Shown here: positions 1 through 64,000 of the stretch, in pieces
Layout of the letters: every line of letters begins with the position of its first letter
Position numbering within the stretch: position 1 is the first letter of the stretch
Origin: Natronosalvus rutilus
GTDB lineage: Archaea; Halobacteriota; Halobacteria; Halobacteriales; Natrialbaceae
Assembly: GCF_024204665.1 (NCBI RefSeq)
Contig: NZ_CP100355.1
Span: forward strand, 1,841,451-1,905,450
Length of the DNA stretch: 64,000 bases
Direction: 5' to 3'
Translations under genes and position numbers: made by a program
The notes under the pieces: generated by a model
Databases searched by the model: none
What the model saw: the letters and a program-made list of their open reading frames with translations, nothing else
What the model was told of the DNA's origin: nothing

Positions 1-293
1 TAGGGAAGTGCGCCGAAGATTGCGGCGAAAAGCCACGTCAGCGCGACGACCATGAACGCCTCTCGAGCGCCGGGATCCGGATCCGGGTCGAGTTGTCGGA
101 GCACGAGGCCGAACCCGACGGTGACGCTCATCGAGATGACGAAGACCCAGAGATCCTCGCCGCCGTATGCGAATGCCGTTACGATCGGCAGGACGAAAGC
201 GAGCGAGAGAAACGCGAGTATCGTCCCGACGAGGCTCAGCCCGGCCCGCCAGTCGACACGGAGGTGGGTGTCGACGTGGAGATGGGAGTCCAT
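1..293 (-). CDS. trkH: TrkH potassium uptake membrane subunit, N-terminal part (cut by window edge)
   Basis: The first 97 codons of a gene that runs off the left end. It starts at an ATG overlapping the trkA stop by one base, so the two are translationally coupled. The residues (MDSHLHVDTHLRVDWRAG, then two hydrophobic helices, then a PDPGAREAFMVVALTW-type segment) match the start of the complete TrkH at 7964, which has [23 protein letters not shown] at the same places. TrkH is the K+-conducting membrane protein; TrkA gates it from the cytoplasm. None of the four pore loops lie inside the window, so activity cannot be judged. Confidence 0.88.
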   Translation of the reverse strand, partial: MDSHLHVDTHLRVDWRAGLSLVGTILAFLSLAFVLPIVTAFAYGGEDLWVFVISMSVTVGFGLVLRQLDPDPDPGAREAFMVVALTWLFAAIFGALP

Positions 294-1627
294 CAGATCG
301 CCTCGAGCACCTGATCGAGAACCGTCGCATCGACGAACAGCACGATGTGGTCGCCGGGCCTGAGCGTCGTGTCTCCACGCGGGGTCACGAGGTTGCCGCC
401 GCGGGAAATGGCGCCAATGACGACGCCCTCGGGGAGGTCGGCGACCGAGTCCATGATCGTTCGTTCGGCCAGGGCGCTGTCGGCACCGACCTCGATCTCG
501 ATGACCTCGGCGCGGTCGTGCTCGAGCATGGCCACTTTCTCTGCGCGGTTCGATCGCGTGAATCGGACGATTTCCTCGGCGGTCTCCTCGCGGGGGTTGA
601 TCGCCACGTCGACGCCCACGGTCTCGAACAGTTCGGCGTACTCGAGGTTCTCGATGACGGCGACGGTGCGGTCGACGCCGAGCCGTCGAGCGAGCAGGGA
701 GACGAGAAGGTTGCGCTCGTCGCTGCCGAGAGCGGAGATGACGATGTCTGCCTCGTCGACGTGCTCGCGCTCTAGGAAGTCCGTATCGGTGGCGTCGCTC
801 TGCATAACGAGCGTGTTCGGCAAGGCTTCGGCGACTTGCCGAGCGCGGTCAGGATCTCGCTCGATGAGACGCGGTTCGTAGCCGTGTTCCTCGAACTCGC
901 GGGCGGCCTGGTAGCCGATCTCGCTGGCGCCGACGATGACGACCTCCTCCTGTTCGGTTTCCGGGAGACAGACGAGGTCGTCGGCGAAGGTCGAGACGGA
1001 GTCGGGGCTGCCGATGACGACGACGCGGTCGTTCGGTTCGATCACCGTCTCTCCGCGAGCAACGATCATGTCCCCGTTTCTGAATATCCCTGCGAACGTC
1101 AACGAGTCGTACCGGTCGGCGTCCTGGACGCTCTGGTTGGCGATCGGGCTCTGGGGGCTGATCTCGAACTCGGCCATCCGTACGAGGCCGCCGGCGAACA
1201 TGTCGACGTCCTGGGCGCCGGGGAGGCCGGAGATGCGGAAGATCGCCTGGGCCGTGAGCAGGTCGGTACAGACCATGAAGTCGACGCCGAAAGCACCCTC
1301 CGACCCCTCCCACGTCTCGAGCAGCGTCCGCCGTCGCACGCGGGCGATGGTGAACGCGTCGGTCAGTGTCTTGGCCGCACCGCAGATTACGAGGTTCACT
1401 TCGTCGTCGTCCGTACAGGCGATGACGAGGCCGGCCTCCTCGACGTTCGCCTCGTGAAGCGTCGTGATTTCGGTCCCGTCGCCCTCGATGGCGAGCACGT
1501 CGAGCGAGTAGGTGAGGTCCTCGACGATGTCAGAATCCTGATCGACAATCACGACGTCGTGGGTCTCTTCGAGATTCTTGGCGATCGATCGACCGACTTC
1601 GCCAGCACCGACGATGACTACGTGCAC
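293..1627 (-). CDS. trkA: TrkA, regulatory RCK subunit of Trk potassium uptake
   Basis: 444 residues from a GTG start at 1627 (HVVIVGAGEVGRSIA follows at once). The open frame continues another 66 codons upstream, but that stretch is not TrkA-like and the Rossmann strand must lie at the N-terminus, so I take the GTG. There are two RCK-N Rossmann domains, GAGEVG near residue 8 and VIVGASEIGYQAA near residue 235, each followed by a TrkA-C domain. This is the usual full TrkA layout of about 450 residues. It binds NAD(H)/ATP and gates TrkH, which follows it with a 1-nt overlap. Operon order is trkA then trkH. Confidence 0.93.
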   Translation of the reverse strand: MHVVIVGAGEVGRSIAKNLEETHDVVIVDQDSDIVEDLTYSLDVLAIEGDGTEITTLHEANVEEAGLVIACTDDDEVNLVICGAAKTLTDAFTIARVRRRTLLETWEGSEGAFGVDFMVCTDLLTAQAIFRISGLPGAQDVDMFAGGLVRMAEFEISPQSPIANQSVQDADRYDSLTFAGIFRNGDMIVARGETVIEPNDRVVVIGSPDSVSTFADDLVCLPETEQEEVVIVGASEIGYQAAREFEEHGYEPRLIERDPDRARQVAEALPNTLVMQSDATDTDFLEREHVDEADIVISALGSDERNLLVSLLARRLGVDRTVAVIENLEYAELFETVGVDVAINPREETAEEIVRFTRSNRAEKVAMLEHDRAEVIEIEVGADSALAERTIMDSVADLPEGVVIGAISRGGNLVTPRGDTTLRPGDHIVLFVDATVLDQVLEAI

Positions 1628-1946
1628 GATGCCACCCGTGAAGGCTCGTTCATTGAGGTGGTGTTTTGCTGGTACCGAAATAGACGTTACGACGTGGTAC
1701 GACGGGCTGACTGACTGGTTAGTATGCCCGAGCCCACAATCTGGACGTTGCTGACGAAGAGAGAGCGAAGCCCTGATATCACCCGTGTGAATACGTGGTG
1801 GTAGCAGACGTATTCTTCCCACCAATGTTCATACTCGCTCACCCATCTGCCGGCCGCATCGACGGACGAACGCCCCCGACTCGGATCGAGACGTCGCGCT
1901 CGACCGGCACTCTCGCCCGCGACGAGGTCCCTCGAGGTGACCCGAC
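1628..1946. other. Divergent intergenic region, no gene seen
   Basis: About 320 bases between trkA (leftward) and the first permease (rightward). It must hold both promoters. I see no RNA gene and no convincing small reading frame; the long upstream extension of the trkA frame into it is not protein-like. Confidence 0.5.
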
Positions 1947-4307
1947 GTGAGTGGCGACGAGGAACTCGCCAAGGACCTCGGGCCTCTCGCGGCGCTGACC
2001 ATCGGGATCGGGACGATGATCGGGGCGGGCATCTTCGTCCTGCCAGGGACCGCCGTTTTCCGGGCGGGACCGTTCGCCGCGGCAACCTTTGTCCTCGGCG
2101 GGGTGATCGCCCTGTTTACGGCGCTCTCTGCCTCCGAATTGGGGACGGCAATGCCAAAATCCGGCGGGGCGTACTTCTACGTTAATCGCGCACTCGGCCC
2201 GCTGTTTGGGTCGATCACCGGATGGGCCAACTGGATCGGCCTCGCGTTCGCCTCCGCCTTCTACATGTACGGCCTCGGCGAGTACGTCAACGACCTGGTC
2301 GGCCTCGGCGCCCTCGCGCTCGGGCCCGTGACGCTCGGCCCGGCACAGATGATCGGACTAGTCGGCGCCCTTCTCTTCATCGGCATCAACTACATCGGCG
2401 CGAAGGAGACCGGGACGCTTCAGATCGTCATCGTCGTCTTGCTCGTGGCAATCCTCGCGCTCTTCTCGGTCGTCGGTCTGCTCAATGCCGACCTGAATTC
2501 GCTTGCCGGATCCGCGCAGCCGGGAATGGCCGGTGAGATCCTTCCCGTCACCGGGATCATCTTCGTCTCTTACCTGGGTTTCGTCCAGATCACCTCCGTC
2601 GCCGAGGAGATCAAGGATCCCGGGCGCAACCTGCCGCGAGCGGTGATTGGGTCGGTCGTTATCGTCACGACCATTTACGCGTTCTTCCTCGTGGTCCTGC
2701 TCGCGGCCGTCCCGAACGAACTCGTCGCCCAGAACAATACAGCCGTCGTCGACGCCGCCCGCCTCTTGTTCGGGCAATACGACCTCCTCGGGTACAGCCT
2801 CGGCGCCTTCGGCGCAGGTCTCCTTCTGTTCGGAGGTCTGCTCGCGACCGCCTCGTCAGCGAACGCCTCGATCCTCTCCTCGTCCCGGATCAACTTCGCG
2901 ATGGGACGGGAAAAAATCGTCACGCCCAAACTTAACGAGATCCACCCACGCTTCGGGACGCCCTCCAAATCCATCGCCATCACGGGCGCGCTCATTCTCT
3001 TCTTCTTGGTCGCGGGCGACCTCGAGTTGCTCTCAACGGCCGGATCGGTGTTACATTTAATCGTCTACGGGCTGTTGAACATCGCGTTGATCGTCATGCG
3101 CGAGGCCGACGCCGAGGGCTACGACCCGGACTTCGAGGTACCGCTCTATCCCATCGTCCCGATCATCGGCACGATCTCCTCGTTCGCCCTCATCGTCTAC
3201 ATCGAACCCCGCGTGATCTACCTCTCGCTGGGGCTGGTCGCCTTCGCGGCGCTGTGGTATCTCTTCTACGCCCGACGGCACGTCGAATCCGCTGGCGTCC
3301 TCGACGCCTGGATCCTCGACCGCTCGGAGCAATTGCCCGACGTCGCCGTCTCCGCTGCGACCAGTGTCGCCCCCGAACAGAGCGACTACCGAGTCATGGT
3401 ACCGCTGGCCAACCCCGAGCACGAGAAGGACCTCATCACGCTCGGATCGGCCGTCGCCAACCAGCACGATGGCACGGTCGTCGCCGTCAACATCGTCGAC
3501 GTGCCCAGGCAGACCCCCCTCGAGGCCGCGCGCGAACAGAAGGCCCACGAAACCGCCCACCAGTTGCTCGAGCAAGCCCAGCAGGACGCCCAGACCTACG
3601 GCGTCGACGTCGAGACGCATATCGTCCTCTCGCACGACCCGTTCGAGGAGATCTTTGGATCGGCGAAGCGCTACGGCGCCGACGTGACGGTGATGGGCTG
3701 GGGGCCCGAATCGCACGGCGCGCCTGGGCGAGCCGAACCGACTATCGACGAACTCGCCCACTCACTGCCGTGTGACTTCCTCGTCTTCCGAAACCGCGGG
3801 TTCGACCCCTCGAGAATCTTGCTCCCGACGGCCGGCGGTCCCGACTCCGAACTCGCCGCTGCAGTCGCGACGACCCTCCAGTCGCAGTACGACGCCGACG
3901 TGACGCTGCTGCACGTGACCGACCACGGCGAGCGAGAGCAGGGTGAGGCGTTCCTCTCGTCCTGGGCACGTGATCACGGACTCGAGGACGCGAGGCTCCA
4001 CGTCGAGACCGGCGACGTCCAGAGTCGAATCGCCGAGGCCGCCGAGAGCGCTACCCTCCTGTTGATCGGGGCCACCGAGAAGGGCGTCCTCTCGCGACTC
4101 GTTCGCGGGTCGCTCGTGCTCGACGTCTTGGACGAGGTTGAGTGTTCGGTCCTGCTGGCGGAGAAACAGCACACGCGAAGCCTCTGGGATCGACTCTTCG
4201 GCGGCGGAGCCGGCGACAGCGATCTCGAGGACGAGCCGACGGGCGTCGAACCCGAGCCGACGACGCCCGACGTCGACGAGAGCAATACCGAAACCACCTC
4301 TCAGTAA
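1947..4307 (+). CDS. APC-family amino-acid permease fused to two universal-stress domains
   Basis: 786 residues from a GTG start ([12 protein letters not shown]; the paralogue at 4910 begins [11 protein letters not shown], which supports this start). Residues 1-450 form a 12-helix APC transporter with the substrate-site motif [16 protein letters not shown] near residue 22. Two cytoplasmic UspA-like domains follow, at about 480-615 (VMVPLANP) and 622-760 (ILLPTAGGP). The second has the nucleotide-binding pattern G-x2-G-x9-G-S ([15 protein letters not shown]). It probably moves amino acids or cationic amino acids, with the Usp tail sensing ATP or energy state; the substrate cannot be read from sequence. 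The acidic Ser/Glu-rich tail is typical of haloarchaea. Confidence 0.88.
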
Positions 4308-4384
4308 GCGGCGGCGATCTGGCCAACTATCGATTCGCCAATTCCGAGCCCCGATATTCGGGATTCGAAAATACAAGCGAGGGT

Positions 4385-4403
4385 TTTATCATGTATCGAT
4401 AAA
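4385..4403 (+). promoter_or_regulatory. Small inverted repeat in the promoter region of the Usp gene
   Basis: TTTATC and GATAAA arms (6 bp) around a 7-nt centre, in an AT-rich stretch 83-101 nt ahead of the Usp start at 4486. It could be an operator or overlap a TATA element (GATAAATA at 4398). Position and symmetry are seen; a regulatory role is inferred. Confidence 0.3.
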
Positions 4404-4485
4404 TACCCTCGAATATGATACCGTCGGATAGTTGCTGTACTCTGCTCGAGAAGAACGCTCTCGGAGTCACCGGAGGCGGTTTCGG

Positions 4486-4917
4486 ATGAGTGACGGGCCG
4501 TTTCGGCGCGTTCTGGTGCCAATTGCGAACGAAGAGGACGCTCGAGTAACGGGCAAGGCCGTCGCCGGTCGGTTCGACGACGCTACCCTGATCCCGATCT
4601 ACGTCGTCGAAAAAGCTGGCGGTGCTCCCGACGCCGCGGGCGTCGAACAGCGAGAGGAGTTCGCCGAAACCCTCTTCAAGATCTTCGAGGCGGTCATCGA
4701 CGATCCCACGCTCACTATCGAACCCACCGTCGGATACGGGACCGACGTCGCGGCGACGATCCTCGAGGTCGCCGACGACGAACGCGCCGACACGATCGTT
4801 TTCGTCCCGCGCAGCGAGAGTCGGTGGCGACAGTTGCTAACGGGGGACGTCGCGCGAAAATTGATCAATCGAACCGATCGACCGGTCCTGATCCTTCCGG
4901 GTGACCGAGATGAGTGA
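4486..4917 (+). CDS. Universal stress protein (single UspA domain)
   Basis: 143 residues starting at ATG 4486 (MSDGPFRRVLVPIANEEDAR). The frame is open 18 codons further up, but the first strand RVLVPIAN should be near the N-terminus. One Usp fold: strand 1 VLVPI, a central FKIFEAVIDD helix, and TIVFVPRSESRWRQLLTGDVARKLI before a final strand VLILPGD. The canonical G-x2-G-x9-G-S/T loop is altered to RSESRWRQLLTGD, so ATP binding is uncertain. Its stop overlaps the start of the next permease by 8 nt, so the free Usp and the Usp-fused permease are made together. Confidence 0.85.
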   Translation: MSDGPFRRVLVPIANEEDARVTGKAVAGRFDDATLIPIYVVEKAGGAPDAAGVEQREEFAETLFKIFEAVIDDPTLTIEPTVGYGTDVAATILEVADDERADTIVFVPRSESRWRQLLTGDVARKLINRTDRPVLILPGDRDE

Positions 4918-7225
4918 CGAGGAACTCGCCAAGGACCTCGGCCTGATTCCCGCGATGACCATCGGCATCGGGACGATGATTGGGGCAGGCATCTTCGTCC
5001 TCCCCGGTGAGGCCGCACAGGGAACCGGCCCAATCGTCGTGATCTCGTTTCTCGTCGGTGGGGTCATCGCCATGGTCAATGCCCTGTCGGTCTCCGAACT
5101 CGGAACGGCGATGCCGAAAGCCGGCGGTGCCTACTACTACGTCAATCGGGCTCTCGGCCCGCTGTTCGGCTCGATATCCGGACTGGGAGACTGGCTAGGG
5201 CTCGCCTTCGCCTCGGCCTTCTACACCATTGGATTCGGCCGTTACCTGGGCGAACTGCTCGAGTTACCCTCGATCCTGTTTCTCAGTAACGTGCAGGTAG
5301 GGGCAATCCTCGCTGGTGCGGCCTTCGTCGGCGTCAACTACATCGGCGCGAAGGAGACCGGCGGCGTCCAGACGATCATCGTCACTATCTTGCTCGTGAT
5401 TCTGGGCGTCTTCGCAATCGCGGGCTGGTTCGCCTTCGACTGGGGGACGGTCTCCGGAAGTGGCGGCTACACCCCGTTCGGAACCGCCGAACTCTTGCCG
5501 GCGACCGGCCTCGTCTTCGTCTCCTTCCTGGGTTACGCCAAGATCGCCACCGTCGGCGAGGAGATGAAGAACCCGGGACGGAACCTCCCCATCGCCATCG
5601 TCGGCAGCGTCGCCATCGTCACGGTACTGTACGGCATTCTCGTGACGATCATGCTCGGCGTCGTCCCGTGGCCGGACCTCGACCTCGAGGCGCCGGTCGC
5701 ACAGGCGACCGAAGTGGCGTTCCCCGGCAACTTCGCAGGTGCGGCCGCGGTGATCATGGCCCTCGGTGCGCTGCTGGCGACAGCCTCCTCGGCGAACGCC
5801 TCGATTCTGGCGTCGGCCCGGATCAACTTCGCGATGGGCCGAGACAAGATCGTCAACGACTGGCTCAACGAAATTCATCCGCGATTCGCGACACCCTATC
5901 GATCGATCGTCGTTACCGGCGGGCTGATCATCGTCTTCATCGTCGTCATGGGCGGAGACGTCAAGGTGCTCTCGGAAGCGGCGAGCGTCCTCCACCTGAT
6001 CGTCTACGCCCTGATGAACGCCGCGCTGATCGTCTTCCGCGAAACCGACCACCCCGACTACGATCCCGACTTCACGGTTCCGCTGTACCCGATCGTACCG
6101 ATTCTCGGGTTCGTCCTGTCGCTGGGACTCATCTACTTCATGGACACCACCTCCCAGATCCTGGCGGTGGTGTTCATCGTCGGGGCCGTCCTCTGGTACG
6201 TTCTCTACGCACGCTACCGCACGCCGATCCAGGGCGTCCTCGGCGAGTACGTTCGCGACCGGTCCGAAGAAATGCCCGACATCGCGGTTTCGGCTGCCGA
6301 GGCTGCCTCCCCCGACGCGACCGCACCCTACAACGTGATGGTCCCCGTCTCGAACCCCCGGACCGAGGACGAACTGGTCGCCCTCGGCTGTACGATGGCC
6401 GACCAGAACGACGGCGTCGTTCACGCCGTTCACGTCGTCGAGGTCCCCGACCAGACGTCCCTCGAGTACGTGGCCGATCAGCTCGAGACGGTCGACGGCG
6501 AGTCGAGTCGACTTCTCGAGAACGCCCGGAGGGTCGCTGCGGAGTACGACGTCGAGATCGAAACCCACACTGTGGTCTCTCACCGGTCGCTCGAGGAGGT
6601 CGTCGACTCCGCTAAACGGCTGAACGCCGACACGGTCGTCATGGGCTGGAGCCCGAACCGACCGTGGACCAGCGGGCGAACGAGTGCCGGCCTCGAGGAC
6701 CTCACGACGAACCTCCCGTGTGACTTCCTGGTGTTCAAAGACCGCGGATTCGACCCCTCGCGCGTACTCGTACCGACGGCCGGCGGGCCGGATTCGGACC
6801 TCAGTGCCGAGGCGGCCAAGGCGCTTCGGGACGTCCACGGCGCCGACGTATCGATCTTGCACGTCGTCGACGAGGACACCGAAAGGGCGAAAGGAACGGC
6901 GTTCCTCGGCACCTGGGCCGACGAGCACGGCCTCGGCGACGCGACCCTCCTCGTGGAAACAGATGGCGACGTCGAGGCGGCCATCGAGCGCGCCACGAAC
7001 GATCACACGATGATCGTCCTCGGCGCGACCAGAAAGGGGCTCCTCTCCCGGCTCGTGGGCGGTTCGCTCGTGTTCGACGTCGTCGACGAGGTCGACTGTT
7101 CGGTCCTGCTCGCCGAGCGTCCGGCCAAACGGTCGCTCCGCGAACGGCTCTTCGGCCGTCCAGGAGTCGAAGCGTCCACGCAAACGGAAGAAGAAGCCGA
7201 GCCGAGAACGGAACCTGGCTCCTGA
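4910..7225 (+). CDS. APC-family amino-acid permease fused to two universal-stress domains (paralogue)
   Basis: 771 residues from ATG 4910; a GTG at 4901 would add three residues. It is a close paralogue of the protein at 1947 along its whole length: [16 protein letters not shown] near residue 17, 12 membrane segments to about residue 445, Usp domain 1 at about 473-610 (VMVPVSNP) and Usp domain 2 at about 618-755, with GATRKGLLSRLVGGS as the nucleotide loop. The copies bracket the Usp gene, which points to tandem duplication. Function as for its partner: amino-acid transport regulated through the Usp tail. The two may differ in substrate. Confidence 0.88.
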   Translation: MSDEELAKDLGLIPAMTIGIGTMIGAGIFVLPGEAAQGTGPIVVISFLVGGVIAMVNALSVSELGTAMPKAGGAYYYVNRALGPLFGSISGLGDWLGLAFASAFYTIGFGRYLGELLELPSILFLSNVQVGAILAGAAFVGVNYIGAKETGGVQTIIVTILLVILGVFAIAGWFAFDWGTVSGSGGYTPFGTAELLPATGLVFVSFLGYAKIATVGEEMKNPGRNLPIAIVGSVAIVTVLYGILVTIMLGVVPWPDLDLEAPVAQATEVAFPGNFAGAAAVIMALGALLATASSANASILASARINFAMGRDKIVNDWLNEIHPRFATPYRSIVVTGGLIIVFIVVMGGDVKVLSEAASVLHLIVYALMNAALIVFRETDHPDYDPDFTVPLYPIVPILGFVLSLGLIYFMDTTSQILAVVFIVGAVLWYVLYARYRTPIQGVLGEYVRDRSEEMPDIAVSAAEAASPDATAPYNVMVPVSNPRTEDELVALGCTMADQNDGVVHAVHVVEVPDQTSLEYVADQLETVDGESSRLLENARRVAAEYDVEIETHTVVSHRSLEEVVDSAKRLNADTVVMGWSPNRPWTSGRTSAGLEDLTTNLPCDFLVFKDRGFDPSRVLVPTAGGPDSDLSAEAAKALRDVHGADVSILHVVDEDTERAKGTAFLGTWADEHGLGDATLLVETDGDVEAAIERATNDHTMIVLGATRKGLLSRLVGGSLVFDVVDEVDCSVLLAERPAKRSLRERLFGRPGVEASTQTEEEAEPRTEPGS

Positions 7226-7554
7226 CCGTCGACGGTGCACTCGAGGTTCGCTCGGCAAAACACTCGAGGCCTACTCCGCGATGCACTCGAATCTCGCGAC
7301 GCCGAACGGGTCGGTCTCACGGTTTGGTAACCACGGTCACAGTCGCGGAACGACGCGTCTGCAGGCTGCGCCCCTCAAGATTAGTCGAACAGGTGTCCAG
7401 CCTGGCTCACATGGCCCAATCGACGTCTGTTCTTGCCCTGCGAAAGGGCCGCTTCCCTCAGCGCGGACGGCCAATCAGATGCTCTTGGCCCGGTGATCGG
7501 AAACCTTCGACCGCAAGCAGTCAGGAAAAAGGCCTCGAACGTAGAACTACGCGT
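7226..7554. other. Intergenic, nothing recognised
   Basis: About 330 bases after the second permease. Frames here are short, Arg/Ser-rich and unlike the acidic proteome, so I read none as genes. No RNA gene or strong hairpin was seen. Confidence 0.45.
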
Positions 7555-7803
7555 ATGAGAAACAGAACGAACACCTCCCACTCGCCCGCCGATAGCGGTC
7601 TCGAGTGCGGCCGCACGTACACCCACACTCGACATGGGCGCGTCGAGGTTACGGGTCTCTGGCAGGGAACCCGGTGGGTCGACGCGGTGGACCAGCCAAA
7701 CGAGGGGGAGACGGTCGTCGTTCGCTACTTACCTCCCGACGGGGAGACCTGGAGGGACGAACGCTCCGCGCTCCTGGACGACTTTCTCGCGGCGCTCGAG
7801 TGA
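7555..7803 (+). CDS. Small acidic protein, function unknown
   Basis: 82 residues from ATG 7555 (MRNRTNTSHSPADSGLECG). Composition is haloarchaeal (final segment DERSALLDDFLAALE), unlike the shadow frames around it, which argues that it is real. It reads as a small beta domain (GRVEVTGLWQGTRWVDAVD, then ETVVVRYLPPDG) with a C-terminal helix. No membrane segment, signal peptide or metal motif. It lies alone between the permease and trkH; I do not recognise a family. Confidence 0.6.
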   Translation: MRNRTNTSHSPADSGLECGRTYTHTRHGRVEVTGLWQGTRWVDAVDQPNEGETVVVRYLPPDGETWRDERSALLDDFLAALE

Positions 7804-7963
7804 GTCCGTGGCCTCGACGCCGTGTTCTCGGCGCCCTATTCTCGACACTTTCTCTCGACACCGTACCTCCGACGCCACTATCGAGTCCCGCTGAAATCCA
7901 CCCCAACTGGACGACGAAACCCAGTATCGTTATCACCGTCGCTGACACAGGTCGAGTCGTTCG

Positions 7964-9490
7964 ATGAGGATCCGAGTCGACTGGCGCTCAAGCTGTAGCG
8001 TGACGGGGACCGTTCTCTTCTGGCTCGCCGTCCCGCTGGCTGCGCCGCTCGCGCTCGCGGCACTCGACGGCGACGAGACGATTCCGTTCGTCGTCGCCAT
8101 CGCCTGTACCGTCGCCATCGGTACGCTGCTCGAGCGCCTGAGCGACGAGCGCGATCTCGGACAGCGCGAGGCGTTCCTGATGGTTGCGATGACGTGGTTC
8201 GGGGTCGCGTTGATCGGCGCGATTCCGTTCTTCCTGCTGGGGCTGGGCGCCGATCCCGCCTCGGCTTTTTCGGGCCGACTCGAGGGACCGGTCAACGCGA
8301 TGTTCGAGAGCATGAGCGGTCTGACCACGACGGGCGCGACGGTGATGAGCGGCTGGGACTTCACGAACCAGCCGCGCTCGATTCTGCTCTGGCGGCAGGT
8401 CCAGCAATGGCTCGGCGGCCTGGGCATCCTGATCGTCGCCATCGGCCTGCTCTCGAACCTGATGGTCGGGGGTGCGCAGCTGATGGAGACCGAGACCCAG
8501 ACCCAGACGGTCACGAAGCTCACCCCGGAGATCGAGAGCACGGCACGGCTCATCTGGGGACTCTACGTCGGGCTGACGGTAGCGGCTGCGGCGATTTTCT
8601 ACGCGTTTCACCTCCTCGGGCTGGCGCCGGAGATGGACCTCTTCAACGCGATTTCTCACGCGCTGACGAGCGTCTCGACGGCTGGCTTCTCGCCCGAACC
8701 GGATAGCATCGGGGCGTTCACGCCGCTCGTACAGTGGACGATGATTCCGATCATGATCGTCGGCGCGACGAACTTCGTGTTGCTCTACGCGGTCGCCCGT
8801 GGATCGTACACGCGGCCGCTCGAGTCCGAGGAGTTTCGCTTTTACATCGGCGTCATCGCCGTCTTCGGAGCGATCGTCTCGGTACTCGTCGGCCTCGCCG
8901 GGGATACCGTGGGCTACGAGCCGACGCTCAGACACGGCCTGTTCAACGTCGTCTCGATGGTGACGACGACGGGATACGCGTCGACGAACTTCGATCTCTG
9001 GAACCCCGGCGCAAAGCACATCCTCTTTCTGGGGATGTTCGTCGGCGGCATGGCCGGCAGTACCACCTGCTCGATCAAGTCCCTGCGCTGGCTGGTGATC
9101 CTGAAGGGATTGGCTCGCAACCTCTTTCTCTCGATCCACCCGCGAGCGGTCAGACCCGTCCGACTCGGGGATACCGTCGTCGACGAAGACACGATCAACG
9201 ACATCTTCGCCTACGTGATGCTCGCGATCATCATCTTCTTCCTGTTGACCATCTTCATCGTCGTCGACGCGGCGCGCGACGGGATCACCGTCTCCGAGTT
9301 CGAGGCTCTCGGCGCGGCTGCCTCCATCTTCCTCAACATCGGCCCCGCGTTCGGCCTGGCCGGCCCGTTCGACAACTACGCCGGTTTTCCGCTGTTCACG
9401 CGCTTCGTCATGATCTTCATGATGTGGATTGGCCGTATCGAGATCATCCCCGTTCTCGTCCTCTTGCTCCCGGCGTACTGGCGCTCGTAG
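7964..9490 (+). CDS. trkH: TrkH potassium uptake membrane subunit (complete)
   Basis: 508 residues from ATG 7964, the normal TrkH length. All four pore loops of the Trk/Ktr channel family are present in order: [11 protein letters not shown] near residue 120, VSTAGFSPE near 238, VTTTGYAST near 330 and [13 protein letters not shown] near 455, each with the selectivity-filter glycine. It takes up K+ across the cytoplasmic membrane, essential for a salt-in haloarchaeon. No trkA sits beside it; it probably shares the TrkA at 293 or another RCK protein. It is followed 52 nt later by mgsA on the same strand. Confidence 0.93.
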
Positions 9491-9542
9491 ACTCGAGGAC
9501 GAGCGCCCGAGGTATCTTGCCCCTCGAGGACGAATCGAGCCT

Positions 9543-9917
9543 ATGGTTCGACTCGCACTCATCGCCCACGACGAGAAGAAAGACGACCTCATCGCCTTTG
9601 CCCGCGAGTACGAGGACGTGCTCGCCGACTACGACCTCATCGCAACGGGTACGACCGGCAAACGCCTCCTCGAGGCGACCGACCTCGAGATCGAACGGAA
9701 GAAGTCGGGGCCGCTCGGCGGCGACCTGATGATCGGGAGCGAGGTCGCCCAGGATCTTCTCGACGGGATCGTCTTCCTGCGCGATCCGCTCACGGCCCAA
9801 CCGCACGAACCCGACATCTCGGCGCTCTTGCGGATCTGTGACGTCCACGACACCGCCCTAGCGACGAACCTCGCGAGCGCGCGGTACCTGCTCGAAGGAA
9901 TCGACGACGTCTCATAA
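9543..9917 (+). CDS. mgsA: Methylglyoxal synthase
   Basis: 124 residues from ATG 9543 ([16 protein letters not shown]). It converts dihydroxyacetone phosphate to methylglyoxal and phosphate. Family motifs are intact: IAHDEKK at the N-terminus, the phosphate loop [10 protein letters not shown] near residue 35, [11 protein letters not shown] with the catalytic Asp near 61, FLRDPL, HEPDI, and HDTALATN with the active-site His near 102. Bacterial enzymes run to about 150 residues; this shorter form keeps the full core. The gene just upstream is trkH. Methylglyoxal stress and K+ flux are linked in bacteria, so the pairing may be meaningful. Confidence 0.92.
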
Positions 9918-10379
9918 TAATACTGATTGGTATAGTAATCTATTTATTAACGTATACTTCCTTCCGACCCCCCATCGCCGCAATGCCTCGACACTCTCAA
10001 AATTCACATATGGCCGTCATACAACCAATAAGGCTCGAAGACGAGTTCCTCGATCCTGTACTCCTAACCGTCCGGAACTTCCGGCATCAAACGACCGGTA
10101 GTGGCATTTTTCGGGATTACAAGCCGATTTGAGCGCTTTTCTTCGAGAGTCGTCGATAGAGGGTCGTTTTCGTCCTCGAGACGGAAATACCAGATACTAA
10201 TTTATTACAGGAAAAATATATATGGCCAATCTGGAGCGGCCGTACCATATTATGTTAGTAACTCACACACCATTACATAGCTATGCTCGTAATCTATACT
10301 AATTCATCACACGTTTGGCGCGAACGCCCGGTCGGCTAGATGTGAACCGCCGGCCAGGTCACCGGCCCTCGAGCACAGA
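9918..10379. other. AT-rich intergenic region
   Basis: 460 bases, far more AT-rich than its neighbours, between convergent genes. Short TA-rich motifs recur (TACTAATT near 10196 and 10297). The only frame of note is 40 codons at 10010-10132, too weak to call. No tRNA or clear terminator was found. Confidence 0.45.
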
Positions 10380-10856
10380 TCACTCGAGGGGTGTTCCGTC
10401 GACGAACAATCGACAACCCGCGTCCCGTTCACCGGCGTACCCCTCGTAGTACTCCATCAACTGAAAGAGGACGCCCGTAGGATTCGCCGGGGAGACGAAC
10501 GCCTCGCCCCAGGTCTCGAACTCGTTGTGGTCGATGATCGACACCTCCGCCGCCTCGAGCGCTTCGACCGCGGCCTCGAGGTCGGCCACCTCGAGGGTGA
10601 CGTGGTGGAGGCCGGGGCCGTGTTCCTCGAGGTAGGCGGTTAGGAAGGAGTCCGACCCCGGTTGCGGGGCGATGAGTTCGAGTCGGGAGGCGCTGCCGAG
10701 CACGTAGGTCGCCCAGGTGAACGACCCGTACTTGCTCGGCTCCTCGTGAATCTTCTCACAGCCGAGGGCGAACAGGAGCGGTTCGGCCTCCGGAATGGAC
10801 TCGACGGCGATTCCGGTGTGATCGACGCGCATCGGCGGCAGGTCATCCCCGTTCAT
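10380..10856 (-). CDS. VOC-family protein, methylmalonyl-CoA epimerase-like
   Basis: 158 residues from the ATG at 10856 (MNGDDLPPMRVDHTGIAVES); the ATG at MRVDHTG is an alternative. Two beta-alpha-beta-beta-beta modules carry the metal ligands: VDHTGIAV (His), RLELIAP (Glu), GLHHVTLEV (His) and VLFQLMEYYEG (Glu). The GPGLHH signature and length fit methylmalonyl-CoA epimerase, which interconverts the C2 epimers of methylmalonyl-CoA in propionate and odd-chain catabolism. Next to phenylacetate and acyl-CoA genes that role makes sense, but the VOC superfamily is broad, so the substrate is inferred. Confidence 0.72.
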   Translation of the reverse strand: MNGDDLPPMRVDHTGIAVESIPEAEPLLFALGCEKIHEEPSKYGSFTWATYVLGSASRLELIAPQPGSDSFLTAYLEEHGPGLHHVTLEVADLEAAVEALEAAEVSIIDHNEFETWGEAFVSPANPTGVLFQLMEYYEGYAGERDAGCRLFVDGTPLE

Positions 10857-11056
10857 ACGTCGAAACGTCTCTCGAGGAGAATAATCGTTTGGGACGTCGC
10901 CGTCGCGCTCCCTGCGGCGTCGTGTTCGGATTCCAAGCCGGGCCACCGTCTTCCGGGCGGGACTCTCACTCGAGTCGTCTTCACCGCGCTGGGAGCCGTG
11001 CGACGCAACTGAGACTCCCCTCCGAGCACGCCCTGAGGCGTGCCGTTACACCAATC

Positions 11057-11062
11057 TATAAC
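11057..11062 (+). promoter_or_regulatory. TATA box of the aldehyde dehydrogenase gene
   Basis: CTATAAC, about 27-32 nt before ATG 11089, the spacing of an archaeal TATA box feeding a leaderless or nearly leaderless transcript. Confidence 0.5.
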
Positions 11063-11088
11063 ACGCTTCCGTCCGTCGGTTTTCGTGC

Positions 11089-12534
11089 ATGAGCTACACG
11101 GGTCCAACGGACCTCTACATCGACGGCGAATGGGCCGACGGCGAAGACGGCGGGCAGATTGAGACGGTCGACCCCGCGAACGAGACGACCTACGCGACGG
11201 TCGCGGCGGCTGGCGAAGCAGACGTCGACGCCGCCGTGTCGGCGGCCGACGCCGCGCTTGAGCGCGGCAGCGAGTGGGCCTCACTCGACCCCGCCGAGCG
11301 GGCAGCTTACCTGCAGGCATTTGCGGACCTGCTCGAGGACTGGAAGGACGAAATCGCGCTCGTCGAATCACACGACAACGGCAAGACGCAGTTCGAGGCG
11401 ACCCTCGAGGTCGGGATGGTCATCGACACGTTCCGGTACTACGCCGGCTGGGCGGACAAGCTCGCGGGCGATCAGATTCCCGTCCCCGGCGACCGCCTCG
11501 ATTACACCATCCGAGAGCCCGTCGGCGTGACGGGCCACATCGTCCCGTGGAACTACCCGTTCCAGCTGGCGGGACGCAGCCTCGCTCCGGCGCTCGCCTG
11601 TGGCAACACCGCCGTGGTCAAGCCCTCGAGCCAGACGCCCCTCTCCGCGCTGTACTACGCGAAGGCCGCCGAGGAAGTCGGGCTTCCCGACGGCGTGCTC
11701 AACGTCGTCCCCGGCCGCGGGAGCGTCGCCGGAGCGGCGCTGGCCGAACACGAGGGCGTCGACCACGTGGCCTTCACTGGCAGTACGGAAATCGGCAAGC
11801 GCGTAATGGGTCAGGCCGCCGACAGCGTTACCGGCGTCACCCTCGAACTGGGTGGGAAAGGGCCAAACGTCATCTTCCCCGACGCGGACCTCGAGGCCGC
11901 ATCGAAGGGCGTCCACTACGGCATCTTCATGAACGCCGGGCAGATGTGCTGGGCTGGCTCCCGACTGGTCGTCCACGAGGACGTCCACGACGAAGTCGTC
12001 GAGAGTGTCGTCGCCGGCGCAGAGAACACGCCGCTCGGGAACGGCATCGACGACGACGCGCGGATGGGGCCGCTCGTCAGCGAGAGCCATCGAGACGAGG
12101 TCGCCGACTACGTCGACACCGCCCTGGAGGAGGGCGCGACCGTCGCGACCGGCGGCGAGGTCCCCGACCGGGAGGGCTACTTCCTCGAGCCGACCGTGTT
12201 GACCGACGTGACCAACGACATGACCGTCGCTCGCGAGGAGATTTTCGGGCCAGTGCTCTCGGTCATCGAGGTCGAGAGCGAGGAAGAGGCCCTCGACGTG
12301 GCCAACGACTCGCCGTACGGCCTGCTCGCCGGCGTCTGGACGAACGACCTCTCGCGGGCCCACCGCTTCGCCCGCGACCTCGAGTACGGGATGGTGAGCG
12401 TCAACGAGTATCCCGTCACTTTCCCGCAGACGCCGTTCGGCGGCGTCAAGGAGAGCGGCGAGGGCCGCGAGCAGGGCGCCGAAGCCATCGGCGAGTACAC
12501 GCAGGCGAAGAACGTGAACATCAACTTCGAGTAG
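11089..12534 (+). CDS. NAD(P)-dependent aldehyde dehydrogenase
   Basis: 481 residues, normal ALDH length. It oxidises an aldehyde to the acid. Catalytic Cys near residue 287 (NAGQMCWAGSR), general-base Glu near 254 (LELGGKGPN), cofactor loop FTGSTEIGKRV, the PWNYPF segment and the C-terminal EEIFGPVLSV are all present. It resembles betaine- or phenylacetaldehyde-type class 1/2 enzymes more than the ALDH half of PaaZ. Beside paaK and the paa operon the likely substrate is phenylacetaldehyde, giving phenylacetate, but that is inferred from neighbours only. Confidence 0.88.
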   Translation: MSYTGPTDLYIDGEWADGEDGGQIETVDPANETTYATVAAAGEADVDAAVSAADAALERGSEWASLDPAERAAYLQAFADLLEDWKDEIALVESHDNGKTQFEATLEVGMVIDTFRYYAGWADKLAGDQIPVPGDRLDYTIREPVGVTGHIVPWNYPFQLAGRSLAPALACGNTAVVKPSSQTPLSALYYAKAAEEVGLPDGVLNVVPGRGSVAGAALAEHEGVDHVAFTGSTEIGKRVMGQAADSVTGVTLELGGKGPNVIFPDADLEAASKGVHYGIFMNAGQMCWAGSRLVVHEDVHDEVVESVVAGAENTPLGNGIDDDARMGPLVSESHRDEVADYVDTALEEGATVATGGEVPDREGYFLEPTVLTDVTNDMTVAREEIFGPVLSVIEVESEEEALDVANDSPYGLLAGVWTNDLSRAHRFARDLEYGMVSVNEYPVTFPQTPFGGVKESGEGREQGAEAIGEYTQAKNVNINFE

Positions 12535-12588
12535 GTAGCTGACTCTGTACCTCCGATGGTCGCCAAGTCGGGGGGCGGTCACGACGAA

Positions 12589-13872
12589 TCAGCGGTGGTC
12601 GTACACTCGCTTGACCTTCCCCACCTCAGTTCGCTCGATCGAGCCGTACGCCACGAGGTCCAGCGTATCGGGAGTCAACGAGAGCGTGCTCGAGATCGCC
12701 TCGAGCAACCGCTCGCGCAGGTCGTCTTCGTCCCCGTCGAACCCGCGCTCGAGTTCTACCGTCACCTCGAGGCGGTCCAGCGCGTCCTCGCGAGAGAGGT
12801 CGATCCGGTACTGGGGGGCGACGGCGTCGAACTCGAGGATTACGGCCTCGAGCTGGCTGGGGTAGAGGTTGACGCCGCGGACGATCAGCAGGTCGTCGGC
12901 GCGGCCAGTGACGCCGTCCATTCGGATCGTGGTTCGACCGCAGTCACAGGGCTCTTCGATCAGGGTGGTCATGTCGCCGGTCCGGTATCGAATCACGGGC
13001 AGGGCTTCCTTCGTGAGCGAGGTGAGGACGAGTTCGCCCTCCTCGCCTTCCGGCAGGGGCTCGCCGGAGTCGGGATCGATCACCTCGGGGTAGAAGTGGT
13101 CGGTCTGAACGTGAAGCCCGTCCTGGGCGTGGGCGCACTCGACGGCGACGCCGGGTCCGATCAGTTCCGAGAGGCCGTAGTTCTCGATTCCCGTGACCCC
13201 GAGGCGTTCCTCGATGGCCTCCCGCATTGGTTCGGTACAGGGTTCGGCGCCGTAGAGGACGACCGACAGCGGGAGTTCCCGCGGATCGACGCCCATCTGC
13301 TCGGCTCGTTCGGCGAAGTACAGCGCGTAGGAGGGCGTACAGCAGAGCGCGTCGCTCTCGAGGTCCGCGGCGAGTTCGACCTGGCGCTGGGTGTTGCCGC
13401 TGCTCGTCGGGATCACCGTCGCCCCGAGCGACTCCGCCCCGGCGTGGAAACCGAGGCCGCCCGTGAAGAGCCCGTAGCCGTAGGCGTTCTGGACCGTATC
13501 GCCCGCGTCGAGGCCGGCGGCCCGCATCGCTCGCTCCATTACCTCGTTCCAGACCTCAAGGTCGTCCGCGGTGTAGGCGACGATTTTCGGCTTTCCGGTG
13601 GTCCCCGAGGAGGCGTGGATGCGGACGACGTCCTCGTTGTCGACGGCGAACAGGCCGTCGGGATAGGTGTCTCGAAAGTCAGCTTTCTTGGTGAACGGCA
13701 GTTTGGTGACGTCCTCGAGCGTCTCGACGTCGTCCGTGGAAACGCCAGCCGCTGTAAGCCGCTCCTCGTAAAATGGGACGTTCTCGCGAACGCGTTCGAC
13801 AGTCTCACGGAGCCGCTTCGTCTGCAGTTCCCGGCGTTCCTCCCGCGGGAGCCGTTCGTCGGATGCGACCAT
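12589..13872 (-). CDS. paaK: Phenylacetate-CoA ligase
   Basis: 427 residues from ATG 13872. It activates phenylacetate with ATP and CoA to phenylacetyl-CoA, the first pathway step. Motifs of the AMP-forming family: P-loop HASSGTTGKPKI near residue 90, YGAEP, YGLSE near 235, and YRTGD near 302 with the ribose-binding Asp; the C-terminal lobe ends in GKVKRVYDHR. It follows the paa oxygenase genes on the same strand after a 150-bp gap, so it may be the last gene of the operon or have its own promoter (a TATAG-like element lies about 35 nt upstream). A second copy is at 18654. Confidence 0.93.
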   Translation of the reverse strand: MVASDERLPREERRELQTKRLRETVERVRENVPFYEERLTAAGVSTDDVETLEDVTKLPFTKKADFRDTYPDGLFAVDNEDVVRIHASSGTTGKPKIVAYTADDLEVWNEVMERAMRAAGLDAGDTVQNAYGYGLFTGGLGFHAGAESLGATVIPTSSGNTQRQVELAADLESDALCCTPSYALYFAERAEQMGVDPRELPLSVVLYGAEPCTEPMREAIEERLGVTGIENYGLSELIGPGVAVECAHAQDGLHVQTDHFYPEVIDPDSGEPLPEGEEGELVLTSLTKEALPVIRYRTGDMTTLIEEPCDCGRTTIRMDGVTGRADDLLIVRGVNLYPSQLEAVILEFDAVAPQYRIDLSREDALDRLEVTVELERGFDGDEDDLRERLLEAISSTLSLTPDTLDLVAYGSIERTEVGKVKRVYDHR

Positions 13873-14022
13873 GCTGTCTCGAGGGGACGAAGGGGAGGCC
13901 TATAGTTCTTGGCGCCCCGCGGGTCGCCGCTCGCGGGTGGTTTGTGCGTCGGCGAGCGTTACGAATCTCGCGCGGCCCGCTACTCTGGCCCCGAGTCCTC
14001 GTCGCTCACCCGAGTCCTCGCC

Positions 14023-14190
14023 TCACTCGAACTTCTCGAACGGCTGCTGGCACTCGTTGCAGTAGTGCATCGAGCGACACAGCGACGGTCCCTTCGGATG
14101 CTCGCGAACGGTGTCCGTCGACTCGCAGTAGGGACACTCCGCCCCCGACGCCTCGCCGCTCGTCATCACGGATGGATCTGTCTCGCGCAT
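14023..14190 (-). CDS. Detached zinc-ribbon domain of PaaD
   Basis: 55 residues from ATG 14190 (an ATG at 14166 would give 47). The protein is a single zinc ribbon, CPYC then a loop, then CNEC, ending QQPFEKFE. In bacterial PaaD, a CPxC...CxxC ribbon ending in EPF(D/E)YF lies at the C-terminus of the same chain as the DUF59 domain. Here it is encoded separately, starting one base after the stop of the DUF59 gene. Together they probably rebuild PaaD, which matures the phenylacetyl-CoA epoxidase. The frame is too short for most gene finders and easy to miss. Confidence 0.8.
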   Translation of the reverse strand: MRETDPSVMTSGEASGAECPYCESTDTVREHPKGPSLCRSMHYCNECQQPFEKFE

Positions 14191-14191
14191 A

Positions 14192-14722
14192 TTAGACGCT
14201 CAACCCGAACTCCCGCAGGTCGGATCGGCCCTGTTCGGTCACCATCTCGATGGTCCAGCCGGGACTCCAGACGAGGCGGAGGTCGACCGACTCGACGCCG
14301 TCGACGTCCGCGACGGTCTCTCGAATCTCGTCCTGGAGCATGTCCCGTGCGGGACAGCCCGAGTACGTCAGGGTCATGTCGACGGTCGCGTGGCCGTCCT
14401 CGACTACGAGTCCGTAGATCAGGCCGAGGTCGACGATGCTGACCGGCATCTCGGGATCCTCGACCCCGTAGAGGGCGTCCCAGACGGCGGCCTCGACGCC
14501 CGTCGCGCCCTCGCCGGTCGCCGGGAGGTCCTCGACGGTCTCGCCGGATCGGTAGTCGGTGTACGAACATGGGGTCGCCTCGTTCTCGGCGTCTAGGTCC
14601 GGGTCGTACTGCGCTCCCGCCTCGAAGTCGTCGTCGGTTCCGTCGACTCCTTCGGTCGGTGGGTCGGCCTCGAGCGCGGCATCGGCGTCAACGTCGACAT
14701 CGGATGGTGTGTTACGGTTCAT
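14192..14722 (-). CDS. paaD: Phenylacetyl-CoA epoxidase subunit PaaD (DUF59 part)
   Basis: 176 residues. An acidic N-terminal extension of about 80 residues, low in complexity, precedes a DUF59/MIP18 domain: AVWDALYGVEDPEMPVSIVD, then LGLIYGLVVE, then LTYSGCPARDMLQDEI with the conserved Cys. PaaD belongs to the SUF-related assembly family and is needed to mature the diiron oxygenase. Unlike bacterial PaaD it stops after the DUF59 domain (LREFGLSV); the missing zinc ribbon is encoded by the next gene. Transcribed with paaABC. Confidence 0.9.
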   Translation of the reverse strand: MNRNTPSDVDVDADAALEADPPTEGVDGTDDDFEAGAQYDPDLDAENEATPCSYTDYRSGETVEDLPATGEGATGVEAAVWDALYGVEDPEMPVSIVDLGLIYGLVVEDGHATVDMTLTYSGCPARDMLQDEIRETVADVDGVESVDLRLVWSPGWTIEMVTEQGRSDLREFGLSV

Positions 14723-14766
14723 TGTGGTTGGTAGCAGTGGGTACGGGGTACGGGTGCCTGGAGGCG

Positions 14767-15621
14767 TTACTCCGGTTTCTCCATGATCTTGGTCGCCCCC
14801 GAGCGACCCAGTTCGCGGTAGGTGCTGGTGAACTCCTCGCGGAGGTCCGCCCAGGCGTCGGTGTGGTCGCCGTCGCGCCCGCGCGGAACGTCCGGATCGA
14901 GGTCGAGGACGTCGTCCTCGCCGATCGGCACGTCGAGTCCCAGTCCCTCGAGGAACGGTACGACCTCGCTCGCCCAGTCGGTGGCCAACTCCTCGAGCGT
15001 GGCGTCGCGGAAGCCGGCTTCCTCGATCGTCGCCTCGGTCTCATCGTCGACGGGGGCGAACAGGGTCAGTGCGTACGGGAAGAGCCGGTCGACGGCCTGC
15101 TGGAGGCGTTCTCGACCGCCGTCGTCTGCGTCGTCGTCAGCCAGCCGTTCCATCCAGTTCTGGGCGTGTTCCAAGTGGTAGCGCTCCTCGGCCTGGATCT
15201 TGCCGACACGGTCGGCGAGTTTCGGGTACGCCGAGTCCTCGAGCGCCTCGAGGCGGCGCTTCTCCGCCACGTCGTAGAGGTAGTGACGGACGATGGCGTC
15301 GGCCCAGTCGCCCCCGGGGAACGGCCGTTCGACGAGGGTGCTGTGGCGCCAGGCGTCGGCCTCGCGCTCGTAGATGAGTTCGTGTTCCTCGTAGCCCAGG
15401 TCCTCGAGCACGTCGTACCAGAGGCGGGCGTGACCGAGTTCGTCCTGGGCGTTGTTCGACAGCGCGAGGTCGGACTCGAGGGTGGGCGAGCGGACCTGCC
15501 ACTCGGTGTAGCGCTCGGCGAGGACGAACTCGTCGTCCGCCAGCCGGAGCAACAGCGCCTCGAGCGCGTCTCGTTCGTCGGCCGAGAGGTCGTCGGCCGT
15601 CACGGATTCGGCACTCGCCAT
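14767..15621 (-). CDS. paaC: Phenylacetyl-CoA epoxidase subunit PaaC
   Basis: 284 residues from ATG 15621, whose first base is the last base of the paaB stop (TGATG). It is the structural ferritin-like partner of PaaA in the 1,2-phenylacetyl-CoA epoxidase. Helices carry QDELGHARLWYDVLED near residue 60 and EERYHLEHAQNWMERL near 145, the two E..H helix pairs typical of PaaA/PaaC. In the known enzyme PaaC has degenerate iron ligands and stabilises PaaA. Length is normal (about 250) with a short C-terminal extension. Confidence 0.92.
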   Translation of the reverse strand: MASAESVTADDLSADERDALEALLLRLADDEFVLAERYTEWQVRSPTLESDLALSNNAQDELGHARLWYDVLEDLGYEEHELIYEREADAWRHSTLVERPFPGGDWADAIVRHYLYDVAEKRRLEALEDSAYPKLADRVGKIQAEERYHLEHAQNWMERLADDDADDGGRERLQQAVDRLFPYALTLFAPVDDETEATIEEAGFRDATLEELATDWASEVVPFLEGLGLDVPIGEDDVLDLDPDVPRGRDGDHTDAWADLREEFTSTYRELGRSGATKIMEKPE

Positions 15622-15950
15622 CAGTCGTCACCCTGCGCTTTCGAGCGCTGTCGTTCGGCGGCTTCCTGTTCCTTGTCCGATTCGATGACCTCGGCGGCGT
15701 GATCGACGTCGGACTTGTAGGTCGGCCCCCAGCGGTAGCTCTTGTCGGTCGTGCCGCCGAAGGAAGTCTCGTCGGCGTCGATCTCCGCGACCTCTTCCTT
15801 CGGGACGACCCAGAGGCTGTTGGTCGCCTTGCGCCGGCCGTGCTGGATGGCCGCGAACTGCCTGGCCATCTCGCGGTCGGGCGCGTGGACGTTGCCGCAG
15901 TGGGTGTGGTACCCACCTTGCTCTTCCTGTCGGAATACTTCCCAGATCAT
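15621..15950 (-). CDS. paaB: Phenylacetyl-CoA epoxidase subunit PaaB
   Basis: 109 residues. Starts MIWEVFRQEEQGGYHTHCG, the characteristic PaaB opening (in bacteria WEVFVR...H.HVGS), then APDREMARQFAAIQH and SLWVVPKEEV. PaaB bridges the PaaAC heterodimers of the multicomponent epoxidase. The family ends near residue 95; the Lys/Glu tail here is a small extension. It sits two bases after paaA and overlaps paaC by one base. Confidence 0.92.
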   Translation of the reverse strand: MIWEVFRQEEQGGYHTHCGNVHAPDREMARQFAAIQHGRRKATNSLWVVPKEEVAEIDADETSFGGTTDKSYRWGPTYKSDVDHAAEVIESDKEQEAAERQRSKAQGDD

Positions 15951-15952
15951 GG

Positions 15953-16891
15953 TCAGTCAGCCGCCTGTGGTTTCGGGCTGCCCGCCGGTCGGTTCTCCCA
16001 TTCGAGGCTGTCGCGGACCCACTGGACGGCGTCCTGGGCCTGCTTGCGGCCGTCGATCTGGCCGAGACCCGGCTCGTAGTCGTTCTTCGCGATCTGGAAG
16101 AACTCGTCCCAGTCCAGGTCGTCCTCGACGACCTCGTAGCCGCTGTCGGTCTCGCGGATACGTGGCTCGTCGGGGATCTCGAGGCCGTAACGCTCGGCCT
16201 TTGGGATGTACTCCCGGAGGAACATCGAGCGCAGGTCGTCGTTGGACTGCGCTTTGAGCCCCACTGCGGCGGAGAAGTCGTGGTGGGTACTCTTGTCGTT
16301 GGTCGGCCCGAAGAACTGGATGATCCGGGGCCACCAGGTCTCGAAGGCCTCCTGGGTCATCTCCTGTTCCTTCTTCGAGCCGGTCATCAGCTCCGCGAGG
16401 ATGCTCTCGCCGTGTTTGACGTGGAACCCCTCCTCGAAGCACACCTTGTCCATGGCGTGGGCGTAGGGCTCCCAGCTGGTGCGTCGCAGCGTCGCCTGGC
16501 GGCGCATCGCGGCGCCGTCGACGAAGAAGGCGATCATCGGCGTCTCGACCCAGCTGTCCATCGGGTAGTGGAAGCAGTTGAGGAACTTCCCCTTCCCGTT
16601 GGCCAGGTCGTCGAGCATCTCTTCGCGCGTCTTCACGCCCAGCGACTCAGCCGCGCGGTAGAGCAACTGCCCGTGGCCGATCTCGTCCTGTACCTTCGCC
16701 GAGAAGGCCAGTTTGCGGTCGATACTCGGTGCCTGTCGAATGAACGGCCGCTCGAGGTACGCCCCCATGATCTCGCTGTTGGCGTGGAACTCGATCATCC
16801 GGGTGGCGGCCTCCCGGTACTCGAGGGGCATGTCGTCCGCGGGGCTGAACTCCCGCGGCCCGGCCCGTTCTTTGACGGTGTCGATGTCCAT
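15953..16891 (-). CDS. paaA: Phenylacetyl-CoA epoxidase catalytic subunit PaaA
   Basis: 312 residues from ATG 16891; usual length. It is the diiron oxygenase that forms ring-1,2-epoxyphenylacetyl-CoA. Iron-binding helices are recognisable: a Glu in NSEIMGAYLERPFIRQ near residue 38, QDEIGHGQLLYRAAE near 70 with E-x2-H, and CFEEGFHVKHGESI near 150 with a second E-x2-H. First gene of the paaABCD-zinc ribbon operon; a bat-type regulator is transcribed away from it 87 bp upstream. Confidence 0.94.
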   Translation of the reverse strand: MDIDTVKERAGPREFSPADDMPLEYREAATRMIEFHANSEIMGAYLERPFIRQAPSIDRKLAFSAKVQDEIGHGQLLYRAAESLGVKTREEMLDDLANGKGKFLNCFHYPMDSWVETPMIAFFVDGAAMRRQATLRRTSWEPYAHAMDKVCFEEGFHVKHGESILAELMTGSKKEQEMTQEAFETWWPRIIQFFGPTNDKSTHHDFSAAVGLKAQSNDDLRSMFLREYIPKAERYGLEIPDEPRIRETDSGYEVVEDDLDWDEFFQIAKNDYEPGLGQIDGRKQAQDAVQWVRDSLEWENRPAGSPKPQAAD

Positions 16892-16948
16892 CGTTCATTA
16901 TACTACACGTCGTTTCGACCCTTAGCAGTTGACCGCCACATGACGGGG

Positions 16949-16957
16949 TTTTAAATA
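16949..16957 (+). promoter_or_regulatory. TATA box of the divergent regulator gene
   Basis: TTTTAAATA ends 21 nt before ATG 16979, which fits a leaderless transcript. The paaA promoter must lie on the other strand within the same 87-bp gap, so one bound regulator could affect both. Confidence 0.55.
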
Positions 16958-16978
16958 CTCTCGCGCGTACTTTTTCAC

Positions 16979-17617
16979 ATGATCGAGGAGTGTCTCGCCG
17001 TCGAATTCCGGGTGCAGCACGACGATTGCCCGCTCGCCGAGGCGACGAAGTCGGTCGACCTCGAAGTCCACGCCCAGGCGCCACAGCTGCGGGCCGACGG
17101 CTACGATCTGCTGCAGTTTAGCTCGCCGCGAAACGAGCACTTCGTCGAGACGCTCGACGCCGACGACCGCATCCGCTACCTCCACGTCACCGAGGTCGAC
17201 GGGCGGTACCGATTCCGGTGTCTCTCGAAGCAGCCCTGCGTGGTCCACGACCTGATCAACGGCGGCCTGATCGTCGAGACGCTCCGGTACCGCAACGGCG
17301 CGGCGACGGTCTTCGGGGCCGTCGTCGGTCGGGACGTGCTCAAGAACGTGATGGAGACCGCGGGCGACACCGTCGGCGTGCGCCTCGAGCGCGTCTACCC
17401 CATGGAATCGGAGGCCCAGGAGGCGCCAAGCCAGCAGTGGGACCTGACGCCCGCCCAGGAGGAGTGTCTCCGGGTCGCCATGGATCAGGGGTACTTCGAG
17501 ATCCCGCGGGGGACGAGCTCGGAGGCAGTGGCGACGGAACTGGGCATCAGCAAGTCGGCGTTCCTCGAGCGGCTTCGGCGGGCGGAAGAGGCGCTGTTTC
17601 GACAGATTTTCGCGTGA
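16979..17617 (+). CDS. Bat-type HTH-10 transcriptional regulator, probable paa regulator
   Basis: 212 residues. The C-terminus (about 152-210) is the HTH-10 domain of the bacterio-opsin-activator family: LTPAQEECLRVAMDQGYFEI, PRGTSSEAVATELGIS, KSAFLERLRRAEEALF. The N-terminal 150 residues form the alpha-beta sensing domain common to these regulators, without PAS or GAF motifs. No signal or membrane segment. Divergent from paaA with 87 bp between starts, so it most likely controls the phenylacetate operon; ligand unknown, possibly phenylacetyl-CoA by analogy with PaaX, to which it is unrelated. Confidence 0.82.
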   Translation: MIEECLAVEFRVQHDDCPLAEATKSVDLEVHAQAPQLRADGYDLLQFSSPRNEHFVETLDADDRIRYLHVTEVDGRYRFRCLSKQPCVVHDLINGGLIVETLRYRNGAATVFGAVVGRDVLKNVMETAGDTVGVRLERVYPMESEAQEAPSQQWDLTPAQEECLRVAMDQGYFEIPRGTSSEAVATELGISKSAFLERLRRAEEALFRQIFA

Positions 17618-17725
17618 GGTGGTTCGTCGTCAGAGTCGTGCTCGTCGTCGGAGCCGTGTTCGGCATCTCGAGACCTGCCTCGAGTCACGCTTCGACGAGG
17701 ACCGGTTTTAGATCGACTCGATCGA

Positions 17726-18121
17726 TTACCCGAGAATGTATACGCGACCGCGGAACGTCGCAATCCGATCGTCGGCCTCGTCGGTGACGACGACCTCGTA
17801 CTCTGCGGTGCGACCGGCGACGTGGGTCTCCTCCGCGGTCGCCGACAGGACGTCGCCTACGTCCACCGCCTCGAGGTAGGAGATGTTCGTCTCGAGGGCC
17901 ACCGCCGTCTCACCGTGGGAGTTCGACGCCGCCGCGAACGCTGCGTCCGCGAGCGAGTAGACCGCCCCGCCGTGGGGCGTTCCGTGGAAGTTCGTCAAGT
18001 CCTCGGTGACCTCGAGTTCGGTCCGGGCGTGGCCGGGTTCGAAGTCGACGAGGTCGATGCCGAGAGTCGCACAGTAGGGATCGCTCTCGATGTGCTCGCG
18101 CAGCGCGTCGATGTCTGCCAT
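17726..18121 (-). CDS. paaI: PaaI-type acyl-CoA thioesterase (hotdog fold)
   Basis: 131 residues from ATG 18121 (MADIDALREHIES). Hotdog-fold thioesterase with the PaaI signature NFHGTPHGGAVYSLADAAFA near residues 45-64, where HGG and the Asp are catalytic, and a last strand TFRGRVYILG. PaaI hydrolyses ring-hydroxylated phenylacetyl-CoAs, rescuing CoA when the pathway stalls. Its place between the regulator and the second paaK supports this role. The frame is open far upstream but that part is Arg-rich and unlike the family. Confidence 0.88.
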   Translation of the reverse strand: MADIDALREHIESDPYCATLGIDLVDFEPGHARTELEVTEDLTNFHGTPHGGAVYSLADAAFAAASNSHGETAVALETNISYLEAVDVGDVLSATAEETHVAGRTAEYEVVVTDEADDRIATFRGRVYILG

Positions 18122-18653
18122 ACCCACAGCCAGTGTGGTCGGGTGGCAAGAAACTACTGGTGGGGGCAACCGGTCGTCGAGCGCGACGTCGGCTCGAGTG
18201 ACGCGGGAGACGAGGCGTGAACCGACCGGTGATCGATCACGAGAACCACAGATACGACGAAGATCGGCCACGAACACGGCGACGAGAACATAGGATCGGT
18301 TACGAACACGACGACAAATACGACGAAAGCTCTCTCGGCGCGAGCGCCGTTCGCCCTTTCTGTCCGCCAGGACGGACGCCAGCCTTCCCCCGGGTCGCAC
18401 GGCCCGCTATCGCGGGCACGTGCTCCCGGCCACCGTACCTTCCGGTCCATGACGGCGTGTTAATCTGTCGCGATTCCCCCTCGGCTGGCTTCCCGGCTCG
18501 GGCTGGTCGCTCGAGTCCTCAGTCACTCTCTGATTGAAACTATAACTTCTATATTGAATACTATAGATTCTATACCAATTCTTGTGAATCGACGCTCGAG
18601 AACACGTCGAGAACCGACCTCCGAAATCGCGATCCGTTCACCGAGAACTGTCT
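18122..18653. other. Intergenic region with short degenerate repeats
   Basis: 530 bases. At 18236-18335 runs of CGAACACGACGAC / ATACGACGAA recur imperfectly three times. At 18538-18580 the sequence turns AT-rich. A frame at 18217-18537 crosses the repeats but loses haloarchaeal composition downstream, so I do not call it. No RNA gene seen. Confidence 0.4.
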
Positions 18654-19940
18654 TCAGCGGTGGTCGTAGACGCGCTTGACCTTCCCGACTTCCGTCCGCT
18701 CGATGCCGCCAGGCTCCTCGATCGTGAGGGTATCCGGGGTGAACGAGAGCACGTTCTGAAGGCGGGTGAGCACCCGGTCGCGCAGTTCCTCGCGGTCGCC
18801 CTCGAAGTCGTGCTCGCACTCGATAGTGATCTCGAGGGTGTCCAGGTTGTTCACTCTGTCCAGGTCGATCCGGTAGTGAGGCGCCACCTCGTCGAACTCG
18901 AGGACGACGTCCTCGACCTCGCTCGGGTAGAAGTTGACCCCGCGGATGATCACGAGGTCGTCGGAGCGACCGGTGACGTTGTCCATGCGGATCGTGGTGC
19001 GTCCGCACTCACACTCCCCGCTCGAGAGCGTCGTCAGGTCGCCCGTCCGGTACCGGAGGACGGGCAGGGCCTCCTTCGAGAGCGTCGTGAGGACGAGTTC
19101 GCCCTCCTCGCCTTCCGGCAGGGGCTCGCCGGTCTCGGGATCGACGACCTCGGGGTAGAATCGGTCCTCGTGGATGTGCAGCCCCTCCTGAGCCTCCGCG
19201 CACTCGATGGAGACGCCGGGGCCGACGATCTCGGAGAGACCGTAGATGTCGATTCCCTTGACGCCGAGGCGTTCCTCGATGGCCTCGCGCATCGGGTCCG
19301 TGCAGGGTTCGGCACCGAAGATGACCACCCGTAGCGGGAGGTCCTTGATGTCGACGCCCATGTCGTCCGCGGTCTCGGCGAGGTACAGCGCGTAGGAGGG
19401 CGTGCAGGCGATGGCGTCGCTTCCGAGGTCCTCGAGCATCTCGACCTGGCGCTGGGTGTTGCCGCCGCCGATCGGGATCACGGTTGCGCCCAGTTCCTCG
19501 ACGCCGTAGTGGAGCCCGAGACCGCCCGTGAAGAGCCCGTAGCCGTAGGCGTTCTGAACCGTATCGCCCGCGCCGAGGCCAGCAGCCTCGAGGCACCGGG
19601 CCACGGCGTCGCTCCAGACGTCCACGTCGTTCTGCGTGTAGGAGACGATCTTCGGCTTCCCCGTGGTTCCCGAGGAGGCGTGGATCCGGACGATATCCTC
19701 GTTGTCGACGGCGAACAGGCCGTCGGGGTACTCGTCGCGGAAGTCCTCCTTCGTCGTGAAGGGGAGCTTCGTGATGTCGTCGACCGTCTCGATGTCGTCG
19801 GGGGTGAGTCCGGCGTCCTCGAGTGCCTCTCGATAGTGGTCGACGTTCTCGTAGGCGTTTCGCACCGTTTCCTGTAAGCGTTCGTTCTGGCACTCCCGGA
19901 GTTCACTCCGCGGAGCGGTCTCTATTGCCTGGTAGGCCAT
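18654..19940 (-). CDS. paaK: Phenylacetate-CoA ligase, second copy
   Basis: 428 residues from ATG 19940 (MAYQAIETAPRSELRE); the frame is open 10 codons more. Strong similarity to the ligase at 12589 along its length: HASSGTTGKPKIVSYT, FGAEPCTDPMREAIEERLG, YGLSEIVGPGVS, YRTGDLTTL and the same last residues GKVKRVYDHR. It also forms aryl-acyl-CoA. Two copies in 7 kb may reflect different substrates (phenylacetate and a hydroxyphenylacetate or other aryl acid) or different regulation. Paralogy is seen; division of labour is inferred. Confidence 0.92.
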   Translation of the reverse strand: MAYQAIETAPRSELRECQNERLQETVRNAYENVDHYREALEDAGLTPDDIETVDDITKLPFTTKEDFRDEYPDGLFAVDNEDIVRIHASSGTTGKPKIVSYTQNDVDVWSDAVARCLEAAGLGAGDTVQNAYGYGLFTGGLGLHYGVEELGATVIPIGGGNTQRQVEMLEDLGSDAIACTPSYALYLAETADDMGVDIKDLPLRVVIFGAEPCTDPMREAIEERLGVKGIDIYGLSEIVGPGVSIECAEAQEGLHIHEDRFYPEVVDPETGEPLPEGEEGELVLTTLSKEALPVLRYRTGDLTTLSSGECECGRTTIRMDNVTGRSDDLVIIRGVNFYPSEVEDVVLEFDEVAPHYRIDLDRVNNLDTLEITIECEHDFEGDREELRDRVLTRLQNVLSFTPDTLTIEEPGGIERTEVGKVKRVYDHR

Positions 19941-20073
19941 CTCATCTCCCTCTCTGGAGTGGGGCACCAAAAATTATGTGGTAGGCACAAATCACCCACG
20001 GCGTCGGGGGAACGGAACGCCCGTCGATGGTGACAGCGACTCGACTCGAGCGGAGACTGCCAGGGTCCGAAGC

Positions 20074-20080
20074 TATAAAT
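20074..20080 (+). promoter_or_regulatory. TATA box of the thiolase-DUF35 operon
   Basis: TATAAAT lies 24-30 nt before ATG 20104, canonical haloarchaeal spacing for a leaderless mRNA. Confidence 0.65.
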
Positions 20081-20103
20081 CCGCCACCTGACAAGGACCG
20101 GGT

Positions 20104-21276
20104 ATGCGGGACGTCTACGTCATCGGCGCTGGACAGACCGCCTTCGGTTCGTTCCCGGAGCGAGGCTACCGGGAGCTGTTCGCGGAGGCGTACGCGGCCG
20201 CGAGAGACCGGGTCGACCACGGCCTGGACACGGACGACGTCGACGAGGCGGTCGTCGCCACCCTCGGCGTCGGCGGCCGCCAGATCGGTCTCTCCGGACC
20301 GGCCGTCACGGAACACGTCGGGCTCCACAACGTGCCCTGCTCGCGGATCGAAAACGCCTGCGGGGCGGGCGGCTTCGCCGTCCGCCAGGGCGTCCAGGCG
20401 ATCAAGAGCGGCATGGCCGACGTCGTCCTCGCGGGCGGCTTCGAGGTCATGACCGACATGTCCGGCGACACCACGAAGTACTGGCTCGGCGTCTCCGGGG
20501 AAACCGAGTGGGAACGGCTCACCGGCACCACCTTTTCTGGAGTGTACGCCCAGATGGCCAGCGCCTACCTGGACGCCTACGACGCGACCCCCGAGGACCT
20601 CTCGAGAGTCGCGGTCAAGAATCACGCCAACGGCGCGAAGAACCCGAAGGCCCACCTCGGCTTCGAGTGCTCGCTCGAAGACGCCGTTGCGGCGCCGGCG
20701 GTCGCCGACCCCCTCAATCTCTACCACTGCTGTCCGACCTCCGACGGGGCCGCCGCGGTCCTCCTCGCGAGCGAGGACGTCGTGGCCGAGTACACCGACG
20801 AGCGCGTTCGCGTCGCGGGCGTCGGCGCGGCCAGCGAGCGGGTCGGCCTCGCGGAACGCGACAGCTACACGAGTATCTCGGCCTCTCAGGAGGCGGGGAA
20901 GCGAGCCTACGAACGAGCGAGAATCGGCCCCGACGACCTGGACTTCGCCGAGGTCCACGACTGCTTCGCCATCGCGGAACTCATCGCCTACGAGGACCTG
21001 GGCTTTTGCGAACCCGGGGAAGCGCCGCAACTCCTCCGCGAGGGCGTCACCGACCCGAACGGCGACCTCCCGGTCAACACCTCCGGCGGCCTCAAGTCGA
21101 AAGGTCACCCCATCGGTGCGACCGGCACCGGGCAGGTCGTCGAGGTCTTCGATCAACTGACCGGGAACGCGGGCGACCGCCAGCTCGAGGACCCGCGCTA
21201 CGGCCTCACCCACAACGTGGGCGGGAGCGGCGGCGCGACGGCAGTCCATATCTTCGAGCAGGAGGTGGCGCGATGA
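20104..21276 (+). CDS. Thiolase-family acetyl-CoA acetyltransferase (archaeal/SCP-x type)
   Basis: 390 residues. Thiolase fold with acyl-accepting Cys in SRIENACGAGGFAV near residue 85, EVHDCFAIAE near 285, the base motif SGGLKSKGHPIGATG near 340, and HNVGGSGGATAVHIF at the end. This is the archaeal thiolase subtype that in other archaea forms a complex with an HMG-CoA-synthase-like protein and a DUF35 protein. The next gene fuses exactly those two and overlaps it by ATGA, so both proteins are probably one complex. It would make or cleave a 3-ketoacyl-CoA. Confidence 0.88.
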   Translation: MRDVYVIGAGQTAFGSFPERGYRELFAEAYAAARDRVDHGLDTDDVDEAVVATLGVGGRQIGLSGPAVTEHVGLHNVPCSRIENACGAGGFAVRQGVQAIKSGMADVVLAGGFEVMTDMSGDTTKYWLGVSGETEWERLTGTTFSGVYAQMASAYLDAYDATPEDLSRVAVKNHANGAKNPKAHLGFECSLEDAVAAPAVADPLNLYHCCPTSDGAAAVLLASEDVVAEYTDERVRVAGVGAASERVGLAERDSYTSISASQEAGKRAYERARIGPDDLDFAEVHDCFAIAELIAYEDLGFCEPGEAPQLLREGVTDPNGDLPVNTSGGLKSKGHPIGATGTGQVVEVFDQLTGNAGDRQLEDPRYGLTHNVGGSGGATAVHIFEQEVAR

Positions 21277-22787
21277 CCGCGTCTCGAGCAGACGACGTGA
21301 CCGGCGAGGCGGGCGAAGAAACGAACCGCCTCGGTATTGCCGGGGTCGGCGCGTACGCTCCCGGCTACCGACTCACTGCGGAGGCCGTCACGGAAGCCTG
21401 GGGGCAGTTCCAGGGCGCCGGCATCTCCGAGACGGCCGTCCCGGCGGGCGACGAAGATACGTTGACGATGGCCTACGAGGCCGCCCAACGGGCGCTCGAG
21501 GTCGCGGACGCCGAGCCCGGAACCATCACCCACCTCCTCCTCGGCACGACCACGCCACCCTACGAAGAGGAGGCGCTGGGGCCGCGCCTGGCCAGCTTCC
21601 TCGGACTCACCTCGTCGCTCGAGAGCCGCCAGTTCACCGGTAGCACCCGCGTCGGTGCCGACGCACTCCGGACGGGCCTCGAAACTACGACCGACGGCGC
21701 CGTCTTGGTCGTCGCCAGCGACGCCCCACGTGGCGCCCCCTCTGACGAACACGAGCACGCGGGTGGGGCGGGCGCCGCCGCGCTCGTCTTGACGCCCGAC
21801 GGCCCTGGAAGAATCACGGACGCCGGTGAGTTCGTCGACGCCGTTCCCGGAACCCGATTCCGGGAAGCGGGTTCGAGGGAAACGACCGGCCTCGACATTA
21901 CGCAGTACGACCGGGACGCCTACACCGACGCCGTCGCGTCGGCCGCAGACGGGCTCGCCCCCTCTCTCGAGGACGTCGACGCCGTCTGCCTCCAGTCGCC
22001 GAACGGCAAACTGCCCTACCGTGCCGCGGGCGCGCTGGGGGTCGACGCCGAACGGATCCAGGCGGGGACGACCGTCCACGACCTCGGGGACACGGGCGCC
22101 ACGAGCACCCTCCTCGGGCTCGCGAAGGCTCTCGAGGCCGACCACCGCTCGCTCGGCCTGGTCGCGTACGGGTCGGGCGGTGGCGCGATTGCGATGCGCC
22201 TCGAGGTGGGCGGGAGCGACGTAGGAGGCGACCCCAACACGAGCGACAGCGTCCCCGTCGAAACCGCGCTCGAGGGCGACCGAACGCTCTCCTACGGCGA
22301 GTACCTCCGCATCCGCGGCGACGTGACGCCCGGCGAACCCGACGGCGGCGGCGCCTACGTCAGCGTCCCCAGCTGGAAACGGACGATGGCCCAGCGCCAC
22401 CGCCTCGTCGCGGGCCGCTGTCGGGAGTGCGGGCGGCTCGCGTTCCCGCCTTCCGGTGCGTGTCGGGAGTGCGGAACGCTCGACGAGTACGACGACGTCG
22501 AACTCCCCGGGACGGGAACCGTCGAAGCCGCGACCGTGATCGGCCAGGGCGGCGCCCCACCGGAGTTCGTCGAGCAGCAGGCCCGCGACGGCGCGTTCGT
22601 CAGCGCTGTCGTGGCACTCGAGGGACCCGAACCCGACGACGAGCCCGTTTCGACCCCCACGCAGGTACTGACGCCCGACACGGACGCCGTCTCCGTTGGC
22701 GACCGCGTCGACGCGACGATCCGGCGGATCTACACCCAGGAGGGCGTGACCCGGTACGGATTCAAGATGCAACTGCTCGAGTCTTGA
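21273..22787 (+). CDS. HMG-CoA synthase-like protein fused to a DUF35 zinc-ribbon/OB domain, catalytic residues missing
   Basis: 504 residues from ATG 21273. Residues 20-340 have the thiolase-fold layout of archaeal HMG-CoA synthase (GIAGVGAYAPGYRL at the start; KLPYRAAGALG; LGDTGATSTLLGLAKALE). Residues 375-500 are a DUF35 module with zinc ribbon CRECG...CRECG and an OB fold. The nucleophile loop reads FTGSTRVGADAL (Thr125 where Cys is expected) and the His loop reads LQSPNGK (Gln241 where His is expected). It is therefore probably a non-catalytic scaffold or acyl-CoA binding partner of the upstream thiolase. Residue assignments come from motif comparison by eye. Confidence 0.8.
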   Translation: MTASRADDVTGEAGEETNRLGIAGVGAYAPGYRLTAEAVTEAWGQFQGAGISETAVPAGDEDTLTMAYEAAQRALEVADAEPGTITHLLLGTTTPPYEEEALGPRLASFLGLTSSLESRQFTGSTRVGADALRTGLETTTDGAVLVVASDAPRGAPSDEHEHAGGAGAAALVLTPDGPGRITDAGEFVDAVPGTRFREAGSRETTGLDITQYDRDAYTDAVASAADGLAPSLEDVDAVCLQSPNGKLPYRAAGALGVDAERIQAGTTVHDLGDTGATSTLLGLAKALEADHRSLGLVAYGSGGGAIAMRLEVGGSDVGGDPNTSDSVPVETALEGDRTLSYGEYLRIRGDVTPGEPDGGGAYVSVPSWKRTMAQRHRLVAGRCRECGRLAFPPSGACRECGTLDEYDDVELPGTGTVEAATVIGQGGAPPEFVEQQARDGAFVSAVVALEGPEPDDEPVSTPTQVLTPDTDAVSVGDRVDATIRRIYTQEGVTRYGFKMQLLES

Positions 22788-22866
22788 GCGCCTGAGTTCT
22801 GAGCACTCGAGTCCTGATCGTTCGAGCTGGGTTTTCGTCTCGACAAAATAGTGCGCTCGAGCCTGC

Positions 22867-24009
22867 TCACTCCCGCTCGAAGACGACGGCGACGCCCTGG
22901 CCGAACCCGACGCACATCGTCGCGAGACCGTAGCGGCCGTCGCGGCGAGCGAGTTCGTGGAGCAGGGTCGTTGTAATGCGGGCGCCGGAGCAGCCGAGCG
23001 GGTGGCCGAGTGCGATGGCGCCGCCGTTGGCGTTCAGTTTGTCCTCGTCGAACCCGATTTCGTCGGCGCAGTAGAGACTCTGGGAGGCGAACGCTTCGTT
23101 GAGTTCAACGAGGTCCAGGTCCGAAACCGAGAGCTCGGCGGCCTCGAGCGCCTGCCTTGTGGCGGGAACCGGCCCCGTCCCCATCACAGTCGGGTCGACG
23201 CCGGCGACGCCGCGAGCGCCGACGCTTGCCAGGACCTCGAGACCGTGTTCCTCGGCGTACTCACGACTCGTGACGAGCATCCCTGCGGCACCGTCGGTTA
23301 GCGGGGAGGCGTTGCCGGGCGTCACGGTGGCCGCGTCGTCGTCCGCGAACACTGTGGGCAGGCCGGCGAGGGTCTCGAGGTCGGTGTCAGGGCGGGGACC
23401 CTCGTCTGTCTCGACTGTCCCGTCCGCTGTTTTCACTGGGACGACCTCGTCGTCGAACCGACCCTCCTCCCACGCCTCGAGCGCGCGTTCGTGGGATCGA
23501 AGCGCGAACGCGTCCTGGTCTGCCCGCGAAATATCGTATCGCCTGGCGACCCGTTCGGCGGTCGCGCCCATCGGCAGGTCGTCGGCATCGTAGCGCTCCT
23601 CGATACCGGGGTGGAGCCAACTCGAGAACGGGATCCGGCTCATGTGTTCGACGCCGGCGACGGGGTAGACGTCGCCGTCGCCGGTTTCGACGGCCCGGAC
23701 GGCGTCGACGAGCGTCGTCAGCGAGGAGCCACAGAGCCGCGTCGTCGTGGCTCCCGGCACGGTCTCCGGGAAGCCGCCGGCGAGCAGCGACTGGCGAGCC
23801 AGGTTCCGCCCCTGTTCGTTCTCCTGGTTGGCACAGCCGAGTCGGAAGTCGTCCCACTCCTCGGCGGGGACTCCCGTGCGTTCGACCAGCGCCTCCAGGA
23901 CGGTCACGACGAGGTCCTCGGGGTAGGTCTCGGCGAGTCCGCCGTCCTTGCGTCCCTGTGGCGTCCGTACGGCGTCGACGATAACGGCGTCGGCGTCGGC
24001 GTCTGTCAT
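22867..24009 (-). CDS. Acetyl-CoA C-acyltransferase (FadA/PaaJ-type thiolase)
   Basis: 380 residues from ATG 24009 (MTDADADAVIVDAVRTPQGR). Classic degradative thiolase: nucleophile TTRLCGSSLTTL near residue 88, GGAIALGHPLGCSGAR with the base His near 340, and MCVGFGQGVAVVFERE with the second Cys at the end. It splits 3-ketoacyl-CoA to acetyl-CoA and a shorter acyl-CoA; here it could serve 3-oxoadipyl-CoA (PaaJ) or ordinary beta-oxidation. Divergent from the 3-hydroxyacyl-CoA dehydrogenase gene with 168 bp between starts. Confidence 0.92.
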   Translation of the reverse strand: MTDADADAVIVDAVRTPQGRKDGGLAETYPEDLVVTVLEALVERTGVPAEEWDDFRLGCANQENEQGRNLARQSLLAGGFPETVPGATTTRLCGSSLTTLVDAVRAVETGDGDVYPVAGVEHMSRIPFSSWLHPGIEERYDADDLPMGATAERVARRYDISRADQDAFALRSHERALEAWEEGRFDDEVVPVKTADGTVETDEGPRPDTDLETLAGLPTVFADDDAATVTPGNASPLTDGAAGMLVTSREYAEEHGLEVLASVGARGVAGVDPTVMGTGPVPATRQALEAAELSVSDLDLVELNEAFASQSLYCADEIGFDEDKLNANGGAIALGHPLGCSGARITTTLLHELARRDGRYGLATMCVGFGQGVAVVFERE

Positions 24010-24177
24010 CACGAGGGTGGTCGGACGGTCGGGGGTTAAGCGTTTGGCTCCCTGCAGTGGTCGCCGGTCTTGCGGGGCCGGAGCGGCGACAACGACCTGG
24101 CGCGCAGGGTTGTTCGCCACGCCGAACGTATCGCCCGAACGGAAACGGCTTTCACACAGCCCCGTAAACCCCGACAC

Positions 24178-25098
24178 ATGCGAGTCGCAGTACTCGGCGC
24201 CGGCACCATGGGCCACGGCATCGCCCAGGTGACGGCCATGGCGGGCCACGACGTGACCGTGCGAGACATCGAAACCGAATACGTCGAGAACGGTCTCGAG
24301 TCCATCGAGGCCAACCTCGAGGGCGGCATCGAACGCGACAAGGTCACCCGCGAGGAGGCCGACGCCGCGCTCGAGCGCCTCTCGGGAACGACGGATCTCG
24401 CGGACGCCGTCGAGGGCGCGGACCTCGTGATCGAGGCCGTTCCGGAGGACATCGACCTCAAGACGGGAACGCTCGAGGACGTAGAGGCACTCGTCGACGA
24501 CGAGACGATCGTCGCGACGAACACCTCCTCGCTGTCGATCACGGAAATCGCGAGCGTCGCCGAGCGCGACGGACGGGTGATCGGCCTGCACTTCTTCAAC
24601 CCGGTCCACATCATGGGGCTGGTCGAGATCGTCGTCGCCGAACAGACTGACGACGACACCGTCCAATTCGCTCACGAGTTCGTCGACAATATCGGCAAGA
24701 CGCCGGTCGAAGTGACCGACTCTCCCGGGTTTGCCTCCTCGAGACTCGGCGTCGCCCTCGGCGTCGAAGCGATCCGGATGGTCCAGGAAGGGGTCGCCGA
24801 CCCGCGAGACGTCGACGCGGCGATGGAGCTCGGCTACAACCACCCGATGGGTCCCATCGAACTCGGCGACGTGGTCGGTCTCGACGTTCGCCTGGACATC
24901 CTCGAGTACCTGCGCGAGGAACTCGGCGAGCGGTTCAGGCCACCCCAGGCGCTCAAGCGGAAGGTGCGCGCCGGCAAGTTAGGCAAGAAGACCGGCGAGG
25001 GCTTTTACGTCTGGGAGGACGGCGAGATCGTGGGGGTCAGCGGCGAGTACGAGGGTGACGACGGCGAAGACGGTGACGACCGCGGAGGGGCGAACTGA
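24178..25098 (+). CDS. 3-hydroxyacyl-CoA dehydrogenase
   Basis: 306 residues from ATG 24178. NAD-binding GAGTMGHGIAQ at the N-terminus, NTSSLSITEIA near 120, the active-site His in GLHFFNPVHIM near 142, the hinge GFASSRLGV and the C-terminal YNHPMGPIELGDVVGLD and GEGFYVW. It oxidises 3-hydroxyacyl-CoA to 3-ketoacyl-CoA, matching PaaH in phenylacetate breakdown or FadB's dehydrogenase part. The last 20 residues are an Asp/Gly-rich acidic tail. Its stop overlaps the hydratase start (TGATG). Confidence 0.93.
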   Translation: MRVAVLGAGTMGHGIAQVTAMAGHDVTVRDIETEYVENGLESIEANLEGGIERDKVTREEADAALERLSGTTDLADAVEGADLVIEAVPEDIDLKTGTLEDVEALVDDETIVATNTSSLSITEIASVAERDGRVIGLHFFNPVHIMGLVEIVVAEQTDDDTVQFAHEFVDNIGKTPVEVTDSPGFASSRLGVALGVEAIRMVQEGVADPRDVDAAMELGYNHPMGPIELGDVVGLDVRLDILEYLREELGERFRPPQALKRKVRAGKLGKKTGEGFYVWEDGEIVGVSGEYEGDDGEDGDDRGGAN

Positions 25099-25940
25099 TG
25101 CTCCCCGACGAACCCGTCGACGGCGCCGAGGACGTCGACGCCGCGGCCGAGGACTGCGACCTGGTCCACGCGAGCGTCGGCTACCGCGTGCCCGGCGTCG
25201 CGACCGTCACGATCGACCGCCCGGACGCCCGAAACGCGCTCAACGCGCAGGTTCGGCGCGAGTTGAAGGAGATCGCGGCCGCCATCGCCGAGAGCGACGT
25301 TCGCGTCGTCGTCCTCACGGGCGCTGACGAGGCGAAGGCGTTCGTCGCCGGCGCCGACGTCGGCGAGTTTCGGGATCGGAGCGCACTCGAGCAGCGCGAA
25401 ATCTCGAAGCGCCCCCGCGTCTACGAAGTAATCGACGACCTTCCACAGCCGGTAATCGGGCGGCTCAACGGCCACGCGCTGGGAGGGGGCTGCGAACTCG
25501 CCCAGGCCTGTGACGTGCGCATCGCCCACGAGCGGGCGAAGATCGGCCAGCCGGAGATCAACCTCGGGATCATGCCCGGTGGCGGCGGCACCCAGCGTCT
25601 CCCCCGCCTCGTCGGCGAGGGCCAGGCGATGCGCCTGATCCTCTCGGGCGACCTGATCGACGCCGCGGAGGCGCTCGAGATCGGTCTCGTCGATGTCGTC
25701 TGTGGAGACGCCGAGGAACTGGACGAGGAGGTCTACGGGCTCGCCGAATCGATGGCCGAGCAGAGTCCCGTCGCCCTCGAGCTGGCCAAGACCGCCGTCA
25801 AGGCGGCTTCGCGGACCGACCTCGAGCAGGGCATCGAGTACGAGGCCGAACTGTTCGCCCAGTTGTTCGGAACCGCGGACAAAAACGAGGGGATCGACGC
25901 GTTCTTCGAGGATCGCGAGCCGGAGTGGACGGGCGAATGA
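25098..25940 (+). CDS. Enoyl-CoA hydratase/isomerase
   Basis: 280 residues from ATG 25098, overlapping the dehydrogenase stop by one base. Crotonase fold after a 35-residue acidic N-terminal extension: oxyanion hole residues in ADEAKAFVAGADVGEF and HALGGGCELAQACDV, catalytic Glu in QPEINLGIMPGGGGTQRL. It hydrates 2-enoyl-CoA. With the dehydrogenase beside it this forms a separated FadB-like pair, and could act as PaaF/PaaG. The long extension is unusual for the family; an internal start is possible but no better ATG follows at the family boundary. Confidence 0.9.
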   Translation: MLPDEPVDGAEDVDAAAEDCDLVHASVGYRVPGVATVTIDRPDARNALNAQVRRELKEIAAAIAESDVRVVVLTGADEAKAFVAGADVGEFRDRSALEQREISKRPRVYEVIDDLPQPVIGRLNGHALGGGCELAQACDVRIAHERAKIGQPEINLGIMPGGGGTQRLPRLVGEGQAMRLILSGDLIDAAEALEIGLVDVVCGDAEELDEEVYGLAESMAEQSPVALELAKTAVKAASRTDLEQGIEYEAELFAQLFGTADKNEGIDAFFEDREPEWTGE

Positions 25941-25978
25941 CATGTGACGAAGCGGAAACGGAGTGTACGCGATTCACG

Positions 25979-25996
25979 CCCGCCGTGAACGGCGGG
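25979..25996 (+). terminator. Hairpin after the hydratase gene, resembling a transposon-end hairpin
   Basis: CCCGCCG and CGGCGGG arms (7 bp, all GC) around a TGAA loop, 39 nt after the hydratase stop. No U-run follows, so termination is only possible. The flank resembles the right end of haloarchaeal IS200/IS605-type elements, so it may be a leftover of one. Confidence 0.4.
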
Positions 25997-26140
25997 GACT
26001 CTCTCGCTGTTAAAAGGTAGCCTGAGGTTTCTGGGTCTTTTGCGGACGGTGTTCCGGCCGTCTACGGATCTCGCTCGAGTCGTCGTACCAGCGACTGTAC
26101 GTGTACAGAAAATCGCGGCGATGGTTGGCTCGAGCGCCGT

Positions 26141-26737
26141 TCAGGCGGGCGTCTCACGCTCGGCCGGCGGCATTCGGACGGCGTCGACGATGGGTTCGTC
26201 GAACGAGAGGCGCATGGCCAGGTCGCCGCCGCTTCGCTTCACGATCCGGAACCCCAGCTTCCGGTAGACGTGTACGGCTCGCTCGTTAGCCGCGTCCACG
26301 TCGAGCGTGAGCGCCTCGTGGCCGTTCTTGGCGGCCGTAGCGATCGTGTGCCGGCAGAGTTCGCTCCCGACGCCGCCGTCGTGGTAGTCGGGGTCGACGA
26401 AGATCACGAACTCGGGTTCCGCGCTCGAGTTCGGCGCGTAGGCCGCGTGGCCGACGACGCGCGTCCCATCTCGAGCGACGAGATTGGTGCCCGTCTCGAG
26501 CAACGCGTCGATCCAGGCGTCGATTCGCTCGAGATGAATCGGCGGCAGTCCCATCGACCGATGTGCGTCGGGGTAGTCCGCGTACATGGACCGGAGGCCC
26601 TCGCGGTGGCGGTCGCTCGCTGGTTCGACAAGGAGCGCCCGTCCGTGTTTGTCGATGAAGCGTGGGCACCGGGGCGGACAGCCAGCGGTTCCCTCACACG
26701 CTGACGGGTTCCAGGCGGCGCAGGTATCGGTCGACAT
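26141..26737 (-). CDS. GNAT-family N-acetyltransferase with a cysteine-rich N-terminus
   Basis: 198 residues. GNAT core from about residue 35, with the acetyl-CoA loop DYHDGGVGSELCRHTI near 115 and the C-terminal NERAVHVYRKLGFRIVKR. The first 28 residues hold four cysteines (CAAWNPSACEGTAGCPPRC, PRF), which look like a small metal site and are not part of the GNAT fold. Acceptor substrate unknown. Stands alone; its promoter region lies at 26738-26800. Confidence 0.8.
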   Translation of the reverse strand: MSTDTCAAWNPSACEGTAGCPPRCPRFIDKHGRALLVEPASDRHREGLRSMYADYPDAHRSMGLPPIHLERIDAWIDALLETGTNLVARDGTRVVGHAAYAPNSSAEPEFVIFVDPDYHDGGVGSELCRHTIATAAKNGHEALTLDVDAANERAVHVYRKLGFRIVKRSGGDLAMRLSFDEPIVDAVRMPPAERETPA

Positions 26738-26825
26738 TATCGTTCTTGTCAGTAGATACGGATGCCAGCACCATCACGTTCGTCCCGAACATGCGTGGGT
26801 GCTTTATAACTCTCGAGGGGCGAAC

Positions 26826-26860
26826 GCCACCTCGAGCGGGTATATCGAACGTGCGGCGAG
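26826..26860. repeat. Direct repeat, left copy, beside the Usp gene
   Basis: A 35-bp block (CCTCGAGCGGGT... GAACGTGCGGCGAG) that returns at 27313-27346 with only a few differences. The two copies bracket the Usp gene at 26875-27273. Confidence 0.6.
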
Positions 26861-26874
26861 CCCTGGTCCTGCGC

Positions 26875-27273
26875 TCACTCTGGCGAGACGGTCGTCACCG
26901 GTCGCTCGCTACTGAGAATGACTGCCTGGGTGACGCTCCCGAAGAGGACCTTCCCGGTGGGTGTCCGCTTGCGACCGGAGAGACAGATCATGTCGGCCTC
27001 GAGTTCGGCCGCCGCCTCGACGAGTTCGCTCGCCGGTTCCCCGCTCGTCTCGTAGTACTCGTACTCGACGTCGTGGTCCTCGAGGACGTCGATGGCGCGT
27101 CGGACGGAATCGAGTTGCTGGATCGACGCGCCCTGTGGGTTGTCCTGGAAGACGTGGGCCAGGATCGCGGTCACGTCCGTACTCGCTGCGGGGAGCGAGG
27201 CGATCATTCGGGCCTGCGCCTGTGCTCGTTCAACGTCCGTATCCAGACCGACCAGTATCCGGTACATGCGCAT
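26875..27273 (-). CDS. Universal stress protein
   Basis: 132 residues from ATG 27273 (MRMYRILVGLDTDVERA); ATGs at 27267 and 27294 are alternatives. A single Usp domain: first strand YRILVGLD, ALVEAAAELEADMICLSGRK-type helix-strand, then a loop RTPTGKVLFGSVTQAVI that keeps the G-x9-GS pattern for nucleotide binding, and last strand PVTTVSPE. Probably a cytoplasmic ATP-binding stress protein. Flanked by direct repeats, so it may have moved or been amplified as a unit. Confidence 0.85.
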   Translation of the reverse strand: MRMYRILVGLDTDVERAQAQARMIASLPAASTDVTAILAHVFQDNPQGASIQQLDSVRRAIDVLEDHDVEYEYYETSGEPASELVEAAAELEADMICLSGRKRTPTGKVLFGSVTQAVILSSERPVTTVSPE

Positions 27274-27312
27274 CGATTGTGGTGGAATCGTCATAATCTC
27301 TCGGGTGCGAAG

Positions 27313-27346
27313 GTGCCTCGAGCGGGTGTCTCGAACGTGCGGCGAG
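27313..27346. repeat. Direct repeat, right copy, beside the Usp gene
   Basis: Second copy of the block at 26826-26860, same orientation, about 485 bp away; the central TATATC is replaced by TGTCTC. Confidence 0.6.
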
Positions 27347-27400
27347 ACTCGGCCCAGTTCTTCGGATGGCGTCTGTGAGCCGAGACGGCGGGAGGAAAAC

Positions 27401-27428
27401 GTATTTATCCGGCCTGTCTGAACAGACA
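27401..27428 (+). promoter_or_regulatory. Promoter and operator-like palindrome of the MaoC gene
   Basis: A TATA-like TATTTATC at 27402-27409, then the near-perfect palindrome TGTCTGAACAGACA at 27415-27428, then ATG at 27433. The palindrome covers the expected transcription start, a good place for a repressor. Confidence 0.5.
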
Positions 27429-27432
27429 TATC

Positions 27433-27894
27433 ATGGCATACAGCTACGAGCCACACTACTTCGAAGACTTCGAAGTGGGACAGACCTTCGAGAGCGTCGG
27501 CCGAACCGTGACCGAGTCCGACTTCGTCCTCCACTCGATGTTCACCGGCGACTGGACCGAACTCCACACGAACCGCCACTTTGCCGAGGAGGGTCACTTC
27601 GACGGGCGGGTCGCTCACGGCCCGATGACGTTCTCGCTGGCGACCGGGTTCGTCTACCGCTGTGGCATCGTCGAGCGGACGGTCTACGCCTTCCTCGGTA
27701 TGAACTACATGAACATCCCCAACCCAGTCTACATGGACGACACCATCGAACTCGACATGGAGGTCACCGAGAAGCGCGAACTCTCGAGCAAGGACGACGC
27801 GGGTCTGGTGACGATCGATACCACCATGACGAACCAGGAGGACGACGTGGTGTTCGAGGGCGACATGAAGTTCCTCATCAAGCGCCAGGAATAA
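27433..27894 (+). CDS. MaoC-family enoyl-CoA hydratase (hotdog fold)
   Basis: 153 residues. R-specific hydratase type: YFEDFEVGQTFESVGRTVTESD at the start, the hydratase loop FTGDWTELHTNRHFAEEGHF with the catalytic Asp and His near residues 39-50, and GRVAHGPMTFSLATGF. It hydrates 2-enoyl-CoA, or opens a cyclic enoyl-CoA as the MaoC half of PaaZ does. It is monocistronic just ahead of the ABC importer operon, with its own operator-like promoter. Confidence 0.9.
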   Translation: MAYSYEPHYFEDFEVGQTFESVGRTVTESDFVLHSMFTGDWTELHTNRHFAEEGHFDGRVAHGPMTFSLATGFVYRCGIVERTVYAFLGMNYMNIPNPVYMDDTIELDMEVTEKRELSSKDDAGLVTIDTTMTNQEDDVVFEGDMKFLIKRQE

Positions 27895-27966
27895 TATTTT
27901 AACCTCGTTCGGGCTGAACCGTTCGTCTTCGGTCGATTTTCCGCCCGTCGAACTAATCCTGGAACG

Positions 27967-28001
27967 TATATAACCCGTTCATCTACGGGTGAATATTTAT
28001 A
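27967..28001 (+). promoter_or_regulatory. Promoter region of the branched-chain-type ABC importer operon
   Basis: Two TATA-like elements (TATATAAC at 27967-27974 and TATTTATA at 27994-28001) flank a perfect inverted repeat ACCCGT-6-ACGGGT (27973-27990). The first gene starts at 28040. The nested layout suggests an operator; the binding protein is unknown. Confidence 0.45.
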
Positions 28002-28039
28002 CAACATCCACGATAGATGGACTTGTGACTCGAGATACC

Positions 28040-29338
28040 ATGAGCCAGGGGAACAGACGGCAATTTCTCAGGGGTGCAGTCGCTGGCGGGGCGGCCGGGT
28101 TGACCGGACTCGCCGGGTGTATTCAATCGTCAGGTGACGGCAATGGCGACGGTAACGGTAACGAGAATGGGAACGGTAACGGAAACGGCAACGGCGGCGC
28201 AAGCGGAACCGTTCCACTCGCCGTCCTCGAGCCGTTCACGGGACCGTTCAGCGCGCTGGCCGAAGAACGCCACCGAGGAACCGAACTCGCCATCGAACAG
28301 ATAAACGAGAGCGACGAGTACGAGTTCGAATTCGAGTACGAGGACTACGACACCCAGCTCGACTCCGAATCTGCGATCCAGGAGGCGAACAACGCCGTCC
28401 AGTCCCAGGGCGCGGAGTTCTTCACCGGATGCATCTCGAGTTCGGTCGCCCTGGCGATGAACGACTTCGCCCAGAGCAACGAGGTGCTTTACACGCCGGG
28501 GGCAGCCGACGTCTCCATCACCGGGGAGAACTGCAACGAGTGGGTGTTCCGGTTCGAGACGAGCACCGCCCAGATCGCGGAGGTCATGTCCCGGTGGCTG
28601 GCCGAGGAAATGGGTGGCCGGCTGTTCTACCACATCGCCGACTACGCCTACGGCGACTCCGTCCACAACGAGATCGGCACGCGGATGGAGAACCTCAGCG
28701 ACGACTACGAGGAGGTCGGCGTCACGCGGTCTGACCCCGGGTCGTCCAACTTCGCCTCGTTCATCACGCAGATATCCGAGGCGAGCGACGAGGCCGACGC
28801 GCTCGTCGTCGGCATGACCGGCGGCGACCTGGCAACGTTCCTCACGCAGGCGAAGGACAACGGACTCCACGACGAGATCCCCATCGTGACGACCACCGGC
28901 TCGTTCCGGGCAGTCATGGCCGGCGCCGGCGAGGGTGCCTACGGCATCTACAGCGGCACCCGGTACGTTCCGACCATCGAGACCGGCGACAACCAGACGT
29001 TCGTCAGCGACTACCAGGACGCCTACGACGGCGAACTCCCGGACAACTTCTCGCGGGTCGGCTACGAGTCGATCCGAATGGTGGCAAACGGCATCCAGGA
29101 GGCCGGGTCGACCGATCCGGCCGACGTCAAGGACGTCCTGCCCGGGCTGGAACACGAGACCATCTTCGGCCCCGTCGAGTTTCGGGAGTGTGACCAGCAG
29201 GCGACGAACCCGGTCTGGATGGCCGAGTGCGTCGAACCCGAGGAGGGCGACATCGCGGACGTGAATCTCCTCGACGGCTGGGAACTCGACGGCGAAGAGG
29301 CCGCACCAGACTGTGAATCCACCGGATGTTCCCTCTGA
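28040..29338 (+). CDS. Branched-chain amino-acid-type ABC transporter, substrate-binding lipoprotein
   Basis: 432 residues from ATG 28040. N-terminus NRRQFLRGAVAGG is a twin-arginine signal and LAGC is a lipobox, so it is anchored outside the cell by lipid. A Gly/Asn-rich linker (about residues 35-56, encoded by hexamer repeats) leads to a LivJ/Leu-Ile-Val-binding fold: LAVLEPFTGPFSALAEER, GAEFFTGCISSSVALAMN, and a C-terminal CXnC pair. First gene of a binding protein-permease-ATPase operon. The ligand may be a branched-chain amino acid, or an aromatic acid given the catabolic genes upstream. Confidence 0.9.
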   Translation: MSQGNRRQFLRGAVAGGAAGLTGLAGCIQSSGDGNGDGNGNENGNGNGNGNGGASGTVPLAVLEPFTGPFSALAEERHRGTELAIEQINESDEYEFEFEYEDYDTQLDSESAIQEANNAVQSQGAEFFTGCISSSVALAMNDFAQSNEVLYTPGAADVSITGENCNEWVFRFETSTAQIAEVMSRWLAEEMGGRLFYHIADYAYGDSVHNEIGTRMENLSDDYEEVGVTRSDPGSSNFASFITQISEASDEADALVVGMTGGDLATFLTQAKDNGLHDEIPIVTTTGSFRAVMAGAGEGAYGIYSGTRYVPTIETGDNQTFVSDYQDAYDGELPDNFSRVGYESIRMVANGIQEAGSTDPADVKDVLPGLEHETIFGPVEFRECDQQATNPVWMAECVEPEEGDIADVNLLDGWELDGEEAAPDCESTGCSL

Positions 29339-29350
29339 CCGGGTAGTTGA

Positions 29351-31360
29351 ATGATATCTCTCCACGCACTCCTGGCGGCGGACCCGACGGCCGTCTCCTT
29401 CGTCTCGTTGCAGGGACTTCTGGACGGACTCACCGTCGGTCTCATCTACGTCCTGCTGGCCGCTGGACTCTCCGTGATTTTCGGCGTCATGCACGTCATC
29501 AACTTCGCCCACGGCGAGCTCTTCACACTCGGGGCATACTTCGCGCTGGCGCTGATAGCACCACTCGGCGGTGGGTACGCGTTTTTCGCTGCACTGTTGA
29601 TTGCGCCACTGCTCGTCGGCGTCGTCGGCGTGGCGATCGAGCGGTTCACCGTCAGACCGCTGTACGGCCGGGACCCGCTCTATCACATCCTCCTGACGTT
29701 CGGGCTCGTGCTCGTCATCAACGACTTGATATACATCGTCTGGGGGACCGGAAACCGCTCGTTCACTCGGCCCGAAGTCGTTCGCGGCACGTTCGACCTG
29801 GCTGGATTTACGTTTAGTGCGTACAACGTCTTCATCATCGTCTTCGGGAGTCTCGTCGCCCTCGCCGTCTGGGCAGCCCTCGAGTACACTCGCTACGGAC
29901 TCATCATCCGCGCCGGGTCCCAGGACCGCCAGATGGTCCGCAACCTCGGTATCGACATCGACCGATACTATTCGCTGGTGTTCGGTGCTGGCGCCGCCCT
30001 CGCCGCGATCGCGGGGATCACCATCGGCGGAACCCAACAGGTGAGCCCGGAGATGGGCATGGGGTTCATCATCCCAGCGTTCGTCATCGTCGTCCTCGGC
30101 GGTCTGGGGAGTTTCAAGGGCGCGGTCGTCGGCGGCCTTCTCGTGGGTATCCTCCAGGAGACGATTATCCGGCCGAACGTCCCTTCACTCGAGGGGATCG
30201 TGATCTTCCTGCTGATGATCGGCGTCCTGCTGGTTCGCCCCCAGGGGCTGTTCGGCAGCGAAGCGCCGGAGAACGAGGGCGGAGCGTTGCTGACCGGAAC
30301 TGACGGAGGCTTTCTCGACTCGGATACGCGGCTCAAACTCGGTATCGTAATGGTGGTCTTGCTGGTGCTGGTCCCGTTCGGAAGCGGCTGGCTCTACTCG
30401 GGGTACGCGGTCACGCTCGTGACCCGGATGCTCCTGTGGGGGCTGTTCGCCCTCTCCCTGGACTTCGTCATGGGCTACACCGGACTCGTCTCGCTGGGCC
30501 ACGTCCTCTTTTGGGGACTCGGCGGGTACGTGGCTGCCATCACACTGATCAACGTAAGCGAATCCGTATTCGTCGCGATCGGACTGGCAATTCTCCTCTC
30601 GGCGGTCGCCGCGTGGATCGTCGGCTATCTCTCGATTCGCGTCGCCGGCGTCTACTTCGCGATGATCACGCTCGCGTTCGCCGAACTGTTCCACAACGTA
30701 ATCAGCGACCTCGACATTTCCGGTGGTTCCGAGGGACTCTTTGGCTTCAGCGCCTTCTACGGCATCGCCGGCGTGGGCGTCGACCTCACCGAAATCGAGG
30801 TCGTCCTCGGTCCGGTGATCCTCGGGGGTTCCTCTCTGTTCTACTACGTCGTACTGGCTGCACTCGTCGGGTCGTTCTTCCTCACCCGTCGGATCCTCAA
30901 CTCGCCGTTCGGTGCGGTGATGAAGGCGATCCGCGAGAACGAGCAGCGAGCGACGTTCCTCGGCTACAATACGACCGTCTACAAGCGCCGCGCGTTCGTC
31001 ATCAGCGGCGTGGTCGCCGGACTCGCCGGTGGTCTGTCCGCGCTCAACTCGGGGATCATCACGCCATCGGCCACTGAGTGGATCAAGTCGGGCGAGGTCA
31101 TCGTCATGGTCGTCCTCGGCGGCATGGGGACGCTGTACGGTCCGATCCTGGGCGCATTCGTCTTCTTCGGCCTCGAGGCCGTGTTGATGGACTTCATCGG
31201 GGAACGCTGGCGGCTGGTCCTGGGGACCGTTTTCGTCCTCTTCGTAATCTTCCTCCCGCGAGGGCTGGTCTCGCTTCCGGGACAGCTACGCCCACTCCTC
31301 TCGGGTGGACCCGGGTCGAAACCGACCCCAGACGACACGACACCGGGAGGTGACGACTGA
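29351..31360 (+). CDS. Fused LivH-LivM permease of the ABC importer
   Basis: 669 residues in one chain. Residues 1-300 are LivH-like (LLDGLTVGLIYVLLAAGLSV; the family motif VFGVMHVINFAHGELFTLG near 45; GLGSFKGAVVGGLLVGILQE near 245). Residues 320-650 are LivM-like (LDFVMGYTGLVSLGHVLFW near 370; GGMGTLYGPILGAFVF near 600). Most organisms encode these as two genes; no stop or restart separates them here. It forms the membrane channel for the substrate delivered by the lipoprotein. It ends by TGATG overlap with the ATPase gene. Confidence 0.92.
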   Translation: MISLHALLAADPTAVSFVSLQGLLDGLTVGLIYVLLAAGLSVIFGVMHVINFAHGELFTLGAYFALALIAPLGGGYAFFAALLIAPLLVGVVGVAIERFTVRPLYGRDPLYHILLTFGLVLVINDLIYIVWGTGNRSFTRPEVVRGTFDLAGFTFSAYNVFIIVFGSLVALAVWAALEYTRYGLIIRAGSQDRQMVRNLGIDIDRYYSLVFGAGAALAAIAGITIGGTQQVSPEMGMGFIIPAFVIVVLGGLGSFKGAVVGGLLVGILQETIIRPNVPSLEGIVIFLLMIGVLLVRPQGLFGSEAPENEGGALLTGTDGGFLDSDTRLKLGIVMVVLLVLVPFGSGWLYSGYAVTLVTRMLLWGLFALSLDFVMGYTGLVSLGHVLFWGLGGYVAAITLINVSESVFVAIGLAILLSAVAAWIVGYLSIRVAGVYFAMITLAFAELFHNVISDLDISGGSEGLFGFSAFYGIAGVGVDLTEIEVVLGPVILGGSSLFYYVVLAALVGSFFLTRRILNSPFGAVMKAIRENEQRATFLGYNTTVYKRRAFVISGVVAGLAGGLSALNSGIITPSATEWIKSGEVIVMVVLGGMGTLYGPILGAFVFFGLEAVLMDFIGERWRLVLGTVFVLFVIFLPRGLVSLPGQLRPLLSGGPGSKPTPDDTTPGGDD

Positions 31361-32169
31361 TGGCGACCGAGCCGCTCCCGAACAACACAGATCCCATCCT
31401 CCGGACCGAGGGACTGGTCAAACGCTTCGGCGAGTTCACGGCGACGGACCACGTCGACCTCGAACTCGAGCGCGGCGAGTTCCGGAGCCTGATCGGGCCT
31501 AACGGCGCCGGCAAGACGACGCTGTTCAACCTCATCTCGGGCGCCCTCCCTGTCACGGACGGGGAGATCTACTTCGCCGGGCGCGACGACGAGGAACCGA
31601 CGGCCATCACGTCGCTCTCCCCGGCCGAGCGCGTCCGCCGCGGTATCGGCCGATCGTTCCAAATATCAAATATATTTGGAGGATTATCTGTTCGAGAGAA
31701 CGTTAGACTGGCAGTCCAGTCGGTCAACCGAGAGGAAATTGGACTGCTCGAGTCGCTGTTTCGACCGACCGACCGCTACGACGAGATCGCGGCCGAAACC
31801 GAGCGCATCCTCGAGCGTGTCGGCCTCGAATCGGTCGCGGACGTCACCGCCAACGCGCTTGCGTACGGCGATCGCCGTCGTCTCGAGATTGGCGTCGTCC
31901 TGGCGACCGATCCCGAACTGGTCTTGCTCGACGAACCGACCGCCGGAATGAGCGTCGACGAGACGCGAGAGACGATCGAATTAATCCAGAACGTCCTCGT
32001 TGATCAGACATTATTACTCATCGAACACGACATCGAACTTGTCATGGAACTTTCTGACCGAATCAGCGTGTTGAATCACGGCGAACTCCTCGCAGAGGGG
32101 ACACCGAACCAGATCGCCAGCAACCAGGCCGTCCAGGACGCCTACCTCGGAGGGACGCTCGATGAGTGA
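31360..32169 (+). CDS. LivG-type ATP-binding protein of the ABC importer
   Basis: 269 residues. Walker A GPNGAGKTT near residue 47, Q-loop GRSFQISNIFGGL near 101, a signature that reads AYGDRRRLEIG, Walker B VLLDEPTAGM near 190, and the switch His in LIEHDIELVMEL. The Q to D change in the signature loop is worth noting but the family tolerates variation there. Starts on the last base of the permease stop and overlaps the next gene by 8 nt. It contains an AT-rich palindrome at 31659-31679. Confidence 0.92.
   Translation: MATEPLPNNTDPILRTEGLVKRFGEFTATDHVDLELERGEFRSLIGPNGAGKTTLFNLISGALPVTDGEIYFAGRDDEEPTAITSLSPAERVRRGIGRSFQISNIFGGLSVRENVRLAVQSVNREEIGLLESLFRPTDRYDEIAAETERILERVGLESVADVTANALAYGDRRRLEIGVVLATDPELVLLDEPTAGMSVDETRETIELIQNVLVDQTLLLIEHDIELVMELSDRISVLNHGELLAEGTPNQIASNQAVQDAYLGGTLDE
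31659..31679. repeat. AT-rich palindrome inside livG
   Basis: Arms CCAAATAT and ATATTTGG, 8 bp perfect, around CAAAT. It lies in the Q-loop codons of a GC-rich gene. The surrounding 40 bases are much richer in AT than the rest of the operon. Confidence 0.6.
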
Positions 32170-32887
32170 TCGCGTCCCGCTCCTCGAACTCGAGGACGTC
32201 GACGCGGGCTACGGCGAGACGCGTGTCCTGCACGATTTGTCGCTCGCGATCGAGGAGGGCGAAATCGTCTCGCTGATCGGTCGCAACGGGGCCGGTAAGA
32301 CGACGACGCTCCGGTCGATCATGGGCATCGTCACGCCTACCTCGGGAATGATCGCCTATCGCGGCGAGGACATCTCGCACCTCGACGCCACTGCGACCGC
32401 CAGGCGGGGACTCTCGCTCGTCCCCGAGGAACGCCAGATCTTCCCCGAGTTGACCGTCCGCGAGAACCTCGAACTGGCTTCCTACGGCGGGGCCGACGAC
32501 GTCGACTCGCTCTCGGTCGACGCGGCGCTCGAGACGTTCGAGAACCTCGCCGAGCGGGAGGGGAACGCCGGGTCATCGCTCTCGGGCGGCGAACAGCAGA
32601 TGCTCGCCATCGCCCGGGCGCTCGTCGCGGGGGCCGATCTCATCCTGCTCGACGAGCCGACCGAAGGGCTCGCTCCGTACATCGTCCAGGACGTCATGGA
32701 GATCATCGAGGACCTCAACGATCGGGGGATCACGGTCCTCCTGATCGAGCAGAACGTCCACGTCGGCCTCGCCCTCGCGGACCGGAACTACGTCATCAAT
32801 CAGGGCGAGATCGTCTGGGAGGGGACCTCGGCGGAACTCGAGGCCGACGAGGAGGTACTCGATCGGTACCTTGGCGTCACGGCCTGA
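32162..32887 (+). CDS. LivF-type ATP-binding protein of the ABC importer
   Basis: 241 residues. Walker A GRNGAGKTT near residue 40, signature SLSGGEQQMLAIARAL near 140, Walker B LILLDEPTEGL near 162, and LLIEQNVHVGLALAD. It is the second ATPase of the pair that powers LivHM. Overlaps livG by 8 nt and closes the operon; 84 bp separate it from the convergent antiporter gene. Confidence 0.93.
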   Translation: MSDRVPLLELEDVDAGYGETRVLHDLSLAIEEGEIVSLIGRNGAGKTTTLRSIMGIVTPTSGMIAYRGEDISHLDATATARRGLSLVPEERQIFPELTVRENLELASYGGADDVDSLSVDAALETFENLAEREGNAGSSLSGGEQQMLAIARALVAGADLILLDEPTEGLAPYIVQDVMEIIEDLNDRGITVLLIEQNVHVGLALADRNYVINQGEIVWEGTSAELEADEEVLDRYLGVTA

Positions 32888-32971
32888 TTTTCGTCCCCCG
32901 GTGGAGGATTTTGCTCGAGTCGCCGCCGCTCGAGGAGGTCGCGACACCCGCTCACAGCGTCCAACTTACGA

Positions 32972-34240
32972 CTAATTCGTCACGACGCGCATGACGGGGT
33001 TCGCCGTGATTCCGTGGACGACGATCGAGACGAGCACGACGGCCCCAACGAGCGCCCAGAGCAAGTCGGCGTCGGAGAAGGCGGCCTCGTTGAGACCGTG
33101 AGCGAGGTAGTAGAACGAGCCGATCCCGCGGATGCCGAAGAACGCGATGGCGCCGCGTTCGGCCCACCCCGTACTCGAGCCGAGGAAGCCGATGAGGCCG
33201 GCCAGCGGACGCACGAGGAAGACGATGACGATGGCAGCGATCACCGCCTCGAGCGTCAGCGGCGCCAGTAGTCCTCCGGCGATCGCCCCGCCGAAGAAGA
33301 CCATGATGACCCCCATGGAGACCTGTTCGGCGAGTTCGCTGATCTCGTGGAGCGCGTCGTTGTACTCGTGCGACCGTTCGGAACTGCGGATCGTCACCGC
33401 GGCGACGAAGACGGCGATGAAACCGTAGCCCCCGACGAGTTCGGTAATCCCGTAGACGAGGAGCGTCCCGGCGACGGCCTCGAGGCCCTGGACGGACCTG
33501 GCGATCTGCGTGTTCGGTTCGGTACCGAAGATGAGTCTGGCGCTGATCCAGCCGAGGATCACGCCGGCGAGGGTCCCGACGACGATCCGGTAGCCGACGT
33601 CGACCAGCAGCCACTCCCCCATCCAGTTGCCCGGGGCGATGCCGACGAGGGCCATGGCGACAGCGAGGTTCGTGAACGGGAAGGCGAAGCCGTCGTTGAG
33701 TCCGGCCTCGGAGGAGAGCGCGAACCTGACCTCGTCATCGTACTCCCCGTCGCCGACCACGTCTTCTTCGGATCCGTCTCCGGGGTCCTCGACCTGGACT
33801 TCGGAGGCGAGCACCGGATCGGTCGGAGCGATACACGCCCCCAGGAGAATCGCCGTCGGGACGACGAGGCCGACCAGCCACCAGCCAACCAGCGCCGCAC
33901 CGGCGATCGATAACGGCATTGCGATCAGCAGCAATCGCCAGGTCGACGACCAGGCACGCAGTCCTGGCGCCCGGTCGAGTTTCAGTCCGACGCCCATCAA
34001 CGCGATGATGACTCCGAACTCCGCCAGCCGTTCGACGACGTGGCCCTGCTCGAGCGGATCTGGAGCAGGAAGCCCGGTCGGCAACCAGAACGCGAGAAAC
34101 CCTAAAACCACGAAGAAAATGGGCAGAGAAATCGCTCTGTCGGCGACGTATCGGGGAAGCACGGCGATGCCGAACAGCGTCACACCGACGACGACGAAGC
34201 CGATGTCGTACAACTCGAGTACCACAGCGGTACTATCCAT
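32972..34240 (-). CDS. NhaP-type cation/proton antiporter (CPA1)
   Basis: 422 residues from ATG 34240 (MDSTAVVLELYDIGF); the frame is open 13 codons further. About 12 membrane segments. CPA1 motifs are present: LGACIAPTDPVLASEV near residue 125, SSEAGLNDGFAFPFTNL near 175 with the ion-binding ND pair, and AIAFFGIRGIGSFYYLAHGL near 355. It exchanges Na+ (or K+) for H+ to control cytoplasmic pH and sodium. An acidic insertion (DPGDGSEEDVVGDGEYDDE) follows the TDP motif in the cytoplasmic loop. Confidence 0.9.
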   Translation of the reverse strand: MDSTAVVLELYDIGFVVVGVTLFGIAVLPRYVADRAISLPIFFVVLGFLAFWLPTGLPAPDPLEQGHVVERLAEFGVIIALMGVGLKLDRAPGLRAWSSTWRLLLIAMPLSIAGAALVGWWLVGLVVPTAILLGACIAPTDPVLASEVQVEDPGDGSEEDVVGDGEYDDEVRFALSSEAGLNDGFAFPFTNLAVAMALVGIAPGNWMGEWLLVDVGYRIVVGTLAGVILGWISARLIFGTEPNTQIARSVQGLEAVAGTLLVYGITELVGGYGFIAVFVAAVTIRSSERSHEYNDALHEISELAEQVSMGVIMVFFGGAIAGGLLAPLTLEAVIAAIVIVFLVRPLAGLIGFLGSSTGWAERGAIAFFGIRGIGSFYYLAHGLNEAAFSDADLLWALVGAVVLVSIVVHGITANPVMRVVTN

Positions 34241-34312
34241 CAACGATCGGATAAGACCGGACCCGTCAGTTGCAGGCACAGCCTCGTTTGTCGTGGTCGT
34301 CGTTCGTTCGCT

Positions 34313-35008
34313 ATGGACCGACGGTTCGGAGGGGCATCGAGCGAGTCGGAGTCGAGCGAATCGGGGCGGAATGCGTCGGACTCGAGTGTGTCGGGGTGGA
34401 TTGAGTCGAAGTCGACCGAGTCAGAGTCGAGCACCTCGAACCGAATCTCGAGACGCACCGCCCTCGGCATCCTCGCCGTCGGCGTTTCCGCGTCGCTCGC
34501 GGGCTGTACCCAGGACGTCGGCGAGGAACTCCCACCGAATAAGTCCTGGCCGATCGCCGAACTCGTTCCCGACCTGCCGATAACGAAACGGACGGACGTG
34601 TTCGCGGCGGGAATCGAGTCGATAGACGACGAAATCACCGACGAGGAAGCGTTCGCCGAGGCGCTCGAGGCCGAAGGGCTCGAGGTCGAGTCACTCGAGC
34701 GCGAGCGGGACGTGCTGACCCTCGAGTACGTCAACCGGGAGCGGTACGAAACGGGGACGATCCACGAACTCGGGCCGATCACCGGAGCCTACGCGGCCCT
34801 GGTCGACGCCGGCTACGACGCCGTCGCCCTCGCGATCACGATTCTCGACGACGCACCCGAATCCTACGGCTCGGCGACGGTCGAGAGCGCGTGGGCCGAA
34901 CGCTACGTGGCCGGCGACCTGACCGCCGCCGAGTACGGCGAACTGGTGGCGGGGACGATCGACTCGCGGCGCCACCCGCCGTTCGTCGGCGTCTCTCCGG
35001 AGGAGTAG
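34313..35008 (+). CDS. Predicted lipoprotein with a Ser/Glu-rich N-terminal extension, function unknown
   Basis: 231 residues. Residues 1-45 are Ser/Glu/Thr-rich low complexity. NRISRRTALGILAVGVSASL and the lipobox LAGC follow, so the cleaved lipoprotein begins near residue 65. The mature part is acidic with a run of helices and YVNRERYETGTIHELGPITG; no enzyme motif. An extension that long before a twin-arginine signal is odd; translation could start at the GTG 26 codons in. It sits head to head with the antiporter gene. I do not recognise a family. Confidence 0.7.
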   Translation: MDRRFGGASSESESSESGRNASDSSVSGWIESKSTESESSTSNRISRRTALGILAVGVSASLAGCTQDVGEELPPNKSWPIAELVPDLPITKRTDVFAAGIESIDDEITDEEAFAEALEAEGLEVESLERERDVLTLEYVNRERYETGTIHELGPITGAYAALVDAGYDAVALAITILDDAPESYGSATVESAWAERYVAGDLTAAEYGELVAGTIDSRRHPPFVGVSPEE

Positions 35009-35130
35009 CTTTAGACCAACTCGTGGACGCACCGGTCGTCTCGGTAGCCTCGTTCAGGACGTCGCTCGAGTCGGTGCCCATGGCCCGCCTCCCGGGTTTC
35101 CGCCGCCGCCAGCTTGCCGATTCCCGCGGC

Positions 35131-35139
35131 GTTTATTAC
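35131..35139 (+). promoter_or_regulatory. TATA-like box of the KhtT-like gene
   Basis: GTTTATTAC lies 23-31 nt before ATG 35162, so a leaderless transcript is likely for the two-gene antiporter operon. Confidence 0.5.
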
Positions 35140-35161
35140 GTTCCCTTCCCGTCTTCAGGGT

Positions 35162-35656
35162 ATGACCATATACGAGAGCGACCTTCCCGGCGTCGGCAAG
35201 AAGTACGAGGTGGAACTCGAGGACGGGGAGCGCCTCATCATCGTCACCCACAACACGGGTAAACGGGAAATCTACAAGAAAGACGAGGAGGGTGCAGACA
35301 GCGAAAAGGTATTCGAAATGTCCGATCGGCTCGCCCGAAAGGTAGGAACGATCCTCGAGGGCGCGTACTTCCAGCCGGTGCAATCCGACCGCGTCGAGAC
35401 CATGCTCACCGGCGAGACGTTCATCGAGTGGTACAACCTGGACCCGGCCTCGGTACTCGTCGGCCAGACCATCGCCGAGGCACAGATTCGCGAGCGAACC
35501 GGCGTCTCGATCGTCGCGATCCAGCGCGGCGAGGAGGTTCTCGCCGCCCCGGGCCCGGAGACGACGTTCGCGGCCGACGACACGCTCGTCGTCGTCGGCG
35601 ACCGCGACGACTGTCGAGACTTCGAATCACTCGTTGGAGGCGACGGAGGAAGGTGA
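35162..35656 (+). CDS. TrkA-C domain regulatory protein of a K+/H+ antiporter (KhtT-like)
   Basis: 164 residues from ATG 35162 (MTIYESDLPGVGKKYEVE). N-terminal small domain with GERLIIVTHNTGKREIY, then an RCK-C/TrkA-C domain at about 80-160 (DPASVLVGQTIAEAQIRERT, GPETTFAADDTLVVVGDRDD). The same two-part layout is found in bacterial KhtT, which binds ligands and opens the KhtU antiporter. The gene ends 33 nt before the antiporter, so the pair is an operon. The ligand (cyclic nucleotide or other) cannot be inferred. Confidence 0.85.
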   Translation: MTIYESDLPGVGKKYEVELEDGERLIIVTHNTGKREIYKKDEEGADSEKVFEMSDRLARKVGTILEGAYFQPVQSDRVETMLTGETFIEWYNLDPASVLVGQTIAEAQIRERTGVSIVAIQRGEEVLAAPGPETTFAADDTLVVVGDRDDCRDFESLVGGDGGR

Positions 35657-35689
35657 TCCCCGTGCGGCCACCACTGGAGGTGTCCGAGA

Positions 35690-36964
35690 GTGGCAGCTGA
35701 AACCCACCTCGTCGACGTCGGCGCGCTCTTCGCCGTCGCCGCCATCGCCGGCCTGCTCGCCTCACGGATCGACCAGTCGGTGATCCCGTTTTACATCATC
35801 GCCGGGATGCTTTCGGGCCCGTACGTGCTCGGAACGCTCGACCTTCCGGCCCTCCTGGGGACCGGCGTTCTCCCCCACGGGGAAGCACTGGCGCTCGACG
35901 GCCAGTCCGAGTTCATCCATTTGGGTGCCGAACTCGGGATCGTCTTCTTGCTGTTCTTCCTGGGCCTCGAGTTCAACCTCGAGCGACTGCTGGCGTCCAG
36001 ACACGACATCGGGAGGGCCGGGAGCGTCGACCTGGTCATCAACTTCGGTGCCGGACTGCTCCTCGGTTTCGTCCTCTTCGAATCCCTCCTCGCGGCCCTG
36101 CTCGTCGCGGGCATCGTCTACATCTCCTCGAGCGCGATCATCACGAAGTCCCTGATCGACCTCGGCTGGATCGCCAACGACGAGGCGAACCCGCTGCTCG
36201 GCACGCTCGTCTACGAGGACCTCTTCATCGCGATCTACCTCGCGGTGGTCTCCGCGCTCGTTCTAGGCGGCGGCGACGTTGGCGAGGCGCTCGGCTCGAT
36301 CGGGATCGCGATTGGGTTCATCCTCGCGCTCCTGATACTCGTCCAGTTCGGCACTGCCTGGTTCCAGCGAAGTCTCGAGACGGACTCCAACGAGTTCCTC
36401 GTCCTCCGGGCACTGGGAATCCTCGTCCTGATCGCGGGCGCCGCGCTCGCCCTTGGCGTGAGCGAGGCCGTCGCCGCCTTCTTCGTCGGGATGGCCTTTT
36501 CGGCGACCGACCACGTCCATGACCTCGAACAACTGCTCGAGCCCGTCCGAGACGTCTTCGCCGCCATCTTCTTCTTCTGGATCGGTCTCGAGACGAACCC
36601 ACAATTGTTCGCCGGCGTCGCCGGGCTGATCGCCGTCGCGGTGATCGTCACGACGCCGACGAAACTGCTAAGCGGCTACCTCGGTGGCCGAATCTACGAC
36701 CTGGACGAGCGACGATCCCTGCGAGTCGGCCTCGGCATGACGACCCGCGGCGAGTTCTCACTGATCATCGCGAGCATCGCCGTGGCGGGCGCCGGCGGGG
36801 CGCTTTCTGACTCGATTGCGACCGACATCTACGCGTTTGCCGTCGGCTACGTCCTCGTCATGAGCATCCTCGGGACGACGTTCATGCAGTACGCCGACCG
36901 CATCGAAGCGGTGCTCGTGCCGCGTCTCGAGGCGCGCAGCGGGGCGGTCTCGAGCAGCGACTGA
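35690..36964 (+). CDS. CPA2-family K+/H+ antiporter (KhtU-like)
   Basis: 424 residues from a GTG start. About 12 membrane segments, with the CPA2 signatures FYIIAGMLSGPYVLG near residue 36, FLLFFLGLEFNLERLL near 85, SSSAIITKSLIDLGW near 143 and GLGMTTRGEFSLIIASIA near 345. No RCK domain at the C-terminus, so it depends on the separate KhtT-like protein upstream. It would expel K+ or Na+ in exchange for H+ under alkaline or electrophile stress. Confidence 0.88.
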   Translation: MAAETHLVDVGALFAVAAIAGLLASRIDQSVIPFYIIAGMLSGPYVLGTLDLPALLGTGVLPHGEALALDGQSEFIHLGAELGIVFLLFFLGLEFNLERLLASRHDIGRAGSVDLVINFGAGLLLGFVLFESLLAALLVAGIVYISSSAIITKSLIDLGWIANDEANPLLGTLVYEDLFIAIYLAVVSALVLGGGDVGEALGSIGIAIGFILALLILVQFGTAWFQRSLETDSNEFLVLRALGILVLIAGAALALGVSEAVAAFFVGMAFSATDHVHDLEQLLEPVRDVFAAIFFFWIGLETNPQLFAGVAGLIAVAVIVTTPTKLLSGYLGGRIYDLDERRSLRVGLGMTTRGEFSLIIASIAVAGAGGALSDSIATDIYAFAVGYVLVMSILGTTFMQYADRIEAVLVPRLEARSGAVSSSD

Positions 36965-37087
36965 TCGATCGTTTCGACCGTCGAAACAGTGCGTTTCCCG
37001 ACTCTTTCGGCCAGCAGTGCGTTCTTTCCGTTTGAACGGACGTATTAGCCGTGTGAAACGATATCCACGATTAATTGCTCTCACCGT

Positions 37088-37675
37088 GTGGGTAGCACTA
37101 CCTCACAGGGGGGTGAGGTGACACCAATAACAAACGAAACGAACCCGCCAACGGACGACGTACCGCGCCGTGCGCTCTTGCGCGCTGGAGCGCTGACTGG
37201 CGCTTTGCTGCTCGTTCCGGTCGGCACGGCAACCGCCTACGACTTCCCGAGCACCAACGCGGACAACGAAGCGAACGGGGACCCGTTCGTCGACGTTGCC
37301 AGCCAGGACAACTGTGAAATCGCGCTCGAGTTCACCAATCCACACGGATATCTCGCGTGTTTCGAGGTGCGAGTTGACGGCCAGACGAGAACGAGCGGCA
37401 CGGAACATCCGGTCGTCGACGGCGACTACATCTACGAGAACTACTGCGTGACGGACGGGACGAGGACGGAAACGTTCGAGGCCACCCAGCAGGTCGACGT
37501 GCGACTCGCCCTCGGCGCCGAACGCGACCACGACTTCGACTGGGTCTCGTTTGGCATCGACGCGTGCGAACCGGAGTCGCGAGCCGACTGTAAGGGGGGC
37601 GGATGGAAGACCTACGGCTTCCGCAACCAGGGCCAGTGTATCCGGTACGTCAACACCGGAAAAGACAGTCGGTGA
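37088..37675 (+). CDS. Twin-arginine secreted protein with a CKGGGW...NQGQC motif, function unknown
   Basis: 195 residues from GTG 37088, or 185 from GTG 37118; the second start would leave an ACCTCAC...GTGAGGT hairpin (37100-37119) upstream. VPRRALLRAGALTGALLLV is a twin-arginine signal, ending at an AYD site near residue 55. The mature protein is a small beta domain with Cys pairs and ends ADCKGGGWKTYGFRNQGQCI, a motif seen at the end of many otherwise unrelated secreted proteins. No lipobox. Role unknown. Confidence 0.75.
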   Translation: MGSTTSQGGEVTPITNETNPPTDDVPRRALLRAGALTGALLLVPVGTATAYDFPSTNADNEANGDPFVDVASQDNCEIALEFTNPHGYLACFEVRVDGQTRTSGTEHPVVDGDYIYENYCVTDGTRTETFEATQQVDVRLALGAERDHDFDWVSFGIDACEPESRADCKGGGWKTYGFRNQGQCIRYVNTGKDSR

Positions 37676-37796
37676 CCGGCGTCAGCGCTCTCAGCCACCC
37701 GTTTTTTCGTCGAGGCAACCGTGGTGAGACGAAGATACTGCCGTGACTGGCCCCAACAGACAACTTCAAACCCCTCGAGCCCCCTCCCTCCTCCGT

Positions 37797-38450
37797 ATGC
37801 TCGAGGCAGTCGTCTTCGACCTAGATTACACGCTGGCGGTCCCCGACCGGGACCGGGAGACGTTGCTCACCGAGGCGACGGCCGCGGCCGGTGCGCCGCC
37901 GCTCTCGAGGGAGGCGTACCTCGAGGCTCATCGGAACAACCTCACGCGCGAGAGCCGCGAGCCCATCTTCGCGGACCTGCTCGCCGACCACGACACGAGT
38001 GCCGAACCCGGCGCCGTCGCCACGGCCTACCGGGAGTCCATCGCCGACGCCCTCACCCCGCTGCCGGACGTCGAATCCATGCTCGAGGACCTCCGGTCGA
38101 CCTACCGCGTGGGACTCTTGACGAACGGCCCCGTCCGCGCCCAGCGGGACAAACTCGAGACGCTCGGCTGGGAGGGCCGATTCGATGCTGCGCTCGTTAC
38201 TGGTGAGCTCGAGGCGGGCAAGCCCGACCCGCGGGCGTTCGAGGCGATCCTGGAGGAACTGTCGGTCGCACCCGAGCGAGCCGTCTACGTCGGCGATGAG
38301 CGCGAGGCGGACGTGGAGGGGGCGACTCGAGCGGGAATGCGGGCGGTTCAGGTGATCCGGGCGGACACGAAACCTGATTCGCGGGCGGTCGCCCACGTCG
38401 ACCAATCCACTCTCGCGCGCGAACTGCCCGCGGTTCTCGCGGCGCTGTAG
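37797..38450 (+). CDS. HAD-superfamily hydrolase
   Basis: 217 residues from ATG 37797. The four HAD motifs are clear: nucleophile loop VVFDLDYTLA near residue 5, LLTNGP near 103, Lys in AGKPDPRAFEA near 141, and VYVGDEREADVEGA near 163. A helical cap lies between motifs I and II, as in phosphoglycolate-phosphatase-like enzymes. It probably removes phosphate from a small metabolite; the substrate is not predictable. Confidence 0.88.
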   Translation: MLEAVVFDLDYTLAVPDRDRETLLTEATAAAGAPPLSREAYLEAHRNNLTRESREPIFADLLADHDTSAEPGAVATAYRESIADALTPLPDVESMLEDLRSTYRVGLLTNGPVRAQRDKLETLGWEGRFDAALVTGELEAGKPDPRAFEAILEELSVAPERAVYVGDEREADVEGATRAGMRAVQVIRADTKPDSRAVAHVDQSTLARELPAVLAAL

Positions 38451-38548
38451 CCACTAGCGCCCGCACGCCGTCGCTCGAGTCGCGGGCGGTCCTGGCCCGT
38501 CACCGATACGTGGGGGCCACCTCCACGCTCGGTACTGGGCGCTTCCGC

Positions 38549-38584
<36 letters not shown>

Positions 38585-39062
38585 TGAATTTGATAGGTGG
38601 TAATAGGCGGTTTGATTTATACATAATCCATAGAATATCTCTGATGAGCGTTTGTGTAGCCCTCGACTACGAGTACGTATGGTGATATCGCGCATACCGG
38701 TTCTGGGCTACTAACCGCATGCTCACCCCGATATGGAGTAAAGGTTGGACGTAGCAGCTCTTGATTCCGGATTAACCGCTAAACTGAAAGCGAAAGATAG
38801 GGGTCTCAGTGAAAATGCACCACTAACAAATGGAGAATTTCACAGAGGGATGATCACTTCTATGATCGTACTGGCCAGAACACTTGGTGGTCATAACCAC
38901 GACAGTTGTCCGGAAGAGGTGTGTAGAAGTGGTCTATGGACGAACCTAGGAAGAAATCTTGGAGTAGGCGATTATCGCTCGAGATAGCGTCCAGGCCAGA
39001 AGGAGGCGTGAGCATGACAAAGCGAGTAACCCGAAAAGAGGGAGAAATCACACACTCAAACG

Positions 39063-39076
39063 TTCATAATCGGTTT
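39063..39076 (+). repeat. CATAATCGG element, copy 1
   Basis: TTCATAATCGGTTT. No clear inverted partner within 150 bp. Preceded by a stretch that ends 12 nt before it in AATCACACACTC. Confidence 0.5.
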
Positions 39077-39242
39077 CCGTCTTGCGTTTTCCGGATTAGC
39101 GGTAACCAGGAAGAGAAACGTTACGAAGAGCGTCTCAGATCCATTCCACGAAATTGAATTCGCTGGTTTAGAGCCTTCTCTGGAGGGATCTCACTCACCC
39201 ACTCGAGTCGAGCGTGTGGCCGTCCAGTCTCCAATTCCAAAG

Positions 39243-39363
39243 TTCATAATCGGTTCTCTGCTATCGGTTTTGGGTCCTAGACACCACTGAAATTACCGAA
39301 GAAACCGAGACCTCTCTCGAGAAAGAAAACACATTATAGAGAGCTTCTCGAGCCGATTATGCA
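39243..39363. repeat. CATAATCGG inverted pair, 120 bp
   Basis: Begins TTCATAATCGGTTCTCT and ends AGAGAGCTTCTCGAGCCGATTATG, so the ends are imperfect inverted repeats (CATAATCGG with a TCTCT/AGAGA block). The interior is non-coding and AT-rich. Confidence 0.55.
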
Positions 39364-39560
39364 CGATTGACGCCTCGAGTTCTGGATCTGCTCAGCGAGT
39401 ACCGATCACGAAACGGCCCTCGCTCGCTCAATAATCTCGGTAATCACAAAAACAGTCGTGAACGCGCCCTAATCGTCTCGAGAGGCCCCTTACTCGACGA
39501 TTAGGGTCACAAGTCATACGCTCGAGGAAGATCCTCATCGTGCAACCGTTCCTAGACTCT

Positions 39561-39624
39561 CTTCATAATCGGTCCTCGAAACAGAGACCATACCTACTCT
39601 TCCGGACAGAGAACCCGATTATGA
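39561..39624. repeat. CATAATCGG inverted pair, 64 bp
   Basis: Left end CTTCATAATCGGT, right end CCCGATTATGAG. The arms continue inward as imperfect complement (AGAGACC and GACAGAGAACC). Same terminal motif as the 120-bp pair. Confidence 0.55.
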
Positions 39625-39911
39625 GTTATTTGAAACGCGATTAGTACGTTTTGTTGTAATCCTCAGTAGGTTCCAAGAGTTGTCTGCTGAATACAGAGGA
39701 TAGATGCAGCACAGCAGATTCGTTTGTTTCACAATCTCAGGTCGGAACCAACCGATACATTCGGATGCGAGTTGACCGCCGAGTATTCCAATAATTCGGA
39801 GGGCGGCAGCGAACAAGATGCTGTCCAAGAGCACGCACCTGCTACGCTTTGAATAAAACTATGATTTGACCCTCCAATAGATTTTTCTGTCAGAGCGCGA
39901 AGTACTTTCGT

Positions 39912-40325
39912 ATGCAACGGAGACAAGTCCTTTTTGGGTGTGCGACAGCACTGCCCGGAATCACAGGCTGTCTCGATTCTGAACCTCCGGTAGACTCTGC
40001 TTTTGTTTCGTTTTCCGAAGACTCTGATAAGGGTGTCGGCGTCGAAGTTTCGAAAGGAGACTTCGAGAGTCTGTGGATCGAAATCGAAAACGTCGATGGC
40101 GGGTTCATGATTTACGAGGGGGTTGATCGCCCCTCTATTTACATCAACGACGATGAGTACTATACTGCGGGTGATATCTGTTACAAGAAGAGTTTCGGCG
40201 CCGACTGTGTAGAGGGCTCCCTTGACGAAGAAACCCAGGAGTCCTTCTATTTAAGCGCCGAGATTCGCGTCTACGGTATCCTTGATGGAGAGCAGACGCT
40301 ATTGGAGACGTATGCACACAAGTGA
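39912..40325 (+). CDS. Small predicted lipoprotein, function unknown
   Basis: 137 residues from ATG 39912. MQRRQVLFGCATALPGITGC is a twin-arginine-like signal with lipobox ITGC. The mature part is acidic, mostly beta, with two Cys (GDICYKKSFGADC). Base composition is lower in GC than in most neighbours, and it borders the AT-rich spacer, so it may be of foreign origin. No family recognised. Confidence 0.65.
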   Translation: MQRRQVLFGCATALPGITGCLDSEPPVDSAFVSFSEDSDKGVGVEVSKGDFESLWIEIENVDGGFMIYEGVDRPSIYINDDEYYTAGDICYKKSFGADCVEGSLDEETQESFYLSAEIRVYGILDGEQTLLETYAHK

Positions 40326-40592
40326 AAACCGTAGTGTGCTTATTCTACCACCGTGGGAGGCCTAGACTGAAAGTGGTGTGTACATCGCCTATACTGAGCG
40401 TTCGACCCTTCACGCGGATCGCGCTCTACCGAGTGCCACATTCGCGCTCTCTATTCGCACGACAACCGAAATGTATCGCCATAGATGGGTCTCACCGAGG
40501 CACAGTTCGCATCGTCTTTCCGCGACGAGGAACTGGACGCGAATAATCGAAAATAGCCACCTTAATGGTTCCATTCGTGCAATTCTTGCACA

Positions 40593-41648
40593 ATGGTACA
40601 CGGGAAGATGTCTGCGTCCGGCCACGAACAGGTAACGCACTTCGTCGACGACGAAACCGGCCTCGAGGCGATCGTCGCCATCCACGACACGACGCTCGGT
40701 CCCTCCCTCGGTGGCACCCGACTCCTGCCCTACGAGAGCCACGACGCCGCCCTGCGCGACGTCATGCGCCTCTCGCGCGCGATGACCTACAAGGCGGCCG
40801 CCGCGGACCTCGACCTGGGCGGCGGGAAGGCCGTCATCCGCGCCGATCCGACCGAGAAGACCGAGGACCTGATGGCCGCCTACGGGCGAATGATCGACCG
40901 ACTCGGCGGGTACTACATCACCTCCGTCGACGTCAACACCGGCGTCGCGGACATGGACGTGATCGCGGGCGAAACCGACCACGTCGTCGGAACCAGCGCA
41001 GGACTCGGAGACCCCTCGCCGATCACGTCTCGCGGCGTCTTCGAGGGGCTTCGGGCCTGCGTCGAGGCCACCTACGGGACGCCGGACGTGGACGGCCTCT
41101 CCGTCGTCGTCCAGGGCGTCGGGAAAGTCGGCAGCGGCCTCGCCGAACTCCTCGACGAGCACGGTGCCGAGGTCGCGGTGAGCGACATCGACGAGGAGGC
41201 GACGGCCGCGCTCGCCCGCGAGTACGGCTTCGAGACCGTCGCCCCCTCCGCCGTCTACGAACAGCCCTGTGACGTCTTCGCCCCCTGTGCGATCGGCGGC
41301 GTCGTCAACGACGAGACGGTTCCCCAACTCGAGTGCGACATCGTTGCCGGTGGGGCGAACAACATCCTCGACGAGCGAGCCCACGCGCAGGCGCTTCGCG
41401 ACCGGGACATTCTCTACGCGCCTGATTACGTGCTCAACGCAGGCGGCCTGATCACCGTCGCGGCCGAACACACCGGCGACACGCGAGAACAGGCGCTCGC
41501 CGACGCGATGGCCATCGGCGACCGGACCCGGACGCTCATCGAGCGCGCGGACGCCGAGGACGTGACCATCCTCGAGGCCGCGGATCGGTACGCGCTCGAG
41601 CGGATCGAGGCGGCGAGAGCCGAGGCGACGTCTCCGTCGTCTAGGTAG
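40593..41648 (+). CDS. Leu/Phe/Val-type amino-acid dehydrogenase
   Basis: 351 residues from ATG 40593; an ATG at 40608 is also possible. It oxidatively deaminates an amino acid to a 2-oxo acid with NAD. The dimerisation/catalytic part has GPSLGGTRLLPYESHDAALR, the substrate Lys in AMTYKAAAADLDLGGGKAVI (two lysines, about residues 69 and 81) and TSVDVNTGVADMD; the NAD domain has VVVQGVGKVGSGLAELL near 170. Length matches leucine and phenylalanine dehydrogenases rather than the about 420-residue Glu enzymes. Substrate specificity is not resolvable. Confidence 0.9.
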   Translation: MVHGKMSASGHEQVTHFVDDETGLEAIVAIHDTTLGPSLGGTRLLPYESHDAALRDVMRLSRAMTYKAAAADLDLGGGKAVIRADPTEKTEDLMAAYGRMIDRLGGYYITSVDVNTGVADMDVIAGETDHVVGTSAGLGDPSPITSRGVFEGLRACVEATYGTPDVDGLSVVVQGVGKVGSGLAELLDEHGAEVAVSDIDEEATAALAREYGFETVAPSAVYEQPCDVFAPCAIGGVVNDETVPQLECDIVAGGANNILDERAHAQALRDRDILYAPDYVLNAGGLITVAAEHTGDTREQALADAMAIGDRTRTLIERADAEDVTILEAADRYALERIEAARAEATSPSSR

Positions 41649-41714
41649 GTACCTGAGCCCGGTCTCGGCCCCGATCTCGATCTCTCGGATCGAGTCGCTC
41701 CCGCATCCCGAATT

Positions 41715-42119
41715 TTACCGAATACCGCCGTCTCGAGCCGCAGCCTGGACGACGCTCACGCCGCGTTTGACCGCCGCGGCGCGCTCGAGAAAGACGAGCG
41801 TCTTCGCCGGCGTCGTCGCCTTCGGGCGCGTTCGCAAGTCGGCCTCCCCGGCGGCGTCGACGGCCGCTTCTCGTCCCTGGCCGAACTCGAGGTGGGCCCG
41901 ATCCGGATGAACGAAGACGCGAGCGAGGCGTTCCAGTGGGTCACCGTCCTCGTCCGCGAACGAAATATCGAACGCGCGAGCGCCGCCGACTGCCGGTTCG
42001 ACGTCGCGATCGGCGTTCGTCACCGCGAGTGACGCGAGTTCGTCGTCTGCCCGCCCGTCGATTTCGGAAGCGAGCAACTCGGCGATCCGCCGGCCGTCGG
42101 TGATCCGATCCTCGACCAT
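41715..42119 (-). CDS. Conserved-looking protein, function unknown
   Basis: 134 residues from ATG 42119 (MVEDRITDGRRIAELLASEI). Composition is acidic and balanced, unlike shadow frames. A mixed alpha-beta domain with RAFDISFADEDGDP and ARVFVHPDRAHLEFGQG; the C-terminus has basic TRPKATTPAKTLVFLERAAAVKRG. Soluble, no motifs. It ends up 23 bp after the DUF2240 gene, so it is probably cotranscribed with it. I do not recognise a family. Confidence 0.62.
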   Translation of the reverse strand: MVEDRITDGRRIAELLASEIDGRADDELASLAVTNADRDVEPAVGGARAFDISFADEDGDPLERLARVFVHPDRAHLEFGQGREAAVDAAGEADLRTRPKATTPAKTLVFLERAAAVKRGVSVVQAAARDGGIR

Positions 42120-42142
42120 ACGCGCCGTTGTCTCCGGTCAGG

Positions 42143-42595
42143 CTAACCGTCTTCGATCAACGCCGAGCGGGCTGCGGGGGCGAGTTCGTCGACGTCGATC
42201 CCCTCACCACTGGCGTAGACGACCGCGGCGGCCTCGATCGTGATCGCGTACTCCTGCTGGAGCGAGTTGATCGCGCCGACGGCCTCGTGCTTTTCGACGC
42301 CCGATGCGACCAGCGCGTCCAGCACGCGCTCGAACGTCGACCGCTCTCTGAGCAGGTCGTCGCCGGGGACGAAGTCGTCGTCGATGGTCACGCTCGAGGG
42401 ATCGAACGTCGCCACCAGTTCGGGACCGTCGCGCTCGAGGACGCCCTCCTGGGTCGCGACGTCGATGAGTCGCTGTGACTGGTCGGGCGAGAACCAGTCG
42501 CGATCGAGCGACAGCGCGACGACGAACTCGTTTTCGCGCAGTCGGTTCGTTCCGTGTTGTTTGAAGGGCGCGGCGACCGCGACGCGAAGGCTCAT
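42143..42595 (-). CDS. DUF2240 family protein
   Basis: 150 residues from ATG 42595. Matches the archaeal DUF2240 pattern: MSLRVAVAAPFKQHGTNRLR at the start, FVVALSLDRDWFSPDQSQRLID, then FEPSSV-like FDPSSVTIDDDFVPGDD and FERVLDALVASGVEKHEAVG. The helical form suggests a winged-helix-like nucleic acid role; no biochemical function is established. Transcribed with the 134-residue gene downstream, which begins 23 bp after its stop. Confidence 0.8.
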   Translation of the reverse strand: MSLRVAVAAPFKQHGTNRLRENEFVVALSLDRDWFSPDQSQRLIDVATQEGVLERDGPELVATFDPSSVTIDDDFVPGDDLLRERSTFERVLDALVASGVEKHEAVGAINSLQQEYAITIEAAAVVYASGEGIDVDELAPAARSALIEDG

Positions 42596-42646
42596 CGAGA
42601 ACGACTCTCGCGACGGGGTGAATAACGTTGACGATTCAGGTTACTC

Positions 42647-43282
42647 TCAGTCCGACGCCCGCCCACCCTGATTCCTATTGGCTCGAGACGGCGGCGGAAC
42701 TTGCGTCGACGTCACCTCGGGCGGGTCGGGGAGCACGCAGCGATCGAGTTCGCGGTTGACGTGGGCGTACTCCTCGGGGGCGTTCGCGAGGGGGTGTGCG
42801 GGGTTCTGGCTGCTGTCAATGCGGGCGGCCCGGACCTCGCCGAAGCGGTTGAGTCTGGCGATGATCCCGCGCCAGTGGTAGGTCGTCGCCGCTGGAACGG
42901 TGTACGGACGCGGCGGTTTGCGGTCGGGATGTCCGGCGGCCAGGATCGCGGCGTTGACGTTGCTCGCGAGTTCGTCGTGATCGACGAGGATGCCGACTCG
43001 GGCGTCGACCGGTGCCCTGGCTGCGAGGACGTCGAGACCGAGGTGGAGTGCCCGGTACTCCGCGACGTTGTTGTCCGGCGGCACGTCGGTAGTCGCGATG
43101 CGACCGACGCGCGTGCCGTCGCGCGTTTCGATGACGGCCCCGAGGCCGCCGCCCGCCCGTCGGAAGGACCCGTCGGTGGCGACGTAGAAGTCACGATGAT
43201 GGGTCGACGGGGGGTGGGCGATGTGCGGTGTTGGCGACTCGTCGAACAGATCCCGAAGTGCGGGGCGGCCGTGAGCGGCCAT
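42647..43282 (-). CDS. Ribonuclease HI-like protein
   Basis: 211 residues from ATG 43282 (MAAHGRPALRDLFDESP). RNase H fold: Asp in DFYVATDGSFRRAGGGLGAV near residue 34, Glu in NNVAEYRALHLGLDVL near 76, Asp in VGILVDHDELASNV near 100; the fourth acidic residue and the C-terminal basic region with DRCVLPDPPE are less clear. It would cut RNA in RNA-DNA hybrids. Haloarchaea often carry several such genes. The last 30 residues are low-complexity Pro/Ser/Arg. Confidence 0.82.
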   Translation of the reverse strand: MAAHGRPALRDLFDESPTPHIAHPPSTHHRDFYVATDGSFRRAGGGLGAVIETRDGTRVGRIATTDVPPDNNVAEYRALHLGLDVLAARAPVDARVGILVDHDELASNVNAAILAAGHPDRKPPRPYTVPAATTYHWRGIIARLNRFGEVRAARIDSSQNPAHPLANAPEEYAHVNRELDRCVLPDPPEVTSTQVPPPSRANRNQGGRASD

Positions 43283-43384
43283 ATGCCGCTGTAGGACAGT
43301 CAAGTACTTAACAACTAGGCCATCTCTCACCGAGCGTTAGTCGATCGGTTCCACCAATGTGCTGGTCGATCGAATCCAACAACG

Positions 43385-43392
43385 TATAAATA
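43385..43392 (+). promoter_or_regulatory. TATA box of the dipeptide transporter operon
   Basis: TATAAATA, 17-24 nt before ATG 43409 and 23-30 nt before ATG 43415; the second start has the usual leaderless spacing. Confidence 0.7.
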
Positions 43393-43408
43393 GGATGATT
43401 GTACATGT

Positions 43409-45082
43409 ATGCGTATGCAGGGTGCTGACAAATTCACCACGAACCGACGGAACGTCCTCCGATACACAGCCGGTGCGACCACGCTTGGACTCGCATCGAT
43501 CGCCGGTTGTATCGGTGATGATCCGGACGATGGTAACGGCAATGGAAACGGCGGCAACGGCAATGGAAACGGCGGCAATGGAAATGGCAACGGCAACGGC
43601 GGCGGTAGCCTCGACGAGATCACGCTGACGCTGACGCAGTTCCCCGACACCCAGGACCCGCTCGATCACATCACCGGGGACTACTTCAACGTCTACGACC
43701 ACATCTACGAGCCGGTTTTCGACTTCCAACCCGGCGAGGGTATCCTCCCGCGCATCGCCGAGGAGTGGGAAGCACAGGGCGACGGCACGACCGAGGTCTC
43801 CCTCAGAGACGACGTGGTCTTCCACAACGGCGACGACCTCACCGCCGAGGACATCGCCTGGACGATCAACCGAACGATCGACCCCGATATGGGTGTCCAG
43901 AGTCCGATCGGCACGTACGGTCTCGGCTCCATCGAGGGCGCCGAAGCCGTCGACGAGACGACCCTCTCGATCAGCTACGGCGCGTCGGCCGGCCTCGCGG
44001 AGTTCGAGTTCGGGAACTACGCGCGAGCGATGAATCAGCAGTGGGCGATCGACAACTTCGACGCCGAGAACGAAGCGATCGCCGGCGCCGATCCCGAAGC
44101 GTTCAACGGGACGGGACCGTACCAGGTCGTCGAGTACACCTCCGGTGAAGAAATCGTCGTCGAGGCGTTCGACGACTACTGGGGCGACCAGCCGCCGTTC
44201 AGCCGAGTCACGTTCAACGCCTCCGGCGAGTCGAGCAGCCGCGTCGCTGCACTCGAGACCGGCGAGAGCGACGTGACGATGAACATCCTCCCCGAGGACG
44301 TCCAGACCGTCCAGGACGCCGACGGCATCGACATCCGGAACGTCACGAGCTTCCGGAACATCTTCTGCCCGATGAAGAACACGGTGGAACCGTTCGACAG
44401 CCAGGAGTTCCGCCAGGCGATGAACTACGCCGTCGACAACGAGGCGATCGTCAGCGAGATCCTCAGCGGCTTCGGTGAACCACGAGGACAGCCGGTCGCA
44501 CCCGGTATCAACGGCTTCAACGACGAACTCGGACCGTACGAGCACGACCCCGGACGTGCCGAGAGCCTCGTCGAAGACAGCGGCTACGGCGGCGTCGAGA
44601 TCACGCTCACCGCCCCGCAGGGTCGCTACCTCAACGACGCCGCGATCGGCGAGCGCGTCGCCGACATGATCAACCAGCTCGACAACGTGAGCTGTGAGGC
44701 CGACATCGTCGAGTTCGGGACGGTATCCGATGCCAACCAGGCTGGCGTTGACCCCAACGAGTTCGACATCCCGTTCTACATGATCGGCTGGGGGACCATC
44801 ACCGGCGACACCGACTACGGTGTCCAGGGATTCTTCACGATCCCCGACAACCCGTCGCGAACCTTCGACGACGAAGAACTCAGCGACGCGATCCTCGAGA
44901 CCCAGCAGATCGACGACCCCGAGGAACGGACCACGGCGCTCCAGGAGGTCAACGCGATGGCGCGTGAGAAAGCACCGTTCGTCTTCCTGCACACCCAGGA
45001 GAGCATCTACGGGGCGAACAGCAACATTCAGTGGGAGCCCCGCGAGGACGAGACCATCTACATCTGGGAGATGGAGAATTAA
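43409..45082 (+). CDS. Dipeptide/oligopeptide-type ABC transporter, substrate-binding lipoprotein
   Basis: 557 residues from ATG 43409 (ATG 43415 equally good). NRRNVLRYTAGATTLGLASI plus lipobox IAGC gives a twin-arginine lipoprotein. A Gly/Asn linker (about 38-68, encoded by GGCAAC/GGAAACGG repeats) precedes an SBP-5 domain: YEPVFDFQPGEGILPRIAEE, VSLRDDVVFHNGDDLTAEDI, FNGTGPYQVVEY. It delivers peptides, or possibly nickel or sugar acids, to the DppBCDF complex that follows. A 166-bp gap with its own TATA box separates it from dppB. Confidence 0.93.
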   Translation: MRMQGADKFTTNRRNVLRYTAGATTLGLASIAGCIGDDPDDGNGNGNGGNGNGNGGNGNGNGNGGGSLDEITLTLTQFPDTQDPLDHITGDYFNVYDHIYEPVFDFQPGEGILPRIAEEWEAQGDGTTEVSLRDDVVFHNGDDLTAEDIAWTINRTIDPDMGVQSPIGTYGLGSIEGAEAVDETTLSISYGASAGLAEFEFGNYARAMNQQWAIDNFDAENEAIAGADPEAFNGTGPYQVVEYTSGEEIVVEAFDDYWGDQPPFSRVTFNASGESSSRVAALETGESDVTMNILPEDVQTVQDADGIDIRNVTSFRNIFCPMKNTVEPFDSQEFRQAMNYAVDNEAIVSEILSGFGEPRGQPVAPGINGFNDELGPYEHDPGRAESLVEDSGYGGVEITLTAPQGRYLNDAAIGERVADMINQLDNVSCEADIVEFGTVSDANQAGVDPNEFDIPFYMIGWGTITGDTDYGVQGFFTIPDNPSRTFDDEELSDAILETQQIDDPEERTTALQEVNAMAREKAPFVFLHTQESIYGANSNIQWEPREDETIYIWEMEN

Positions 45083-45211
45083 GTCGGTCCTCAGCACCAT
45101 CGAATAGAAACGCCATCCGACTTTTGTAGCGCCGAACGATCGGGTCCAGCAGCGATATCTCGAGCTCCCGTCCGGGTCCCGAAACCGCCAGAACCGGGCG
45201 GGGACCGACAG

Positions 45212-45220
45212 TATAATTAA
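45212..45220 (+). promoter_or_regulatory. TATA box ahead of the permease genes
   Basis: TATAATTAA, 29-37 nt before ATG 45249. It suggests the permease-ATPase genes can be transcribed apart from the binding protein. Confidence 0.5.
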
Positions 45221-45248
45221 TGTTCGTGGATTCCTTCGATACATTCCG

Positions 45249-46325
45249 ATGGCACTGAGGAAATTTCTGGTCAGACGAATACTGCAGGGCGTATTCGTCC
45301 TCTGGGGCGTGGTGACGGTCCTGTTCGGCCTCCGGGCCGTTTCACCGGGTGATCCGGCGACGCTGATACTCGGGCAGGGGGCGAACCGGGAGCTCGTCGA
45401 ACGGGTCAGAGAAGAGGAGGGGCTCAACGAACCCATTTACGTACAGTACTTCGATTACGTCGAGGGGCTTCTCAGGGGAGACCTCGGCTATTCCTGGCAG
45501 TCGAGCCGGGACGTTTCGGCGATGGTCATCGAGCGAATTCCGGCGACGGTCGAACTCACGGTCGCCGCGACGATCGTGGCGATCGTCATCGCGATTCCCC
45601 TCGGAGTCGTCTCCGCGACGCGCCGGAACGAGCCCTCCGATTACGGCGCGACGCTGTTTTCACTCCTCGGAATCAGTACGCCGAACTTCTGGCTCGGGCT
45701 GATGTTGATCCTCGTGATGAGCGTCTGGTTCGGTATCCCGTATCCGGACGTTGCCACCGATACCTTCTCTATCGGAATCGTCCACATCCCGTATCCAACC
45801 TACATCGGCTTCGACTTCTACGGGTTCCCGACGGGGAGGCGTGGCGTGAGCTTCGCCGACGCAGTTCGGGCGATCGTCTTCGACCAGTCGATCAACGAGA
45901 TGGGAACCTGGTTGCACTACATCACCCTTCCAGCGATCACCCTCGGGACGTACTTTACTGCGCTCATCACCCGGCTCACCCGGAGCGGCATGATCGACGA
46001 ACTCGGGAAGCCTTATGTGACGGCGACGAAGGCGAAAGGGTTGCCGAACCCGCTCGTTCGTTACAAGCACGTCCTTCGTAATACGATGATTCCGATCATC
46101 ACGGTTCTGGGCCTTCAGATGGGGTCACTGATCGGCGGATCGGTCATCACCGAAACCGTGTTCAACTGGCCGGGTCTCGGCCTCCGTCTGGTCGATGCGC
46201 TGAACGCTCGAGACTGGCCACTAATGCAGGGGATTATCCTCTTCATCGCCATCTCGTTCATCGTCATCAACATCGCCGTCGACGCACTGTACACGTCGCT
46301 CAACCCGCAGGTGAACAACGAATGA
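45249..46325 (+). CDS. Dipeptide-type ABC transporter permease 1 (DppB-like)
   Basis: 358 residues with six membrane segments. N-terminus RKFLVRRILQGVFVLWGVVT is the typical DppB start. The EAA loop reads YVTATKAKGLPNPLVRYKHV near residue 265. A long extracellular insertion (about 180-215, GFDFYGFPTGRRGV) precedes the fourth helix. Forms the channel with the next gene, which it overlaps by ATGA. Confidence 0.92.
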   Translation: MALRKFLVRRILQGVFVLWGVVTVLFGLRAVSPGDPATLILGQGANRELVERVREEEGLNEPIYVQYFDYVEGLLRGDLGYSWQSSRDVSAMVIERIPATVELTVAATIVAIVIAIPLGVVSATRRNEPSDYGATLFSLLGISTPNFWLGLMLILVMSVWFGIPYPDVATDTFSIGIVHIPYPTYIGFDFYGFPTGRRGVSFADAVRAIVFDQSINEMGTWLHYITLPAITLGTYFTALITRLTRSGMIDELGKPYVTATKAKGLPNPLVRYKHVLRNTMIPIITVLGLQMGSLIGGSVITETVFNWPGLGLRLVDALNARDWPLMQGIILFIAISFIVINIAVDALYTSLNPQVNNE

Positions 46326-47323
46326 TCTCCAATCGAATTACGTCGAATCTCAAGCAGACGTTCGTCGAGAGTCTCCTGCCCAAAATCGGACTGGTTCTCC
46401 TGGTCGCAATCATCCTGATGGCGATTTTCGCGCCATTGCTGGCCACCCACGACCCGACCAGGACGGGGTACTACGCCGAGAGCGGCTCGCCGTACCCACC
46501 GCTGGGCCACTCTTACGAGACGCAGGTTGCCCAGGAGGGCGAAATCGGTGACGTCTCCGTCGAACCCACGAGCGAACACATTCTGGGAACCAACAACGTC
46601 GGACAGGACGTCTTCTCGCGGTTCGTCTACGGCGCCCGCGTTTCGCTGCTGGTCGCCTTGTTGGGAACCGCACTGGCCATGATCATCGGGGTTCCAGTCG
46701 GGCTCATCGCCGGCTACTACGGAGGGCGCGTCGACGACGGACTGATGCGAGTCGCCGACACGATGTTGGCGTTTCCCTCGCTCGTCCTCGCGATGGCGCT
46801 GGTCGGCGTCTTCGGCTCCTCACCGATCTACGTCCCCGACCCGATCGTCGTGGCGGGCCTCGCCGACGGCATGCCCGAATCGATACCCATTCCCGGTTCG
46901 GTGACGGTCGTGGCCGGCCTTGTCATCTGGGTCTGGTTCGCGCGAGTCGCTCGCGGAGAGGCCCTGTCGCTACGGAATCAGGAGTACGTCAAGGCAAGCA
47001 AGAGCTACGGGATGTCGAGTAGATCGATCCTCACCAAGCACATCCTCCCGAACAGCCTGACGCCCATCATCGTCCTCGCGACGATCCAGGTCGCCGTGGT
47101 GATTCTCCTCGAGGCGTCGCTGGCGTATCTCGGGTTCTCCGGTACGACGCTGTCGTGGGGGTACGAAATCGAGCGTGGGCAGGATCTCCTCCGGACGCGC
47201 CCGTGGATCGCGATGATCCCCGGAATCGGTATCATGCTCACGGTGATCGCGGTCAACCTGCTCGGCGACTGGTTCCGTGATGCGCTCGACCCGAACATCG
47301 AAGGAAGCGAACGAGGTGCCTAA
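46322..47323 (+). CDS. Dipeptide-type ABC transporter permease 2 (DppC-like)
   Basis: 333 residues. After the first helix there is an extracellular loop with GYYAESGSPYPPLGHSY and EHILGTNNVGQDVFSRFVYG, the DppC signature. The EAA loop reads EYVKASKSYGMSSRSILTKH near residue 220. Ends ALDPNIEG. Pairs with DppB as the membrane channel. Overlaps dppB by four bases; the first ATPase gene starts two bases after its stop. Confidence 0.92.
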   Translation: MISNRITSNLKQTFVESLLPKIGLVLLVAIILMAIFAPLLATHDPTRTGYYAESGSPYPPLGHSYETQVAQEGEIGDVSVEPTSEHILGTNNVGQDVFSRFVYGARVSLLVALLGTALAMIIGVPVGLIAGYYGGRVDDGLMRVADTMLAFPSLVLAMALVGVFGSSPIYVPDPIVVAGLADGMPESIPIPGSVTVVAGLVIWVWFARVARGEALSLRNQEYVKASKSYGMSSRSILTKHILPNSLTPIIVLATIQVAVVILLEASLAYLGFSGTTLSWGYEIERGQDLLRTRPWIAMIPGIGIMLTVIAVNLLGDWFRDALDPNIEGSERGA

Positions 47324-47324
47324 C

Positions 47325-48536
47325 ATGAGCGACGACATTCTCCGTATCAGCAACCTATCGACCCAGTTTTTCACCAGTGAGGGACAGGTAAACGCCGTCG
47401 ACGACTTCGACCTAACGATTGAACGCGGCGAGGTCTTTGGTATCGTCGGCGAGAGCGGAAGCGGAAAGAGCGTGACGGCGCTTTCGATCATGGACCTGGT
47501 CGAATCGCCAGGGGAGGTGACGAGCGGGTCGATCGAGTACCGAAATCCGACGTTCGCCGACGCGATGCGAGAATCCCATCCGGCGGCCGTCGAGGGAGAG
47601 ATGGTCGACCTGCTCGCGATTCCCGAGGAGGCTCGTCGCTCGCTCAGGGGCACCTCCTTCAGCATGATCTTTCAGGATCCCGAGAGCAGTTTCAACCCCA
47701 GTCTGACGGTCGGCGAACAGATCGCCGAAGCCGTCGAGGTCCAGCAACGGGCGACCCCGAACCCGCGTTCCGGCGAGGCTCGAACGCGGGGACCGGAGTA
47801 CTCCCTGAGATCGTACGTCATGTCGATGGCACTCCCCTCGAAACGCTACGTGAGCGAGGAGAGTAAGGCGAAAGCGATCGAATTGCTCAAGACCGTGGGG
47901 ATTCCGGACCCGGCCCAGCGCGCCGACGAGTACCCCCACGAGTACTCCGGCGGCATGCTCCAGCGGGCGATGATCGCTCAGGCGCTTGCCGGCGAACCGG
48001 ACATCCTGATCGCCGACGAACCGACGACCGCGCTCGACGTGACGATCCAGGCCCAGATCCTCGACCTTCTGGACGACCTCCAGGAGGAGACGGGCATGAC
48101 CATCCTGCTGATCACGCACAACCTCGGGGTCGTCGCCCGAATGTGTGATCGCGTCGGCGTGATGTACGCTGGGGAGATCGTCGAACGCGGCACTCTCGAG
48201 GACGTCTTCGACCGGTCGGTCCACCCGTACACGGAGGGACTGCTCGGGAGCGTTCCCGACCTCGAGGGAACCGCCGAGCGGTTGCGATCGATCCCGGGGA
48301 ACGTCCCGAGCCTCCTCGATCACGAGATGCCCGACCGGTGTTACTTCGCTGATCGGTGCCCGAAGGCGATGGAGGAGTGCCTGAAGAAGCCGCCGGCGTA
48401 CGCGGCCGAGGGAAGTGCAAACCACACGACCAAGTGTTATCTCGCGGAGATGGAGTACGACCCGAATCAGGCGCTCGAAAACGATGCTCTCGAGCGCGAG
48501 GCGACGGCGACGACCGACGGAGGTGAGTCACAATGA
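47325..48536 (+). CDS. Dipeptide-type ABC transporter ATP-binding protein 1 (DppD-like)
   Basis: 403 residues from ATG 47325. Walker [11 protein letters not shown] near residue 42, Q-loop [12 protein letters not shown], signature [16 protein letters not shown] near 208, Walker [12 protein letters not shown] near 230. The peptide-transporter C-terminal motif GNVPSL... [10 protein letters not shown] with Cys residues is at about 325-345. A long insertion (about 150-185) precedes the signature. Its stop overlaps the next start (ATGA). Confidence 0.93.
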
Positions 48537-49831
48537 GCCTCGATACCGGAAGTGACCAGCCGCTGGTGCGCGTCGAGGGACTCCGCAAGTACTTCTACGA
48601 GCAGGATTCGTACATCGACCGGTTGTTTGGGCAGGAGCCCGTCGCCGTCCGTGCGGTCGACGACGTGGACTTCGAGGTGCACCGCGGCGAGACGCTCGGT
48701 CTCGTCGGCGAATCTGGCTGCGGGAAGTCGACGACGGGAGAGACGCTGTTACACCTGCAAGAACCCACCGACGGCGTCGTCCAGTTCGAGGGACAGAACG
48801 TCTTCGAACTCGAGGGCGACCGTCGCAACGAGTTCCGGCGGAACGCACAGGTCGTCTTTCAGGATCCTTTCTCGAGCCTCGACCCGCGAATGACGATCGG
48901 GAAGACGATCCAGCAGCCACTCACGGTCCACGACGTCGGCACTGCCGAGGAACGCCGCGATCGGGCCCAGGAATTGCTCGAGCGCGTTGGCCTGTCGGCC
49001 GACCAGATCGACCGCTATCCACACGAGTTTTCGGGCGGTCAGCGCCAGCGGATCGGCATCGCGCGGGCGCTCGCCCTCGAACCCGAGTTCATCGTCCTCG
49101 ACGAACCGACGAGCGCACTCGATGTGAGCGTCCAGGCACAGGTCCTCAATCTGCTCGAGGACCTCCAGGAGGAGTTCGACCTCACGTACCTGCTCATCAG
49201 CCACGACCTCTCGGTCATCCGCCACATCTGTGATCGGGTTGCCGTCATGTACCTGGGCGAAATCGTCGAAACCGGCCCGGTCGAGGAAATCTTCGGCGCG
49301 CCGAAGCACCCCTACACGCGGGCACTGCTCGAGAGCGTCCCGCGGGCGTCGACGGACGAGCGCGATCGCGACCGAGAAACGCTATCCGGCGACGTTCCCT
49401 CGCCGCGGGACCCGCCGAGTGGCTGCCGGTTCCGGACGCGGTGCCCGAAGGTGATTCCGCCCGAAGACGTCGCTATCGAGCAAGACGCCTACCGGGAGAT
49501 CATGACCCTCAGAGAACTGGTCGAACGGGAGAATATCAGTCTCGAGGTCGCCAGCGACCACGCCGTGATGACCGACGAGGGAATCGACGTCGACCCGTCC
49601 GATACGGACGCCTTCGTCGCGGACCTGAAGGCCCACGTTCTCGACACGCAGCTGCCGCCGAAACACGATGCGGTAGTCGAGGAAGCGCTGGCGCCACTCG
49701 CCAACGGGGACTGGGACGAATCCGCGACGCGGTTGCGCGACGCCTACGAGAGCGTTTGCGAACTCGAGAACCCGAAGTTGGGGGACGACGTCCACCCCGT
49801 CGCCTGTCACCTCTACGACGACGAGCGCTGA
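48533..49831 (+). CDS. Dipeptide-type ABC transporter ATP-binding protein 2 (DppF-like)
   Basis: 432 residues. Walker [11 protein letters not shown] near residue 61, signature [16 protein letters not shown] near 163, Walker [12 protein letters not shown] near 185, and the oligopeptide C-terminal motif [20 protein letters not shown] near 285-305. About 125 residues follow this motif instead of the usual 20-30; the extension is acidic and helical, ends [12 protein letters not shown] and has no known domain. Confidence 0.92.
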
Positions 49832-49931
49832 CGTTCGACGAATCTGGATTTTCCTAGGAAATGGCGGATTACTCCCTCGAGCGCCCCGTTTCGGACGCGA
49901 TGCTTTTGCGCGTTTCTCGCGTATCAGTGCT

Positions 49932-50090
49932 ATGGCGAGCAAAGCACCGATCTACTGCGAATTGTGTAAGGAGACGATCGACACCAACGAGAGCCTCGAA
50001 CACCACCTGTTGAACGAACACCGACCGCCCGAACTGGCCGAGCGGCTCGCGTCCCAGTGGGAATCTGAAGAACTGGGCGATCCTTCCTGA
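49932..50090 (+). CDS. Small C2H2-type zinc-finger protein
   Basis: 52 residues from ATG 49932. A single finger: YCELC at residues 8-12, then HHLLNEH at 24-30, giving C-x2-C-x11-H-x5-H (or H25). The rest is a helix ending SQWESEELGDPS. Small zinc-finger proteins of this size are common in haloarchaea and often regulatory; target unknown. Too short for the usual length cut-off but the codons and motif support it. Confidence 0.75.
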   Translation: MASKAPIYCELCKETIDTNESLEHHLLNEHRPPELAERLASQWESEELGDPS

Positions 50091-50481
50091 CGGATTTGTG
50101 CGCTGTGTGCTGTGAGCCGTGTGCTATGGCCGTGATCCGTAGAGGCCACTCGAGAAGCGGTTTTTGAGCCTGGCAACCACACTGAACGCAGGGGTGACCT
50201 CGATTACCGGACTCCTGCCGCTGTCTCGTGCACTTCGCGGATAGATCGGTACGGCTGCGTCGTCGACCGACCGGCGTTCGTACCGTTTATGAGCATCGGT
50301 TCTCGAGGCGTGGGCCGATATCGGCGATTACACCGTTTTCTGACGACAGTAACGGCGATTACGGCTTCGCAATCGATGTTACTGGCACACCTGGAATTTG
50401 TAACCGAAATTATCGGCGTGTTCGGTTTAGATAACAAAGTAGGGTATCCTCGAGAGGGAGTGTTGGCGGGTTATCCGCCGG
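50091..50481. other. Upstream region of the long repeat protein, with inverted repeats
   Basis: 390 bases without a gene. AACCGAA (50402-50408) and TTCGGTT (50421-50427) form a 7-bp inverted repeat; GGCGG-GTTAT-CCGCC at 50465-50479 sits just before the start codon at 50482 and could hide the initiation site. TCTGACGACAGTAACGGCG at 50339-50357 recurs with two changes upstream of the partner gene. Confidence 0.5.
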
Positions 50482-53400
50482 ATGAAACAAATGTCAGGAA
50501 AGGACCGTTTTGTCGTAGCTTTCGTTGCGCTACTCGTGGCGACCGGCATGCTCTTTGCCGGGAGCGCGATGGCGCTAGGGGCGACATCGGCATCGGATTC
50601 GAATGCATCGAATTGTGAACAGGCGGAAGTAACGATCGTCAATGGCGCGCAAGATAGCTATCAGGAAGCCGACGGTGACGAGAATTACCAGGATCAAGTC
50701 GCCACAGTAGACGGCAAGTTGCTACAGAGTCAACTCGCGACCGGCGACGACAACTGCCAGGAGGCGACCCAGGTTCTCTACTACCAGCAGAGCCAGGAGC
50801 AGTGGGCGTTGTTCGGTGACGACAACGAGCAGGCAGAGGACCAGGGTATCCTCGTTTTCTACACGCAGGATCAGTCCATCGAGGGTGACGAGAACAACCA
50901 GAGCGCCGAACAGCTCGGAGACATCCAGCAGGACCAGATCCAGTACGTCATCCTGGGTGTCGACAACGACCAGCTGAGCGCCCAGGAGGCGGCGCAGGTG
51001 CTCGTCCAGTCGCAGTCCGCCGAGGGTGACGACAACGAACAAGAAGCCGAGCAAAACGACAACAACATCAGCCAGTTCCAGATCCAGCTTTCGATCGCTG
51101 GAAACGACAACGCGCAAGACGCGAGTCAGACTGGCGTGCAGGTGCTCGAGCAATCCCAGACGGCCGAGGGTAACGATACCGACCAGAACGCCGAACAAAA
51201 CGGCAACGACATCGGCCAACAGTCGGTTCAGCTGGTGATATTCGGCAACGACAACGAGCAAAATACTACGCAGGCTGCCGAGCAACTCTTCGGTCAGGAA
51301 CAGTCCGCCGAGGGTGACGACAACGACCAGGAAGCCGAGCAAAACGACAACGACATCGATCAGCAGTCGGTCCAGCTCGTGCTCTATGGCGATAACAACG
51401 ACCAGGACGCCAGCCAGAGTGCGAGCCAGTCGTTGCACCAAAATCAGAGCGCGGAGGGTGACGATAACGACCAGAGCGCCGAGCAAAACGACAACGACAT
51501 CGACCAGCAGTCGGTCCAGCTCGTGCTCTTCGGCGACGACAACGAGCAATCGTCCGACCAGAACGGTGAACAGAGCAGTAGCCAGGAGCAGACGGCAGAG
51601 GGTGACGAGAACGAGCAGGAAGCCGAGAGCGAGCAGGAAATCGATCAGGACGCCGAGCAGGAAGCGAGCGGCGACGACAACGACCAGGCGTCCGAGCAGG
51701 AAGCCGAGCAGGAGGTCGATCAGGAGCAAGAAGTCGAGGACGGTGACGACAACGAGCAAGAAGCCGAAGCTGAACAAAAGTCAGACCAAGAGACCGACCA
51801 GCAGACGAACGGCGACTACAACGACCAGGAAGCTGAACAGGAGGCTGAACAAGAAGCTGAACAGGAACAGGAAGTAGAGAACGGTAACGACAACGAACAA
51901 GAAGCCGAAAGCGAGCAAGAATCTGAACAAGAAGTCGAACAGGACGCAGACGGCGTCAAGAACGACCAGGAAGCCGAACAAGAAGCCGAGCAGGAGGCCG
52001 AACAGGAACAGGAAGTCGAGAACGGTGACGACAACGAGCAAGAAGCCGAAAGCGAACAGGAATCCGAGCAGGAAACTGAGCAGGACGCTGACGGTGCCCT
52101 GAACGATCAGGAGGCCGAGCAGGAGACTGAACAAGAATCCGAGCAGGAACAAGAAGTCGAAGACGGCAACGACAACGAACAGGAAGCCGAAAGCGAACAG
52201 GAGACCGAGCAAGAGGTCGACCAGGACGCTGACGGCGCCCTGAACGACCAGGAGGCCGAGCAGGAAGCTGAACAGGAGACCGAATCTGAGCAGGAAGTCG
52301 AGGACGGTGACGACAACGACCAGGAGGCCGAATCTGAGCAAGAGACCGAACAGGAGGCCGAACAGGACGCTAGTGGTCTCGACAACGATCAGGAGTCCGA
52401 GCAGGAAGCCGAGCAAGAGGTCGAACAAGAGCAGGAAGTCGAGGACGGCGACGACAACGAGCAAGAAGCCGAGACTGAGCAAGAGACTGAACAGGAAACC
52501 GAACAGGACGCCGACGGCGCCCTGAACGACCAGGAGGCCGAGCAGGAAGCTGAACAGGAGGCCGAACAGGAGCAGGAAGTTGAAGACGGCAACGACAACG
52601 AGCAGGAGGCCGAAAGCGAACAAGAGACTGAACAGGAGGTCGAACAAGACACCGACGGTCTCGCTAACGAACAGGAGGCCGAGCAGGAAGCTGAACAAGA
52701 AGCCGAGCAAGAGCAGGAAGTCGAAGACGGCGACGACAACGAACAGGAAGCCGAAAGCGAGCAAGAATCTGAACAAGAAGTCGAACAGGACGCCGACGGT
52801 GCCCTGAACGACCAGGAAGCTGAACAGGAATCCGAACAGGAAGTCGAGCAGGAACAGGAAGTTGAGGACGGCAACCACAACGACCAGGAGGCCGAATCTG
52901 AGCAGGAGACCGAGCAGGAGGTCGACCAGGACGCTAGTGGTGTCGCCAACGACCAGGAGGCCGAACAGGAAGCCGAGCAGGAGGCCGAACAGGAACAGGA
53001 AGTCGAGGACGGCAACGAGAACGATCAGGAAGCTGACCAGGAGAGTGACGTCGAACAAGATGCCGACCAGGAGGCGACCGGAACCTCGAACGACCAGAAC
53101 GTCGAGCAGGACGCCGAAACCGACCAGAACCAGGAGCAGACCGTCGAGAACGGCGACGACAACGAGCAGACTGCCGAGCAGGACGCCGAGGTCGAACAAA
53201 ACGCCGACCAGGAGGCCACTGGCGACGATAACGACCAGACCATCGAACAGGACGCGGACGTGAACCAGGACCAGGAACAGACTGTCGAGGACGGCGACGG
53301 TAACGAGCAGACCGCCGAACAAGACGCCTCGATCGAACAGAACGCCGAACAGGACTCGGACGGCGCTGACACGGTGACCCAGACCGACGAGACAGAGGTC

Positions 53401-53493
53401 GACCAGACGCAAACCCAGTACGCGTCCGGCGACGACAACACGCAGTCCCAGTCCCAGTCGACCACGATCACGACCAGCCAGAGCGCCGCGTAA
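50482..53493 (+). CDS. Secreted acidic Gln/Asn repeat protein, curlin-like
   Basis: 1003 residues; starts at ATG 50482 or 50491. KDRFVVAFVALLVATGMLF followed by GSAMALGA is a Sec signal peptide. Two Cys only (near residues 44 and 90). From about residue 60 to 985 the chain is built of a 47-48-residue unit that contains two turns: x-EGDDN-x-Q-x-A-x-Q and a second GDDN/GNDN turn about 24 residues later. The first six or so units keep hydrophobic strands (QQSVQLVLFGDDN), later ones become almost pure Glu/Gln/Asp/Asn (EVEDGDDNEQEAESEQ). About 20 units in all. Spacing of Q, N, A and G recalls curlin repeats, so a stacked beta-solenoid surface fibre is likely. No anchor at the C-terminus. Confidence 0.8.
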   Translation: MKQMSGKDRFVVAFVALLVATGMLFAGSAMALGATSASDSNASNCEQAEVTIVNGAQDSYQEADGDENYQDQVATVDGKLLQSQLATGDDNCQEATQVLYYQQSQEQWALFGDDNEQAEDQGILVFYTQDQSIEGDENNQSAEQLGDIQQDQIQYVILGVDNDQLSAQEAAQVLVQSQSAEGDDNEQEAEQNDNNISQFQIQLSIAGNDNAQDASQTGVQVLEQSQTAEGNDTDQNAEQNGNDIGQQSVQLVIFGNDNEQNTTQAAEQLFGQEQSAEGDDNDQEAEQNDNDIDQQSVQLVLYGDNNDQDASQSASQSLHQNQSAEGDDNDQSAEQNDNDIDQQSVQLVLFGDDNEQSSDQNGEQSSSQEQTAEGDENEQEAESEQEIDQDAEQEASGDDNDQASEQEAEQEVDQEQEVEDGDDNEQEAEAEQKSDQETDQQTNGDYNDQEAEQEAEQEAEQEQEVENGNDNEQEAESEQESEQEVEQDADGVKNDQEAEQEAEQEAEQEQEVENGDDNEQEAESEQESEQETEQDADGALNDQEAEQETEQESEQEQEVEDGNDNEQEAESEQETEQEVDQDADGALNDQEAEQEAEQETESEQEVEDGDDNDQEAESEQETEQEAEQDASGLDNDQESEQEAEQEVEQEQEVEDGDDNEQEAETEQETEQETEQDADGALNDQEAEQEAEQEAEQEQEVEDGNDNEQEAESEQETEQEVEQDTDGLANEQEAEQEAEQEAEQEQEVEDGDDNEQEAESEQESEQEVEQDADGALNDQEAEQESEQEVEQEQEVEDGNHNDQEAESEQETEQEVDQDASGVANDQEAEQEAEQEAEQEQEVEDGNENDQEADQESDVEQDADQEATGTSNDQNVEQDAETDQNQEQTVENGDDNEQTAEQDAEVEQNADQEATGDDNDQTIEQDADVNQDQEQTVEDGDGNEQTAEQDASIEQNAEQDSDGADTVTQTDETEVDQTQTQYASGDDNTQSQSQSTTITTSQSAA

Positions 53494-53510
53494 TCGCCTT
53501 CAGCTGGTGT

Positions 53511-53520
53511 GTTTTTTTTT
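53511..53520 (+). terminator. T-run terminator of the repeat-protein gene
   Basis: Nine consecutive T starting 19 nt after the stop codon, the usual archaeal termination signal. No stem precedes it. Confidence 0.65.
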
Positions 53521-53876
53521 GATGCCGTGTAATACGGGCTCGAGTACGCAAACGTAGAACGTGTTATCGCCGTTTCGTCGGCTTCGTCGAACGTCTCGAG
53601 CGAGTCAGGCGAGTTGAGCGAGTCGACCGTCAAACGTCTCGAACGGGTCGAACGAGGGTCGACCGAGAGTCAAACGAGAATTGACCCGCACCAATCCAGG
53701 TTATACGAACCAATCGGCCAGACCAGTTCGTCTGGCTGCTCCGTCGTGGAGACCTTCGGGGCTCATCACTGACGAAATTTGTGACGAAATGGTGAGAAAG
53801 GACACGGACCTCGAGTCGTTCGATGTCTGTCCGCGTTTAGTGCTGTTCACCGTTGGCCCGGATCGCCGTTCGTTAC
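53521..53876. other. Intergenic region between the two convergent repeat-protein genes
   Basis: 355 bases. At 53570-53690 short variants of TCGAACG / GAGTCGAACGAG recur several times (imperfect tandem). No gene or RNA recognised. Confidence 0.45.
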
Positions 53877-55058
53877 CTACGGGTGATCGGCCTTCTTTTG
53901 CTTCTTGTAATCCGGCATACACTCGCTCTCGTCCTCGTCTTCGTTTCCGTCTTCGTCGCCATCGCTTTCGTCGTCCCCATCGCTATCGTCTTCGTTTTGG
54001 TTGTCGTCGTTTTCGTCTTCGTCATCGCCGTCGTCACTTTCGTCTCCATCACTCGTGCTCGTGTGTTCCTCCTGCGTGCTGATCTGTACGCTCTCCTGGA
54101 TCACGTAGATCGCGCTCTCGTTCGCCTCGACGGCGATATCGACGTCCTGGTCGTTCAGCTGAGAACTCTCCTGTATCACGTCGGCCGTCGCATCCGGACC
54201 TGCCGCGGCGGCCATCGCTTCCTGCTCGCTGACCTGGACGTTGATCTGGGCGACGACGACCGCCGCCTCCGACGCGGTGACGTTCACCGAGGCGAACTGC
54301 GTCGCACGCTGGTCGTTCTCCTGGTGGACGACCGCCGACGCGTTCTCGCCGGCCGCCGCCGCGTAGCCAGTCTGGTCGTTCTCCTGGACGTTCAACTGGA
54401 CGACGAGGACTGCTGCCCGCTCGGCGTCGACCGTGACCGTCGCGTTCTGGTCCGTCGTCTGGCTGTTCTCCTGGTAGACCTCTGCGCGGCTGTCGGGCCC
54501 GGTTGCCGTCGACTCGCCGTCCTGTTCGGTCCGATCGCGCGTGACTTGCTCCACCGTCACGACCGTCCCGTGATCGGTCGTGATCGTCGCTTCACCGTCG
54601 TCGTCGACGGCGAGCGTTTCGCCGTTCGCAGTCGACGCCGTCACGTCGTTCGTGAAGTCCGCGAGCGTCGTCTCATCGGTGTCGTCTGCCGACTCCAGCA
54701 ACGTTCCCCAGACGAGTTCGGCATCCTCGTCTTCCAGGGCGTGTACCCGCGTGTTTTCCTCCCCGTCGATCGCACTCGATTCGATGACGACCGCCTCGAG
54801 TTCGTCGGTGTCGAACTCGGTGAGTGCCTCCTCGATCGACATCGTTCCGTCTTCGGTCACGACCGTGGCCGAGTCGGTGCCGTTCCCGGCGTTCGCATGT
54901 GACTGATCTGGTTCGAACGTCGTCGCCTCGAGTGGCGTCTGGGTCTCTTCCGTGACGGTACCTGTCGCTGCCAGCGATGCGCCTGCTGGGACTGCCATGC
55001 CAATCACGACTATGACAACCGCGAGTAGTGTGATCGGGATGGGAGTGTGTTTTTGCAT
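53877..55058 (-). CDS. Secreted Gln-ladder repeat protein with acidic tail, partner of the long repeat protein
   Basis: 393 residues from ATG 55058. PITLLAVVIVVIGMAVPAGASLAATG is a signal peptide cut near residue 31 (cited in parts). Residues 32-185 are acidic with no repeat. Residues 190-340 contain three units of 48-49 residues, each with QEN-Q-x3-Q, a hydrophobic strand (AAVLVVQLNVQ, AAVVVAQINVQ, SAIYVIQESVQ) and a Gly-rich turn. Residues 345-385 are nearly pure Asp/Glu/Asn/Gly; the last residues, PDYKKQKKADHP, are basic. Same repeat length and Gln positions as the protein at 50482. The two genes converge. Confidence 0.78.
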   Translation of the reverse strand: MQKHTPIPITLLAVVIVVIGMAVPAGASLAATGTVTEETQTPLEATTFEPDQSHANAGNGTDSATVVTEDGTMSIEEALTEFDTDELEAVVIESSAIDGEENTRVHALEDEDAELVWGTLLESADDTDETTLADFTNDVTASTANGETLAVDDDGEATITTDHGTVVTVEQVTRDRTEQDGESTATGPDSRAEVYQENSQTTDQNATVTVDAERAAVLVVQLNVQENDQTGYAAAAGENASAVVHQENDQRATQFASVNVTASEAAVVVAQINVQVSEQEAMAAAAGPDATADVIQESSQLNDQDVDIAVEANESAIYVIQESVQISTQEEHTSTSDGDESDDGDDEDENDDNQNEDDSDGDDESDGDEDGNEDEDESECMPDYKKQKKADHP

Positions 55059-55672
55059 GATAATACCGATTCTGACGACGGTAACGGTGTGTTTTAATAA
55101 TGACTTCCCAACCATTCGTAGGGTGGTCCAACGGGCCTGCTGGGGCAAATTCGGGAGACCGGCAGCAGGCAGAGTCGTCGGAAGCAGCGAATATCGAGCA
55201 CGTACCGCAAACGCCGCTCGAGAGAGGAGGCTATTACCAAGGTGTACGTGCTGAATACCGGTCGGCGTGTCCGGTTGCGGACCGGAGCAAGCGCGAGCGA
55301 ACGGAGTTAAAAGGGGGTTACGGGCCGTCTGTCAGAGTTGTCAATAGGAGAGGCATCCGTGCGGATACCACCGCGTTTGGCGAGCCTCGAGCATGAGGGA
55401 CGTAATGTGGCCTTTCGATGAGATGATTCGTTCTCTCCCGGTGAGCGAATCGATCACAGCGCGGCCCGGAACCCTCGGGGTTCGCGTACGGAAACCACTC
55501 TTGATATATCGGTGCCACGAATATTTCGGCGGCGAAATGGCACGTATCGACGACCAACACGAACGATGACGAGTAATCACGTACGGAAATTTCGACATGT
55601 GACGGTTCACGGACGATATAATTCTAATTGTCAACCCATAACGAGTTTCTCCCTTTAAGAGAGCGGTCGTCG
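55059..55672. other. Divergent intergenic region, no gene recognised
   Basis: Contains, on the minus strand, a TATTAAAA element near 55093-55100 about 35-42 nt ahead of the repeat-protein start. TCTGACGACGGTAACGGTG at 55071-55089 matches the motif upstream of the other repeat gene. A plus-strand frame at 55100-55396 has no haloarchaeal composition and is not called. Confidence 0.45.
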
Positions 55673-56260
55673 ATGAGTCGAGTGACCGCCGTACGCATGA
55701 ACGGGAATAGCCAATTGCTCGAGGACCTTTCCGAAGACATCCGGGAGATGACGAGGAATATCCGACGGCGATACGTCCTGTATTGCCTGTCAGAGCGTGA
55801 CGGTCCGGTGGACCTCTTCGATCTCGTCGAACGCGTCGCGAGTTGGGAATCCGGGTGCGAACCCGACCAGCTCGACAGACGAACCGTCAAATCTGTCTAC
55901 AGCTCGCTCTATCAATCGCACCTCCCGTTGCTCGAGGAGCGAAACCTCGTCTCATTCGATCAGCAACGAAAGATCGTCTCGCCGACGGATCGGACGGAAC
56001 GCGTCACGATCGAATTTCGGACGGACTCATCCCTCTTCAACCGACAGTCGACGGCCACGATCGTCGGGGTCTCTATCGCAGCCGCGTCGGTGAGTCTCTG
56101 GGGAGGACAGCTCTTCCCGACCGCGATCAGTGGTATCGTAGGAATAACTCTGCTCGCGGTTGTGCTCGTCTCGAGCTACGCCGCGTATCGATCCGCTCGA
56201 CGATCGACCACGTCGATTGCGCCGGATTTCACGCTCACCGTCGACGACCCGCGTCGTTAA
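55673..56260 (+). CDS. Winged-helix protein with two C-terminal membrane segments
   Basis: 195 residues from ATG 55673 (MSRVTAVRMNGNSQLLEDLS). Residues 20-110 resemble the haloarchaeal winged-helix domain at the start of many membrane-anchored regulators: NIRRRYVLYCLSERDGPVDL, LFDLVERVASWESG, RRTVKSVYSSLYQSHLPLLE, NLVSFDQQRKIVSPTD. Two helices follow: ATIVGVSIAAASVSLWGG and IVGITLLAVVLVSSYAAYRS. The wing domain would be cytoplasmic. Its targets are unknown; divergent from the repeat-protein gene, which it might control. Confidence 0.72.
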   Translation: MSRVTAVRMNGNSQLLEDLSEDIREMTRNIRRRYVLYCLSERDGPVDLFDLVERVASWESGCEPDQLDRRTVKSVYSSLYQSHLPLLEERNLVSFDQQRKIVSPTDRTERVTIEFRTDSSLFNRQSTATIVGVSIAAASVSLWGGQLFPTAISGIVGITLLAVVLVSSYAAYRSARRSTTSIAPDFTLTVDDPRR

Positions 56261-56526
56261 TCGAGCCCTGGTCGTCCTCCTGCTCGAGAGCAGTGAAGAT
56301 TGCATAGGCTCGAGTTCCGAATTGCCCGTCGGTGACGTTTCGGATACCGAGCTCGAAATGAGACGGGGTACCGGTGGATTCGTCGAGCGCGAACGAGCGA
56401 GGCAGCTACTGACGCACAATGGAACGGTAACCTCGAGCCTGTAGCCAGTCAAGGCTCCAGTGACGATTGTGTCGATAGTAGCGATAGTGGCGAGAACACA
56501 CCGAGCACGGACGACTCTCCGCCTAC

Positions 56527-59436
56527 TCAAAAATCGTCCACTCTCGCATCCATTTCGCCGTCTGGTTCGTAGTCGGGTATCGAGGAGGGCAGATCGGATT
56601 CGTCGAACTCGTCGATTTCTTCGACCAGGACGTTCTCCGTTGCCGCCCCTTGTACTCGTTGTGCCACCAATCCGCTGTGGGCAGCCTGCAGTTCCTCGAC
56701 GGATAGTCCAAGCTCCAGAAACTCGAGGATCACCTGATCGAGTTCGTCCTGTGCACCGTCGACACCACGCACCAGCTTCTCCCCCGCTTCCGCAATCCGC
56801 TCCAGTTTCGACTCGGACATCAATTCCGGACTCGGAACCGGAACCGACGAAACTTCGTACGTGAGCAACTGAAGCGCCCCTCCGCCCTCGTGTCGGCCCC
56901 ACAGTTCGAGCAGTACCTTGTACACCGTCGATTGGAGAACGGAGGGGAGCACGTCGTCGTACTCGATTATATCGACACACTGGATCGCGTTCGTCGGTGC
57001 GTACCCACCGGCGTTGTCGACCGTGAACACCCGTTCGTTGTAGAACACCGGATGTAAGACGTCCGGGACGAGCAGGTCTCCCAGGTTGAACCAGGGTTTG
57101 TGCTGAGACACGGTTCGTCCATCGGGGACGCCCTCTTCTTCCCCGTACTCAAGGTATCTAACCGTCGACGCGTACCCGTCGTTGTGCAACTCGTTCTTTA
57201 CCGCTTCTGCTCGCTCGGTCGTCGAGCCCAGTCCGTCCTGGCGTGACTCGACAGTATCGACGTACGCTCCGAAATCGAGAAGGTACTGATCCGTATCCGT
57301 CACGCGATACGACTCCAGAGCTCGAATGGAACGAATCGCTGGCTGTAAGAACCGTTCGTCGATACCCCACTGTGTGACGTCCTGCTCGTCGAGCAAGAAA
57401 AATTCGTTGTTGCCCGTCTTGTTGCCGAACGCCACGTCTGCATACGTATCCAGCCGACGCATCTTGTCACTGTGTACGATCGGAATAAACGGGCTCGGAC
57501 CGTACAGGTAGTGGCCGAGCTTTCGACCGCCCTGTCTCTCCAGGCGGGCCTGCGGGAGACTGATGACTCGGTACGATTCGTTCGTCTCGATTCCAAACGC
57601 CTTCCCGTCGGGGACCGACCGCCGAGCGCCCGCAATCGACGAAAGTTCCTCCGGTGACAACCGCTCTTTCACCCTGATGAAGTCCGTAACCGTCTCTCGA
57701 CGTTCCACTTCGTCGGCACATCGTTCGGCGAACAACACCACCGTATCGACGAGTGCGGTGAACGCTCTGTCGGAGAACCCGACGATGGCGTGGACTTTCG
57801 CCTGATCGTACAGGAACTCCTGAAACGACTCGCCGTATTTCGTCGTCAGCCACTTCGTGGGGACGATGAATCCGAGGCGCCCCCCGTCTCGGAGGAACTG
57901 CAACGCGTGGGAGACGAAGTAGACGTACGCGTCGGACCTGGTGGATAATTTGTTCCGCCCGCTCGCGTATCGATTCGAGTTCTCCGCACCGTACTTCGTC
58001 AGGTGAGAACGGAAGTGGTCCCTGTCGGGAGACAGGTTCTCCTGGCGGATGTACGGCGGGTTCGCGACTACTGCGTCGTATTTCTTCGCCTCGTCTCTCA
58101 CCCCGTCTCCCCGCGACAGCCGTCTGTCCCTGGGAGACACGTTGAAAAAGGAGTCGTTGACCGTGTGCAACTGGCTGGTTCGCTCATGGACGGTTCGTGA
58201 CGCGAGATTGAGCGCCGTGAGGTGTAACGGGAATCGGTTGATGTCGACTGCGGTGACGTTGTCGAGGATCTCCTGGTGTGTTGCGGTGGGTGCAAGTTCC
58301 TGCATTCGGTGGTACGCTTTTACCGGAAACGTACCGCTTCCGGACGCCGGGTCGAGGACTCGAGGGACGCCATCTTCCTGCGGTTGCAGCGTCCAGTTAC
58401 AGATCGCTTCGGCGATATCTGGATGGGTGTAAAACTGCCCGAGGGACTTTCGCTCGTGTTCCGGGATCAGTTCCTCGTACAGTTCTCCTACCAGGTCTTC
58501 GTCGACGGTAGAGAGGTTCTTCGCCTCGATGCTTCCATGCAGCGCACGAACGGCCGGCCGCGTTTTCGAGTTGTGTGGGTAGGCGGCGAACAACGACGCA
58601 CCGTCGTCGAACACCGATTCGAAGTCGATTTCCGCCTGGAACTCTTCGAACTGCCGCGCTATTCGATTTTCACTATCGGCTGTCGAGGCGCCTTCGACGA
58701 GGGACTCGAGCGGATATCCGCTCTTCGTCTCCCTCGATTCGGACGTCTGTTCTCGAACGACCTCGTAGAATAGGATTTGACTGGCCAACAGGTACGCGTA
58801 CTGTTTGGCGGCGAGGGAGAACTGTTCGGACTCCTCGAGTGACGCGTAGTCGTTCTCTCGGACCCACTCGTCGAACCTCTCGGCAAAATCGGGGTCGGTA
58901 TCGTACGTTTCTCGAGCGAGAGCCCGGAACGTCGGCCAGACCGAGTCGTGGAACGAGCGAAGTGGGCCGACGATTCGGTCGCGTGGTCTCTGCTGGGGAA
59001 GTTCACCCTGGGTCGTGAGGGACTGAACCGCGTGGAAGATCGTCGAGAGACGGTCGTTTCCCGACGAATCGTCGAGGCCGACGTCACGGAAATCGAGATA
59101 GTAGTACTGAATCTTCGAGATTTCACGCTGGCCTGTGTAGTGAAACAGGAAGAAATCACGAGAGTTGCACGTGGCAAAATGTTCGACACCGGCCGCGTCG
59201 GCGTCGTCTCGAGCCTGCGTAATTACGTCGACGTCGAGGGGATAGACGCAATCGCGTTGCACATTGATGACGAGGCTCTCGATGACCTCGGATTCGACGA
59301 CGATGTTCCCCAGTCCCCGTTCACCCCTCTCCTCGAGGCGAACGGAATCGACCGACGTTCGTTCGCGGTCGACGTAGTCTCGCAATCGCGTACAGAGAAT
59401 ACGGTGGAACTCCGATTCGGATGGAGTACCCGGCAT
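56527..59436 (-). CDS. Eco57I-type adenine-specific DNA methyltransferase with a degenerate N-terminal nuclease fold
   Basis: 969 residues. N-terminus (about 1-110) aligns with the PD-(D/E)XK fold of type IIG/I enzymes, but the expected D, E and K are N44, N58 and Q60 (GNIVVESEV, LVINVQRD). A helical linker (110-320) follows. The gamma-type methyltransferase has motif X-like QFYTHPDIAEAICNW near 338, motif I VLDPASGSGTFPVKAY near 360 and catalytic NPPY in VVANPPYIRQE near 458. Residues 620-900 form the target-recognition part. Transfers methyl to N6 of adenine in a specific site, likely without cutting. No restriction partner or specificity gene is next to it. Confidence 0.85.
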   Translation of the reverse strand: MPGTPSESEFHRILCTRLRDYVDRERTSVDSVRLEERGERGLGNIVVESEVIESLVINVQRDCVYPLDVDVITQARDDADAAGVEHFATCNSRDFFLFHYTGQREISKIQYYYLDFRDVGLDDSSGNDRLSTIFHAVQSLTTQGELPQQRPRDRIVGPLRSFHDSVWPTFRALARETYDTDPDFAERFDEWVRENDYASLEESEQFSLAAKQYAYLLASQILFYEVVREQTSESRETKSGYPLESLVEGASTADSENRIARQFEEFQAEIDFESVFDDGASLFAAYPHNSKTRPAVRALHGSIEAKNLSTVDEDLVGELYEELIPEHERKSLGQFYTHPDIAEAICNWTLQPQEDGVPRVLDPASGSGTFPVKAYHRMQELAPTATHQEILDNVTAVDINRFPLHLTALNLASRTVHERTSQLHTVNDSFFNVSPRDRRLSRGDGVRDEAKKYDAVVANPPYIRQENLSPDRDHFRSHLTKYGAENSNRYASGRNKLSTRSDAYVYFVSHALQFLRDGGRLGFIVPTKWLTTKYGESFQEFLYDQAKVHAIVGFSDRAFTALVDTVVLFAERCADEVERRETVTDFIRVKERLSPEELSSIAGARRSVPDGKAFGIETNESYRVISLPQARLERQGGRKLGHYLYGPSPFIPIVHSDKMRRLDTYADVAFGNKTGNNEFFLLDEQDVTQWGIDERFLQPAIRSIRALESYRVTDTDQYLLDFGAYVDTVESRQDGLGSTTERAEAVKNELHNDGYASTVRYLEYGEEEGVPDGRTVSQHKPWFNLGDLLVPDVLHPVFYNERVFTVDNAGGYAPTNAIQCVDIIEYDDVLPSVLQSTVYKVLLELWGRHEGGGALQLLTYEVSSVPVPSPELMSESKLERIAEAGEKLVRGVDGAQDELDQVILEFLELGLSVEELQAAHSGLVAQRVQGAATENVLVEEIDEFDESDLPSSIPDYEPDGEMDARVDDF

Positions 59437-59622
59437 AGTTTGGACTCAGACGGGTCCGTATTGATTCTATTGATCAACGGGCCACTCGAGTTCCGCTCGC
59501 CGAAACGGACGCAGGTACGACGGTGGTGAGGGCTCGAGGGCGACCAGTGTCTCCAGCTAGTTGTGGCTGTGGACCATCACGTGGCAACCACCGTTATCCG
59601 TGTCCGGCCGCTACAGTTGAGT

Positions 59623-59853
59623 ATGTCCCCCTCCACTGAACCCTCCGAGCAAACGGCGCCTCAAAAGTCGATGCTCATTTGTTTCGTGTGCGGTCACGAA
59701 AGCCCCCTCGAAGCGGACTGGATCCGCCGAGTGCACGACGACGCCACCGACATCGAGTGTCCGACGTGTGGAACGACGATCACCTCTCGCCCGTCCAGCG
59801 CCGATTCGGTCACGGAGACCAAGGGCGGCCTTTGCTTCCATCCAGGCGACTGA
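59623..59853 (+). CDS. Small zinc-ribbon protein
   Basis: 76 residues from ATG 59623. One zinc ribbon: ICFVCGHESPLEADW then IECPTCGTTITSRP, four Cys in two CxxC pairs. Acidic, no membrane part; ends GLCFHPGD with a fifth Cys. Small ribbons like this are common in haloarchaea and of unknown role. It is divergent from the methyltransferase gene with 186 bp between starts. Confidence 0.72.
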   Translation: MSPSTEPSEQTAPQKSMLICFVCGHESPLEADWIRRVHDDATDIECPTCGTTITSRPSSADSVTETKGGLCFHPGD

Positions 59854-60005
59854 GTCGTCGAAATGGCGTTCTCGGACGGCTGTTCGGAGTCGGCCAGAAC
59901 CGCTCGTGGAGTGAGCGGATTCGTTCGTGCCAGTTCACTTCCTAGCGATGATCCTCCGACCATCTCACCGACACCCACGTCTCCCTATCCGACTGGAGTA
60001 AACGA

Positions 60006-60027
60006 CCACGGGCGCGGTGGCCCGTGG
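60006..60027. repeat. Hairpin at the 3' end of the TnpB element
   Basis: CCACGGGC and GCCCGTGG, 8 bp perfect, loop GCGGTG, 20 nt past the TnpB stop. In IS200/IS605 elements the right end folds into such a hairpin and encodes the guide RNA scaffold, so this may be what remains of it. Confidence 0.55.
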
Positions 60028-60046
60028 CTTTTGTTGTTCCCTCAGC

Positions 60047-61224
60047 CTACGTCGTAAGCACTCCACGCGAAGCGATGTCGCGGGATGAGGTTGGGCGGTT
60101 TACAGAGCGCCCCGACCCAGACAGGCTCACCTTCCGAACAAACGGTTGGGTTTTGCGAGTCCGGTAATTAACCGATTCAACGTCGACGCCAGCGTGTTTC
60201 GCCCACGCTCGCCACGCCACATTCACACTCGCGTTTCGGTCAGCGTGGTCTTGCTGAACCTCGCACGAATCATTCGTGCAACGGAACCGCCGACCTTGGC
60301 GGTAGCCACGGTGTCCGCAGCACGAACACGACTTCGAGTTGTACGGAGACTCAACCGTCTCACACGGAATCTGGTTCCACGTCGCTTTGTATCGAACTTG
60401 TTGCTCGAACTTGTGGAACGGCAGTTTGTGCAGACGACGGTTCATGTACGTGCCGTACTTGATGGCGTCTCGAATCCCACTCAAGTCCTCGAACACAATA
60501 ACAGGGTTCGAGAATTGTTGGGCAAACTCGACCACGACTCGGGACATACGGTGAAGAATCCACACTCAGTGTAGCGTTCTTCTTTCTCCCCGAGTTGGTG
60601 GTGGATGGAGTGTTGGCCGTGTTCTTGACAGCGTTTGGTGATGGTGTGGTAGCGTTGGCGTTCGGCTTTCACAGAGCCATAATCAAGCACGAGTGTTCCG
60701 AGCGTGCCCATCGTCTCACGGTTAAGAGCGGTGAGAGCGATGTTGCGCTCGTTAATATCGACGCCGACGAGTGTGTCAGTGTCTTCAGGTTCAGGCACTT
60801 CGACTTCTGTTTTAACCGTGACGTGTAGGTAGTACACGCCATCTCGGTACAGAAGTTCGGCCTGCCCCAACGACCACTCATCTTCGGTCAAGGCGGATTC
60901 GATGAGGTGGAGGTCTTCCGGTCGCCCACGAAGGTGCCCTTTCACCTTCTTGTACGGCTTCGGACTCACACGGAACTGAATACGGCCCGTCTCGTCGTTG
61001 TAGGTGAGTCGGTAGCCTTCGGTGTGTGCCATGACGAGCGGGTATGCTCCTTTCTTGTTCGTGGCGGGTGGCGACGGTTTCCCAACGTTGGTGTCGTCTT
61101 GGCCGTGCCACCAGTTGAGGAGTTCTTTGTAGGAGTCCCACGCTTGCAGGGCTTTCCCGACGACCGCGCACCGACCTGCCGAGCGCCAATGGCGACGTTG
61201 TTTCCGACGAGGAGTTAAACCCAC
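60047..61224 (-). pseudogene. tnpB: TnpB (IS200/IS605 family), frameshifted
   Basis: TnpB is an RNA-guided RuvC-type nuclease carried by this insertion family. An N-terminal segment (61224 to about 60570) has the RuvC Asp in LVGVDINERNIALTAL; the C-terminal segment (about 60565-60047) has the Glu in VIVFEDLSGIRD, a zinc finger SCSCCGHRGY...CTNDSCEV and the last Asp in HADRNASVN. The two are in different frames, joined around 60565-60575 (EKEERYTE / WILHRMSR). Upstream of 61224 the sequence continues in a third frame (TLSVVNLAFQGEGFYRPVEP near 61300), so there may be a second break. Likely inactive unless frameshifting occurs. No TnpA gene is next to it. Confidence 0.82.
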
Positions 61225-61645
61225 GCGATTGGTTCGACGGGACGGTAGAAACCCTCACCCTGGAAGGCCAGGTTGACGACCGAGAGCGTGTCAGTCCTCG
61301 AGAGATTACGGCCTCACAGGTTAGCGAGCAAACCGAGGTAATCTATCTCATCGAAGAAGATGGCACGCTCGAAATAAGCACCATGGTAGTGGGCAATGCG
61401 TGTAATCGCGCGATGAGCAGTAAGCTCGCGCTGTGAGCGGTGTACTCCCGGGACTACCGGTTGAACCCGGAGGAAGACGGTCGATCGCTTCGCTCGCACT
61501 GTGACTTCCAGGGCTTCGAAACCCGCTTCGACATTCTCGCTCGCTCGAAAATTCGCTCCGATGGACTCGCCGGGATTGAGCAAACCCGACGGGTTTGCGA
61601 TGTTCGACGAGTCAACGACTCGACGAGCGAAGCGACGTGAAGGAG
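61225..61645. other. Decayed sequence between the TnpB remnant and tRNA-Ala
   Basis: 420 bases. Contains the out-of-frame upstream end of TnpB (to about 61300), then non-coding DNA. At 61447-61475 CCGGTTGAACCCGG looks like a stray tRNA T-arm. A 16-bp copy of the tRNA 3' end is at 61562-61577. Confidence 0.5.
61562..61577. repeat. Duplicate of the tRNA-Ala 3' end, attachment-site-like
   Basis: TGGACTCGCCGGGATT, identical to 61646-61661, the last 16 nt of the tRNA gene read on the plus strand. Same orientation, 84 bp apart. Duplicated tRNA 3' ends are typical of integrase-mediated insertion. Confidence 0.7.
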
Positions 61646-61717
61646 TGGACTCGCCGGGATTTGAACCCGGGGCCTCTTCCTTGCGAAGGAAGCGATCTGC
61701 CACTGATCTACGAGCCC
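61646..61717 (-). tRNA. tRNA-Ala, anticodon CGC
   Basis: 72 nt. Acceptor GGGCTCG pairs with CGAGTCC (one G-U) plus discriminator A. Anticodon stem CTTCC/GGAAG carries loop TTCGCAA, so anticodon CGC reads GCG (Ala). T arm CCGGG/CCCGG with TTCAAAT loop. D arm GATC/GATC. CCA not encoded. No intron. Confidence 0.95.
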
Positions 61718-61828
61718 TCGAGGAATTCTATCCGTGGTTCGTACTTGTAGCTTGTGTTTCGGGGTAGGTTCGACATGGAGTGCCGTGCTCGAGTTCGAGC
61801 AATAGGTCTCCATCATGCCGTCACGTCG

Positions 61829-62458
61829 TCACGCTGTCGCCCGCCCGCTTCGAACGGCCCGCGAGACCTCTAGGACGCCCAGGCGACCGGCTACGAGCCC
61901 CACCAAAAAGCCGGTGAAGTGGGCGACCAGCGCGACGCCTGGCGCGCCGGTGGCGACCGTGATGATGGCCGAGAGGACGACGAACGCCAGCAGCGTCGCC
62001 CAGAGCGGAACCTCGACGTGGGCGGCCACGCTGTCGGAGATGCGGTTACCGGCGATCAAGTACCCCATCAGCGCGAAGACGGCGCCGCTGGCCCCGAGGA
62101 CGCCTGCCGTCGAGCCACCGACGAACGAGGCGACTGCCCCCGTCACGAGGATCTGTGAGATACCGGCGAGGGCGCCGGTCACCACGAAGAACGTGTGAAA
62201 GCGAAGCCGGGTCGTCGCACGAGCGATCGGCCAACCGAAGACGATCAGCCCGATGCTATTCGAGACGAGGTGACCCACGCCGCCGTGAGCGTAGACACTC
62301 GTGACAATCGTCCATGGGTTGGACTCGAGCGGTGGCGCGAGGACGAAGAGGCCGGCCATCAGGCCGAGGCTGAACATCGCTGCGATCCCCTGCAAGACGA
62401 ACACGATCGCGAACAGGCCGAGCGTCTCGAGGATCGGGCTCGCGGAGTCAGACGCCAT
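61829..62458 (-). CDS. Rhomboid-family intramembrane serine protease
   Basis: 209 residues from ATG 62458 (MASDSASPILETLGL), six membrane segments. Cleaves membrane proteins within the bilayer. HGGVGHLVSNSIG near residue 60 is the helix-2 motif, catalytic Ser is in GVLGASGAVFALMGY near 120, catalytic His in VALVAHFTGFLVGLVAG near 180. Substrates unknown. A second start eight codons upstream is possible. Confidence 0.9.
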   Translation of the reverse strand: MASDSASPILETLGLFAIVFVLQGIAAMFSLGLMAGLFVLAPPLESNPWTIVTSVYAHGGVGHLVSNSIGLIVFGWPIARATTRLRFHTFFVVTGALAGISQILVTGAVASFVGGSTAGVLGASGAVFALMGYLIAGNRISDSVAAHVEVPLWATLLAFVVLSAIITVATGAPGVALVAHFTGFLVGLVAGRLGVLEVSRAVRSGRATA

Positions 62459-62650
62459 ACTGTGTGTTCGTCGATCGGACACAAAAGTATGTACCGCGAA
62501 TGTGCGCTGCGGGGTTGCGTGACAACTCGGGTTCGCTCCGAGTCTCGGTCATATACCCCAGTGCAGTCGCTCGAGCGTCGAATAAACGAGTGAAAAACGA
62601 ATCTCGTGACTCGAGAAGCGAAACTCGAACCCGAGAACGAGAGAACCGCC

Positions 62651-62959
62651 TCAGTCCTCGAGGACGATCTCGATCGAGACGTCGTTCGGCACCTGGATGC
62701 GCATGAGCTGTCGGAGTGCGCGTTCGTCGGCGTCCAGATCGATCAGGCGCTTGTGGACGCGCATCTCCCAGTGCTCCCACGTAGCGGTGCCTTCGCCGTC
62801 AGGCGACTTTCGCGTTGGCACCTCGAGCGTCTTCGTTGGCAGCGGGATCGGCCCGCTGAGGTTGACGCCGGTGTTGTTCGCAATCTCGCGGACGTCTGCA
62901 CAGATGTTGTCCAGATCGTTCGGGTTGGTGCCCGCGAGTCGAACGCGTGCTTGCTGCAT
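62651..62959 (-). CDS. rpsJ: Ribosomal protein S10
   Basis: 102 residues, normal archaeal S10 size. [20 protein letters not shown] at the start, [18 protein letters not shown] in the tRNA-proximal loop, [20 protein letters not shown] and [14 protein letters not shown] at the end. Part of the 30S head. Its start directly follows the EF-1A stop with no gap, the usual archaeal pairing. Confidence 0.97.
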
Positions 62960-64000
62960 TTATTTCTCGTCGACGCTCAGGACCTTGCCGGCGGCGATGG
63001 TCTGACCCATGTCGCGGATGGCGAAGCTCCCGAGTTCGGGGATCTCGCTTGCTGGCTCGATGCTGAGGGGCTTCTGCGGTCGGATCGTGACGACCGCGGC
63101 GTCGCCCGACTGGATGAAGTCGGGGTTCTCCTCGGACACCTCGCCGCTCGAGGGGTCCATCTTCTTGTCGATGGACTCGATCGTGCAGGCGACCTGGCTG
63201 GTGTGAGCGTGGAAGACCGGGGTGTATCCCGCGGTGATCACGCTGGGGTGCTGCATGACGATGATCTGGGCCTGGAAGGTCTCAGCGACCGTCGGCGGGT
63301 CGTCGGCGGGGCCACAGACGTCACCGCGGCGGATGTCGTCCTTGCCGATGCCGCGGACGTTGAATCCGACGTTGTCGCCGGGGCCGGCCTGAGGCACTTC
63401 TTCGTGGTGCATTTCGATCGTCTTCACTTCGCCGCCCACGTCGCTGGGCTGGAAGGAGACGTTGTCGCCGACGTTCATCGTCCCGGTCTCGAGGCGTCCA
63501 ACGGGGACGGTCCCGATACCGGAGATGGTGTAGACGTCCTGGATGGGGAGACGCAGCGGTGCGTCCGATGCCTCGTCAGCCTCGGGCAGGTCGTTGAGAG
63601 ACTCGAGGAGGGTACGGCCGTCGTACCAGGGCGTGTTGTCGGAGGACTCCGCGATGTTGTCGCCCTCGAAGGCCGAGATCGGGATGAACGAGTCGTCCGA
63701 GACCTGGAACTGGACCTGGTTGAGGAGCTTGTTGACCTCGTCGACGACTTCCTTGTAGGAGTCTTCGGAGTAGTCGACGACGTCCATCTTGTTGATGCCG
63801 ATGATGAGCTCGTTGATACCGAGCGTACGGGCCAGGAAGACGTGCTCCTGGGTCTGGGGCGCGACACCGTCGTCGGCGGCGACGACGAGGACGGCGTTGT
63901 CGGCCTGGGAGGCGCCCGTGATCATGTTCTTGACGAAGTCACGGTGACCAGGACAGTCGACGATGGTGAAGTAGTACTTCTCCGTGTCGAACTCCTGGTG
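62960..64000 (-). CDS. tuf: Translation elongation factor 1-alpha, C-terminal part (cut by window edge)
   Basis: The last 346 residues; the beginning lies beyond 64000. Visible parts: G3 [12 protein letters not shown] near the right edge, G4 NKMDVVDY, then domain II with [15 protein letters not shown] and domain III with [23 protein letters not shown]-type [14 protein letters not shown] and GKVLSVDEK at the end. GTP-dependent delivery of aminoacyl-tRNA to the ribosome. First gene of the pair with rpsJ. Confidence 0.97.

Follow-up and report, generated by a model that had tools for sequence, protein, structure and literature searches.

Our analysis highlights a gene pair of Natronosalvus rutilus in which a catalytically intact thiolase is accompanied by a single chain that joins an HMG-CoA synthase (HMGS)-like domain to a DUF35 domain and has lost the catalytic residues of the synthase. 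Because these residues are lost and the pair sits among phenylacetate-degradation genes, the usual annotation of the fused partner as an HMG-CoA synthase is misleading, and the chain is probably a structural helper. We consider it reasonably likely that the two chains constitute one beta-ketothiolase, with the fused chain acting as a scaffold and CoA-site subunit, which carries out phenylacetate thiolysis in this genome. The system adds to the known thiolase/HMGS-like/DUF35 architecture a version in which the HMGS-like part, besides being dead and fused, is old, widely distributed and linked to catabolism. If our reading is right, the pair is a candidate thiolase for phenylacetate catabolism in haloarchaea, represents an enzyme that turned into a non-catalytic subunit and is conserved as such from genus to genus, and takes the architecture into catabolism, beyond mevalonate synthesis and phloroglucinol acylation. 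The stretch of DNA analysed, here called the window, comprises 64,000 nucleotides of contig NZ_CP100355.1 (1,841,451-1,905,450; G000:C1:1841451-1905450), and its relevant features are collected in Table 1.

Table 1. Features of the pair and its neighbourhood, in window positions.
Feature	Position	Strand	Basis or remarks
PaaD (phenylacetyl-CoA epoxidase)	14192-14722	-	above NCBIfam cut-off; PaaA-D span 14192-16891
PaaC (phenylacetyl-CoA epoxidase)	14767-15621	-	above NCBIfam cut-off
PaaB (phenylacetyl-CoA epoxidase)	15621-15950	-	position; conserved between paaC and paaA in relatives
PaaA (phenylacetyl-CoA epoxidase)	15953-16891	-	above NCBIfam cut-off
PaaK, phenylacetate-CoA ligase	18654-19970	-	NF041878, above cut-off
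SCP2/archaeal-type thiolase, 390 aa	20104-21276	+	catalytically intact; 6esq_A match, E 4e-86
Fusion protein, 504 aa: HMGS-like domain, then DUF35	21273-22787	+	profile matches; AlphaFold2 model
HMGS-like domain, residues 19-350	21327-22322	+	Glu to Thr93, Cys to Thr125, His to Gln241, Asn to Asp273
DUF35: zinc ribbon (Cys383/Cys386/Cys397/Cys400) and OB fold	22386-22784	+	GGAPPEF loop
Second, conventional thiolase (FadA/PcaF-like)	22867-24006	-	profile matches
3-Hydroxyacyl-CoA dehydrogenase, PaaH-like	24070-25098	+	profile matches
Enoyl-CoA hydratase, PaaF/PaaG-like	25098-25940	+	profile matches
MaoC-type hydratase, like the C-terminal domain of PaaZ	27433-27894	+	profile match

Architecture of the thiolase and its fused partner

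The original prediction described a thiolase gene overlapping a gene that encodes HMGS-like and DUF35 parts in one chain, and both coordinates and reading frames proved correct, the thiolase stop overlapping the fusion start (ATG at 21273) by four bases (ATGA). The closest match of the thiolase is the archaeal acetoacetyl-CoA thiolase 6esq_A, and PcaF/PaaJ models are absent from the best 25 profile matches listed for it. Its catalytic residues, namely Cys86, the H285-D-C287-F motif and a GHPIGATG motif containing His335, occupy positions common to 6esq_A, and the motifs N-A-C86, H-D-C-F and GHPIGATG are present in every one of the paired thiolases (78/78).

The fused partner matches the HMGS models at scores far under their cut-offs, with 174.6 bits to NF003274 over residues 19-350 (cut-off 244) and 113.7 bits to the archaeal HMGS model TIGR00748 (cut-off 353). 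Profiles for zf-ChsH2 and OB_ChsH2_C match residues 372-483 within a DUF35 part of about residues 372-500; PF12172 scores 34.4 bits, above its cut-off, and PF01796 scores 25.1 bits in the protein scan (cut-off 27.1) and 27.2 bits in the genome search. All 51 fusion sequences examined keep the four zinc-ribbon cysteines of DUF35. By sequence, the best PDB matches of the fusion are 6esq_I (HMGS), 5m3k_A (PhlA) and 6esq_E (DUF35). An AlphaFold2 model built from 51 homologues (pLDDT 87.6, pTM 0.89) indicates that the HMGS-like domain has the fold of an archaeal HMG-CoA synthase; Foldseek places 6esq_I first among PDB entries (E 1.5e-23, TM 0.85 by target length), followed by PhlA of the PhlACB-type acyltransferases as the next-best structural match.

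Loss of the synthase active site

Three alignment methods (phmmer, MAFFT and hhalign profile-profile) agree that Cys114 of 6esq aligns with Thr125 and the catalytic His with Gln241, which confirms the substitutions first noticed in the sequence, and all three further align Glu82 of 6esq with Thr93 and the Asn of GNTYS with Asp273. Across 51 fused homologues, the Glu column holds Thr in 42 and Ser in 9, the Cys column Thr in 50 and Ala in 1, with Cys in none, and the His column Gln in 42, His in 8 and Thr in 1, while Asp273 is found at the Asn column in 51/51; the P-N/D-G-K-L-P-Y-R loop is mostly retained in these domains. An alternative active-site loop with a conserved Cys and His, the finding named at the outset as counting against the prediction, was looked for column by column in the HMGS-like domains of the 51 homologues and not found: Cys reaches at most 22/51 in any column and is conserved in none, and the best His column, 162 (45/51), lies outside the aligned catalytic columns. 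A hidden active site was therefore rejected, and so was a pseudogene or sequencing error, as the frame is open and the same substitutions run throughout the aligned homologues. Since the substitutions are kept in the homologues while the motifs of the paired thiolases remain complete, loss of HMGS catalysis cannot be equated with decay; rather, one active site has been fixed as lost and that of its partner fixed as kept. One haloarchaeal fusion clade (L095-L102) retains the catalytic His, with the Cys replaced by Thr or Ala, a pattern that is consistent with the Cys having been lost first.

The search for a separate, intact HMG-CoA synthase in the same genome was successful. A haloarchaeal-type enzyme with Glu, Cys and His motifs is encoded at G000:C1:2310762 and scores 873.7 bits against NF041302 (cut-off 800). 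With the catalytic residues absent from the fusion and an intact haloarchaeal HMGS encoded elsewhere, we rejected the fusion as the HMG-CoA synthase of the mevalonate pathway. Three more thiolase/DUF35 pairs, all without an HMGS-like domain, are present in this genome.

Genomic distribution and linkage to phenylacetate genes

The suggestion that the surrounding genes point to degradation was supported. The neighbours in this window are indeed phenylacetate genes, so the linkage that a PaaJ-type function calls for is observed, with thiolysis of 3-oxoadipyl-CoA predicted; however, the pair also occurs outside phenylacetate clusters, 54 of the 238 carriers being without PaaA. Counting against a role as phenylacetate thiolase is the conventional thiolase that adjoins the pair in this window. 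An aldehyde dehydrogenase lies at 11089-12534 of the window, and this enzyme and the MaoC-type hydratase may together replace the two-domain PaaZ.

At a carriage cut-off of E<=1e-100, the fusion was found in 238 of the 392 genomes sampled from the order (about 60%) and the epoxidase subunit PaaA in 200; both are present in 184 genomes, the fusion only in 54, PaaA only in 16 and neither in 138 (Fisher p about 1e-41, with genomes counted without correction for relatedness). A weaker match exists in 5 of the 16 genomes with PaaA only; G088, G256 and G344 have an unfused form in which the HMGS-like gene is followed directly by a DUF35 gene. Unfused versions are represented by loci L106-L110 and L111, where a separate DUF35 gene comes directly after the dead HMGS-like gene and the thiolase lies upstream. 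A natural single chain combining thiolase, HMGS and DUF35 was sought and none was found, the long frame of L078 encoding the fusion only, with the thiolase in a separate frame.

Examination of 45 loci with wide flanks placed a thiolase gene immediately upstream of the fusion, on the same strand, in all of them. A core paa gene (PaaA/B/C/D/K) lies within about 10 kb in 21 of these loci and in none of the other 24; a second, conventional thiolase is nearby in 13 of the 21 paa-associated loci and absent from the vicinity in 8. Genes for a 3-hydroxyacyl-CoA dehydrogenase and an enoyl-CoA hydratase are found near the pair in 27/45 loci, and at several loci the pair stands alone with unrelated genes around it. 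This last arrangement, together with the carriers that have no PaaA, means that the use of the pair is wider than phenylacetate. The paa cluster of Haloferax alexandrinus contains no thiolase other than the pair. In H. mediterranei (ATCC 33500; pair E6P09_RS16140-16145), the fusion gene is separated from the dehydrogenase gene by that of a conventional thiolase (E6P09_RS16150), the same arrangement as in this window. Transcriptome data for H. alexandrinus record that silver co-induces the fusion gene with paaABCDHIJK, in a study that labels the gene pksG/HMG-CoA synthase and reads its induction as membrane biogenesis (PMC10694973); through its place between paaH and paaJ, we matched this pksG to the fusion at L174:14971-16539. 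In the literature searched, we found no description of the fusion or of its placement in phenylacetate catabolism.

Relatives outside the haloarchaea

A phylogeny of 78 HMGS domains unites the true archaeal synthases in one group (support 98/97) and sets apart from them, across a 98/98 branch, the dead HMGS-like chains found in haloarchaea, in other archaea and in bacteria. PhlA falls with the true synthases relative to this branch, though its own branch is long, which suggests that PhlA may have lost its catalytic residues independently of the fusion family. The bacterial representatives are dead HMGS-DUF35 fusions (L171:5995-7377, L172:5992-7437 and L173:6007-7497), each followed by a thiolase gene. 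Two of the three, those of L171 and L173, are located in ring-hydroxylating dioxygenase clusters. Seen by organism, the Rhodococcus and Variovorax fusions adjoin genes for enoyl-CoA hydratases as well as ring-hydroxylating dioxygenases, and the Novosphingobium fusion sits amid short-chain dehydrogenases. Gln occupies the Cys column in two of the three bacterial fusions; among other ketosynthases, Gln replacing Cys marks decarboxylases. Other archaea of the same phylum (L154, L155 and L157) have fusions in which DUF35 precedes HMGS and both the Cys and the His of the active site are kept (QFACKAAT, HSPN/HAPN); in contrast to the dead family, these are apparently active single-chain synthases.

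Comparison with known thiolase assemblies

The archaeal thiolase/HMGS/DUF35 complex (6ESQ) contains the same three domain families, supplies the closest PDB sequences for each part and the top structural match for the fusion model, and shares a DUF35 with a Cys4 zinc ribbon and OB fold. In this complex, DUF35 joins thiolase and synthase around a shared CoA site (PMC12329534). The N. rutilus pair differs in that its HMGS-like and DUF35 parts are one chain from which Glu, Cys and His are lost, so that an intact thiolase is matched with a dead HMGS-like domain where the 6ESQ-type complex pairs an active thiolase with an active HMGS. Its thiolase gene precedes the fusion gene, where the genes of the mevalonate complex run HMGS-thiolase-DUF35, and its setting is one of aromatic degradation instead of mevalonate synthesis.

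The Friedel-Crafts acylases PhlACB/PpATase and CsATase (5M3K, 9SKH) resemble the pair in having an active thiolase-like subunit, an HMGS-like subunit in which the same columns have lost their catalytic residues, and a DUF35-type subunit; PhlA carries Cys83 at the Glu column, Gly115 at the Cys column, Gln at the His column and Asp at the Asn column. All chemistry of PhlACB takes place in the thiolase-like PhlC, PhlA being without the Cys and Glu (Gly115, Cys83), and activity depends on expression of the whole operon, PhlA included (PMC6392133). PhlACB differs in being encoded by three separate genes and in catalyzing CoA-free acyl transfer to phenols, and as it has lost CoA-binding residues it is an incomplete model for a CoA-dependent thiolase. 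The alpha/beta-type beta-ketothiolases BktB and PhaA of Haloferax mediterranei also couple a thiolase, as alpha subunit, to an OB-fold partner; this beta subunit is indispensable, and the catalytic residues are given as Ser-His-His (PMC7137286). No HMGS-like domain is described there, in contrast to the fusion, and the thiolases paired with the fusion have Cys86 throughout (78/78). The benzoylsuccinyl-CoA thiolase BbsAB and the Ltp2-ChsH2 and Sal-Shy aldolases are likewise enzymes of degradation pathways in which a thiolase fold is joined by a DUF35 partner. They are without an HMGS-like subunit, and for Ltp2 and Sal it is the hydratase partner that carries the DUF35 domain.

Proposed function and alternative explanations

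From the analysis as a whole, a scaffold or binding-subunit role for a thiolase of a degradation cluster is the best-supported reading. We infer that the two chains form a complex, that the fused chain has a role at the CoA site and that the substrate comes from phenylacetate breakdown. The thiolase subunit would perform all of the chemistry through Cys86, His285/Cys287 and His335, and the pseudo-HMGS and DUF35 domains would hold thiolase dimers in an assembly like those of the archaeal thiolase/HMGS/DUF35 complex and PhlACB. The fused chain would most likely be indispensable as a scaffold and would also complete the CoA-binding cleft of the thiolase, a role proposed by analogy with PhlACB, the BktB/PhaA beta subunit and the archaeal mevalonate complex, and fusion of its two domains would set them in a fixed ratio. 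Its task would be that of PaaJ, converting 3-oxoadipyl-CoA and/or 3-oxo-5,6-dehydrosuberyl-CoA into a shorter acyl-CoA and acetyl-CoA.

The pair might instead be a general beta-ketothiolase, supplying acetoacetyl-CoA for mevalonate or PHA synthesis or acting in fatty-acyl beta-oxidation, with its location among paa genes incidental in many genomes. The kinship of the thiolase with 6esq_A, the PaaA-less carriers (54/238) and the subfamilies that stand alone amid unrelated genes all fit such a role, yet we regard it as unlikely given the strong co-occurrence with PaaA, the linkage to PaaK and to PaaH/PaaF-like genes, and the co-induction with paa genes; the three further thiolase/DUF35 pairs of the genome could moreover cover general duties. 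We give less weight still to a role on aromatic acyl-CoAs, whether as a side-chain thiolase, such as one that turns 3-oxo-4-phenylbutyryl-CoA into phenylacetyl-CoA, or as an acyltransferase, such as a C-acyl transferase like PhlACB. The aromatic substrates of the PhlACB and BbsAB relatives and the dioxygenase clusters around two bacterial fusions would suit this role, and the conventional thiolase of the window could handle the ring-derived steps; against this, the pair is the sole nearby thiolase in several paa clusters, so that it would be needed for those steps, and the dehydrogenase and hydratase downstream match PaaH and PaaF.

That the HMGS-like domain retains an enzymatic activity based on other residues, with Thr125 as nucleophile or by decarboxylation, we hold to be very improbable. 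Although Thr125 is almost invariant (50/51), the P-N/D-G-K-L-P-Y-R loop largely persists and Gln stands in for the Cys in two bacterial fusions, the Glu, Cys, His and Asn are all substituted, a conserved Cys is missing, as is a conserved His at any catalytic column, and in PhlACB the reaction is confined to the thiolase-like subunit. We know of no precedent for Thr as a nucleophile in the thiolase superfamily. A bolder version of the preferred scaffold reading, which we put forward only tentatively and consider unlikely as it stands, is that the ancient dead-HMGS family of archaea and bacteria, mostly fused to DUF35, is a dedicated substrate- and CoA-handling subunit for thiolases of aromatic degradation, the emptied pocket of which binds ring-cleavage intermediates or passes them between thiolytic steps.

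Other features of the window

A second PaaK-like ligase at 12589-13872 (-) shares 69% identity with the PaaK of Table 1. A dehydrogenase at 40593-41648 (+) is closest to the tryptophan dehydrogenase ScyB, at 371 bits (cut-off 600). The Rfam family sot2652, a sense overlapping transcript RNA, matches at 59978-60168 (-) with 111 bits, and a tRNA is located at 61646-61717 (-).
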